Below are positions 1-64,000 of a stretch of DNA of 64,000 nucleotides, in pieces. Origin of the DNA: Opisthocomus hoazin (lineage: Eukaryota > Chordata > Aves > Opisthocomiformes > Opisthocomidae); contig NC_134414.1 of assembly GCF_030867145.1 (NCBI RefSeq), positions 23,182,810 through 23,246,809 of the forward strand, in the 5' to 3' direction. Made by a program: the position numbers and the translations under genes. Position 1 is the stretch's first letter; the number at the start of each line of letters is the position of its first letter. The notes under the pieces were generated by a model. That model saw nothing but the letters and a program-made list of their open reading frames with translations, did not search any database and was not told the origin of the DNA.

Positions 1-3000
1 CACTGTCCCTCAGAAATAATCTCCCCCTAAAGGAGAGGGGGTGCAGGGTACATGTCAGAGCTAGGGGCTGACCTTACTTTTGACTAATTCCCACCCTTTG
101 TCATGCGCATTACATGCCTGCAAAGGCACTATTAGAGTTCAGACAAAGTCTTCTCAGGTTTGCCAAGAACACTTTAATCTTTGATGCTTATCTGAGTAGG
201 CTTTGTTCTTCTCTATCTCTTGGAGCACACAAGGCATGGAAGAAACCTGCATTAGTTTACTTATTCACAGATAAGAGTGGGAAGAAGCCAGTGAGAGAAG
301 TCGGTGGCAAACACTGGAGCCTGGGGAGAGAAATTGCTAAAGGCGGTATTGGTGGAGCACCCATAAAGGCTGCAAAGTGCAAAGGGCAGTGCCAATGAAG
401 CCTGGGGAGAGGCTGGATGCCAACAGTGGGAGAAGGACTGATCCTGTACACCCCACAGAGGGAAGGGGAAGACATGGGAAGGGAGCGGTGGAATTAGAAT
501 TTCTGCTGTGCGTCGTTGGACTCCGTGACAGGACCCCAAGGGGAATGGAGGGGAGAGCAGGCAGTGTCCAAGAATGATGTATGATTCCTTCATGGAAAGT
601 CACCTGGATTCACATGGTTTGCATTGTTTTAATTTAATCCGAATAAACTACATTCTCATGTTCCTTTTGTCAATATTCAGATCACTGACTACGTGACTAA
701 TCCAGCAGAGTTTGCTGAGGTCTCAAGTGCAAGTCCTGAATCAGATTAAAAACAAGAATAGGATGATTCAGTATCGACCTGGTTGCACCTACGTATGCAT
801 CATATTAACCAAGCCATTTCTTGAATGCAAATATGTAATGGGAAACGGTTCCTCTTGCTAAGCTAATCAGAGACAAGGGAGTTGAACTGGGTTTCGGCAG
901 GAAGAGTCATAAGGAACTAAGGGGATGTGGTTAAAATAAAAAAGAAAAGCAGTGGCTATTACAAAGAGCTTTCCGGGCAGATGCTACAGTCAAGCCTGCA
1001 CCCACATGTTCCACCAACAGATCTACGCTGGATTGCAGCTGTGGCCTGGAGATCCTGTGTCTGTGTGGTGCTCTCTATCAGCTGCAACCCCAGGGCCCTT
1101 TGGGTGGCATCCCCATGGCCAGTGCTACTCCCCGGAGCAATGCCCCTGGGAACAGGCTTCTGAAGCCACATGGGATGCATCTGGGCAGTGTCCCAGGAAA
1201 TAAGGACAGGTCAGATTCTCAAATGCCCACTGTTTGTTTTTTCATTCCCTAGCTTCTCTGCATTCCCCATTTTTAGATTTTTTTCCTGGCAATTCAACTA
1301 CTCATCTAACAGCACTTGTCACTCATCCCATCAGGTGGCTCCTACACAGGTCGAAGCCAAGCAGTTCTTTGTTTATTTCTGGGTGTTGAAGAACAAGGCC
1401 TCCATCACCGCTGAGGGGTGAAGATAACTTGGCACTCTGCAAAGTGGTTATGCAGATAACTTGGAAAATGCTGAAAATCTGCTGATTTTTGGTGCCCATC
1501 TGCAGTCAGTGGGGCAGATAAAAAAGAGCACAGCGTGACAGGATGAGATAGTGATGCTGTTTGGGGAAAATCTACAGCACCTGCAGAGCTGTTGGGCACT
1601 GAAACACACAAAGCTACCTGCAAAGCTGGTACTAGTGTCCGTGTGTGGAGACAACATCAGGAGAGCTCCTGTCATGACAGAAAACCAAGCAGACAGCTGC
1701 ACGCTCGAGCTTGACTGCTGTTAGTCAATGGGCAACAATTTGGAGCTGGAAAGTCAACAGAAATTATGCAAGACTGTGAGGCTCTGCATTGTACAGGAAA
1801 TAATAAAGGAAGCTGAAGTAGGCTTCAGGAAGACCTGTTTGGCCAAGGGCCACTGAGTATATAATGAAAAAGGGTATATTCCCAGATTATACATGTACTG
1901 GGAAGGTCAATGGAAGCCTGCCACATAAAGTAACAGAGGTTGCACGTGGAAAGTACAAGCCAGGCGCACTTCAAAACAAAAAATAGATGTGGTAGCAGTA
2001 TCTGCCCAGGTCCACTCGTCTTCTCTGGGAGTAGTGCTTTTTGAGCGACAGCGTATGGTTCATCAATGTCTATGCTGGACACCAAACAGTATTAAGGAAG
2101 GATTCAGACACCGTCTTATTGATGTTCCACAAACTTGAAAAGGTACCAGCGATGATCTATAGGCTACCTCATACCTAAGAGGGAAATGTTACCAGCAGAG
2201 TAACTGTGAAGTCAGCTTGCTGGAATGAATCTGCTGACCTGAAACAAGCAGACACAAAAACAAATAGCGAAGTACACAAAAATGCTGTTGAGCTGAGGGC
2301 AGCTTCCTTTGTCAGGGGAAGACGGATCCTGCTTCCTGGGGTTTGGGGGAGGTGAGGCTGGGCTACGGCATGCTGCTGCTGCTTGGCAGGACTCTTCTGA
2401 GTTCTATGGCATGTGCATACCCCAGGGTGGTAGCACAAGTCTCAGGTAGTGTGTTTGGTATGTAAAATCTGGTAAATAAACACATGAGTAAAAACAGGGG
2501 AAAAATTAGATACCTTGCTAGCATAAGTAAAAAACCCAAAAGAACTTTTTACTAAAATAATTCTTCTGCGATTGACTAAAATGTTCATGGACCAGTGAGT
2601 GTGACCCTTTTTATGCCCAAATTTTTCTGGGTTTGCTATGTTCCCTTGCTTAATTTCTACAGGTGATAAGCAAATGTTTGGTAGAAATAGACGGACTTTT
2701 AATATTTAAGGGCTAGATAATGATCAATGCTTATGATTTATGACCCCCACTGATAAAATTGGTCTACAATTGGAGATAACAGCTAGGGACTGAACCAATA
2801 GTTCATTAAATGAGTTAGTTAGTAATTTATGACAGTATAAATAATTGTGAACAGCCATGGGAAGGGTGAAGAGGTTGTTGTTTTGTATTCAGTGAAGTTT
2901 CGTAGCCCTTGTCTGTAACAGGTTGGAAATGGATAAGGATGTTGGCTCTTCCCCAGCTTTGTGCAATAAGAGGTGGAGAACACTTTGAACATGGCAGTAT

Positions 3001-6000
3001 CCTTGGGGTACGAAGGCTGCTGGTGAAGAAACCCCTGGAACTCTTCCCCTGGTAGGCTGGATTGTCTGTCTGCTATTTTAGACTCTCTCTAACATTCTTG
3101 TGAACTTACATTTGTGCTTCCCAGTCCTGGCTTTCCTAATAGCCCCTTTTCCTTGCCTGAAGGACAGTTTCTTCTCAGTCCTGTCACTCTCCTCAGTCTT
3201 TTGGTCAGCAGCTGCCACAGGCTGGAAAAAATGAGAACTTGTCTCACTTCTGCGTTTCTTTTTGTTGAGGAGCAAGATGTCACCAGTATGTAGAATACTC
3301 CCAGAGTGAAGAAAGACTGTTCCCTGGGCCTGACTCAGGCAGCGGAAGGTAACTTCCAAGCTCTTTGGGGAGATGGTTGTATTGGCTGATTTGGAAGGAA
3401 AAGATAAGCTGCAAACTGCCAGGATCTTCCCTGAAATATCTCTCCAGGATTTCTGTGCAGCTGCAGGTGTGTTTGAGCTGTACACAACCAGGGAAAGGAG
3501 CTCAGGAGGTTACCAAGTCTACCCTTAGACTGAATCAGCTGGACTTGGACCAGGCCAAAGGGAACAGATCATTCAGGAGTGGAGAAGTAATTACTGCTAA
3601 ATTAATGTAAGGAAGGAGTCCTAGATTTCCAGCTCCAAAGGGTGGTGGAGCCCCAGGGAAGGTAATGTTCCAGGTACCAATGTCTCTCCTCCACCTTGCT
3701 TGTCAACATGCTGCTAATGGCAGAAGTCCCAGCAGAGCCCATGGCAGACATCTGTGGGAAGGGATCCTGTAGACACAGAAGAAACAGAGCTATTGTGCCA
3801 AGAAATGACAAAGAGCCACACAGCATCTCCTCAGAAATGCCACTGAGATTGTTCCCAAGCAATGTATGCATGCAGGATTATGAAAACTCCAGGCACAGAC
3901 AAGAAATACCCCTTTCAACCAACACCCCAAGAGAAGGAAAAATGAACCCTCTTTGATCAGGAACACTTCTGCCTCTGCTCTCCACTTTATTCAAGTACAC
4001 CGTAAAGGGATTTGCTTCAGACAGGGAAAGGTGGACATCCAAGAAAACCACTGTCTTTTGCAATGTTTGCGTTACCCGTGTACTCTCAGTACTCACTGCT
4101 AAAAGTCAAGAGTTCCAGCTAAGCAGGTACTTTGTGACTTGCTGGCATATTTTAATAGGTCAGTAGATAATTTCTTCTGTTAAGAAATATATTTCTGACC
4201 GGTTGCTGCTCCCTCTTATTTGAGTTGCTTTCTCAGCACCGAAACATGCCTGCTGCTAAGTGGTTCCTGTATGAACTTTTTAGAGTAACTGGTGGGTGGC
4301 AGAATAAATTGACTATGGGGGAAAAAAAAAATTTATTGCTTTGTTATCTGACTACATAAAAGGGTCATATTTTCAAAGAGAGCTTGGAGGGATTCGGGGC
4401 ACCCTCAAGGGAAGATGGCCAAACCCCACACACTGAGTGCATGCAGTGTTGTGTTAGCTGGGACTTCCTTACCAGACCCACTCTTGGCTCAGCCCACAGC
4501 CGCCCATGCCCGTAGCTCTGTCCCGCACCTCCTGTGTCCCTGCTCCCCAGCACAGTCACATACACTCCGGTGTGTCACGCCGGCTGCCCACAGCTGCCGC
4601 GAGGGAGATGATGGCTGTGCTAGGATGCCCTCCAGGAGATAGCTCCCATCCCTTTTGGCAGACTCATTTTTGTCCCATGCTGCTCTGTCTGACCCCAGCA
4701 GCAGCCCCGGGCTCGCAGTCCCTCTGCTGCTTACACCTCGATTTCCCTCTTCTCCCCACCTGTATGTGCAGCCCTTTCCCAATGTGGCACCATGAAGGAC
4801 TGGGATGTCTTTCCTGGTCATGGCAGCACAGGGAAACTGGGCGTTGGGCTGTCTTGGCACATAGCGATGCCCGCTTTCTTGTACAAGTAAAAAGCAGGAA
4901 AGGCCATTTTGCAGATATGCTGGGCTTTCAGAGAAAATGGAGAGGAGGGGAAGAGAGGCAAATTGCAGGTCTTGGTGACTGTGGGCTTCAAAACCAAAAG
5001 GAGATGAGACATTGCCAGGAGGCATTCACCCCTTTGGGCTGGCACGGGGAACAGAGCGGCCCTGCTGGCGCTTGCACCGTGCAGGCTGGCTGACGGCCTG
5101 AGTTGTACAAGGGAGCGTTGGCTGGACAACAGAAAAATTGGATTAAAACAGCCTTACAGCAACTCTGTACATGTCTAACTTGTGGAAAAAATGTAAAATA
5201 AATCAGGCCTAAACCACACAAGATGTTTTACTTGCTAGGTATTTTATTGTTCTGGGTAGAGTGTCAGGCAAGGGTGCTCGTAAATCAGTTGCAGTAGTTT
5301 CTATTATTTCAAAAGAGATAGAATCAACTGGAAATTATTCTTATTGACAGTATTTATGTGAAGCTACAAGGAAATTCCAGGTAAGATCAGAATGTGCAGA
5401 GTTTCCAGTTCCCGCCAGAGATTGCAATTGCTGTTGAAACACTTTATTTCCCAACCTCAACCCGCGATCTCAGGTGAGGTCATTCTTCCCTATGTCAAGA
5501 CATGTTTCATTGTTGTGTAGCCTATTGTACATCCTGGGAACAGGTATTTTGCCTGCAAATCAGCAAAATACACATGCATGTCTATAACTTCAGAGACACG
5601 GAATGTTGGCATAAAACCCAAGACTGTTCATGCCCTTTTAGCTATGCAGAGCTCCAGCTGACCTGCTTAATTGGATTTGCATCGCTTTTTTCTTTTCCAC
5701 AGCGGTCAGTACACTTCCAGCACTACCCACTAGTGTAATGGCACTGCCTGCTGATGTGAAAATCACAGCAAGATCGCCAAAATCATTTAAATTCATTTTT
5801 CTTCTTCTTTTTGCTCGTTTGATATGTGCTGTGGCAAAGTTGTGGCCACAGTTTGGCTTCAGGAATAAAACAACTTGTGCTCCCTTCGAATTTCCAGAGA
5901 GCGAAGGCAGATATGGGGAAAGTTGCCTAAATACTTTCCAATAAGCCCTAGAAGCTTCCAGCCAGATTTCTGAAATCCAGCACTTTGTGGTAAGCATTAC

Positions 6001-6303
6001 ATTTCTACACCACACCCCAGGACAGCTAGGGAGGGCTCGTGAGCTGTGCTAACGGAGGGGCGTACCCTCAGCGCTCTCTCCTGAGGTTAGACCATCCCTT
6101 TGGATGTGGAGCCCAGGAGCTGCTCCCTTGGCATGGAAGACACTCCCGCAGCTTTTCCTACCAAAAGCTGAGCAGCTTGCTTTCTTCTCAGAGCAGCTGC
6201 TGGTGCTGATGATTTCATGTAAAATGCAGAACCCCACATCAGGATCCCCTCTTTTTTTCACACCTGCCTTGTTTATAGAACAACTTTTGGCTATGCCTAC
6301 GTT

Positions 6304-6360
6304 GCATTACACTGTAGTGCATGACACCATATTACAGCACACAGCCTTGCAATATGGTGT
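6304..6360. repeat. Two adjacent short inverted repeats
   Basis: ACACCATATT at 6324-6333 and AATATGGTGT at 6351-6360 are perfect 10-bp reverse complements around a 17-nt spacer. Just before, 6304-6320 folds as an 8-bp stem (one G·T) with a one-base loop. No open frame or target duplication was identified. It could be a remnant of a small inverted-repeat element or chance. Confidence 0.6.
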
Positions 6361-7606
6361 TTACAGACTGAGGCTATGGCTACAGACATTAGCAACCACT
6401 GCAGCCCAACCAGAGCAGCCTGTAAAAACACCTCGTGCTGAGGACCCAGCAGTCACACCGCACACATCTCTAGAGGGTTTGCTTCGGGCCAGTCCCCACG
6501 GACTGACTGCTGGCACAGCTGGAGCATCAGGGCTGTGCTCTGGGAGCGGGTTTTCCAGTTCTGCTCAATCCAGAAGAGACCCAGGCTGACTCCTCCATGC
6601 GAACCAAAAACACCGCAGTGGAGGTAATCAGGCAATTCACTTCGGCAACATGTTCCTGTCCCTGGTTAAAACGCTGGTGTAGAAACTTCCTTAGGTTTTC
6701 CCAAACTCACCCAAGACTTGGAGATTTTTGCTTTGCTTGATCTGAGAGGACTCAAACCTCTTTCTCCTACTCCCTACACAATGCTGAGCCCAGGCTGATG
6801 TTGGTGTCCACCTCTCCCATAGAATTTATTCAGCTGGGCGGAGAGGAACAAAAGTCAGCACAGCAGAAGGACACAGGGAGGGAACGAGATAATTTGTGGG
6901 AGAATTTTTCCTAAGGATAAGAGGACTCAGCTGAGAAAACACTCTGGAGTCTCTGCTCCCAGCATTGTTTATGCATTTTACATTAAACACTGAATAAAAA
7001 GCTGCAAATATGGTTCAGAAGTAGCATTACGCTTTCCTAGCTGCCAATCTTAACGACCAGATGAGTCAGGACCTGCCTTGCATGCTCCCTGTCCCTCTGT
7101 GCAGTGTCCCACAGGAGTGAAGAGTGTCTCTTCTTCCTTCCCTCCCCACACAACCTCGGGAAGGAGAGATGTGGGATTGGTGGAGCTGTGGGATCGAACC
7201 CTGCATTTTAAAGGAAATAAAGGTCTGGGTCTCCCCCTTGCTGGGAGACAGACATACCCAGAGGGACAGATCCAGCCAGCTCCCTCAGGAGAGGAGGTGT
7301 TCTGTGAGGTGCCAGATCGTGCCCAAGCACACACAGGCATGTCTGCAGCACACTGACAAACTCTTTCGGGGGACGTCGGCAGCTCCTGGTTCATGGATCC
7401 CAGGTGGGTTTGTGGTGCAGAAGGGACGGGGTGTCCTGAGGGCACCCTGCAGCTGTGCCAGGGGCTGCGGGCAAAAGCTTCCAGAGGTGCCTCGCTGAAG
7501 TGTGTCCTGAGGAACCACATTACGTGTGTCCACGCAAGTGGAAAAGTGACCTCCCAAGCACGGGTTGTTTTCTGGAGTGAAAAATTAAGAAATTCCTCCA
7601 AAAATT

Positions 7607-7690
7607 GATAGTTAATCCCCAAAATAACACCTATCCATGCTTTTTTGCTTTTTTTGGGGATAGTTAATCCCCAAAATAATATACCTATCC
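7607..7690. repeat. Short direct duplication, 30-32 bp units 52 bp apart
   Basis: 7607-7636 and 7659-7690 share GATAGTTAATCCCCAAAATA and a CCTATCC end, differing by a 2-bp length change and a few bases. The intervening sequence is T-rich. The second copy begins inside a small palindrome (GGGGAT ... ATCCCC). Confidence 0.8.
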
Positions 7691-8686
7691 AGTGCTGCTG
7701 GGCTTGGCTAGTGCTGAGAGTTTATCCAATGTTCAAATTGGCTTAGCAGCACTGATGGCTTACCAAATTAAGCTAAAATAATGCATGCAAGCTTTAGACT
7801 ACTTGAAGCATATCTGCCACAGGAATTTTCCAGGAATTTATCAAGGTAAATAAGATGAATTGGTTAATCCAAACAACCTTTCTGCTATAGAAAAAGCCCA
7901 AGCAAAACCAGAGAGCCCTTATCTTTCAAGCATGCCATGTCAGACAAATACACCTCAGGTATGACCCAGGTGAATTTGATTCTGCTTCAGATTTGCAGAC
8001 TGGGCTGTGTGACCTCTGATTTACTTTTTAGCTTGGTTTGTGTGTGTGGAAAAAATTTCTTCCTAACAGATGCCTTAGGAAAAAAAAGCATTTGCTGCTG
8101 GTTTTTAGTCATGTTTAATAGGTGGTTATTCTTCAGCGATTACTTTTTAAGTGATCAGTTGGATAATGCCTCCCAGCAATGTGGTGAAAGAGGCTGTATA
8201 ATACCAGAACTGCTGAAAAAAAAAACCAAACCCAAGAGTGAGAGTTAGCTTGCTCCGGAGTAAATGAAGCTGGTGAATCATGTGTGAACCAGGTGATGTC
8301 GCAAGGCCATTCAGGCCTGGAGATGCGGCTGTATCCTCCTTTGGGTCCATCCTGCTCCAGAGACAGACAGCGGCAGGGCTGAAGAGCTCCCTTGGTTCAT
8401 GAGTAGCTGGTACAATGTCTTTGACTGCCAAAACCTTTGATTGTCAATCAATGTTTTCCTACAGAGTGATAAAGGGGTTAGATAGGTTTTGGGATGAAAT
8501 CCAAGAGATTATTTAGGTGCTTGATAGGTTTTAAATACATTACAGACACCTAAGTTCAATGCTGCAGTAATGAAAGCCCCCACCCAGTTGCCACCCATCC
8601 CTCCAGGCACTTGAATTCACTGTGTGCTTTCTGCTGACTCCCAAGCTCATGAGGTGCCCACAGGTCCTCTTTTCAGTGTCACAGGA

Positions 8687-8704
8687 GGGGGGGGGGGGGG
8701 GGGG
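8687..8704. repeat. Poly-G run of 18
   Basis: Eighteen consecutive G on the plus strand. Such tracts are unstable, can form quadruplex structures and are prone to length error in sequencing. Confidence 0.95.
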
Positions 8705-11700
8705 TGAACCATACCAACCCCACCTCGGTGTGGGGGAAAAATACCGGAGGGAGAAAGTGTGGGCAGCAGTTTGGCAGGCCAGGCTCTGCCTCCGCAGGAA
8801 GGACCAGGGGGCTGCCAGCAGGCCCAGCGTGGATGTGTGCTTTGCAATAAGCGGTGGATAACCACAAAAATAATCTTGGGATCAGGGTTATTCCCCTTGG
8901 CTGTGAGGAGTGTTCCCCTTTCATTCCTAATTCCTGTGAAATATCACACAGTCAGCGCAGTTCCACGTCATCGGTTTCAGGTGTCTGTGACGAGTAAAAA
9001 AGTTATTCTTATCGATGTCCCTTTTTTTCCTTACAGTGGCCAAGAAACAGGACAGTGTCTGTGGCTGTCACCCCTCAGCTCTGCTGGGTGCAGGCACACC
9101 GTCCAGCTCCATGCCAGAAGGCAAGCGTGTCTCCAAGAGCAAGTCCCTCGAGTCTCTGACCCGCCGTGGATAGTTGAACCTGCCAACCGCCTGCCAGTGT
9201 GACTGGGTGACAGAATTATCAATTTTGTTATTCATTTCCTTCTTTATACCTCTAAATATTTTGCTGTATAAACTCCTGAAGCAGTTCAGGCCACTGGAAA
9301 CCAGGGAGTTGGATGAGGAGTTCAAACTTTTCCTTGAAGTTCATTTTATTTTCCATCTATCACCTACCATTGTGTGGCTGCTAAAATCATCTTTCCCCAG
9401 AGTGCTGTAATTCTTCTCTGAACTCGAATAATTCACTCTCATCATCTGATGATTTTGTCCTCTGTCAGCCTCTTATGGTGAAAATATCCCTTTAAACATA
9501 AATAATTCTCAGGGGTGCCAAAAGAAAACTGAATCTTCAACCCAGACTTTAAAGCATTTGCTGGGAATTCTGATTTTTGCTGCATTTTTTCTGCATTAAC
9601 ACAAACTAATACTGTTATTATTTCTCCCTCCAGCTGAGGAACCATGGGGTTGGAGCCATGTTCAGACCCATCCGGGCAGCTGCGGTGTGCAAGACATCAG
9701 CGCTGCTGCTCGCTGCTCAAGTCTTATCTGCGCTGGGAAACTTTGCAGGGACTGGAGAATTAGTTAAATTTTGGCTAGATAAGAAACAGGAAACTGAGTA
9801 ACCGTGGTGCATGGCATTTTTTTTCAGACAGCCTGTTAAAGATCTGTCGGATGTTTTTAAACTGGTTTCTGTCATCCCCTGCTGAACACCTACTGTGTGC
9901 CTACCTGGGAGATGTTCTGATTAAACCCAAGGCATCAGCCCTAGTAACAGGACTAAATTCTCCCTCCTGTGTCACCCGAGTCTGGCTGAAACTGCAAAAG
10001 TCTGTCCAGGTTTCGCTGTTGTGAACTTCAGCCCCAGGGAAACAGGGGGAATTTTACCGGAGCCACAGGGCTCACCAGTTGCTTTTCTTTCCAGGCTTTT
10101 CATGTATCGCAAGCAGCATCAAAGGACACAGTCCGATTCTTTCTTGAGGTCATCATCACACTTTATACGATGCTGTTGTCATCGTTATTTAATAATTGCC
10201 TAAATTTTCCAGACTTCCTCAAGACATCATTGAGAGAGACCCCTGGCCTGAGAAGTGCGTCGCATCAAAGATAATGAGGGGGTGGTGGTATAAGATACCA
10301 TGAGAAATTAGATCAGCCAGGATTCCACTATGGTTTTGGTAATACAGGAAGGCTGCACCACGCTGCGCTGGAGAGTTAAGATCATATCCAGCGCTGCCCC
10401 TAGGTCTGGAGGAAGTAAAACAGCCTAACTGCCATGGATCGGGAGTCCTGGCAGGGTGTAAAACCTGCCTGCTTTAATGGTCTCGCCTCTCCAAGATCCT
10501 CTGCTTCCTGGGCTCGTACACAAGTACAGTTGTTGGTAGCGGCTACCCAACATCCAAGCCAGGGGAGAAAAAAGGCCGTTGGATTTTTTAAGGGCCAAAG
10601 CACTTTAGGGCACTCTCCCCCTCCTTCTCTAAGTAATAAACTAATTTCTGTGGCCACCAGCAAACCACTGGCTTGAGTAAAAATCACTGGAAACAGCTAA
10701 AATGACTGTGAGAGCATGACGGCAGGCCAGCGCGGGCGGCTGGGTCCACACGGCACGGAGGTGGCATCACTGCCTGCGGTGGGTGCGCACGGCCCTGAAA
10801 GGGAATCGTTTAGCCAGTTCGCAGATCTGCTGCGAGGAGGCAATCGCTGCCGCGTGAAATGGGGCCTGATGTCGCAAAAGGGCTGCGCAGAAAGCGGCTG
10901 AGTGGTATTGCCGTGTTTTTAAGGAGTGACACCCTTCCTACAGGCCTGGCCCAAGCCCGCTGGGATCAACAGGGATTTGCTGAGTGACAGGGAGGCCCTT
11001 GAACACCTGCAAGCTTGCAGAAAGTGCCAACATGATTTTCATGGCACTGACGGGTGGGGGAAGGCTGAAGAAGTTCTGGCGTAGAGGGGTGACCCGGTGG
11101 CACGGGCAGGTGGTAGCTGGGTGGTGACGAGATGCAGGGAGCGGCACTCCTGTCCGTACGCCTCTTGGCAGGGGTGAAGCAGGGTGCTGACTGGCGCCCT
11201 TGCTAGGACTTGATGGCTGAGTCAGGGCTCTGCAAGAACCTCTCCCTGTGTCCTCCTCCCACGGACCCACCTGCCCACCGCGCTGTGTGTCAGACAAAGC
11301 GCTGGGTGCTCCTGCATGGAGAAACCCACCCGAGGCACCCAGCTGTGCATGCGCGCCGAAGCAGCACCCACACTCCACAGCTAGCACCCAGGGCGCGCGG
11401 CTAAGTAATTGCAGAAGTGTTATTTGCAACCCACCCTCATATTTTTTGGTGAAGCTGGCCAATTTTTGGCTTCTGCAGAAGTTGGAAAGGAGGCCGTTCA
11501 CGTTTAGGTCCCTAACCTGAGAAACTCAAGGCTGAAAACACAGGGCTGTGCAGGGAGACAGGCACGCAGTGCCTCTCGCAGGGAAAAGGCTGCGGCAACA
11601 GCAGCGCTCTCGCCGCACTCAGTGGTGCAAAGTCCCTACAAGGATGTTTGCTGAGGTGGAGATGGCCTCTGCCCATGGGCCACCCAAGGGCAGAGCGGTG

Positions 11701-12204
11701 GCCACTACGGTGTAGGATCTCAGATCCAACAGTCCCTCTGGCTTCAGAGGCTGTGCTCTCTGAGAGCACAGCAGAGATTTGTCCACAATGATCGCACACC
11801 GAGCACCTTCACCAGCTACAGTTCCCATCAGCAACGTGCATGGAGCACACTTAAACGCGTGCCCCTCCACCTTCCCACCACGGCAAGAGCAGCTCACTGA
11901 GCACCCTGCAACAAGAACGACCAACAGCGTCATTGGTCTTAACCCAGGTCCCCAGCTACTCCTCTTGCTGCAAATCAGTAAACAGTCTATGCACTAGAAG
12001 TCGAGCTGTGAGGGATCGTCACTCAGGTACACGCGACAGGGACTGGCTCTTGGGCACCTCCCCACCTTGCTGTAGCAAGGCAGCGCGTGCTACTTTATGA
12101 AGAGCAGAAATCGTTTTATTTCAGGAGCAGAGCAATAAAGCCTTGGTTCAGTAAGGGAAATAGAGGTATCAGCGGCAACAGAAAAACACAGCAAACAACT
12201 GGGA

Positions 12205-12640
12205 GCAGAGGTCTGCCCGGCGCTGGCTGTGGCGGTGCTTTCTGGCACGCTGTCGCGGGGTGAGGGTGGGCGAGGCGCTGGGCCGGCACGGCACGGCACA
12301 CACTGGCACCCTCTGCTCAGCGCCGGGGCTGGGGAAGCCGGGTTGGCTCCGACCTGGCAGCAGGAGCTGGTGGGTGCGGGCAGTGGGACAGGGTGGGCAG
12401 CCTCACTGCGCGAAAGGCGGAGAGCGGGCGCAGGGCATCCCGCCACTGGTCTCACTCGCTTTGAGCGGTTCGGCACGCAGGGTTGCTGGGAAGGGTTGCG
12501 GTCCGTGGAAAAACAAAGCCACAGTTGCGGGGGGGGCCTGGGCTGAGGAGGAGAGAGATGGAGGAGGGCAGGCACTGGAGTCAAGCGCTGTTGCGTGCAG
12601 TGGGAGCAGAGTCCGGCAGCCGCTGCTGCCGCTCACCTGG
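12205..12640. promoter_or_regulatory. Second CpG-rich block, no gene assigned
   Basis: Roughly 28 CpG can be counted by eye in about 280 bp (12,210-12,490), well above the flanks, inside a broader GC-rich stretch of about 10.9-14.3 kb. No start codon or exon of a recognised gene adjoins it. The open frames on both strands here (for example 12090-12584 minus) look like GC-driven chance frames. It lies about 2.6 kb beyond the GJB6 polyadenylation signal, where an upstream promoter of a GJB2 orthologue or a non-coding transcript could sit, but nothing in the sequence proves either. Confidence 0.4.
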
Positions 12641-15221
12641 ACGGGGTCAGGGCTCCTGCCTGTTTGATGGGAAAGCAACACAGGGGGGGTGGGAGGGGGT
12701 GCAGGGAATCTGCCAGAGAGCTTTTCCAGAGGCTCTGATTAACCGCGTGGCACCACAGCCAATTTAAGCAATCTCTGCCCCAGGCATAACAAAGGGGAAA
12801 TCACAGGGTGGGGAGATGCAGCAAGGATGGGCAGCGACATCAGAGAGCTGAACTGCCACGGGGCGATGGCGGTGCCAGTACAGTGCAAACTGCTGGTCAC
12901 CAGTGGGGCAGAGATCTGGGGCGAGACCCTCTCCCCAGGGGATGCAGGAGGCAGGAGCAAGGGCAGGCGGAGAGGGGCTGGGAGCAGGTGGGCTCTAAGG
13001 TTCCAAGCAGCCCCAGCCAGGTTGCGAAGAGGCAGGAGGAGGTCTGGAACCAAGAGCAGCAGCTCAGCTTTTCCCTGCAGAGAGGGTTCCCTGCAACCCC
13101 GCCAAGCACAGCCACCTCCCCTGCTCAGGCCACGGGATGCGGCAGGCGGTGGGGGGGTGACTTGGAGCAACAAGACACTGAAAGTTTCCTCCCGATGCCA
13201 CCTCCTTCAGCCTAATGCAATGGGCGATGAGGAACCCAAGAGGGCACCAAAACTGTCAGGGACTTTCCTCTGGCAGTAACAAAAGTCAGAGGATGTTTCA
13301 GATAAAGGAGAGTGCCCGTAACGTGCGTTGCACATAGCATGACAAGAACCACCCCAGCCAAACACCTCTCGGTCACAACGGGTCTTCCCTGCTGACTCGA
13401 CGACTTAGCACTGGGGAAGCCTTGGATAACCTCCGGCTCCTTGATTTGCAGCCGCCCTCGGTGCAGGCTGGGTAGGGACCGGCACATTTGTTCCCGACTG
13501 GTCTGGCTGCCAGGACAGCCCAGCGGTGGGGCAGTGGTGCTTGACTGCACCTTCCCAGGTCCTGCTGCCACGTGGGAAGCACCCGATCAACCCAAGCCCA
13601 TGCACAGCCCAACCGCACACATAGCTGTGCTGGTGCACAAAGGACCACGTACGTCCAAATTCTTCAGTTCAGCTTTGCCCACTCACCCAGGCTTAAAATG
13701 ACAACAGACGTGGAACTGATCTTCTAGAAAAAACCAACTGCTGGAATAAAACCCAGTTTGAAAACTTGCAAGGAGGAAATGAAAATGCCATATAGACAGT
13801 TACTGCCATATCCCTGTTTCGGGGGGGCTGTGCTTTATGAGAGGTGAAGAACAACCAGCCCTCCTCCTTCTGAGGAAAACATATCTGCCTTAAGGTGTTT
13901 TCCAGGTTTATGGGCATTCATCATAGGGCTATTTCAATCTGATCACTAAAAGTGGTGAGGCGTGATCAGGCATAATCATTAACTGCCCTCCATTCCTAGT
14001 CCCTGTATGGTACATGATTCACAGCATGCCTTGGATGAAAGTCCATAGCTCAAGTCCCATGAAACAGCTCTGGAGCAGAAGTAGCGGTGTCTCCACACCC
14101 AGGGACCAGCACAACACAAGGCCCAAGCCCTCGCTGCTTGCCCCAGTGCAGACCGGGGGGTGATCCGGTGGGGTACAGCCCGAGCCCCCACCTTCCTGAC
14201 CCTAAGGGAGCAGCTCCATTAAGAAAAGGTTTAAACCACTGCCACCGCAGGACGTGGAGCCTGGAGAGGGAGCCATGATGGTGAGGCCACCAAGAACAAT
14301 GCCCACAAAGGCAAACTTTTGTAGCACTTTCCACTTCTGCTCATATTTTCAGCCTGCAGAAAGAACAATGCAAGCACACTAATGTACAAAGTTTTGTGTT
14401 TTTCCCTCAAGCCTGCTGGTAGACACATTCAGAAGACGAGCAGCAATTTCTTTTCACAACAGCAATTAGAAAAGAAAATGTGCTGTGAAGGCAGGAAAGA
14501 CCAGGAGCTCGCCAGCAGAAGAGAACAAATGAATGACAGGGCTCAGCTCAGGCCCTCATGCAGGGACAGAGCTGACTCTCGGTATTTTCTCTCTCCTGTT
14601 GCTTGTGTCTGCACCCTGTTAGGGTTCTGCTGGTCGCAAACAAAACCACCAACCAACCCAAACTCATTTACAGCATGGACACACACAAAGCTGTGCTGGC
14701 ACCCGTAAGAGAAAGCATGACAACAGCAGGGGGAAAACCGCATCTCTTCTCCTAGGGATACCTGCTCTTCGTTATCTGCACTGGCCCCTTGAAAGAGGAG
14801 CTCCGTGATGCAAAAACAAAGAGACTAATCCCTTTGTTAAAAAAAAAAAAAAAAGAAGAGCAACTCTGCTGAGGTCAGCATGTCCATGACATGTTGATCA
14901 TGGTAAGAAGTGATCCGAAACAGGAATCACACGCAACATGCTACAGCTAGGGTCTTGTACTACAGCCACCTCTCGGACCTGCCGGATCCCCGGCTTTTAG
15001 CAGCACACCCCTCCCACAAGCACACGCTCTCGTGCACTCCGGGGTTACCTGTGCACCCCACCAGTGCACAGACAACAGAATGAGGGCACCAGCACTCTGG
15101 CTGGGAATGAGGGGTGCGTATGGGCTACACGCACTGTGGATGTAAGCTTCCTGCTGGAAATCTGTCTTGTCCTGCTCAAGATTTCACTAGCAGTCACATA
15201 CAGACTCTCACTGCATTGAGA
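12641..15221. other. GC-rich then mixed intergenic DNA, nothing recognised
   Basis: Continues the GC-rich stretch to about 14.3 kb and then becomes mixed. It contains a 16-A run at 14839-14854. The overlapping frames around 12.7-13.3 kb on both strands have no recognisable domain and lie in GC-rich DNA, so I do not call them genes. Confidence 0.5.
14839..14854. repeat. Poly-A run of 16
   Basis: Sixteen consecutive A on the plus strand, followed by GAAGAG. No retrocopy body was recognised upstream, so it is probably a simple repeat. Confidence 0.9.
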
Positions 15222-16243
15222 AAGGTTAAAGTGTTTGCCTTTTATTCAGACGACTTACTCTGTTTCCAGTGGTTTTAGATACTTTTCCACGCCCTTCAAA
15301 CCAAAGAGCCCCTAGTTTCATAACAGCACCATCGGTCTACCACAAAAAAAAAAAGCAAACAAATCAAAACCAAAAAAATTCCATGATGTGATAGAGTATA
15401 AAGAAACAAATACAGCTAATACATTAGAGAAATTAACATTTACAAGAAGTTACGTATGTTGCTGTAAAACTGGCAGTATGCAATTCAAAGATCGGTAAGA
15501 TTACCAGGTCTGCTAGATGTTTAAAGCAAGTCTACTTAGGCTGTATCTATCTCACCATGCTGGCTTTAGGCACGACTTTGCATGTGGAACCTCACTACTC
15601 CAGTCACCCATGCTCCATGTGGTGGGTTTTCACACAGCTCCCCTCACAGCCAGCAGTGCACATGCAAGTGCCTCAGCCACCTGGCCAGACTTGAGCTCCA
15701 CCTGCAAAGCTGTGAAGATGTAGCCTACTGCTGTCTCCTCTCTGAATTTGGTGTTACAGAGTTCACCTGCATATGCCTGGTTAAGAAACAAAACACAATC
15801 AGCTGTGTACTACAACACCTTAAGGAACAGGGAATCTCAGATCTTAGAAAAATATTTTAATTGTCAGTTCATGAGTAAAAACTATCACTATTACAAAACA
15901 TCTTGTAATACTAGAATATCTAGCTTGGTAAGAATTTTGTTCTTATTGCTGTTGCATGTAGTTTTGAGGAGCTGTGTCAGCATGAAGGTACCAGCAGGTT
16001 CCCCACTTGTCATAGGCAGCTTGTAGGGGTACTCATAGGAAGATAGACTTTCCTACTTAATCCTCATAGAGTTTTCACACGTTTAGGCTGCCCTGACTTT
16101 TTTCAGACAGGCATAATTGACACCTGGCACTACATATCAAAGTCTCACCCAACTTACATTGTTTACTATAACAAATTTAATTTGCAGCCTTTAAACAAAG
16201 AACATTCACTCCAAAAAGAGTGAACACCAGCACTGACACCACC
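15222..16243 (-). other. GJB6: GJB6 3' UTR
   Basis: Sequence from the GJB6 stop codon down to just past the first good polyadenylation signal on the minus strand, about 1 kb. No competing AATAAA was found between the stop codon and 15246. The minus strand carries no further connexin coding sequence here, and the stretch includes two A-rich runs on the plus strand (near 15343 and 15372). The end is approximate. Confidence 0.6.
15241..15246 (-). terminator. GJB6: Polyadenylation signal AATAAA of GJB6
   Basis: Plus strand TTTATT reads AATAAA on the minus strand, about 1 kb past the stop codon. A GT-rich stretch (GAGAGTCTGTATGTGACTG on the minus strand, about 15192-15210) follows, as expected of a downstream cleavage element. 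Cleavage would fall near 15215-15230. Confidence 0.6.
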
Positions 16244-17032
16244 TTAGCTACTTGTAAACCCTATAACTGTGTTCTGACAGCTATCAGATATTAACTCGTT
16301 CATTTCATTTTGTTTGGTTTCTTTGTTCTCATGGTTGGGGTGATGTTTTGCATTCCCAGCTTTTTTAGACCTTCTGAGGAAAAATTTTGCCAGTAAGTAA
16401 CATAATTCAGCCACATTTAAAAGAATGCAAATGCTGGACACGGCAATCATGAAAATAGTAAACACCGTCTTTTCCGTAGGTCGAGAAACAAAGCAGTCTA
16501 CTGTGTTGGGGCAGGGCCAAGCACTACACTTCATTAAGCGAGGCATTCGGAACCCATCATACATGAAATAAAACGCATACATGAAGACTGCTTCAAAGAC
16601 CAGTCTGAAGAAGATGCTGCCAGTGTACGTCCACCACAAGGAGCCCTCAATACGAAACCTCTGTCTTCTGATTTCTTCAATGTCCTTGTATTCGCATTTC
16701 TGGTCTCCCTTTCTGAACTGCCTTTTCTTCTCGTGCCTCCTGTAAGCTACGTGCATGGCCACCAGCAACGCAGGCGTGGAAACAAAGATCAGCTGCAGGG
16801 CCCAGAGTCTGATGTGAGAGATGGGGAAGAAGTGATCATAGCAAACATTTTTGCAACCAGGTTGCAGAGTGTTGCAGACAAAGTCATCTTGTTCATCCCC
16901 CCAGACTCTCTCCGCAGCCACAACCAGGATCATGATACGGAAGATGAACAGGACTGTGAGCCATATCTTCCCGATGCTGGTGGAGTGCTTATTTACACCT
17001 CCCAAAATGGTATGCAGACTTCCCCAATCCAT
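16244..17032 (-). CDS. GJB6: Gap junction beta-6 protein (connexin 30), complete single-exon coding region
   Basis: Encodes a 262-aa connexin, a four-pass membrane protein; six subunits form a hemichannel and two hemichannels dock into a gap junction passing ions and small metabolites between cells. Visible: N-terminus [19 protein letters not shown]; membrane segments near residues 22-41, 75-96, 131-155 and 188-210; first extracellular loop with C53, C60, C64 (C-x6-C-x3-C); second with C169, C174, C180 (C-x4-C-x5-C), then SRPTEKT at 183-189. These cysteine spacings are those of a beta connexin. GJB6 rather than GJB2 is chosen because the protein is about 35 residues longer than connexin 26, matches the roughly 261-residue length of mammalian connexin 30, and ends in the GJB6-type tail ([12 protein letters not shown] at 240-251, then an IGF-containing terminus). 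G11, V37, D50 and A88, positions known from human GJB6 disease variants or the channel pore, are unchanged. The start is the conserved MDWG; the stop is TAA at 16244-16246. The reading frame is intact and no intron interrupts it, as is usual for connexins. Confidence 0.95.
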
Positions 17033-17054
17033 TGTCTTGTTTTAATCGTCTGAC
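17033..17054 (-). other. GJB6: GJB6 coding-exon 5' UTR and splice acceptor
   Basis: On the minus strand a pyrimidine-rich run (TTTGTCTTGTCTTAG) ends in AG at plus positions 17056-17055, an excellent 3' splice site. This leaves 22 nt of 5' UTR (17054 down to 17033) before the ATG. In human GJB2 the single intron also lies between c.-23 and c.-22 (the classic c.-23+1G>A splice variant), so the position matches the paralogue exactly. The match is seen in the sequence; use of the site is inferred. Confidence 0.8.
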
Positions 17055-20000
17055 CTAAGACAAGACAAATACACAAAACTAAGACCAATCAAGATAGGAA
17101 ACAAACACCATCAAGCATATGGTATAAAATAAAGGCAATATCACATAATTGCAGCATATCCATCGGCTATGGTAACATTCTGTTGAGGCACAGTAGGCTT
17201 ACCTATAAGGAGTCATAAATAACAATCTAATCACATATCAGCAGGTAATATTTCATTACTTACACACACGGTATCACATTAATTTGATTTCTAGATGTAT
17301 TTGACAACTGAAAACAGCCATTAGCCACATCATTAGGAAAACCACACAGGGAAAATCAATGAGAACAGCCTTAAATTAAAAGCTACAACTTCTAGTAGTT
17401 TGGTAACAGTAACAAAAAGAATAGAAGATTACATCAGCCAAAAGTAAGGTACGTGTTATGCTAAAAAATAAAAGCGTTAGCTACAATTCCTAGGTAAATC
17501 AAGCCAAGTCAGCTTATCCTCAGCTTTAGAGCATACACAACATTTTCATGAGTACATTCCAGCAATACAGACAGACCTTGAGGAACTGCTGCTGACACTC
17601 CGCAACTTCCATGAGCGGGTCTGGATAATCAGCATTCACAGATCTAAGAAATGTGACTGTAGGGCTCTGTATCGTTAACTGAAGCAAATTCCACAATAGC
17701 TTGAGGTGATGAAGGTTAAGCCTTGGTCATTACCCATCTCATCTTGAGCTGGATGTTTAAAAATCAGTGCTTGAAGATTCATCCCAAAATTGCACTTCTC
17801 TCCACTAGCTACGAAGGGAACCTAGGCTAACTAGACAGAGACTCCTCCATGGTCGTTGCCTGTCAGGTGATTTTTTTCCTTTGTAACACAGACTGCATTA
17901 CTCCTAGAACAGGGGAGACGTTTCAGAGGTTGGAAGAATCCTGAAGTCAACGTTTGAAGAGTTCAGACAGGCCAGCAGCAGCTCAGAGACTCTTCAGCAG
18001 AAGCACATACATAGTTTCCAGTAGGCGAGTTTCAAAGTACTATGACTGTAATGTATGAAAGGAGTTAACCTTTGTCTCCCACGTACCTCCCCAGAAACAC
18101 CACAGTTGTGTGGGTTTGCCCAGCTTTCACTGAGTCTGAACGCTCTCTGTGAAAGGCTGTTCAGCCCAGGTGCCCCCATCCCTCCACTTCAGCTGGATTT
18201 ACAGAAAGTTAGTTTGCAGGCTACTCTGAATTCAAGAAACCAGCATTTCTTGTGTTTATCAGCCAGGACCCTCTAAAAAGTGCTCACAGGTCTCTCTTCT
18301 CCGAAATTCCTCAAGACAGTTTATTTCTCAACTTTGCGAATTCATTTGCATCAGAGAGACCATTTGTCTTTGGCATTTACAGCACAGGGCACCGATAAGC
18401 AAAAAAAAAATCACATTTTCAAGGTTTCTAGAGAAGAGCATCCACTGCCACAAAGGCCATCATGTGACAGAATTGTTAAATTCTTCCGAACTCTGAGCTG
18501 GGTCACCTTGCACGAAGAAGAAAATGAAGACACTTCTTTACTGGTGTCTTCCATGTCACACTCCTATTCTGAGTAACGTCATAAACCTTTATATAATCAG
18601 CAATCGCATACAATACAAAGCATCAAAGTACACAACAGCTCACAGAAAATGAGAACTGTTAATTATTACATGAACGCAAGGTTATTTTTTTCTTGAGTTA
18701 CAGGAATGCTAGTGTAATCTCCCTTCAGTGGTTCCACAAGCCACATTTCCCCTCAGATCACGCTGGCTGACTGCGTGCGGTTGTACTTTAGGGGAAAACT
18801 AAGGGGGGCACCAAAGATTATCTGGATTAGAGAGAACCTGTCCTGAGCCTCCTTTAGGCTGCAGAATCTATGTGGGGTTTTACCTCTGTATCTGTCTGAA
18901 AATAGTCCTGGAAGCAGAGTCACCTTCCTATCCTGCTAGGTTATATTTCCAAAAAGTGAGTTTATTTTTCATTAGCATACACATACCAAGAAAGTCTCTG
19001 TAGGTTAACAAGCCTATGAGGGCACAGGAGAGACCCTGAATGCCAGAGATACTTAGATAACATACTACCCAGGTTTTCAAATATTTTTTTCCACTCCTTT
19101 TTTTGCTAACTTGATTTTTCATCAGACCAGCCTTTCTTTCAAGATTTGCTTTGGAGATTACTGCATGCTAAACAGAGAAACAGTTGCAACTGTAGTAGTG
19201 TTTTTATTAGTGTTCTCTGTTACTATTACATACACATTGCAATTACAAGTACTTATAAAATAAAAAGTACTTATAAAAGTACTAGTACTTTTTTTTTTTT
19301 TAGCCTGATCCACTTCACCAATCTGCTTTAGAGCATAGACCCACAAAGCACCTGGAAAGCACAGCTTCATTTAAAAAACAGGCTGCAGATTGCAAAGCAT
19401 GGGAAAGAATAAGCAGTCAGTGGGGAAGAGGGGTTGGGAAAGCTTTATTGCTGAGGACAATACATTGTGAAACTATGCTCTTCAGCTGATTTTCTCCATC
19501 TCATTTGAGAGTATACAGTGCTTGCTATGGTGTTTTACGGTGAAGCATGGTGCTTCAGTTGTAGCAAAATCTATGTCTGTATCTGGATTGATGAAGAAAA
19601 AGCCACCTCACTTTGGAGGGGCAGCTTTCCACCTCAAGTCTCCTAGTGACATTTCCTCTCCTTCCCAAAAAAGCCTGTCTTTCATGTCTGCCCAAACCCC
19701 TCCCCTTCACCATTTCCATCTACCTTTCTAAATTCTCCAAATATCTCTTCAGCTCCTCCTGCCACCATTCCCTATTCTTTCTGCTGCTTGCCGAGTTAGT
19801 CATCAACCTTTGCCCCATCTTGCTGTACTCTCATGGCCTCTCAGACCTGGTTTAATGCCAGTGCAAAGTCATACGACTTCTGGGACACTCAAAAGATTGG
19901 TACAGGCACTGATCAGATACCAGTAAAGTCTCACTATCTTCTCCCTGCAGGCTGGCACAGTGAAGATTGTAGGACCATATTCTGGCAGCCTGAAATCCAT

Positions 20001-23000
20001 CCAAATACTTTGGGCCCAGTGCTTCCTCCTAACTGGCTTTAAACAGCTCTTACCAATGCAATTTAGAAGATGGGAAGAAAACAAGATAGCTTAAGTCAGT
20101 GAGATTGAATAACTAAGATGTTAGAATGGGTTCTAAATGCTCATCTTTAAGTGTTAAATTTTCCTTAAAAAAATGCAGCTGGACATGAAAAAAGCCTTTC
20201 CAAGTCCCAGCACAGATGTCTGTTCTGCTACCAGCTGAACCTTCCATTTCAACAATCAGGGGATCACAATAGTATACGGCTGTTACAGTAGGAGTTAAAA
20301 ATGATCTTAAAAGATCACAATGCTCCACTGGAAAGTTAGTTATGAGGAAAATGGTTCTGTATGAGAACCACACAGAGAGGCATATAAGCAGGTATTTCGT
20401 TTTGTGTTGGTTTTTATTTTGCTGTTTTGTTTTGGGGTTGCGGAGTTTTTTCCCCTACTAGTAGACTAGACAACAAGAGATCCACAGCTTAACTATTTCT
20501 ATAGTTCCCCAGCTTCTGGGCAGTGTTGTTTTGAGCTCCGTGCTGCCATGGCTAGACTGCTTTCTACTTTAAATCTAGCTCCTGTAAACCTACATCAAAC
20601 CACAATCACAGCACAGCGCACACGCCCAGTGAAAATCCCTGCAATTCACAACACTGAGGACAATTATCACTGAGCACCTGTGTTTATGAGTACAGCTAGT
20701 TAGCAGATGCTTTATTCACTCTGTTAAAGACTGTTATACTGGGTAATCATTAGTCAACGGTTAAATCCACAGCTTCAGCAAACCACAACTAGAATATAGT
20801 GAAGGTAAAAACAGAAGATACATTCCTTTCAAATACACAGCATGGTGCTTGCTACTATAGGATATTATCAAGCAAAAAAGTAGTCATTAGCAAGTATTAC
20901 AATATTTTCTTATGCTATAGGAACATCTAGGAATCCCAGTCAAGAAGTCCACAGTATGCTAATTTATGCATAAATTCAGAGTAAGACTATAGCCTTCTCC
21001 CCACAGCTACAAACTGGATACCAATTTACTTATTCTACTGGAATTACATGTAAGTCTGGAGGGTGTTCAGGATGCCTCCACTCCCTCCTACTAGAATTTT
21101 AGTGGAGGACGTACCAAGAGTTACCAGTTTGGTGCAACACTCCACCACTCTCAGTAGTGCCTCCAGATACTGATACAGAATTAGCAATCTGCCAAGACAA
21201 AAGTCACTTTAATCCCATTTGGGAATGCATTAACCAAGATAATCTTTAATCAAAAAATCACTGGTCTTAAGTGTCCCTCCCCACCCCCCCAAGCAGGGAA
21301 CAGATAACTCGGATGTCTGACAGCAGCAGTTCTAATGCAGAATTTTTGACGTAGAAAAGCTTTCGAACATCTAATCTGCATCAGACCCAAGACCACTACC
21401 AAAATTATTTTCTGACCCAACTTCACACAAGAAGTATTGCTGCATGTGGAGGTCCAGCGTGCATTCAAAGGCCCTGCTGATACAACTTTCCCTTCAGGTC
21501 TTGGTCTAGACAGTTAAACCGGGAGCACTAGCTCGTATAGGGGCTGATACCACCATCGAGGTATCTTAGAGCTGTATATGCTGTTTCATATGCAGATTTC
21601 AAGAACATGCAAACCTGGATTTCAGCAGTTTTGTTATCAGCATACCTTCACCCTGTCAACCTGGGATCCAGTTTATTGCTAAGCAAAACAGCAAGAAGTC
21701 AATTGCTAGTGTATGGATTTTGTTGTTCCTACTGCTGAGTTAGTTTTGATGCTGTATCACAAGAACAGCAGCATTGCCAGGACCAGAACAAGGAAGCTTC
21801 TAATAAATACAGACTAACCTGTTCCAAAGACAGCATGCTTTTATTTCACCTAGGAAGGCTGACATACAGGCTACAACAATTACTTGCTAACACTCTCAGA
21901 CTTCCTACCTAATTGTCAGCCTGCCTCATGCCTTGGTCTCCAAGACATTAAACTGCAGATAACAAAATCTCACCATCTCACAGGGCTGTCCTGAAATGCT
22001 CCACTACAATTACAGGCTTCACAGACTCCTAAGTTGTTATCAGTGGACCAAAACATGTTAAGTATCAGTTCAAAGTTGGAAGTACAGAGCTTGAATTCAG
22101 TCATCCAGGTTGTTCCTGCTGCCTGAAAAAGAATACAGATCCCTACATTGCTACAGCTTTAATGCAGAGTTCAAACTGTAAGAAGATGCAGCTTTGAACT
22201 CAGAATTTGGCAACCAAAATCCTTTAATTTCACTATTAAAGGCAGCTTCCAGATATTTTAACTTTACAGTGGTATATTCAAAACTTCAAGGAGCTTGCAG
22301 CTGGAAGACTCTGAAATATCAATGACTGTATTTCTTTCCTAAAAAGTTGAATAAAGATCAAAGGAGCAGTCTAATAATCACAAAAGCCTGCACAATTCTC
22401 TCTAGAAGCTCTTAAACTTTGTTCTCAACGCCTATCTCCAGATCAGAGTGGAAACTGGAGAACAGAAGAGCCATGACAGGGATTACAGTATATCTGATTT
22501 GTCACAAGAACAGGCAAAGACTAATCAGGAACAGGAAACCTCTAACAGTTGCTGGTCTGAACAGTGCAAGCATTGTACTTTTCTTCTACTCGAGTTTATG
22601 AAAACAGGAGGCATTCTTTGCTCTAATTAAAACCAGTGTGAAACCCATAGATAGCCTTTAACACAACAGATAAGGACCCAACATGTATGCAGTTAAATGT
22701 TAAAAAAGCATGCTAGTTAAGTATCAAGAGCATTAAGGGTTCAGTTCTACCCACAATGACCCCCTTATGACTGTCCCATATTCATGCCCCTACAGAAGCT
22801 TTAACTCCTTTTCCGAGAATGTTTGGAAATACCCATAGCTATTTTAATAGCCTACAACTGGAAATGGAGGATTACTATCCTCCAGAACATCTCTGCACAA
22901 AATTCACTCCACTTGGAGAAAACAGGAAATCAGAAGTGACAGTCACACTTGAAGGCATAACAAGACAGCACAAGTCCTTTTAGAATTTGGCCCGACAGCC

Positions 23001-25696
23001 ATTTTCCCCCATAAACCTTTCCTTCAAAACATGCTTTAAATTTCTCACTTCAAAAGAAAGTCAAATTCCTGAGGACTATGTCTTCACTGATGCAAGTGTT
23101 CTATTTCTCATATTTTTTTAAAATGGTTTTATACACACTGTGCCCTGCTCCCAGTCATGAAAATAGCAACCTTTTAGTTATGACATTTTTACATATTTTT
23201 CTTTTTTTGTTTTAAACCTGGTAGCTAATTCCTATTTCTTTTCCCCTAGACCTAGGCAAAGTTTGCATCCCCTTTGCAAATCTGCCTGCTCCCACTTCTA
23301 TGTATATTTCCTACAGAACTGGTAAGTCCTTGTCTCTCTCACATACAGACAGAACTTCCACTCTTTTGGAAATGCTAATTAAATTTATAAACACTAAGAT
23401 TTTATACTGCAGTGCAGCTTTTCCTTGAGTGTGCTTTGTTATCATTTCTTTCATCAAAAGTAAATACAAAAGCAGCTTCTTCCTTTTTTTTAAAAAAAAA
23501 AAATCTATTACAGGACATTTGTATGAGATAAGGAGTAGAATTATTTTTCAGCGTTCTTTTATCAACTGGAGACACCTTTCTCTTTTTCCACGTTCCTACT
23601 GTTATGACAGCACGTTATCTCTCCTCATATATCATCATTTCAAGTTTTTCTTTACATAAACTGGTGTTTAGCCAGGCAAGAGTCACTGTTCTCCTCCTTT
23701 CAGATAACTCATCAGTCATCATTAAATAACAATTAAAAACAGTGAGGAACAGAACAAGGAAAAACATCAAAAGAAAAAACAAAGTTTCCACCTACACCCC
23801 TGTGCAGTTTCTGGGACCGCTGATTTTACTGGAACTCTTCACACGAATAACACAAAGAATCAACTTGTAAAGCATCCTCTTTACTCACAGGTACCAACAA
23901 GCTTACGCAATGACTGTTATTAAGAACTTGCACTTCTATCTGAAAGCATTGCTATTTTTCCAGCCCTGAGATAGTCTCCTTTACCTATAGCTTTTTCAAT
24001 GTACAATTACTTTTTGCACAGATGAAATGAGGTTGCCCAAGTCATCTGCTTGGGTTATGCTTCAAGGGATGCAAAACAGCACCATAGTCAGAGGCCCAAG
24101 CTTCAGAAAGCTAAGAGAACTAGCCCTGGCAGGACAGAAATAAATCCTCCAGCGAAATATTTTAATTCACGCCTTTTTATTGTTTCATTTTTAAGCTGTG
24201 ATATGTAGTCCTTCTACCAACCATGAGACTGACAGTTCTAGGGACTAAAGTCTCCCAGAAACCCTGACACGTGCAGTAGAGGTGCAACCTCATGGCTCTG
24301 CAAACATGTTGGAAATCTCACCTGGAAAACATTGCAATGTCTAGTTAACGCATAGAAGTGCTTCCTTCTTCCAGGCTGAGGCTTGGCCCACCATTGCCTT
24401 GTCCTCTAAGCTAAACCTAACACAACCACGCACACATCCTTCTGCCTGCTGCCTTTCCTGTGGGGCTCTTCCAGGTAAGTATCAGACAAGCAGGGTTTCC
24501 AGGCCGATAACTTCCTTAATAAAAATCAAGGATGAAAATATATTTTATTCTGCTCTTGACTCAGTGCACACACGCACATCATGGCAATGCCAAAGAGCAT
24601 CTGGGGCCCAAACCCTCATACCATTTCATGCAGGCCACAGCCAATAAAATCTCATTAGCAGTCAAAGTCACAAAAAAAAAAAAAGGTTTAAAAGAGCATT
24701 CTTAGGACAAAAGGCCACTTCCTTCTTTCAACCCTTTGCCTGTTCTCTCAGAGTATTTCTGGGCTACATAGTGAAAACTAATAAAGCATAAGACAAAGAA
24801 ACCAATTCTTGTACTGGGGAAAGGAAAAAGAGAAGAAGAGAGATTCTTCAACAGAAGAGACTGGAAAAATAGCACCCAGTCTAGGAGAGGGCAATGGTGG
24901 GCAAAACAGCCATGCCCACCACGCCACGGGCAGCACCGGCTCCCGCTGCGAGCTCAGCAACCCCTCCAGCCCCGACTCCAGCTCGTCCCTCGCGTTTTAT
25001 TTCAGGGCTCGAGTGCCCGCTCCCCGTGCGACCTCACCCAGCCCTGGCACTCCGGAACACTTCTGACTCACGCCTCTCGCTTCCCATTCCCCCGGTAACT
25101 CGGAGGAATGCCTCCAGCGTGCCATCAGAGGCTCGCCGGACCTGTCAGCTGCACTGATGCAAGCTGTTTACCTTTACGCAGCTCTCTGAACACCTGTAGG
25201 CGCGTCGCAAATTACCTGTAATTGCGGAAGCCTTTACTTTGCCCGGTGTTTTAGCTGGTCGGGTACTTCACATAACGCGCTCACAAGGAGCTGCTGGGAG
25301 GAGGTGCGTTAAAGAGAGAGAGATCATTAGGAGTTAAACGGATAATTAACAGCGACAAAGAACGTTCCCGATCACCGTGACTCGCGGGGTTCAAGCGCTC
25401 CCCCTCACGCTTGAAGTTCGGGAAGCGCAGCCGAGAGCTCCGGTAAATCCCGCCAGGCGCAGGGCGGCAGCGCGCACGGCTCCCCCCGCCGGCCCCGGCC
25501 CCCGCTCCCTCCCCGCGCCGGGCAGCGCCGCCCGAGCTCCTCGCTCCGCCGCAGAGGGCCCCGGCCCCGCGTCGGGATGCAACAAGCGCGGCGGCACAGG
25601 GGAACGGCGGGCCCGGGTAGCCCCGCTGCGCCCCCGCCTCTGGGCCCTTTCCTCAGGGAGGACGCGCGGGAACGGCCTCCCCCGCCGGCGCCTCAC
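17055..25696 (-). other. GJB6: Predicted GJB6 intron 1
   Basis: About 8.6 kb between the acceptor before the coding exon and the best donor in the CpG island. It is mostly AT-rich and I recognise no interspersed repeat in it. It does contain a pyrimidine-rich patch (about 19.61-19.86 kb), a small tandem/palindromic AT patch at 19247-19290 and short A-runs (for example near 24670). No open frame in it resembles a known protein. The upper end grades into the CpG island from about 24.9 kb. The 3' boundary is well supported; the 5' boundary depends on the donor choice at 25697. Confidence 0.55.
19247..19290. repeat. Short tandem/palindromic AT-rich patch in GJB6 intron 1
   Basis: AAGTACTTATAAAA occurs at 19247-19260 and again at 19265-19278 (18-bp period). 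It overlaps the palindrome AAGTACTAGTACTT (19277-19290) and is followed by a T run. Confidence 0.8.
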
Positions 25697-25842
25697 CTGC
25701 CTCAGCAGTGCCCGCAGCCGCAGGGGACTGTCGGGTCAGCCCCACCGGGAGCTCCCCGGGCCGGGCGGCGAGGCTCAAGGCGGGTCCGGCAGTACCTGAG
25801 AAGCGGCCGGTCCCAGCCTCGCCGCCCCGGACCTTTAAAGTC
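25697..25842 (-). other. GJB6: Predicted non-coding first exon of GJB6
   Basis: Connexin genes of this cluster have a short untranslated first exon in a CpG island. On the minus strand the sequence GAGGCAG|GTGAGG gives a near-consensus donor, with the last exon base at 25697. About 25-30 bp below the TTAAAA box, transcription would start near 25840, giving an exon of roughly 145 nt, similar in size to human GJB2 exon 1. An alternative donor, CTCAG|GTACT, would end the exon at 25796. Start and end are inferred from motifs only. Confidence 0.4.
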
Positions 25843-25866
25843 CCTCCCCGTTCACCTGCCGCCGGC

Positions 25867-25879
25867 TTTTAACCCGCCC
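25867..25879 (-). promoter_or_regulatory. GJB6: GC box plus TTAAAA box, predicted GJB6 core promoter
   Basis: Read on the minus strand, GGGCGGG (25879-25873) is followed immediately by TTAAAA (25872-25867), with more GC-box-like GGGCGG sequences just upstream (about 25881-25897). The human GJB2 basal promoter is described as having a TTAAAA box with nearby GC boxes, so the layout is familiar for this family. A second TATA-like element, CTTTAAAG, lies at about 25832-25839. Which one is used, and the exact start site, cannot be told from sequence. Confidence 0.4.
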
Positions 25880-26042
25880 TTCGCCCGCCTCCGCCCGCGC
25901 CGGGCTTTTCAGGCCGCCCGCGGAGGAGGGGGGAAGCCCGGGGCGGGGCTGTGCCCTGAGGAGGGGGTGCGTGGAGAGCAGGGCTTCGAGCGTGAGGGGA
26001 AAAGAGACAAAATGAAGGGCGGGAGGGCTTGGGCCCCTCACG

Positions 26043-26105
26043 GGGGCGGCGGGAAGCGGCCGGGGGGCGGCGGGGGGCCGCTCCCCGGCCGCTTCCCGCC
26101 GCCCC
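26043..26105. repeat. 63-bp near-perfect GC-rich palindrome
   Basis: The arms 26043-26065 and 26083-26105 (23 bp each) are exact reverse complements. The central 17 nt continue the pairing (one G·T wobble, then five more pairs), leaving a five-base G loop at 26072-26076. The whole is a 29-bp stem, almost entirely G+C, about 200-265 bp upstream of the predicted GJB6 start site. Confidence 0.9.
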
Positions 26106-26812
26106 TGAGGTTGCAGGGGGAGAGCGTGAGGGGAAGGGACATAAAGATAACGGCAGATCTGAGGGGATTTTTTCTCAGAGGAAACGCGTATCTGTTTAAG
26201 ATAACAGGGTCGTATTTCCATCTGGTCAAATCCAGGTATTTGAAAGGGCCTTGGGACAAAAAAATAACTAACCTAAACCCAGGCCTCTTCTCCTGAAAAT
26301 CGTTAAGGAGCTACTGGCCAGGCACAGGGGGAAGAGCCAGTAGTTCCGGGCTTCTGGAGGTTTGTTTTCCGGCGCGATTGAAATGCTGCAGCAGTGCCCT
26401 GCAAACTCGCGGGCTTTCACGGAGCTGCGGATATCTGTCAGCTCAAAGACCTGGTTTGGAAGGTTTTCTGTTCCCAAGGAATACAGTTGCTGAGGAAACC
26501 ATTTACTTTGAGTTGAAAAATCCCTGCCTCAGATGGCATTCTCTGGTTTGTGCACATGCACATCAAACCAAATAAACGGTTTCTAATCCTCTTAACTAAA
26601 TTTCCAAAGAAAACGTACAGCACAACTGCAACAACAGCAGTACATCGGCTCAGGCTTTGGGTGAAAAATGTATGTGTGCTTGTTTAGAGTACCAGTGTAA
26701 GGGCTCCAACGGTAAACGATTTCCAGCTAAATTCTGTCCTTTATCTCCACTTTCTAGAATGAAAATAGTCCCAGGGACAATCTTTTGCAAAAGACAGTGG
26801 CTTAATTGATCT

Positions 26813-27043
26813 CATAGAATCACAGAATCACAGAATAGTAGGGGTTGGAAGGGACCTCTGTGGGTCATCTAGTCCAACCCCCCTGCCGAAGCAGGGTCAC
26901 CTACAGTAGGCTGCACAGGATCTTGTCCAGGCGGGTCTTGAATATCTCCAGAGAAGGAGACTCCACAACCTCCCTGGGCAGCCTGTTCCAGGGCTCCGTC
27001 ACCCTCAGAGGGAAGAAGTTCTTCCTCATGTTCCGACGGAAGA
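26813..27043 (-). mobile_element. CR1 LINE 3' fragment
   Basis: Starts with the reverse complement of the CR1 3' end (repeated AGAATCACAGAAT, then GGTTGGAAGGGACCTCTGTG). It continues into the end of the reverse-transcriptase frame: on the minus strand it encodes RKNFFPLRVTEPWNRLPREV followed by ESPSLEIFKTRLDKIL, the CR1 C-terminus. Truncated at its 5' end, about 230 bp kept. Lies about 700 bp upstream of the GJB6 CpG island. Confidence 0.93.
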
Positions 27044-27164
27044 TAAAGAATCTTATTATTGAAAGATAAGAAACTGTCATCAGCTGTGGTTTAAACATTA
27101 GCCTCTGTGGCACTCATCTGTCCTCCACCACCCCTTCCTACCCTTACAGTTAGATCCGTGGAAC

Positions 27165-27300
27165 CTGCACGTTAGGACCGTAGGAAAATTCACATTGGAA
27201 GGGGTCTCAGGAGGGCTGTAGTCCAACCTCCTGGTCAAAGCAGGGTCAGCTCTTGTCTCAGACCATCCACCAGTTGTACCCCATCCACAGGGGACCCAGC
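27165..27300 (-). mobile_element. Diverged CR1 LINE 3' fragment
   Basis: TTGGAAGGGGTCTCAGGAGG, then AGTCCAACCTCCTGGTCAAAG and CAGGGTCAGCTC, resemble the reverse complement of an older CR1 3' end. The rest is too diverged to place, so the upper boundary is approximate. It sits 120 bp from the younger copy but belongs to a different CR1 subfamily. Confidence 0.6.
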
Positions 27301-30300
27301 ACTCGCTGCAGCTGAGGTCAGCTTGCTGCAGCAACTGTAGCACCAGGCCCAATGTGTATGATACTGTGCTGAGCTAGATGAGCAATAAATACCTGAGGCC
27401 TGAGTCTTCCTGCGTTCGCTGACTTCCGTGGGAGTTGTGTGTTCAGATGACGTTCAAGGTTCACCAGTACAGCGTGTATGAGGAAGGGAGGTGGCTCCGG
27501 AGCTGGCCACGCATCTGCGCTTTGCAAAAGCCGAAGCCCATCTGCTACTGTAAGAAAAGCTTTAGAAGAGACATCTAGAACTTGGGTGTTGTTCCCTCTC
27601 CAGTCACTTTCCAGCTTGATTCCCTTGAAAAAGTAGAACGTGTCCCATCTCTGTCATTCCAAGGTCAAAGTACTCTAAAGATTGGGTATATTTAACTGCA
27701 GCAGGGGATTTAAAGTTTTACCCAGTATTTCAAGGCTGCATTTGCTGACAAAAAGCGGACTTTTTACTGTAATAAAAGTATTATGAAAAACTAGTGGAGG
27801 CAAGACCTCCACTTGAGGTCTGACTGTGAAATCACCTAAAGGAGATGAGCTGTGGGCAGGGTTACAGCATGGACCTCTCCGAGCTGCCTTGCATCAGGTC
27901 TTCAGTGTACTGCCTTCAGGAGGGTGTTATGGCTGGAGGCCAACAGCTGGTGTATTATCCCAAGGCAGAAACACCCAGTTCTGGCAGCAAAGTCTTTAGT
28001 GATGTTCTGTCTTTCAAAAATGAGACAATGATGTCGAACTAGCCGTTTTTTAGCTGGAACCACTGTGGGGAGTACCGGGGGAATGGGTGGTGGGGAGCAA
28101 GGGGCCAGGTTCTCCTCTGCTGGGTAATTTTTTCATCTCTCATCTGTTGAATGCTACTTCTCTGACCTGGTAACATCAGCATGCTCTTTGGTTGTAAGTG
28201 ATCATGCAAGGGGCACGAGATCGAAAGAATGAGAGATCTCATTCAGTCATGTCAGTCATGTCAATGCTGGAAATTTAAGGAAAAGAAAAATGGTTTCCTC
28301 ATTTTAATCCCAGGGTTTTCTCTCTAATTATGGGGAAAAAACTCAAAACTATTTAGTAATTGATTACTTAGTGATCAGAGCTAAATTGTACTTATTCCTT
28401 TACAGATGAGGAATGTTTTGTGTATTATTTAGACAGCATATAAGAAGTATTGTTTGATAAACCTGTGAAATAAATACATGTAAACTGATTGCTTTTGAAT
28501 GATGACAAACCCTTCTCTTGTAATAGCTGCAGCTGTGCACTATAATGTGCATGAGTACATTTTGTTTATTGACATAATTTTTAAGTAAAAAGGGAGAAGA
28601 AAGGGATGGACAGACACAGAAACCATCTATTATTGACATATAAACAAAGAGGAAAATTAAAGCTACAGGATTCAGAAGGTCTGTGTCGCTAGATGCCTCG
28701 CATGATAATGCAGATACAAAAGAAACAGCTTTGTAAATACGTTTTTTGGAAAATAAATAGAATTAGTTGTCGCAACATAATATTGAGGACCAAGAGTAGC
28801 ATTAGGTCTAAAGCCTAACTTGAGGATAAGGCCAGTCTCTTTGGTAGTGCATATCATCATCTATAAAGTCATAATCACAAGCAAGGCTGACTATCCTGTA
28901 AGAGCATTTAAATCACGAGCACCCTTTTTAAAATACTGGCATAGGTCCTCTTGACCACTCTAATCAAACCGGAGTCTGAGATGACTAGAACTTTTGACGG
29001 AAATTTTAACCTCATTTTCATATATTTCATGTGACTGAAGATTTGTACGAAACAAATCTATCATCTCAGTCTTATTATTCAGAAGGGAAAAAAAAAAGGA
29101 GAAAAAAACCCACCAGGAAGCTTCTTGCCCATTTTCCTGTGGCAGACCACTGCTCAGATATTGTGGTGAAGACTGGAAGTGGGAGGTTTTTCTCCCTGAA
29201 AACTTCTGGTTGCCTTTCCAAACTTTCACGTCTCTGGACTCTTGCCACCTTCTGACTATTTAGCAGTTCAGAGGGGAAAAAAGAAAATGAAGTCCATTCC
29301 CTCAGTGTGAAACTGTTGTGCAGGTGTGTCACAAAGTGCACGCTCTCCTATGGCGCATTTATTAGGGCACAACAGACATGCATACGGTACTGGTACTACA
29401 CACTAAGTCTCGGATCAAGCCCCATCCTCGTGTGCTACTCAGGAAGCCGCTCTTCTTCAGCTTTTGTTTTCAGTTTAATTTACTGGCTGGCATTCCTGCA
29501 GGGATTGTATTTGCCCTGATTTACGCACTCTCGGCAAATCCCAGGACCTCATCTAGCTAGAAATGACACCCAAAGAGTCACTTCCTTTTCAATATAATTA
29601 CTTTAATGACAATGTGTAGTATCATAAAGGTTGCCCATGTAATGTTGCTGTTTATTAACCATTACAGCTCCTCAAGCATTTGTACTGCTATGACAAGCAG
29701 TACTTTTTCCTACCTGCAAGGGCCTTACAAGTGATCTTGCAGAACCATTAGGATTGCACTTTCTTTGAATAATGGGGCAGATGGCTGCCTCCATCATCTT
29801 TTTGACCTCAGGTTATCCTCATCAATGACAACTTCCCTTTTTTATTTTCAGTTAACAGATATTCATGAAGTCTCCCATGAGAAGCATACCGGGTGCTTTC
29901 CTGTAAAGTTACTCTGTGATCTCAGTGATGTTCCCAGCTTGTGGAGATAGAAGAAGGGACACGAGAGAACGAAAAAAACATTCCAACCCCAAATGATATG
30001 GGGGACCAACAAAAGAGTATGAAAATGGTTCTTAAAACTGCCAGTACATGACCAGCCTGACTCATGCCAATCCATATAAATTACACTTTTTACCTCAAAA
30101 TGGACATAGGCAGCTGTTTTAGTACAAAGCCATGCTCTTCCAGGACACCACTGGAAAGTGTACCTCTCCTGTATGCTAGGCAGGGTAAACTAAATCATCG
30201 TCAGGCACCCATCAAAGCCTCTCAGTTAATTTCTTAAGCTGACAGCTCCGGATATCCAGCATCAGCCTGATTTGAAAAGTAGAGCTTTCTCCATCCTTAG

Positions 30301-30574
30301 GCAGCCCAGTAATTTCTGCAATGCTATTGCTAATTTGGAAGCTGACAGTTTCCATCTCCCCACCCCTTTGGTTTATTACAAATATTTCATCAGACCAGCT
30401 GTAATCTGCCGTGTCCTTCTTCGCTCTAGGCAAAGTGGGACAAGAAAGGCTGTCAGCAGCAATGCACAGTTGCTGTTGTGATGTTTCTCCTGGAGCAGAC
30501 AGCTGCAGCGAGCGTCCCCCAGCTCTGGTGGCACCTAGCCCAGGCTCCGGATGGACCCACAGAGGATTCTATTT

Positions 30575-30690
30575 GATTTAATTGGTTCATTGTTCCCTGG
30601 TTTGATGTAGTAAGTTCATTGTTCCCCAGTTCAAGTTAATTGAGTCATTGTTACCCGATTTAACTGACTGATTGCTGCCTCACTTGATTT
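30575..30690. repeat. Diverged 29-bp tandem repeat, four copies
   Basis: Units 30575-30603, 30604-30632, 30633-30661 and 30662-30690. The first three share the core TTCATTGTTCCC or TCATTGTTACCC at the same offset; the fourth keeps the frame but is more diverged, and a partial fifth may follow. Preceded by ATTT and followed by TA-rich DNA that joins the pyrimidine-rich stretch. Confidence 0.75.
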
Positions 30691-30729
30691 AATTAATCAC
30701 TGACTTGCTGAATAAGCAAGTTCCTTCTG

Positions 30730-31600
30730 CCAACTGCCAGCGCGGCTCATGGCTCCTAACACACGCTGTCTGCCTCTGCCCCTTCCCCTATACCAGCCCC
30801 CTCTTCTCCTGGGACCTGGTCTCTGATCTCCTCTAGTCACATCCTCTGTTCCCTTCCTGCTTCTCCATTCTGTTCCTGTAGCTTTTCTCCAACACAAGGA
30901 GCTTGTCTCACTCATCCTCTAATCCTCATCTCCCTTGTCCTCTGCTTTTCTGTGGCTTTAGCCCTGGGCATGCCTCCAGCTTTCCTCCCTGAGTACTCAC
31001 CACTGTGTCCCACTGTAATCCTCCCTGCTGTGATTCCTCTCAAGCTGCTCCTGATCTCCCCCAAAGCCTTTGCATTTCACTTGCTTCATGTATCCCAGAT
31101 TGCCCTTCCTATAGTGGGATTTTTTTATCCTATTCTGCCTAGAAATCCTGCACAGACAGCAGCACTTGTCTGGTGTGCTCCTTTTCCCTTCATTTCCATC
31201 ACTTGCCTGTACCCAGTTTTCTCTTGCTTTGAGGTATCATCCAGAAGCCTCCCCCCTTATTGCACATCAGCTAGCATCATCTAGGCTCTTGGCTCTTCTT
31301 CCTTCCTTCCCTGCCCCAGATCCATTCACTCCCTTTGAGATTTCTGTGTCGACTGTAGGGGTGTCTTCTCTGATTGCTCCTTATCTCATACTCTAGCCTT
31401 TTGTTTTCACCTAAAATGTTCTGGTGATGGTTCAGGTTTCTCACTGACCCTCCACTCTCTGGCTCTTACTTCATTCCCCAATCTCCCCAGATCTCTTTCA
31501 CTTATACCTCTGCACTTCCCTGTCTCCATTCAGCAGAAACATGAGATATAGGTATGTCTTGTCCTCTTTTCTCTGCTGTTCTGCTCCACTATCCATCTGA
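30730..31600. repeat. Pyrimidine-skewed (C+T-rich plus strand) stretch
   Basis: About 870 bp in which the plus strand is strongly enriched in C and T without a regular repeat unit. No protein or known repeat was recognised. Comparable shorter stretches occur at about 19.61-19.86 kb and 49.13-49.77 kb. Could be low-complexity DNA or an old unclassified repeat. Confidence 0.5.
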
Positions 31601-34600
31601 TGTCAATGCTCGTAGACATGAACTTCTGCAAGCAGAGAATTACTGTTTTTCAAAGTAGGTGTGTCAAGTTGTAAGTCTGCATTTATATTAATGATCAGCA
31701 TGAGCCCAGGCTTCCCCTTGGCCACTTCAGTCCAGTGCATACAGGTGAAGTCAGCTCTACCTGTGCTGTCAGTCCAGTACGCGCAACATCTTGTGTGAGC
31801 ATATATCCCCCCTGGCTTTGCATTGACCAGGCCTTGTTGGCCATGTCATACTTTCTGGTCCAACTTCATTCTCTGTATTTACCGATTTTATCTTTTTTCT
31901 TGTGCTGTCAAGTGCCTTGGAAGAAAGTCCAGGAGGGATTGCTTGTCTCCCCAGTGTAATCCCCATCTCTTGGTGGCCAACTGACAGCTGACTTTTGTAT
32001 TCCTGGGAACAGATTCTGGGTGTGTGGCCTCTCCTTCCTCTGTCTCTCTTTTTTCACTAATGTGTCAATGTTTCCTTGAAGAGAGGAGCTCATTGTCTAC
32101 AAAGACACCTCTCTCTTCCCCTCCAGTCTTGAAGGGACCTTTATTCATCGTACACTGCATGGCTGATGGTCTTCAGTTTCACTTGCAGTGAGTTAATCGT
32201 CTCTGAGTTGCTTTTCGTGCATGTAAAAGCCATTGTATGCATTTTTGTTCATAACCTTCTTGTTTTCATATGCCAGACTCCCTTGATTTCAAATACTTAA
32301 GAACGTTGGAAGATGCTTTGGGAGAGCTGGATCTTTGGGTTTTTTAAAGTCAGTCACGCAAGTTTTCACCAGAAACTGTGTTTCCTTCAGCTACAAAGTC
32401 ATTTAAGTTTTTTCCTTTTTTCTTACAAGCTCCTGAACCTGAGCACAATTCTCTGAAGGGAGACCTGGCGTGGTAGGCAGGGCAGGATACACAGCTTCTG
32501 TATACCCTAGTTAATGCAACACAGTCATATTCCTGCTGCTCTAACATCTGTTCTCTCCCCTATATAAGTGACCCCCTTTGAATTCATCTTTCCAGGTCCT
32601 CCTATTGTTGGCTTCAGCTCATTTGCTTGGTTTACAAAAGCCATCTGACTTTGCAGATGGTACAGATACTGGCGATCCCTCTCACATTACTAGTATATGA
32701 AGGTATGACACCCAGCCCTGTTCTCATGAAAGCTGGCGCCAAACCTCTCATAAAATGTTGTGAGAACAGGACTGGGCCGCAGACTCTTCATTCCATTCTC
32801 CATGATGGTAATTAAAATAACATTAAAATTAGCTCTAGAATTAGCGGGTGTCAGAGTGACTCTTCTTGACATCTTCCATCTTCTGCATTTGGTAAGGCAT
32901 CTTTCTGATAGTGGTTCCATTCCTTGAGCTGATGCATGCAAAATATGGATGCCGGAGGCTTTTCACAGTGTGGAGCACACATGAAGAAAGACAGAAACGG
33001 GGACAACCATCCTTCAACGTACAACCAGCCTTTCCATTTGTATTTGCAAAGCATCCCTGTGGCAAGAACAATAGCTACATAGATGGTCAACATAAAGAAA
33101 TTATTTATGGCCTTTTACCTTTATTTGGTGTCAAGTATTTTGTCCTTTTCTAAAATGTTAATGACAGTCTAAAGTTGTTTCTTTTTTCAGCCCCACCCTG
33201 CACTTCAGAGACTTCTGCAGTTTGGGAAAACACTGATATCAAGCACTCTACGCTTCCTTCAGAAACTGCAAATGAAGCTAAATCTGTGCAAGTCACTTCA
33301 CTGCAGGGTTATCAGAGGTCTCCATTGGTATCACTGCACTGATGTAATTATCACGGTGTCAATATGCTCTAATAAAGACAAGGACAGAGATACAAAACCT
33401 CAAAGTTTTACAAGGTTGTTTATGCAAATAGTTTTATCTCAAACTGAGAAACAAACAAAAAAAATCAGATGTAACTATTTTGATGCGCTTGCATGCAGGG
33501 AAGAGTTATTGCCTGCTGCATGGTGACATAGTTCTTCCCCTCCACATGGGTGGTATGTAGCTCGGAGAGGTCACCCTGTCACCTGGAATGGTTGTGCCAT
33601 TTTCCACAGTGGGCAGGCACAACTTGGAGCATGGACAAAGGAATGGGGTGCTGCTTCCCTGCCCAGTGCATTGTGAGATACTCATCATGATGCTGTCATG
33701 AAAGACGGTACTGGTTACGCACTTCGAGGTAGCTGAGGTCTTTTTTCCCCACATATGGAAATCTGAAGACTTTTCTCTCTTCCTCTCTCTTCACCCTGTA
33801 GTTTTCCTTCTTCTTCATTTCAAATCAGAGCTGTGGTGAAGAAGATGTTCCTCTGGTTTGCCCTGATGAGAGTCAGGATCACTGGGCAAGTGTGTGGCTT
33901 CACCCCGTGTCTCCAGAGTTGTGGGAGCTCCCCTCACGCTAAGCAGCAGCAGCAACAACAGCTTTCGCCAACAACTTCCCTTTCCACTACAGCATCCTCC
34001 TGGCTTTCCTTAGTAATGCCAGATGATTTTTATAAACACAGGACACCTACTAACATGCCAACCCTTAGTTAACATTAGTACAGCGATCTGAAAAGGCCAA
34101 ATCCTACACACATTACCTTGAATATACATATTAACAAAAAGCCCTGTTGCCCCCATGCATACAAACAATACCATCTGCAGATGTCACCACAGTATGTTCA
34201 AGAGTTGAAAATTTTCCAGTGAAATCATGCTGATAATTATCTTCTCTGACTTTAGGCAGGGGTGGCTAAGTACCCTCAATTTGGAAAGTATTGTTAGACT
34301 CTTCTGAAAGAAGGCCAGATTCCAAGGAGCAAGAGTGACCACACTGGGGGCTTCTTGTAGAGGCAACGTTTCAGGGGTTAGGTCAGGGGGGGTCTCTGTA
34401 GAAATGTGAATTAGCTTGATCTCACATTCCTTACACTCAGATGGCAAAAGCCAAGAAGCCACATGCAGTCTATGGACGAGCTGAGTGAACGCTGCTGGAG
34501 ATACATAACAGCAGAGTTTGAGCAAAGGAGTTTAACTATTTGTATCTGCTCCTATTTGACAGCCAGTAAGAGACATGAATTTGGGAAAGAATATATAAAT

Positions 34601-37600
34601 ACAGAACTATATAAATACACAAACTGTCCATTTTCCTCACTGGTTCAGTCAGGCAGAATAAATCTGTATAACCTTCTAATTCAGCTACTTCACTGTCACA
34701 GCATCCCGGCATAACACAAAAAAATGGTCTTCCTCTGAAGATTTGCCTTTTTTTCTCTACTCCAACATTATTTGCTATTAAATATTTACAATGTTTTATG
34801 CAGCTATGCAGACAACAATGAACCGTATTCTGCAGGACAGAGGCTCTATAAATTAACCCTTAAATGTGAGCTGACAAAATTTAGCCTTCGAGACACAACG
34901 TGTGCAGGAGCTATGAAATGCAAAGAAAGAACCACAATGAATTAGCAGCAAAGTTCCCGAATGACTTAGCTCCTTCAAATGCTTTGCTGTCTTCCTCCAT
35001 GGCTTTGTATAGGAAGTGCGTAATTACACAGCGTCACTGCTTTCGTGTATGTTTTATACTTTCCCATATGTTTCAGCAGTGAATGGCCATTCTTTCTGTT
35101 GGCAAAAAGAATGGTTATGGCTACAGTGTATTTATGGGTCTTTGACTTTGCCCTATCAGTTGGTAACTGCAGCCGCGTATTCACTTTGAGGTGTATCATT
35201 AGTCATAAGAAAATAGCTTAAAATATCATCTTACACTGATATTTTCACTTTGTAAATTATCATACCTCAGAAATGTCGTTATTTATCTTCTTGTTGGAAG
35301 TGTCACAACTAATGTCAGTCTTCAGCGCTCCAGGTGAGCATTTTCCCCGATGCCCCTGTGGCTATGAGGGTCTGACATGCATGTTTTCATACGTCCGCAA
35401 AATCATTCAAAGTGACCATTTGGATCAGCAGGTATTCACCTACGTACATGTTTGCAGAATCAAGCCCTAAATCAGTAAATGGCATCAGTCTCAAGTCAAT
35501 GTGATAGAGATGCACAAAGTCACCACTGTCCTCATACACCAAATATTCCTTAACATCTTTGGCCAGAGCAGAAAAATGGCTCTGTATCAGTTCAGAACAG
35601 AAACCTCAGGAGTAATTCACGTTTTTTCTCATGTTCCATGTTGTTCCATAAACATTCCCCATTAATTTGTTGCCTGCTCCCAGACTTCCGGGATGAAAAA
35701 AGAGCACGATCTCCTAGAGCTTCCCAGCTCTCCCCAGACAGCTGGGCCAGGCCTGCTATGTTGTCTCTAAAGGAGTGCTGGGCTTCCAAAACACAGCAAG
35801 AGCTTTTGCCTTACTAGCTATTAAAAAAAAAAAAAATTCACATTACATTCCTCCCTTCCTTCCTTTGCACCTTACCAATGAAATGAGAGAGAAGGTAAGA
35901 GCCTTTCAAGAAAGCGTTGGGTTTAACCGTGATGAGGTCCGTGTGACTGAGGCTCCAGGGCATCTCATGGCTCTTATCTTCCCCCATCCTCTTTCTCTCC
36001 TCCCACACATCTTGCTGCTTCTCACCTGGTACGTGTCACTGCTCTTTGCACCTTTTAGGCCAAGGGCAAGAGTTTTTGCCTGTTCTCACAAGCATTTTGA
36101 TTATCTAAGCTGCTCAACATGCAGTGGCAAAATCATAATGTGTTTCCATGAGTGACTCCAAGTGGATTGTGACTTTGAATTAATGATTTGCAACAGTCGA
36201 GTGGAAGATTTTGCTATGTCAGCTACTGGATTTGAACAGGAGCCATTCCCAGCACGTGCTCACAGAAGCATCTCAAAAGTGAAATGCTTTAAGAAAACAC
36301 TCCTTAGACAAGCTGAGTAAACTGGACTCTTCAACGTAGGCATGGGCTGAGCAGAAAGCTAGCAGCATTTTCCAGCTCAAGCACTGTTGTCCCCAAGGTA
36401 TGCCAATGGAGTGACTAATGAAGGTCTTGACAGACCTCCCCTGTTCTCTCAGGACAGAATGACCAAGTTGGGCTGCCAGGCCCTGCAGGATGAGAAAGGA
36501 GGAAGGGATCGTCCTGGCTCTCATCTCTCTGTGATGATCTTCGGTCTCCATCAGTCAAAGCCACTGAGCTAATGTCTCCTCTAGTGCCAGGATCCCCAGG
36601 TGGATGGGCCGGGGTAGTTGAGCCAGTCTTGTCAGAATAGTTCCAGTTAAAATCATAGCCTCTCTTTATCTTGGTCAGGTACAACTCATGCTTCATGGCC
36701 TGTATGAGATCCTACCTGAAGAGGTAGAAATACATCCCTCGCCCCATAGAAGGTCATTACAGAAATCCCATGGGGTGTCCTCCATCCTCTGAAGCGTGTG
36801 GGCTGCTGTCAGAGAGAGGGTGCTGGGATCAGCCAGTGACTACCGGCATCTTTCTGACCTGTCCACTGAGCCCGTTAGCATTGTCTAAGAGTTTTCATTC
36901 AGCCAACACTATTGATTTTCAGTGGCCAGTGAGCACCTCTCATCTAACATCTGCTCAGTAGAACGGGATGGTGTCTGCTTAGCCAGTGTCTCCCATCAGA
37001 CGCTGCAGACAGGATCACTCCTGCGGACAGCCCACCCCAGCAAACATCACTGCAGCCCATAGCTGCTCCTAACTAACCACAGGATGACATGCCAACGTGC
37101 TCCTCCTGTCCCAGTGCCCAGCCAGCCCTCTTGTCTCCTCTCCTCTCTTCTCCACCAGCATGGCCAAGTGGACGTTGTCTGAGTGGGCAGAGGTTGGGCA
37201 ATGCAGGATGGTCACACCCTCTGCTTTTCCTGGTTTGGCATGATGATGTTATTTTCTGGAGCTGTGGGAAGGCCTGTGGAGCACCCACGGCTCCTGAGAG
37301 ACGCAATCTCCAATTTCTTCTGCTGCTTTGGGTGCACATCTGTGTGGTAATCTGCAGTGTGGGGATTACAGAGCTGACTCAGGTTGTGGGAAGCCTTGTT
37401 GTCTCAGGAAACTTCAAGTTCCCCATTGAGTCAGATACGTTTAGGTTACCGGAGAACCTCTTTGTTCGTCATCCAGCAAACCAGTTTGCCTCCCAACGAA
37501 GGACTCTTCCCATTTATCCCAACCTTCAGCCCAGCAATGAATAGACACCTGCTTACTTTTTCCTGCCAGCCATCCCCTTTGTAGTGTGCACTGGCTAACA

Positions 37601-40021
37601 TGTCTGCAATTCTGGCACTCAGCAGTTTGTATGGTTGGAGGTAACAGTGCCTGGCCATGATCTCCTGTGGTTGCAAACCTCCAGCCTCCCGGGTGTCCTC
37701 CCAGCACAGGGTCTTCCTGCCTTGCTGTGCAAAGTGAAGAAGTGAGGTGGTGCTTTGGAAACTGCCTCCTGCTCTTCCTTCCCTCACCCTGTACAGAAAA
37801 ACTGTTTTCCTTCCACCACATGCAGGATCTCCCATGGCTGCAGGGAAGGAAAGATTTGCTTCTTAGCCACGAAACCAAATTTGTTTTGGTTGAAGATTTT
37901 TCTCCACCCAGTGAAAACAGAGCCAGGAAATTTGTTTCGGACATCTCAGCTGGGACTGGAGAGATGGGTGAGAGGGGAGACCATCAACTGAATGGGGCCA
38001 CCAGAGCGTCCCTGACATAAGAAATGAGAGAAAATTCATATAAAAGCCAAGTGAGAGGCAGACACAAAGACATGCTAACTTGTGCTCTGGTCATCTATGT
38101 GGTCCTCTGCCAGGAGGAGGGAAAGACTAGAAAAAAGGGAAGGGCAGGTATGAAATGGGATTGGCAACCATCACCGGCTTAACCAAAATGGACACTTAAT
38201 AATGTGTAGAAGTGGTGACTCAGATTTTGAGGCTGTCTTTTAATTTAGGATCGATGTATGTGTAGATTACATGGCACATTTGCAGGAGGAGTGCTCACAG
38301 AATATAGATGTTATTAGAGCAGGATAATTATTCATATTTGGTGTCAAGCCAAAAGTCACATTACAGAAAGGTCTTAAATGCAAGTCTAACGAAATAATTC
38401 AAATGCAGAAATGAGAATGGCAGGATTGATCAGTGTGTAAAGGATGACTCACACCAAACTTGGACTGTTTCATTTTTGTGTGAGTTGCCTTAAATTCAAC
38501 AAAGCAAATCCCATAACAGTAGCTGTTTTCAGCTAGGGCAGGTGAAGGCTTCAGCTCTTGAGAAACGATCGGTCTGCTGCACAGAAGGACCATGTAAATA
38601 ACCCTCACGGGGAATTTTGGAGGGCAGGATCTGTCCAGGCTTACCCACTGCCCTGTTCTGGTGTTTCCTCCGTCTCCCTGCGGAAGATGGAGCTGTAGAA
38701 AGCAAGCTCTTTGATGGGCTGTTTCCCTGTGCCACAGGGCTGATGCATCACCCCGAGGTGCTCAGGATATGAGAGGGAAGCCGGGGTGCCTAGGAAGCCT
38801 TTTAACTCTTCTCCACAACCATAAACATTTCTGTTTAACTTCCAGATTCCCCCTTCCCTCAGGGGAAACTGCTGCTTGTTTCTCTTTTGCCACTGGATGT
38901 GAGTGCAGGCCTGTTATTACTGGCACTCCCTTCCCATGGATGCATTTGTCTTGGTTCAAGAGACTCTAGTAAATTCTGAATTTTTAAAAGGGGAACTAGA
39001 GACTTTTTTGTTAAAGCCTCCTGTATTTTATATGAGCAGAGCAGTTCTCTCTGTTCCAGTACGTTTTCCATCACCGGGGCCTTGAGCATCAAGGACTCCT
39101 TCTTTACCTGGTACTTCACATACAACTCTGCTCTTTCTTCAACCATACAATAACTGCACCAGTAACAAAATAGAAGTCTGCCTGTAAAACAAAATTATAT
39201 AGAAAATTAACAAAAGCAGAGAACAAGGCAGAGGTAAATAACTGCTCTTTCTCAGCTTTTATGAGAGACGAGTCCCATGCATAAAATCCGCATCCCAAAT
39301 GCAAGCAGGAAGGAGAGCTGCAAGGCACAGATGTCCAGAGGGTTTCGGTTTGTCCAGGTGCTTCTGTGATGTTTCCCAGCACGGCCCACACTGTCCCAGG
39401 ACCAGTCTTACCCAGCTGCCCGAAATCCAGGCTGCTGCAACCACCTGAGGCTCTCACCTCCAGGAGAGACCTTGTGTTCCCCTGGGATGCAGAGCCACGG
39501 CTTACACCAGCAATTGCTGGGTCAGTGACAGGACAGAAACTGGTGTCTTCAAAGACTGCGTGACCTCTGGACCGTGCCACAAGCCGAGCAGGGGCAGAAA
39601 GCATTTTCTTGTCTTGTTCTGTCAAACGGTGTCCAAGACCTACCCTTCCACTTCTGCTATTCCCTCAAGGACTTTATTCTATTTTCTTTTTCTTCTATTT
39701 TTTTTAATAAATATTTGTCCTGAAAACGGCCTTTCTGAAGCGGATACAATCCAAATAAAGCCCAAACTCCAAATCATCAGAATTTCCCCCATCTCTGAGT
39801 GCTCTCGGGCCCCCTCTGCTCTAAGCACTGGGCCTCCAAGCCCATCTCACCAGCACATAGTAAAGCTCATGGAGGAGAGGGATATCAGACCAGCCTGTGT
39901 TTTGCATGCCTCCGTGGCTTTGTCGTGACACATATTACCTCCCACCCACCAACCCCATTGTGACTATGTAGGTCTTCCAAATCCTTTTGGGAAATCACAC
40001 ATATGCTTCTTTTTTGAAGAA

Positions 40022-40068
40022 TTTGTATAGTGGTGAGTATCCCTGCCTGTCACGCAGGAGACCGGGGT
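40022..40068 (+). mobile_element. Internal tRNA-Asp(GUC) fragment joined to a CR1 5' end
   Basis: From G at 40025 the sequence follows vertebrate tRNA-Asp: GTATAGTGGTGAGTATCC (D arm, nucleotides 10 on), anticodon loop CTGTCAC with GTC anticodon, then GGAGACCGGGGT to about nucleotide 53. The anticodon stem CCTGC/GCAGG is fully paired; relative to the common form one base pair differs on both sides, as in a real tRNA variant. The acceptor stem (nucleotides 1-6) and most of the T arm are missing. The next base begins CR1 sequence. It is not a functional tRNA gene. Confidence 0.8.
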
Positions 40069-42255
40069 GGATGTCAAGATCAGAGGTAGCCTGGGCTGCA
40101 GTGACCACGCGCTGGTGGAACTAATGCTACTGAGGGAAATGGGAATAACGAAGAGCATAGTCAGGACCCTAAATTTTAGGAGGGCAAATTTCCAGCTCTT
40201 CAAGGAGATAGTCAGAAGGACTCCCTGGGAAACGGTCCTCAGGGACAGGGGAACAGAACAGAGCTGGCAGGTCTTTAAGGATGTATTCCAGAGAGCGCAA
40301 GAGCTCTCGATCCCCAAGTGTAAGAAGTCGGGCAGAGAAGGGAAGAGACCAGCATGGCTGAGGCAAGAGATGCTGGTCAAACTAAGGAAGAAGAGGGAAC
40401 TGCACAGGTAGTGGAAGCAGGGACTGGCTTCCTGGGAAGAGTATAGGGAAGTTGCCCGGTTGTGTAGGGATGGGGTCAGGAAGGCCAAGGCACAGCTGGA
40501 GCTGAACTTGGCAAGGGATGCAAAAAATAACAAGAAGGGCTTCTACAGGTATGTCAGCCGGAAAAAGATGGTCAGAGAAAGCGTACCCCTGCTCATGAGC
40601 GAGACCAGCAAACTGGCAACAGCAGATGAGGAGAAAGCTGAGGTACTCAACAACTTTTTTGCCTCAGTCATCACTGGCAAACTCTCTCCTCACCCCTCCC
40701 GAGTCGATGGATGGCATGAAGGAGACCAGGACGGTAAAATCCCTCCAGCTGTAAGTGAAGACCAGGTTCGGGACCTCCTGAAGAACCTAAACGTACAGAA
40801 TTCCATGGGACCTGATGAGATGCATCCCAGAGTCCTGAGGGAACTGGCTGCTGTAGTTGCCAAGCCACTCTCCATGATATTTGAAAAGTCATGGCAGTCA
40901 GGGGAAGTCCCCAGTGACTGGAAAAAGGGAAACATTGTGCCCCTTTTCAAAAAGGGTAGAAAGGAAGACCCTGGGAACTACCGACCTGTCAGCCTCACCT
41001 CTGTGCCTGGGAAGATCATGGAACAGATCCTCCTAGAAGATATGCTAAGGCACATAGAGGCCAGGGAGGTGATTCGAGACAGCCAGCATGGCTTCAACAA
41101 GGGCAAGTCCTGCCTCACCAACCTAGTGGCTTTCTATGATGGTGTAACAACAAGGGTGGACAAGGGAAAACCAATGGATGTCATCTATCTGGATTTTTGT
41201 AAAGCCTTTGACATGGTCCCCCACAACATCCTTCTCTCCAAATTGGAGAGCCATGGATTTGATGGGTGGACCGTTCGGTGGATAAGGAATTGGTTGGATG
41301 GTTGCAGCCAAAGGGTAGTGGTCAACGGCTCAATGTCCGGATGGAGACCAGTGACGAGTGAAGTCCCTCAGGGGTCCGTACTGGGACCGGTGCTGTTCAA
41401 TGTATTTATCAATGACATGGACAGCGATATCGAGTGTACCCTCAGCAAGTTTGCAGATGACACCAAGCTGAGTGGTACGGTTGAGACACCAGAAGGACGG
41501 GATGCCATCCAGAGGGACCTGGACAAGCTGGAGAGGTGGGCCTGTGTGAACCTCATGAGGTTCAACAAGGCCAAGTGCAAGGTCCTACACATGGGTCGGG
41601 GTAATCCCCGGTATCAATACAGGCTGGGGGATGAAAGGATCGAGAGCAGCTCTGCTGAGAGGGACTTGGGGGTACTGATAAACAAAAGGCTGGACATGAG
41701 CCGGCAATGTGCGCTGGCAGCCCAGATGGCCAACCGTGTCCTGGGCTGCATCAAGAGAAGCGTGGCCAGCAGGTCGAGAGAGGTGATTCTGCCCCTCTAC
41801 TCTGCTCTGGTGAGACCTCACCTGGAGTACTGCGTTCAGCTCTGGAGCCCTCAGCACAAGAAGGACATGGAACTGTTGCAGCGGGTCCAAAGGAGGGCTA
41901 CAAAAATGATCCAAGGGCTGGAGCACCTCTCCTATGAGAACAGGTTGAGAGAGCTGGGCTTGTTCAGCCTGGAGAAGAGAAGGCTGCGGGGAGACCTGAT
42001 TGCAGCATTTCAGTACTTAAAGGGAGCCTATAGGAAAGATGGGGACAATCTTTTTAGTAGAGGCAGCAGTGACAGGACGAGGGGTAATGGTTTTAAACTA
42101 AAACAGGGTAGGTTTAGGCTGGATATAAGGAAGAAATTCTTTACAATGAGGGTTGTGAAACACTGGAACGGGTTGCCCAGAGAGGTAGTGGAGGCCCCAT
42201 CCCTGGAAACATTCAAGACCAGGTTGGACAGGGCTCTGAGCAACCTGATCTAGTT
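40069..42255 (+). pseudogene. CR1 endonuclease/reverse transcriptase, one in-frame stop
   Basis: A single reading frame runs from the truncated endonuclease end to NLI-stop at 42254-42255, broken only by TAG at 40409-40411 (after RELHR, before [20 protein letters not shown]). The downstream open part from the ATG at 40460 is 597 codons. RT motifs visible in that part are [14 protein letters not shown] (about residues 243-256, catalytic D245), [12 protein letters not shown] (after about 300) and FADDTKL (FADD at 331-334, catalytic D333/D334). The C-terminus has [20 protein letters not shown]. The element copied itself by target-primed reverse transcription. Loss of the N-terminal endonuclease and the stop codon make it inactive, but the otherwise clean frame shows recent insertion. 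An annotation pipeline could mistake the frame for a host gene. Confidence 0.9.
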
Positions 42256-42351
42256 AGCGGTGTCCCTGCTCGCTGCAGGGGGGTTGGACTAGATGACCTC
42301 TAGGGGTCCCTTCCGACCCAAAACTTTCTATGATTCTATGATGATCCTATG
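40069..42351 (+). mobile_element. Long, young CR1 LINE (5'-truncated)
   Basis: About 2.3 kb non-LTR retrotransposon. It starts inside the last part of the endonuclease domain (SDHALVEL shortly after the start), carries an almost complete reverse-transcriptase region, then a short 3' UTR (GGTTGGACTAGATGACC), and ends in the CR1 octamer-type tail TTCTATGATTCTATGATG. The 5' end is lost and replaced by a tRNA-Asp fragment, so no promoter or ORF1 remains. No obvious target-site duplication was seen, as is usual for CR1. The 3' UTR differs from that of the copies at 47.2, 50.1 and 56.3 kb, so it is another subfamily. Confidence 0.96.
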
Positions 42352-45300
42352 CTTGGCTTCCCCACTCATTTTCCCAGCCTAAGCCCAGAGAACAAGTGTT
42401 CCCCGGGGCTTTTCCTTGGCGGACCCCTTGGCATGAGGCAGGAGTCTTAAGAAAGAAAACTTTACATGAGCTCCTTAAGCCTCACCTTGATTCGACCTCT
42501 TCCCCCTTTGCAAAGTCAAGGTAATGCTTCCACCTTGGCGTTGGCTGGCTGGGGCTGGTGGTGCAGCTGAGTATGTACCTACATGCTTTCAGATGGATCC
42601 GGAGCGCTCACAGTTCTCATCGACAGCTCATGTCCTGCAGATCACAATCTCCCAGGGTAAAAAATGAATACAGAGGACCCTGATCCCTGCAGGCCTGGTA
42701 GAAAGTGTGCAGTGATTGAAAGAATAATAACACATGTCAGACGTACACAGGCTGAGGAGGCAGCGAAGGAACTTAATGAAAAAACAGATCCTAACAAGCA
42801 TGGGATACTAATTTTAAGAAGTAATTCAGGTATTACTTATTGCTTAAGGGCAAAATTCATGCTGCCTAACATACTTTCCTAAGTCTGCAATGTGTGGCCT
42901 TTGCAACACCCTAAGTAGGCACTTTTTAACACTTCCCATGTCCACAAAGAGGTCTCTATAACGTGTGCCACATCAGATATTCACAAGGAAACAGCATGAT
43001 TTCAGGAATGCATTTAAGTGTTGTAAAGGAGATCCCTGATGAGATCTCTCCCTGAAGGGTCCAGGCTGCCATTACCACCACGCTGAGCAGGGAGGAGGAG
43101 AAGATGTCCATTAACCCCTTCATTAAGTGCTGAGATGGCAGTCACAAGTCAGGGTGCGTCCAGAAGAGCCAGATGAACAACTTTTGCAGAGAGCAGAAAT
43201 GCCACTTAAATCCCACAGGGCTGTGGACAGTACCAGCAGCAACACCACCGAGTTTTGGTGCAACTTTCCATTTCCAGAGCTTGGAGAAGCCCACGGTGAT
43301 TACCCAGCCAAATCTGCCATCAGGGAAGCAGAAATTTCTGTTTTAGAGGTGAGAAATGCCAGAGCATGGAGAAGGCAACCTTAGTGCGCTAACATCAAGC
43401 AGCCATCAGCACAGGACCAGGAGACAGGCCTGTGACCCGCAAACCTGTCTCCTAAGGTCATCTTCTCCACCAGAGCATTCAGATTTTGTCACTTTTTCTT
43501 TTCCTTTGTTCCCTAGCTACAAGAAAAATGTGATTATGAATTCTGTCACTGTCTGCCCTACCCTGAGCTGTGTGGCTGCAGGAGAAGGCAGTGGACTTTG
43601 TCCCTCCGACTGCCAGGTTCAGCACACCTCCTGAACACCAGGTGTGGGGAAGCAATGTAGCAGGGTGCAGAGGGGACCAGCCACGGGGAGAGGCAAGCAC
43701 AAAGCATCTGCCAGCCCCCCGGCGCAGCTTTCCTCACAGCAGCACGCTCACGCACAGAGGTGGCAATAGATGGTGATGGTCTGCCAAGCTGTTGTTTATA
43801 GCAGCTTCTCCATTGTCTCCCCTAGCTCCCACTGGGACACTGGGTGGATAGATGATGTCGTCAGCCATCCCCATAGAGTTTGCTAAAAGAACACAAGGTC
43901 ACTGCTCTGCTCTGCTCAAAGTCATGGCCTCAGGAGTAGCCAAGGTCTTGTTTAGTCATACAAGGACTAAAGGGTCCCAACTGAAGGGCTCTGAGGAAAG
44001 GATGTTCCTCAGCCTAACGGGCTGCCTCTGCAGGCGAACGGTATTTGGGGTTGGGCACCCGCACACGGGGGCATCTCAGTGTGCGGTAACACCTCTGCTC
44101 AGCAATCTCTACCCAGATCTCAGCCATCCCCTGTGGATCACAGCCAAGACAACATCCCATACGAGGAAACTCTGGGAAAGTATTAGTGGACGTTTACTGA
44201 AGAACGGTAAGAATGTAGAAATGTTATCCAGAACTGGACTTCCAATATCCCTGGCTCGTCACAAACCAAGTTCTCTTGAGGTCCTCACCAACAACCTCCC
44301 TCAGCATTAGCAGGAGCTAAACATGTGGGAGGGGAAAGAAACAAGTACCTTAAAAATCAAATTACCGTGCAAACCAGAAAGCAAAGAATATATTGCATGA
44401 GCTGAATCTTCCTGTATAGAACTGCCAATGTGCAAAAGAGAAACAAATTAATTTTCTAACAAACATCAGTGCATATTTCAAATAACATCAAGTTTCCATT
44501 TCCAGTCCTTTTCTCCTCCCTTCTTTCTTTCTTTCTTTCTTCCCTGTTTTCCTCTCTAAATTTCATTTTGGTAAATATTTCTCCCTGTTGCTGAGATAAC
44601 CATATCTGATTGCAGAGGCTTGAAGTGTAACTGATGATGAAAGACTACCCGAGGGATACAGGAGTGCATACACCACAGGGGTGTGGACATAAACCCCTGA
44701 AATAAGCCGGCAGTATGACCAGAGTTGTTCTTCCTGTAGGTTAACTCAAGATAAGAACTTGCTTGCCACCTGCACAGGGAGTTAGACCAAACTGAATCCC
44801 TCACGGCTGTTAAAAAACCACCAGGACTGTTGGCTTGAGATGGGGCAGAGTCTGCGGGTTGGGGGGCCAGGAGGGGGCTGAGCCCCCCACCAACCTTTTC
44901 TGACACAACATCTACTGGCGACCCTCTATCCTGATGGCGCGGCCCCAGCCGGGAGGGTGGGAGGAGAGGCTCAGCCCCACCAGCTGGAACCAGGCTTTTG
45001 CTCCAGGTAGGCTTTCTGGCTCAGGGTTGGCACTGTTGCAGCAGGTCCTCCTGCACCGAACTCACGGGCACCTCCGCCTTTTCTTGGCAGGCTTCAGCTC
45101 CCCCACAGCGCCATGGTCCCCAGTGGGCGTGGGGGTGGCCTCCCAACCCTTTGGGGGGGTTTACATGAAGGCAGCCGAACACCTCTGTCCAGGGCACAGG
45201 CAACAAAGCATGGGAGGAGTGGACGACTTATGGCCCTGGACTGGTGTAGTCAGCGCTGGGGCGGCTTCGCTGCGTGCCACCCCAGCAGGTCCCCACAGCG

Positions 45301-47165
45301 CCCAGGCACAGGAGAGGAGGACCACTTCTCGCTGGGGCGGAGGGCAGGGTGAGAAAAGCTTCCCCTCCTTCAGAGATGCTGAGCGGGAGTCTCTCCTCCC
45401 CTTCACATGTGGGCAGGGCTTAGGTTTTGCACAGGAAAGAAATAACCAGAAAATACCGCTGCAGCACGAGAACTGCCATTTCTTCTTGCCCAGCACCTCC
45501 ATACAGAACCATCTCAAAGTTCTTTACCGATGCCAAGCAAAGGCCAAGGCACAGCCGTGCAATGCTGTTCCTGGGTCTGTGGGATTTTAGAACTGTTGGC
45601 TGATGATAGATTCCTTCTTTGAAAAGCTGGGGCTGCTTGGGTCACCCGGACTATGCGAAAACCTCTGCAAACAACACTAACAATCAGAAGATGTCAAATC
45701 AAAACCAGCTCCCACAGTACATTTATCATTCTGCAGATTGCAGATAAAAGAAACAATAAGTCATCTTAAAGTAACCAAGTGCTCTAATAAAAAGAACTAA
45801 TTAAAAAAAACCCCTAATAATAACTAATAAAAAGTGTTATTAAAACCAGCATGATTTCTGCACCAGGCTCCCGATTGTTTGACGCTCCTGAGCTGGCAGT
45901 ACCGGAGCGGTGCCAGGGTCCGTGCACCCATGTTCTGCTCTCACGGCCCCTCTGGCACAGCCCGGGCAGTGTCCATCCTGCCCCACGCACAGCTCGAGCA
46001 CGGAGAGGCACCGGTGGAGAGCATCCTTTGGCGGATGGCTTGCGGGTTTGAGAGGCTCGGGCGTTAAAGGGAACTCCCAGGCGAATACTATGGCCACAGA
46101 GGTGTTGTTTTTCACACTTCAAAGCTGTCTAATGCTTAATTCCCCAGTTCACCTCCACCTTCGGCTCTGTACCTCTGGCATTAATGCAGCTGTCAGCAAA
46201 ATGACATAGAGTGTTTAGGCTTTCCTTGCTATTGATCAGCAAAGGAAGGGTAGCTTTCTGCGGGTTTCTAAGTGCCCACACCGCAGACCTGGACTATCTC
46301 AGCTCTCCCACCAGGCATTACAATGTCACGAAATGGTTGCTGGTTTTCTCCAGACTTTTGGACCCATTTTTAATACTGAAATTCTTCACCACAAGGCCAC
46401 TGCTTGGGCCGTGCAGTGGGGCGGCAGCAGCCGTTCGCTGACAGCGGTGACACGGAGGAGTGTGGGGCTCATCCGCCAGAAAAACGGGCCGAGAGCATTG
46501 CTCCAAACGGGGCCGTGTTTGTGCAATGGCGGTGGATACGTGCAGGGAGGGAAGACATTTTTTGCACAAAGTGTGGGGCCAAGGCCTTGGCTGTAGCTTG
46601 CAGCCGGCGAGAAGCATGCAGCTCCCGGCTGGGGGAAGGAGTGGGAGTGGGGTCGGAGAGTGACTCACAGTCCAGCCCAGCCTTCCCTCCATGCTGGCCA
46701 CAAGCACCGGGCAGCAGATTTCAGGGAGGAGGAGGACAAAGCCACTTATCATCCACTCCCTGCTCTCCACCCATTCGCCCTTTGCTCATCTAGACAGGGC
46801 CGAAAATAACAGTGCACAAGAGCAAGGGCAATGGGTGCAGGCAGCCTGGGCGGGAGGTCCATGTGCGCCGGAGGGTGGCTGGGATCACCGCCAAGCACGG
46901 TGTGGGTCACCCTGGCATGATAACAAGTCAGTGTGAGAAGGACTGGGAGAAGGCAGGTGTTATCTTCACTCCTCTAACACAGAAGTGAGCACGATTTGGT
47001 GTCATTTAATATACACTAAGGTCTTCGAAAGAATTAACTGGAGGGATGGGTCCTGGTCTGGACATGGTGCTTGGAGACCTGGACAAAGTGAGGAACAGTG
47101 AAGGAGCACAAGAGTTAGGAGAAATACAGACCAAGGGATTCAAAAGGAAACACTGGGGAACTTAA
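42352..47165. other. Intergenic, no gene recognised
   Basis: No coding exon recognised. Contains a (TTTC)5 microsatellite at 44521-44541 and a GC-rich patch at about 44.85-45.45 kb that creates long frames on both strands (for example plus 44934-45590) without domains. Another GC-rich patch at about 46.4-46.9 kb behaves in the same way. Confidence 0.5.
44521..44541. repeat. (TTTC)5 microsatellite
   Basis: Five uninterrupted tetranucleotide units TTCT/TTTC on the plus strand within a longer pyrimidine-rich run. Confidence 0.95.
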
Positions 47166-47293
47166 CAGAATCCTAGAATCACAGGTTGGAAAAGACCTCT
47201 AAGATCATCAAGTCCAACCATCCGCCCAGCACCACCATGCCTACTAAACCATATCCTGAAGTGCCACGTCTACACGCTTTTTGAGCACCTAAA
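47166..47293 (-). mobile_element. CR1 LINE 3' fragment
   Basis: Reverse complement of a CR1 3' end: AGAATCCTAGAATCACAGG, then TTGGAAAAGACCTCTAAGAT and CATCAAGTCCAACCATCC. It continues through ACCATGCCTACTAAACCATA to GAGCACCT, matching the 3' end of the copy at 50.1-51.16 kb in opposite orientation. Same subfamily as that copy and the one at 56.34 kb. Confidence 0.93.
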
Positions 47294-50097
47294 AAACCAC
47301 ATGGCACATTTAGTCCAAGAAAAGAGTATTAGGAACAAAGATGGAAACAATCCTCTAACACATAAAACCTTCTTGAGGAGATAATAATTTTATACCATCT
47401 GTGGAGACAAAGACAATGAAGGAATTAGTTTTCCTTCTGCAACAAAGAGTGTTTTGACTGGCTACTCGGGCACATTTCCAAGATGTACAAGGTGTGGAGC
47501 ATGGGGAGGGGCTGAAGAATCTCTGTCCAGAGAGATTTTTCAGGAGTCCTTAGCCAAAACTCCCCGTGAAGTTTCCCTGTGCCGAGGGTGCATGTGGGCA
47601 GGGTCCGGCTGGCCTCCCGGGCAGGTGGGGGTGCTTCAGTGCAGAGGGGGGACCCAGTGATCCCGCCGGGCCCCTTCCTGGTTTACATTTCATCACCTGA
47701 AATGCGGCATTAAGTATTCTTGGCAAGAGTCGTAACTTGGCTTGAACACGCATTTGATAAGATCCATAAAGCTGAACACAGATTAGTGCTCTATAAGAAA
47801 GTGTTGAACACCAAGTATGCCCCACTTCCTATGATCTAAACCGTGTTAATTCTCTACACAGTTTGTAACACATCTGGAGCCAACTATCTCCATCTACTTA
47901 CAGACAACGTTAAATGAGATACTGTTTTAATTTTGCTGAGCCACACAGAGATAATATCCCCAGGAAACAGTTTAAGACTGTAAAAAATAAAAAGGACAGC
48001 GTAGGTTGCTAAGTGATAATGATTCGCAAAACATAAATACTTACACCAAGGAAGTGATTAATACAGAACATTCTTTACATATCACCTCCATAATCTTTTC
48101 AGCTGTAGCCCATTATGTACCCTTATCTCACAGCATACTCTCTGTATTTGTCTCACAACCAATTCTTTTAATCTGTGGGGCTTTTTCAAACTTAAAAGTC
48201 TCTAATTTACCCAGCCTTCTGCCTGCTGCAGCCATCCTCACTCTGTGGAACAGCACCCGCAGACCCGTCACGCACAGGACTGGACATCACCGAAAGGTTC
48301 AAAGAATGGCTCCTTGTACCAGCGTCTGTTCAACACAGGTGGCTGAGCCACGTCTCCATTTGCCATCACTCCTGGAGGAGTTAGCGGTGCAGAGCCCAGC
48401 TCCTGCGAATGTGGCATCTACCGGTTCTTTATTAACTCCTGCTGATTCATGGTAACATTTTACCTTTTGCCTTAGATGAAGACTTTGGAGATGAGAGGCT
48501 GTAAACCCAAGCTGGCAAAAATGATGTTTGCAGGGCGATGGAGGCTGTTGTCACTAATTTAAATATGACTGCTATTTATACTGTGTTACCTGCAGTAACC
48601 AAGGAACAGCATTCAGATCTTCCATGGGAATGCCTCTTGCAGCCCCCAAGCGCCAAATCTTTGCTCAGGAAAACGGTGACAAGCACAGGAGCTCCACAAC
48701 TCCTTGGATGCCACTAGTGCTTGACTTCAAACAGTGGCCTAAAGGTTTTCCAATTCTTGGAAAACTGCAATTACATCATTTTTTTAATAAAAATGTTGTC
48801 ATTTGAATGTCTGTATGATGTATTGCTTTCCCTGTAAGATGCTGAATCCTGAAGCAGATGCCTCCTGCAAGGAATGAGCGCCACCAGCCCATGGCATCCC
48901 CAGCTCCCTGCCTGGATGTTCGGCTTGACTGGCTCATCCTCACTCCCTGCTGCCTGTAAACTGATGTGAATCCCCTGACAGCTGCTTTCACTAAAGCTCC
49001 TTTCAGTACTGACTCCCATCGTATCCCTAAGGAAGCACTGAGGTAACCCTCCACAGAATCAGGAAAGCGCAGTAGAACCTGCCAGTCGGTACCTCTTTCC
49101 ACTCTGCCTGATTTTGGAGATTTTTTCTGATGTTTCAGTGGCCTTTTCCCGCTAGTTGTACAGCCATGTCCTGCTCTGGAGCTGTTTCCCTCCTCTGTTC
49201 CTCATCTGTCACAGCCTCAGTGGTGACACCGATCCCTCCCAACAGGCTCCCTGCTTATTTCAACATGCCAGTGCTGATGCTGGGATGGACTGCACAGTTC
49301 AGGCCTTCATCCGAGTGCTCCTTCCCCTCTCCCTGCACCTTCACAGCGTTTGTTATGACTACTGTTATTGGCCTACATTCTTGTATCTTGACTTTATTTC
49401 CCATTTCCTTCATTACTTCCCCTTTCTAAAAGCTATGAGTATCCACTCTTGGTGATTTCTTCATTACTTTGTGCAATGGTGATGTCTCAGCAGCCCTGGC
49501 TTACTCACATCTTTCTGGGACTGACTTTCTTGTATTGCTTGCACAGCTTTACCATGTCTGCTTACACCCTTCTGCGATGCCCACCACCACACTATCTTGG
49601 ATTGCTTCCTTGAATATTTATCCTGTGGTTTACAGTGAGCTTTTTTTTCTTAACATCACCTGAAATGCTACCAAAAAACCTCTTTGTAAACCACCTTCTC
49701 ACAGCTAGCCTTCACTTACTGTGCTCAAGCGTCACCCCACCTTCTTCTTGGTCTTCCTCTTGGTCTCTTTGTTAGGGAAACTAATTGTTGGCTACATGAC
49801 CATTGGGCGTATGCTTATATTAAGCATTAGGCAATGTTGTATATTTAATTGTTTTTAATTTGCATGCTTATAGGGATGAAGGATTTCTGATTTGTACTAA
49901 CCATATCTGCATCATCTCCAAGCGATGTGTATCTAACCTTCCCTAAAAGAACTCAAAGACCTTTGCGGCTGCTCTAAATAGCTTGTTCAGTTGCTTAACC
50001 TTCATTTAGGAAGACTTTTTTAAAAAAACTAAGCTGTGGATCAAACTCTCTCAATGCTTGTATTTTCACCTAGGATGAACTGCGCACAATCTTGTAA
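47294..50097. other. Intergenic, no gene recognised
   Basis: Low-repeat DNA without recognisable exons. 49.13-49.77 kb is C+T-rich on the plus strand, similar in style to 30.73-31.6 kb; two overlapping 99-codon frames there (49130-49429 and 49156-49455) are explained by that bias. Confidence 0.5.
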
Positions 50098-51163
50098 AAG
50101 CAGGATAAAGAACTGGCTGAATGGCTGAGCACAGAGAGTGGTGGTGAATGGAGTTAAGTCCAGCTGGCGGGCGGTTACAAGTGGTGTTCCCAAGGGCTCA
50201 GTTTTGGGTCCGGTCTTGTTTAACATCTTCATCAATGCTCTGGATGAGGGGATTGAGTGCTCCCTCAGTAAGTCTGCAGATGACACCAAGCTGGGAAGGA
50301 GTGTTGATCTGCTCGAGGGTAGGAAGGCTCTGCAGAGGGATCTGGACAGACTGGAGCGATGGGCCAAGGCCAACTGTATGAGGTTCAACAAGGTCAAGTG
50401 CCGGCTCCTGCACCTGGGTCACAAAAACCCCCTGCAACACTACAGGCTTGGGGAGGAGTGGCTGGAAAGCTGCCCGGAGGAAAAGGACCTTGGAGTGTTG
50501 GTCGACAGCTGGCTGAACATGAGCCAGCACTGTGCCCAGGTGGCCAAGAAGGCCAATGGCATCCTGGCTTGTGTCAGGAACAGTGTAGCCAGCAGGAGTA
50601 GGGAGGTGCTTGCGCCCCTGTACTTGGCACTGGTGAGGCCGCACCTGGAGTACTGTGTTCAGTTTTGGGCCCCTCACTACAAGAAGGACATTGAGGTGCT
50701 GGAGCATGGCCAGAGAAGGGCAGCGAGGCTGGTGAGGGGTCTAGAGAGCAAGTCTCATGAGGAGTGGCTGAAGGAACTGGGGCTGTTTAGTCTGGAGAAG
50801 AGGAGGCTGAGGGAGGACCTTATTGCTCTCTACAGCTACCTGAAAGGAGGTTGAAGTGAGGCAGGTGTTGGTCTCTTCTCCCAGGTAACTAGCGACAGGA
50901 CAAGAGGCAATGGCATCTAAGTTGCATCAGGGGAGGTTTAGATTGGATATTAGGAAAAATTTCTTTATTGCAAGAGTGGTCAGGCATTGGAACAGGCTGC
51001 CCAAGGAAGGGGTGGAGTCCCCATCCCTGGAGGTGTTTAAGAAACATGTAGATATGGCACTTTGGGATATGGTTTAGTAGGCATGGTGTTGTTGGGTGGA
51101 TGGTTGGACTTCATGATCTTAGAGGTCTTTTCCAACCTATGATTCTATGATTCTGTGATTCTA
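50098..51163 (+). mobile_element. CR1 LINE, 3' third
   Basis: Begins inside the RT domain (RIKNWLNG, then [20 protein letters not shown]). It runs to the 3' end TTAGAGGTCTTTTCCAACC followed by ATTCTATGATTCTGTGATTC. About 1.07 kb, strongly 5'-truncated. The RT motif reads SADD where the copy at 40.07 kb has FADD. Its 3' UTR (GGATATGGTTTAGTAGGCAT) marks the same subfamily as the fragments at 47.2 and 56.3 kb. Confidence 0.95.
50102..51076 (+). pseudogene. CR1 reverse transcriptase C-terminal part, broken
   Basis: The frame is open for 238 codons (50138-50854) but is broken by TGA at 50126-50128 (after NWLNG) and by a TGA after YLKGG at about 50852-50854, where other CR1 copies have tryptophan. 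A +1 shift follows near 50917 (after GNGI), after which the third frame carries [20 protein letters not shown]-like sequence to the normal end near 51076. Older or faster-decaying than the 40.07 kb copy. Confidence 0.85.
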
Positions 51164-54100
51164 AGCTTGAAAAATATTTTTTGACCTATTTCATAAGCAG
51201 TGAGCCCAAGATTGTAGATAAGTACATGAAGCTGGGCTCCATGCTCACCAAAAGGAACGAAGCTCATGACCAAGCAGACAGTTAAAATAACTGTCAGCCA
51301 AAATCATGGGCATTAGAAGGAGATGTGGAAGTACGAGCAGCAGGTGATAAATCTGCTTGGCTCATCGCTGTCTGAGGGTGACAGGGTCCACAGCCAGGCT
51401 TTTCTATCTTGCCATGCTCAGGGCTGAGACTGTGGCTTGAGGAAACACCCTTTGCTGGGGGGTCACGTTCAGATGAGGCTCCTGCCAGCCCTGGCAGCAG
51501 ATCCCCCTGCTGTCCCCAACCCGCTTCCCCTGGCAGGGCGGACGACCCAGACAGCCTCCTCCGAGAGCTGCACCAGCGGGGGGGAAGGGAAATGGCAATG
51601 CAGGGATGCTGTTGAGCACCTGCGTATGAACAAATGACAGAGAGAAACACTGAGAGTGGCTCAGGACCGCTGCCCGTCTTCCTGGCAGTGAAGGGAGATG
51701 CTGGCACGGACCTGAGGGTGACCCAGTGCAGGCTCCCTCTGTCCTGGGCTGCGCTCGAGGTGTTACTCAGCTCAGCCCCGTGTTGTCTCCTGTGCTGCCC
51801 ATTAGATCATTGCCAAAGGTGAAAAGATACTGTCATAAAATTCTCCCTAATAATTCCACCTTAATTAAGGCAGCCTGCAATTTAGTTATGGAGACTACTT
51901 TCTCCACCCAGCTACTGTGGTTTTCCCAGGTAGGTGAGCCGGGGATTTTGACCGAGGATGAAGTTTGCCCAGCTGTAGCTTAGCTGGTTCTGTATCCAGA
52001 CCTAGAAAAAGACTCACAAAAGCAGAAACACATATTAAGCATTTCATAATTTCGCCACAAAAGGAATAAAAAAGAGGAATCGGTGTTGAAACTGTAAGAT
52101 ACACCACAAAAAACCGTGAAAATACTAGCTCAAGTAACAAAACCAGTAAGGACTCCCTGAGAAAACCATGTTTGGAAGGATGGTATTTGCCAAACAGGCC
52201 TGGAAACCCGCAAAAATATATCTCATGGCTGGAGAATATAAAAAAAGAAAATGAAGTGAGAGCTGGAGGGAACAGGGGCTCAGAGAAGCTGCACCGGTAA
52301 GGGCGATAAAAGCAAGGGCAGCACGCAGCAGCCTGGTATGTCTACCACGCGTGCCGCCTGCGGTGGGGTCTCTGCCGCTCAGGGAGGATGTAAGGAGCTG
52401 AAAAGGCAACTAACAGGAGCCGGAGGAGTGAAATTGCTGCCCTGGGAGCCTAAAAAGGGGACATAATGTCCCCCATTACAGGGACCACCCTCGCCACCAG
52501 CATCCTGCTTCTACCACCCTGTGTCTTCTCGTCCAAACATAAAACCCCTATGGTATAAAAAGGCCTTCTGCCAATAACTTTGCTTTAAGGCTCACAGAAC
52601 AGTTGATCACCAATGATCTCAGTAGGCACCGAGTCGACATAAATACTGAGTCAGCCATAAAACAGGGAGCAGCTTCATCTTGGAACATATCATGAGATCA
52701 AATAGGAGAAGCCAAACATCCCTGTCAACAGAGAGGATGAGGAAAAGGCAGCGTTTGGCTCCCCACCACCAGCAGCACGGTGCTCTCCCAGAGGAACCTG
52801 AGTCAGAGGAGTTGCTGTCAATGGGCAGCTGGGCTGTGCCTGGGGAACTGCAGCATGCTGCTGGGGAACGACCAAAACAGGCCCTCCAGATGTCAACCAT
52901 GATCAAGCAGGGTCGAGATGGCCAGAGGCTGGCATTTGGATCCCATCTATTGAGCGAAAAAAAAATCATTCGTCGCCACAAACTCAGTTTGCCCATAGAG
53001 GCTGGAGTGGGAGGTTGGTACAACATCTGGGTAGCAATTAATCCACATGTGTAGCTTTGAAATTAAAGATGAACCTCCGAGAAACACCCATAATGAAGGG
53101 TCATCAGAAGAGACTAATGTGGAAACAGAGGTGGATAGTAAATGGCGAATGGACAATTCAAAGGAAGGGTCAAAAAAGGGGGAAAAAAAGAAATATCACA
53201 AAGTGTAATGTATAAACATATTGGTACATGAGCTTGGAAATCATGCAGAGGATCATATATTAAAAAAGGGCTGGAAAACACAAAGTCTTGCTTCCCTCAG
53301 AGAAACTTCTTGAGGAAATGTACCCAAGAAGGAGGAGCTATGAGAAGCGACCAGAGTAACGCAGTTCCAGTGCCACCACTGAAAATAAGCTCAGTGAGTT
53401 ACCAGAAGTAAGAGACAGCTATGGACTTAATGCTAAATAAAACAGTCCTCCCGTGGTAGCTGAGCTTTATTCAGTTCTGGTCTTTGTGCTTTCCTACTGT
53501 AAACAAGGTGATCATGTATTGTTCTAGAAGTCTCTCAACACTGCCTTAATTAAGCAGCTTCTAAATTATCTCCGTTGTTTATGCCATATTACTCATAAAT
53601 CATGACCACGGTCATATTCAAGCCCTTCTTGTAGGCTCTAACATCCAGTGGTGATCACCTCTGCCTTTTAATTATAATAATATAGGTTTCTGAGCCTTTG
53701 ATACGACCATCTGAAGAAGGTCCTTAACTACACACATGTTGGCAGAAGAGCCACATGCTGCTAGTATGGTGAATATTGGTCTCACAGCAAGTTCTCAAGC
53801 TCTCCTCACGCTGAAGTAATGCCATCAGATGGGTGGCAGCTGATGTTAACCTGTAGAAGGGAAAATCAGGGATCACAGAACAGAAAGCCTGGGCCAGCGT
53901 AGCGCCAGGGCACATGGAGCTCAAGTAGCCTTTGCAGGTAAATCATCTCACAAGGAAAAAGTTGATTTTGCAGGTGAATAGTGGAAGCTTGTTAGCCTGG
54001 AAGACAGGAGAACGGGGATGAGCTGTGAACACCCGCTTCCAGCTACGCAACAGGCTGTGGCTGGGCTTCCTCTGAGCCGGGCAGACCAGCCTAGTTCAAC

Positions 54101-56340
54101 ATCACAGCCCAAACTCTTTTGCTACAGCAGCAGGATCCAGAGCCAGGCAGGATCCAGACACAGCCCGATCTGGCCTAAGAACCGGAACAAAACCCAGGGC
54201 TGTGGGCGAGGCTCCCCACGCTCCCGCTCACTGACCCGCAGCAGCGCGGCACAAGGCAGCTCTTCTGCTGACACTGCAGAAACCCATCAGCAGCTTACAG
54301 GAGAGGCAGCAGCTGGAAATCACGCTTTCTTTCGCTCTGCCTAGGCGTGGGGACAGGACTGCTACCAGGGTGGACATGGTGGTTGTCACCCGAGGCTACG
54401 GCCAGCGAGCGCGGTCTGGGCAGCTGTGCCAAGGACAGTAAGCGCGACAAGTCGGTAGGGCAGTGCTCTGCAGAGGAGTGAGAACCGTAATTTTTGTAAG
54501 AAAAGACTTGAAACCAAAAGCTATATGCAGACACAGTAAGCGGTGTTCACACAGGACACCGAGGTAATACTAATACGTACCTCACTTTTACTGATGATTA
54601 AATACGATTGCATTAATCCTTATGGAATGGTTTTCCTTATAATGAACTATTCAGATACTAAGATCAGATTAAAACATAAGCTCAGGTTATTACTTAATGA
54701 AATAGGTTATTATTTGTAGTAACATAAATAATACCTGCATCTTGTTAGAAAATTTGTATTTTGTATTTTCCTCTGCTGTCATATCCTTAATAGCTTTTGG
54801 TTGGTACATGACAGGCTAAAGAAGTATGATGTCTCTTTCGGCAACTGAAGCTGTATTCAGACTTTAAAAATCGATGAGACTTCTGTAATCACCCTTTACT
54901 ACGCACTGATACAGATTTTGATAGGGGGGAGATCATGTTTGTAATTAACTTTTCTTCCTAAAAAAGGAAAATGAAAAGCAAATGCAAGAAATGTTTCTGA
55001 TTTACAGAATCACACAATGTGACTTCATGCTACTCCCTAAATTTCTGTACGATACAGATCGGGCACAGGCACTGCCCGTTCAGTTAAATTGCCCAGTTAT
55101 GCAATTCCCTATTTCCACTACCCCACGTGTTTTGAAATGGCACAATTACACCTTTCCATTACTGCAAGGGTCTGTAATGACACTGCTGAGTAATATCAGA
55201 AAATCTGGTTTTGTGGTCTTAAGGTGCTCCGGAATGTGGAAAGCTCCACACTTCGTGGTCTGCCACCTTTGTATTACAGCGGTAATTCCAGTAATTTGTT
55301 TTTAACTGCACAGAAATACTTTCTGCATTACTGCTAAGAACCCAGTAGGCAGATTGCACCCCATTAAGTTTTTAAGTAGAGCTTACAAAGAAAATACCAG
55401 CTGCACACCAACGCAGCTGGGAGCAAAGCTGACCAGCAGCTTTGCCATACAAGTGCTGCTGCTGCACGGAGGAGCAATGGGCACACTATGAACGCCTCTG
55501 TGCTACGTGGAAATGGCCCCGCTGTGCACCGAGGCAGCTGCTGGAGTGAAGCACAGGGCAATGTTAAACCATTTCCACTGGTAGTGCCAGTTTTAATTCA
55601 TGTATAAATGCTTACTGGGCAAGACAAGGGGGAGAACCAACAGAAAACGACTTGTCTCTCAGAAGAACCAGTTAAATCAAGGCAGTTCCCAGGAACTCCT
55701 GGCTAAACGACAACCTCATTTCTTCAGTAAGAGCAGAGTGACAGGGAGGATTTTGCAGCCTCATGACTTTCTCCGTGGGCTGCAAATAAAGCCTCCATTG
55801 TATTCCTGAGGAATATTAGCTGTTAAAATCGACCAAGAACAAGCAACCATGGCTTCATATGGAAAGTATGTACTGTTACGATATCGGAAAAAAGTGCAAG
55901 ACCTGATGTTAAAATTTAAAGACATCATGAATGCAAAGGAAGGGTCTCATAGTGTTTTAAATTACAAAGGCTTTTTAATGTTTTCTTTTGGAAAACATCT
56001 CCGTCTGTTGTGCCAACACAGAGGTACTGGACCCTTATGGAGGCCTTGGGCAGTACATTAACACTAGAGCAGTAGTCATCATCCAGGCTTAAGCTAAACA
56101 CATCAAACATCAAATTTAGGGGAAATTTACAGCTCTATTTTATAGAATCTTTTAAAAAAGTAAGTTCAGCTTCTGCACAAAACTTTCTTATATCCACATG
56201 CAAGTATGGGCTCTTGACCTTTCCATGTTAGAGTGCATTTTACTCAGAGATAAAGGAAAACAAGTTTCTGGATGATTCTGCATCTTGTACATCTCCACTT
56301 CTTGTGAATACAGGTCTGAAATCCAAGTAGCTGGAAGAAG
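51164..56340. other. Intergenic, no gene recognised
   Basis: No recognisable exon or interspersed repeat. A hydrophilic 124-codon frame at 52680-53054 (plus) has no known domain and no supporting context, so it is not called. About 54.5-55.0 kb is AT-rich. Confidence 0.5.
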
Positions 56341-56404
56341 TGGGCAGATGGTTGGACTTGATGATCTTAGAGGTCTTTTCCAACCTATGATTCTATGATT
56401 CTGT
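56341..56404 (+). mobile_element. CR1 LINE, extreme 3' stub (about 64 bp)
   Basis: GATGGTTGGACTTGATGATC, then TTAGAGGTCTTTTCCAACC and ATGATTCTATGATTCTGT, match the last bases of the copy ending at 51163. Only the 3' UTR end was copied before reverse transcription stopped. Confidence 0.93.
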
Positions 56405-59400
56405 AAGTCTACAAAGCCACGCATTAAAATCTCTATTTCACACTCAGGTTCAAGCAGCAATTTCATGCCCACCAAGTGCCATTTTATTGCAAGCGTCCCT
56501 CCATTTCAGTGTTTGGTGAAGCTGAATCCATCCTCACTGAAGGAACAAAAATCGTCAGAGAGAAAAGGGAAAATGTGGAGGGACGTGCAACGCCGTAGAG
56601 CATTTCTCTGAATATACGTTAGGAAAATACATCCTGCTGTTTTCTAGCAAACTAGAAAACAAAGTGGTCTGATGTGTTTCAAAAGTCCACTGAATTTCGT
56701 GGAAACAGTGCCCTCACCAACAGCTCTCAGTGAAATTTGCTCCGCTCCCATAGGAGCAGTGCAGGCTCTTCCTCACAGCCAGGAGCACGCTGGACCAATT
56801 TTTGATGAGCCGTAGGCAAAATCCTGCCAGTCCAGCTGCGTTTGTTCACAGCTGCCCTTACAGCTGGCCTGCAGCGGAGCCACCCGAACCCATCCTCAGA
56901 GCGTTTCACAACCACGTGTCAGCACGTGCAAAACCGAGCTTCAGAGCAAATTCTGGGGGTCAGACATTCAAGGTTGCCCTCTTTTGCCTTGAAAGGGCAC
57001 TCTAGCATCGTTTTTCCCCAATTCTCATGAAACTATTGATATGACAACATGTCCTATTTAAGTTTCTAGTTTCTTTTCTGACCCCCCGTTTATAAAAGAA
57101 GCGAGGGGTCTGTGGTCTGTGTGGCCACAGCCCTGTGGCTCACGGCATCCCACGCAGCAGTGGAGGATGGGGGTACTCCCTCTTCCCAGTGGATAGCTTT
57201 GTACGGACACAGCGGTGAGGAATCCACCTTTGCTACTGGTCTGCTCCCAGCACATGCTGTAAGTAATATTTAAGTCTCCGTGAGTATTAAGATACGCAGC
57301 TAAATCTTGCCATTTGAATATCGCTTTTGTATGATTAAATGTACACATTCAAATGAATACACCAGATTTAAGCTCCTGTCTCTCTGCTATTCCTTATTAT
57401 AAAAATCAGTACTTATCATTATTGATATATGAATATTAGCTTGTATTCCAAATTAAAGTTGTACAATAAAAGAAAAAACTCGGAGGGGAGAAGAAAGTTC
57501 TACCTGAAAAATGAACTCCACGGAATACCAGTCAACAGGTTAACTCCAAGCAGTGTGCTCTAAGCTGCATCACCACTTCACTCTGAAGAACACGCTGAAG
57601 GGAGGAATTCCTTTCTCCTTCTGAAATCACAGAAAAGGACGGCAAGAAATCCTTGGCCATTGGCTTGATGCAAAGCCTTCCCGAATCAAATGCAAGTCTT
57701 CCTTTCGGGTCAGTTTTTGTCCTGCCCTCCACGCTGACTGACTGGCAGTGCACGCACACACGCACACAAAATGGAGGTGCAGGGGAGCGGAGGGCTCCCT
57801 GCCAGCGTGACCGGAGCTGGGGGGAACGGGAGCAGCTGAGCAGGCAGCTAGAGCAAATGTACTCATTTACACTCATTTACTCTAACTACATCCAAATTAA
57901 CCTGTGAAACATTCCCTTTGGGCCTGGCAGGCTGCTGAAGGCAAAGGACCATTTATCTTTCCTGCTGACACAGTAACTGCTAGGCTCACACCATCTCGTG
58001 GAGGGCTCCCATCCTTCGTCTCTCCATCTCTGCATGGGTACCAGAGTTCCACGTTCTCAAAGGCCTTTCTGTAACTCCATGCCATGGCAATGCCATCCTG
58101 ACATGCAACCACATAGGCACAGGCAGCCTCTCTTGAAAAACTGAGTCTGACAATTACATCATTTTGTCTCAAAATGATTTTTCCTGTTTTTACAACAAGC
58201 ACCACAAGCACTATCCTGTTTCCCTAATGAAGCACAGCTGATTTTTGCACAGATGGTATAGGCAGGATAACGCAGTTTCTTAATACCATTCCAACTAGAT
58301 AATATGGCCATCAGAAAACACTCACCTTTTAACTTTCAAACTATTATCACGACTCAACAGAAGAGTAGCTACAGAATAGGGAAAGTAAATTCACAGGGCT
58401 GCTTTGCAAGCTGCAAACTACTTCCATTGTACTCAGGAGATTTAGGGAACAGAGATACTGGGCCTCCCTCAGTGAAGCAGAGGAGTATGTCCCCGCCTCT
58501 GCCCTTTCTTCCTTATCTTGCACAACAGGTGGTTTGATTTCCAAAAGCATTCAGTCAAAGGCTTTGGTATGAACGCATTGGACTCTGCTTCCAATAAGCA
58601 GCAGCAACTAATGGCAAAGTGCACGTAATAAGGTAAACAATAAATATCAAACTGGTGAAATAAAAAAACACAGTGCAACAAAGACAGGGATTTAGAAAAC
58701 TCTATAGGTGTAACTTGATTAAAAATAATACAGGATTCTAAAATATGCAATTGTGTAAGAAAGAAACCACAAGATAAACTCCTCCAAAATATCTAACAAT
58801 TTACCATAAAATAGTTGCTTGAACATTCAACCAACTATTGCTTCTTCTGCTGACCATAAAACATAATAAATATCTGACCCTGTCTGCGGTAGTTCTGTGA
58901 CTTTATAGGACTTCTGGTGTTAATTCCGAAAGACTCCTCATAAAATACCAGGTGCAACGTATCCCAAGAAGTCTATTGCATTTGAGGGAAAAAAGTAACG
59001 GGATAAAAGGAATAAGTCAAATCTGAAGAAAAAAATTAAACCAATTAATTCAACAGAATTGGGATTTGTATCTTACAAGCAGTTCAGGCCTGACAAGTTG
59101 CTCCCCAGCAGGGATTCTTCGCTGTCCAATTAGCAAACCTATTAGCAGTTCTGTCCAAATTGTCAGCTAAATACCCTGGAAGAAGTTAGTGATGGACTGC
59201 TATGAGAAGCTGAGAACCAAGAGGGAAAAGTAAAAGAAAAAAGTGAAAAGGGAGAGAGGCTGGGAGACAGAGGCAGGGGAACCCCCCTGTCCTGGCAAGC
59301 CCTGCTCCTGCCAGCAGCCCCCAGCAGTGGAGATGCTGGGCAAGGCAAACGCAGCATCTGCCCGTCACCAGGAGGGGTGGCCCCTGGGGACCAACCACAT

Positions 59401-59714
59401 CGGAATTCTGATGGCTCAGACTTTTCTGTAAGGGACTCCTTATATGTGGAAAGTTGTGACAATCTAATGACGTTACGTTAACCTGCCCAGGAAAATGCAC
59501 GGAAAAACATGAACGCAGATTCATTTACATCCATCTACACCGTCCTAAATTTCATTTACGATTCAGGTTAAAAAGTCCTCTCAATGTATGTGACAATTTG
59601 AACTAATCTACACACGTTCTTTGGAGTTAATTGACTTAAGCCAGAGCAATGTTTCTGATACAAAATAGGCCAAAATGAAAGAAAACTTGGAATCAGGCTA
59701 ACTCAGGCTGAGAA
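56405..59714. other. Intergenic, no gene recognised
   Basis: No recognisable exon. A 104-codon minus-strand frame at 57897-58211 has no database-like motif I recognise; frames of this length are expected by chance in 64 kb. A CA-rich patch lies near 57750-57770. Confidence 0.45.
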
Positions 59715-60290
59715 GGTCTTTGCTCTGACCTGCTGCTCACAGCAGGCTCAGCTCTGAGGTCAGACCAGGCCACTCAGGGCTTCATCCAGTTGGGACTTGA
59801 AAACCTCCAAGGACGGAGACCGCACCACCTCTGCGGACAACCTGTGCCTCTGCCTGTCTGCCCTCATGGGGGAAAGTGTCTCCTCACATCCAGGCTGGAA
59901 CTCTTGCATTTTAACTCATGTCCATTGTCTCTATCTTCTCCCCCAGCCCCAATGTGGAGAGCCTGGCTCTGTCTCCTCGATGGTCTCCCCACAGGCACCA
60001 GGGTCTGCTGTCAGGTCCCCCTGAAGCCATCTCTGCTCCAGGCTGGACAAGCCCAGCTCCCTCAGCCTCTCCTGGCAGGACCAGTGCTCCAGCCTCACTA
60101 TCTCGGGGACCTCCCTGACCATTTGTCCAATGTCTTTCTTGTACCAGGGAGCCCCAAGCTGGGCGCAGGATTCAGCCACAGTCTAATGACTGATGAGTAA
60201 AGGGGATTAATTGTGAGCAGGGTACAGGTCCCTGGGATAAGGACAGCCCTTCTCATTCCTTTAGCTACCTTCTCCTCACGCTTTCCAGTT
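59715..60290 (-). mobile_element. Old CR1 LINE fragment (about 0.55 kb)
   Basis: Matches the reverse complement of CR1 RT 3' half and UTR: CTTCATCCAGTTGGGACTTG, AAAACCTCCAAGGACGGAGA, CCATTGTCTCTATCTTCTCC, GGCTGGACAAGCCCAGCTCC, AATGTCTTTCTTGTACCAGG, and on to GATGAGTAAAGGGGATTAAT. On the minus strand this includes fragments such as KELGLSS-like and GLSSLEQRWLQGDL. Considerably diverged, with several small indels, so older than the copies at 40-51 kb. Both edges are approximate. Confidence 0.88.
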
Positions 60291-63200
60291 GTTGTCACAT
60301 TTACCAACTTTTACACAACAATTTTTGTGTGCTTCAAACCCTAAGCAAATGTCAGCTAAAATACATTATTTGTCAAGCATCTCCCCCCAGCTTGTGAACC
60401 TGGGTTGGAGCTGGTGCTCCAAGGTGAGCTTTGCTGTAGGCCAGACCCTGCGGAGGAGCTGCTCACCACGCAGAAGTGCTCTGGCACTCTTGGAGTGCTT
60501 CTCCCTCCGCAGAAAGCCAGTCCCTCATGGCAGGGCCCCGTGCCTGCAGCAGGTGGTTGCCAACACATGAACTACAGGAGAGTGCACATTATTTCTTGTC
60601 TATTTACTCCCACTGACTTCCACAATTTTACCAGGGCACTGGTTTCTAAAGGCATTATTATGTAGTGCTACCACTAGACTATCACACTGGAGCACAGAAG
60701 TTAGTACCTTCCTCATTAAAATATTTTATTCATAAGCAAATAATGAAGATGGAGGCAAATATTTGATGATATGAGCGAGTTTTAAAATATCTCAGAATAA
60801 AGAGAAGCAATGCGAGCTAATTAGTTATGACAATGTCATATACTCATAGAAAAAACAGGTCTAATCTTGACAGCAATTGGAACCTTCTATGGCCTTGTCT
60901 GAAATACCAAAACATACATAAAATGAGGAAATCAGCCCCATAATCAATTTACTATTGCTTAATAAGGCATCAGGAGTCAGGATTGACCTCCCCAACTTCA
61001 GATGTCTAAATGCAGGTAGAGCCAGTCACTGCAGCCATAAAAAGCAGTAGAAGAAACCTGACTATTATAAGTCTATATTGGAATAAAATAAACGGAGCTT
61101 AAAAATCTTCCGTTTTCTCCACTGATTCTAAGGGAGCACAGGACAACCTCAGCGTTATGCCTCCCGCCCCATGTTTCGCATCCAGAGATGTGTTCTTGGC
61201 CCACCACTTACGCCAAGAGACACAATTTATCTTACATCTCTTTTACGGTGACCTAAGCAGAAATAAGTGGCATTGGTATGTTCACACAGACATTTCTGCT
61301 GTTCAGCTCAAAACAGCAACTAAGTTTCAGTAACTTGTTTGTGTGCTGCACCCTCTGTAAAAAACAAGATTTGAAGTACCCCTGAGCTGAGTATTAGTAA
61401 AATGACAGCTTAATACTTCTGCATCTGTGCTTCGACTGAAGCTCTGTGACCAGTTAGCATAAATTCAGAAACGCTCAACTCCAGCAGTGTGGGTGCAATG
61501 CACTTTTCAGGTTATTCCTTACTATCTGCATAACAATACCGCCCCAAGGCGCCAGCTAAGATCAAAGCCCAGACATCCGCGACAACACTCTGTCTGCTGT
61601 GGACCCAAACACGCCACTGCAGCCGCTGAGGATATTGCTGCTTCCAGGTGTACACTGTGTCCATGTCCGCGGAGCAGACGTCGTGTCTCCTGTAGGAAGG
61701 GCAGCAGTAAAGCATAAATGCTACATCTAATCCACTGCATCTTTCCCTCTGTGGGGGAGCAAAGTAGCAGACAGCTGGGCTGCCTTCAGCTACAGCTGTT
61801 AAATTCGGTACAGCTGAGTCCTAAAGAAGCACTCGTTGCTTCAGATAATGTACAAATTAGACAGGGCAACAGAGAGGTGAACTGGCTTCCCAAGATCACT
61901 CACACGGTCATGAAGGAGCCCGGGAGAAAGTCCAGACCTATCCACTACACCATACTGTCTCCCAAACTCGCTATTAAATTAAAATCTCTTATTTCTCATG
62001 GACAAGTCTTAAAACAGGGCACATATTTATGCAGCAGTGCCAATGGCCAGCATCTAACATCTGACATTAGCTAAGGGCAAAGCCATGGGGCATCAAGTTG
62101 CATGGTCTTAAAGACCAAGCAGGTCTCTGGCAAGTCTTACAGAACCAGGGGTAGGGGATGAGGGGGGGAATTCTGCTCTGTTCACTCACACTTAGATAAT
62201 TGTACAGGTACAGAAGTGCCAAAGAGAGGGAAAGGAGGAGTAATTCTTTCCCCTACATTGTGAACAGTTACAGAGCTAAGCTGAAGTGACCCTTACTGCT
62301 GCTGAGGTCTCAGCTCACCAGCCAGTGAATCTACTCTTAGCTCAACATAGCCTTCTCCTACCTACAGCCAGTGCTTTACAAATTAACCTCGCTGTCACAG
62401 TGCTTGGCGGCTGAGGGCTTATTTTCTCCAGTGACAAACAGCTGATGTTTGCCTATTTCAGATCCCTGCATAAGCAAATACTGTTCAAGCGCTGAATTCC
62501 TAAGCAAGCTGAAAAATGCATTCTTTAAAACATGATTGTGTTCCAGCATTGCACAATATTAATATTGCTAAAGCTACTTAATGCTTACACATCTAATGCA
62601 TATACGTAATAATTTGATTAAACTGAACTTTTAAACAACTTTTTCTAGTTATTCATGAATTACGTCATGACAAATTTCGACCAAATGTTTCATTGGTCTC
62701 TACATTTGTGCATATCATTGGTTGCACATTCAGTCTCCTCTTCTGCATGACAAAAAATTTCCACTTTTTTGAAGATTTGCTCTTCATTTGGTCTCTCTTG
62801 TTAAACAAGGTGCACCTCAGTCAGATTTCATTTGTTTTTTCAGTTTGGAAAGACCAGCAAGACATTCATCTCTCCATTTTCTCCTGGCATCCAGGACTTT
62901 CGGAACAACTGGAATTTTTTCAGACATTGCCTAGAACAGAAAATTTAAGATGATTAAATCTCATGTTCTGAGTACAAAGTTTCTCACCAGCATTGTTTTC
63001 CTGCTTTCCCCGCGTCAAGCCAAGTAACGATCCACACAAACTGTAATTTAGTCTATCACAAGCAATAGGCCACATTCTTTACATGGGTGACTGGAAACCA
63101 GCTAACCTGTACAAGAAAAGTGCTCCCACTTGGAGAAGGTTGGCCTGAATGTGGCAAGGAGGGGGGCCTACAGAAACACCAAAGCATCAGCCACTTCCCT

Positions 63201-64000
63201 CGGTCTGCCCCACACAGCCACTCTCTAACCTCTTCAATAAAAACCTTTTATTAATAGGAAGGAGGCAACCTGGCTGTTTATGTGCCTAAAAATATGCTCT
63301 AAACCAAATTCCTCTGTGTGTGTGTGTTTTTAAAGCTGTGATTGCTCTTCTGGCTCCTAATAAATGTAATGAGCGATATCATGTTTATTAAAAACATTTT
63401 GTCTTCAGAGTGCCAGTTGTAATTGAAATGACTGGGGAAAACAAGTAACAAACTCAGAATTATGATTTTTGTTTATTGGAATATGAGGGAGAGAAAGTAC
63501 AGCACTATTTGAGGACACAAAGGTAGAAATCTGAACAAGTTAGCACGCAAAAAAAGGTGTTTACAACAAAATGGAAAAAAAAAGTATTTCTGAGTGCATA
63601 ATCAAAGTTGTCTTAGAAGTGCTAGTTAAATATATCCCTGAAAGAGAACATGAGTTAGTAACCTCTGGCAGCTAGTACATTGTAACAGATTTTCTTTCAA
63701 GGAAAAAAAGCTGTTTTGGGAGTGCAGGTAGAGATCACACGGTGCTTTGCCAAAATAGCACCTGAGGTCTTAGGTTTAAAAGGCAAGTGTTGAGAAACTG
63801 GCTAAAACCTGGACCTGCTACCAACGACTGGTAAGTTGCAGTCACTCCAGAGAAAAGTCAGGGGGAGGGACAGAGGAGTAAGATAAGAAATGTTTAATGT
63901 TTTACTCTTATGAGGATTCTTGCAAACTCATCTTTGGCACTGAAGACCAAAGATAACAGAGAGACACAGAAACAGACATCGAAGTGGATTCCAGCTTTCC
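60291..64000. other. Intergenic, no gene recognised
   Basis: AT-rich, low-repeat DNA. Contains a short (TG)n run at 63315-63327. No exon-like frame with recognisable protein similarity was seen on either strand. Confidence 0.5.
63315..63327. repeat. (TG)6 microsatellite
   Basis: Six and a half uninterrupted TG units on the plus strand, followed by a T run. Confidence 0.9.

Follow-up and report, generated by a model that had tools for sequence, protein, structure and literature searches.

How did an internal piece of tRNA-Asp come to stand directly at the 5' end of a CR1 retrotransposon? The question is raised by a locus in the 64,000-nucleotide stretch of Opisthocomus hoazin DNA analysed here (the window), where the following features adjoin or overlap:

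Positions 40022..40024, + strand: TTT in place of the TTA of tRNA-Asp nt 7-9; ambiguous between host DNA and tRNA nt 7-9 in which A9 was read as T, since the BLAST match reaches nt 7 with one mismatch and the stretch is too short to decide.
Positions 40025..40068, + strand: tRNA-Asp(GTC) nt 10-53, comprising the D arm, anticodon arm, variable region, 5' side of the T stem and first T-loop base; 42/44 identity, also located by a whole-genome pattern search.
Positions 40069..42342, + strand: 5'-truncated CR1, with the end of the presumed endonuclease domain, the reverse transcriptase and the 3' end; 39 other matched places, 19 copies compared over 2274 bases.
Positions 42325..42342, + strand: CR1 3' octamer repeat TTTCTATG ATTCTATG AT; a tail of like kind ends 19 of 20 fetched copies.

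The initial annotation had described about 45 bp of tRNA-Asp(GUC), running from near nt 10 to near nt 53, and the alignment bears this out. Numbered linearly, nt 10-53 of the tRNA agree with 40025-40068 at all positions except C29T and G41A when compared with an intact tRNA-Asp(gtc) gene of the same genome (L032:1495-1566, contig C13). The tRNA reference is letter-identical to this gene, which was called by ARAGORN. Linear nt 53, the 3' end of the piece, is presumably the conventional T54. In a BLAST comparison of tRNA-Asp(GTC) with the window, the only real match is 40022-40068 (E 9.9e-16; the runner-up has E 1.6). Neither Rfam (E up to 10) nor ARAGORN called a tRNA-Asp fragment in the window, which is unsurprising for an internal piece of 44 nt.

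We take the adjoining element to be a CR1, and the domain names endonuclease and reverse transcriptase are likewise our assignment; what bears on the name directly is that 40069-42342 carries a reverse transcriptase open frame and a 3' octamer tail. The chimera has two open frames, 40037-40411 and 40412-42253; a stop codon occupies 40409-40411. With its start at 40069, in the last part of the endonuclease domain, the CR1 is truncated in that domain as originally described; its 3' end, however, is not at 42351, as had been stated, and lies at about 42342, judging from the tails of 19 of the 20 copies fetched for this comparison (L050 is split). The CR1 3' octamer is given as AUUCURUG in the available text of PMC5729268.

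At the join the chimera reads CCGGGGT followed by GGATGTC, where tRNA-Asp itself reads CCGGGGT followed by TCGATT. Sixteen other CR1 copies can be read through on the + strand: upstream of GGATGTC, 13 have GTTGG or ATTGG, L006 and L008 have one extra G, and L029 has GTTGA. A T at the join position is found in none of the 16. The tRNA and CR1 templates thus differ on both sides of the join, so that zero bases are shared there. BLAST and the base-level join agree with the earlier claim that the tRNA piece and the CR1 have the same orientation and no spacer between them; as in small-RNA/LINE chimeras, a small RNA lies directly at the LINE 5' end and shares its orientation.

The divergence of the two parts is compatible with a single age. 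When 2274 bases are aligned, the CR1 of the chimera departs from the majority of 19 copies at 40 positions (1.76%); 11 of 108 CpG bases have undergone transitions, and the copies' own divergence is 1.50-3.48%. In the tRNA piece, two of eight CpG bases and none of 36 other bases are changed, both mismatches being CpG transitions. At the CR1 CpG rate of the first count (8/72), at least two CpG changes in the tRNA piece have P ~0.22, and no other change has P = 0.64; since these CpG changes fit the CR1 rate, a common age is possible. The first divergence count kept 27 of 29 CR1 copies (L014 and L018, partial matches, were dropped) and the second kept 19 of 20 (L050, a partial match, was dropped). 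The altered bases 29T and 41A pair with each other and so restore the 29:41 base pair, which may reflect chance or a lost isodecoder. Under independent decay the re-pairing is a mild coincidence, and we count it against the explanation favoured below. A U29-A41 isodecoder was considered as the source and rejected: it is absent from both tRNA-Asp genes found, and two CpG changes suffice.

Joins of similar architecture occur between U6 snRNA and CR1 in the same genome. A U6 family search gave at least 18 matches (48 of 147852 first-look candidates were scored), and CR1 follows U6 on the same strand in eight of the 18 matches listed:

L059: U6 nt 1-107; CR1 similarity from 0 nt.
L060: U6 nt 2-107; CR1 similarity from 0 nt.
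L061: U6 nt 1-107; CR1 similarity from 10 nt.
L064: U6 nt 1-100; CR1 similarity from 4-5 nt.
L065: U6 nt 1-94; CR1 similarity from 7 nt by protein, 46 by DNA.
L067: U6 nt 1-64; CR1 similarity from 30 nt.
L069: U6 nt 2-58; CR1 similarity from 27 nt by protein, 49 by DNA.
L062: U6 nt 1-105; CR1 similarity from 114 nt by DNA, 122 by protein.

The distance from U6 to CR1 is within about 10 nt in five of these and 27-122 nt in three (L067, L069 and L062); in these three the CR1 references have diverged and the joins are less sure. U6 starts at nt 1 or 2 in all eight, a uniformity for which the ranking by a full-length U6 model, which favours full-length U6, may account; it ends short of the U6 3' end in five (nt 105, 100, 94, 64 and 58). 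The alignment reference was the L059 copy itself, of which the family model independently covers positions 1-105. Because the CR1 break points differ among the cases, they represent separate events. One of them, L060, sits in an older antisense CR1, which aligns over 92 bases with the insert kept and, once the flanks are joined, through 431 columns with 6 gaps: in L060, U6 and CR1 arrived as one unit, a result that speaks for L060 itself and not for the tRNA-Asp locus. The other ten matches (L063, L066, L068, L070-L075 and L076) are not chimeric; L063 has a sense CR1 about 1 kb off, and L076 an antisense CR1 about 110 nt off. Taken as a set, the U6/CR1 cases suggest that CR1 switching to small RNAs is repeated.

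Chimeras of U6 with LINEs have been studied before, reportedly by Doucet et al. in 2015. In the available text of PMC4476161, U6 likewise stands at the LINE 5' end, and its partners are L1, L2 and RTE-like elements; the cases here differ in being ungapped, with CR1 as the LINE and both tRNA-Asp and U6 as the small RNA. For birds, the open-licence literature as covered yielded a single U6/CR1 candidate, from turkey, in which a 5'-truncated U6 lies next to a CR1-like element with an assembly gap and which its authors left unresolved (PMC4476161, in the part available).

For the tRNA-Asp locus, one joint retrotransposition event for the tRNA piece and the CR1 is likely, and template switching during target-primed reverse transcription is the best fit, given that joins of U6 to CR1 recur in this genome. 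The fuller account, in which the CR1 reverse transcriptase switched from CR1 RNA to tRNA-Asp and stopped at m1A9, we hold to be probable on balance. The enzyme would have copied the CR1 RNA from its 3' end as far as the end of the endonuclease region before moving to a tRNA-Asp(GUC), whole or fragmentary, on which the first T-loop base offered a usable 3' end. It would have copied this RNA from nt 53 to nt 10 and stopped against m1A9, a candidate block taken from human data, whereupon the cDNA end would have been joined to the target. The initial annotation had proposed both a switch and a stop at a modified nt 9-10. The switch stands as the best fit given the U6/CR1 joins, while RNA ligation yields the same DNA; the stop has gained a candidate in m1A9, though one argued from a single locus. 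Two further points count against this explanation: a mechanism cannot be shown from one locus, and an intact tRNA does not end at nt 53.

At its 5' end the tRNA copy reaches G10, the neighbour of A9. Reverse transcriptases are halted or led to misread by m1A, and the T at 40024, opposite tRNA A9, could be such a misread base or host DNA. In human tRNA-Asp(GUC), TRMT10B converts nearly all A9 to m1A; among tRNAs encoded in the nucleus this is described as the first such case and probably the only one (PMC7293042, in its available sections). The U6 starts at nt 1-2 in all eight cases imply that the enzyme reached the RNA 5' end there. In platypus U6/L2 chimeras, however, U6 is almost always 5'-truncated, according to the accessible portion of PMC4476161; together with the truncated turkey U6 this means that early stops occur without m1A9. 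The m1A9 reading of nt 10 is weakened both by these truncated copies and by the search bias towards full-length U6.

The boundary at nt 53 has a counterpart of its own. The last 22 nt of mature tRNA-Asp start at linear nt 54, so the chimera ends at the point where a 22-nt 3' fragment would start, and a 22-nt tRF-3b of tRNA-Gly with the same TCGATTCC start is tabulated in the part of PMC8001983 available. A cut in the T loop may thus be the source of the 3' boundary. Both coincidences, at nt 10 and at nt 53, were spotted post hoc and at a single locus. A wider reading, which we advance tentatively and hold to be possible but short of probable, is that in birds small RNAs are regular switch targets of the CR1 reverse transcriptase and that the captured ends are a genomic fossil of an ancestral germ-line RNA state, namely m1A9 and a T-loop cut complementary to the 22-nt 3' tRNA fragment. 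If the stop at nt 10 does mark m1A9, chimeras would record RNA modification in DNA until the copies themselves are lost; and if the wider reading is true, a catalogue of chimeras would make ancient tRNA modification and cleavage readable from DNA.

The main rival to template switching is ligation before insertion, which predicts the same DNA product: a 5' fragment of tRNA-Asp (nt 1-53) would have been ligated to broken CR1 RNA, for instance by the tRNA ligase RtcB, and the product retrotransposed with a cDNA stop at nt 10. We regard this as unlikely, yet as an account to be taken seriously, since a join with zero overlap is what it would leave. As far as the available texts go, ligation by RtcB is the other route proposed for U6/LINE-1 (PMC13174262), and enzymes of the RNase A family are described as T-loop cutters (PMC8001983). 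The internal U6 ends in five of the eight U6/CR1 cases suit switching better than the joining of intact U6, if weakly: ligation could also act on U6 fragments, and U6 segments may have been cut short by local alignment. Chimeric insertions of tRNA with LINE-1 are known from 21 loci in the human lineage, and twin priming has been suggested for them (Law and Burns 2026, PMC13174262, available part). Like the locus here, they carry a partial tRNA at the LINE 5' end within one insertion; unlike it, they contain mostly antisense tRNA halves, whereas here nt 10-53 are in sense orientation and joined to CR1, and the eight cases checked there had target-site duplications of 9-19 bp (same source, in part).

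Target-site repeats are also relevant to a second rival, in which a fragment of tRNA-Asp DNA or cDNA was captured as repair filler while the CR1 5' end was being joined to the chromosome. Truncated LINE 5' ends are closed by end joining, which would give an opportunity for such capture, and the chimera has no flush target-site duplication of at least 5 bases, a lack that also counts against the favoured explanation. The only candidate repeat is doubtful:

Positions 40002..40008, + strand: TATGCTT, 16 bases from the tRNA piece, a 7-mer in common with 42348-42354.
Positions 42348..42354, + strand: TATGCTT, the second copy.

It is not flush and is equalled in 64 of 2000 random pairs, and we rejected it as a target duplication. 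CR1 target-site duplications are usually short or absent. Since the six U6/CR1 cases examined likewise have no flush repeat (threshold at least 6 bases), its absence at the chimera is not odd. Against capture during repair, the tRNA piece is in sense orientation, as is U6 in the eight U6/CR1 cases, which moreover start at U6 nt 1-2, and gene DNA offers no reason for a stop at nt 10; we consider filler improbable.

Insertion of the CR1 into an older tRNA-Asp gene or relic is very improbable, even though the CR1 begins right beside the tRNA piece. Neither the missing nt 1-9 upstream (score reached by 1883 of 2000 random stretches) nor nt 54-72 downstream (227 of 2000) was found in the flanks. 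The initial annotation had judged such an insertion a poor fit from the missing acceptor stem and the T arm that does not continue downstream; flank scores at random level support this rejection well, and the other tRNA half, which it had named as the finding that would speak for insertion, does not follow the CR1 3' end. In a genome search that skipped common words, the 5' flank (39600-40024) matched only itself, so no paralogous empty site was found.

The join itself occurs once. A 186-base query across it, run against the 1.48-Gb assembly, gave 40 scored matches from 1032 candidates; among these best 40, the tRNA part is covered solely by the window's own copy (G000, contig C1), and the other 39 begin at query base 52-57, in CR1 or at most 3 bases from it. 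Searched through the whole assembly with up to 3 mismatches, the 44-mer tRNA block occurs at three places, the chimera and intact tRNA-Asp genes on C13 and C8, and the pattern written backwards, as a control, at none. A longer tRNA-Asp pattern finds only the two genes; a shorter one adds a degraded copy, L080 (C9:21959658-21959683, - strand), and tRNA-Asp pieces more degraded or shorter than this lie below the reach of these patterns. L080 was rejected as a second chimera, its only CR1 being antisense and more than 1 kb off. It heads a decayed row of tRNAs, whose next stretches, on visual inspection, resemble tRNA-Val and tRNA-Lys.

At up to 3 mismatches, then, the assembly contains a single chimera and no SINE family, which settles the copy-number check that had been proposed for the host genome. 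Tested against the marks of a tRNA-derived SINE, many copies and promoter boxes A and B, the chimera has one copy, an A-box-like word at 40023 with one change, and a tRNA part devoid of a B box (40000-42400 has a single B-like word, which lies at 40765 and carries 2 changes). Membership in a tRNA-headed SINE or LINE family can thus be practically dismissed, the PittSINE of pittas, with its tRNA-Asp head and CR1 tail (PMC5729268, available text), being the one precedent in its favour. Our earlier suggestion that this type of event could give birth to a SINE does not extend to this copy: with no B box, no copies found and 2.3 kb of CR1 carried along, it could not easily have founded one.

A switch of this kind is the presumed origin of SINEs that combine a tRNA head with a LINE tail, and for birds the literature covered had inferred it from a finished family, PittSINE. 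That family, as described in the available part of PMC5729268, is amplified, has promoter boxes A and B and a tail common to TguSINE1 and CR1-X, and its authors propose template switching to tRNA-Asp; the chimera, in contrast, is one copy with no B box and a long CR1 that includes the reverse transcriptase. Here the raw event is visible in a young copy, with the likely source gene in the same genome. Chimeras of tRNA with L1 and a tRNA-Asp/CR1 SINE were already known; here the event is caught in CR1, where the literature covered had inferred it. Among titles and abstract openings of the open-licence literature, we found no resolved tRNA/CR1 chimera outside SINEs.

Contig C40 (50 Mb) holds eight of the 40 listed CR1 matches and about 3% of the assembly; it is perhaps the W chromosome, which is a guess. 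The window has further CR1 fragments at 50103-51159, 26819-27029 and 60005-60094, with 69-80% identity to the CR1 of the chimera. It also has a long open frame on the - strand, at 16244-17041, which we take to be a GJB-type connexin.
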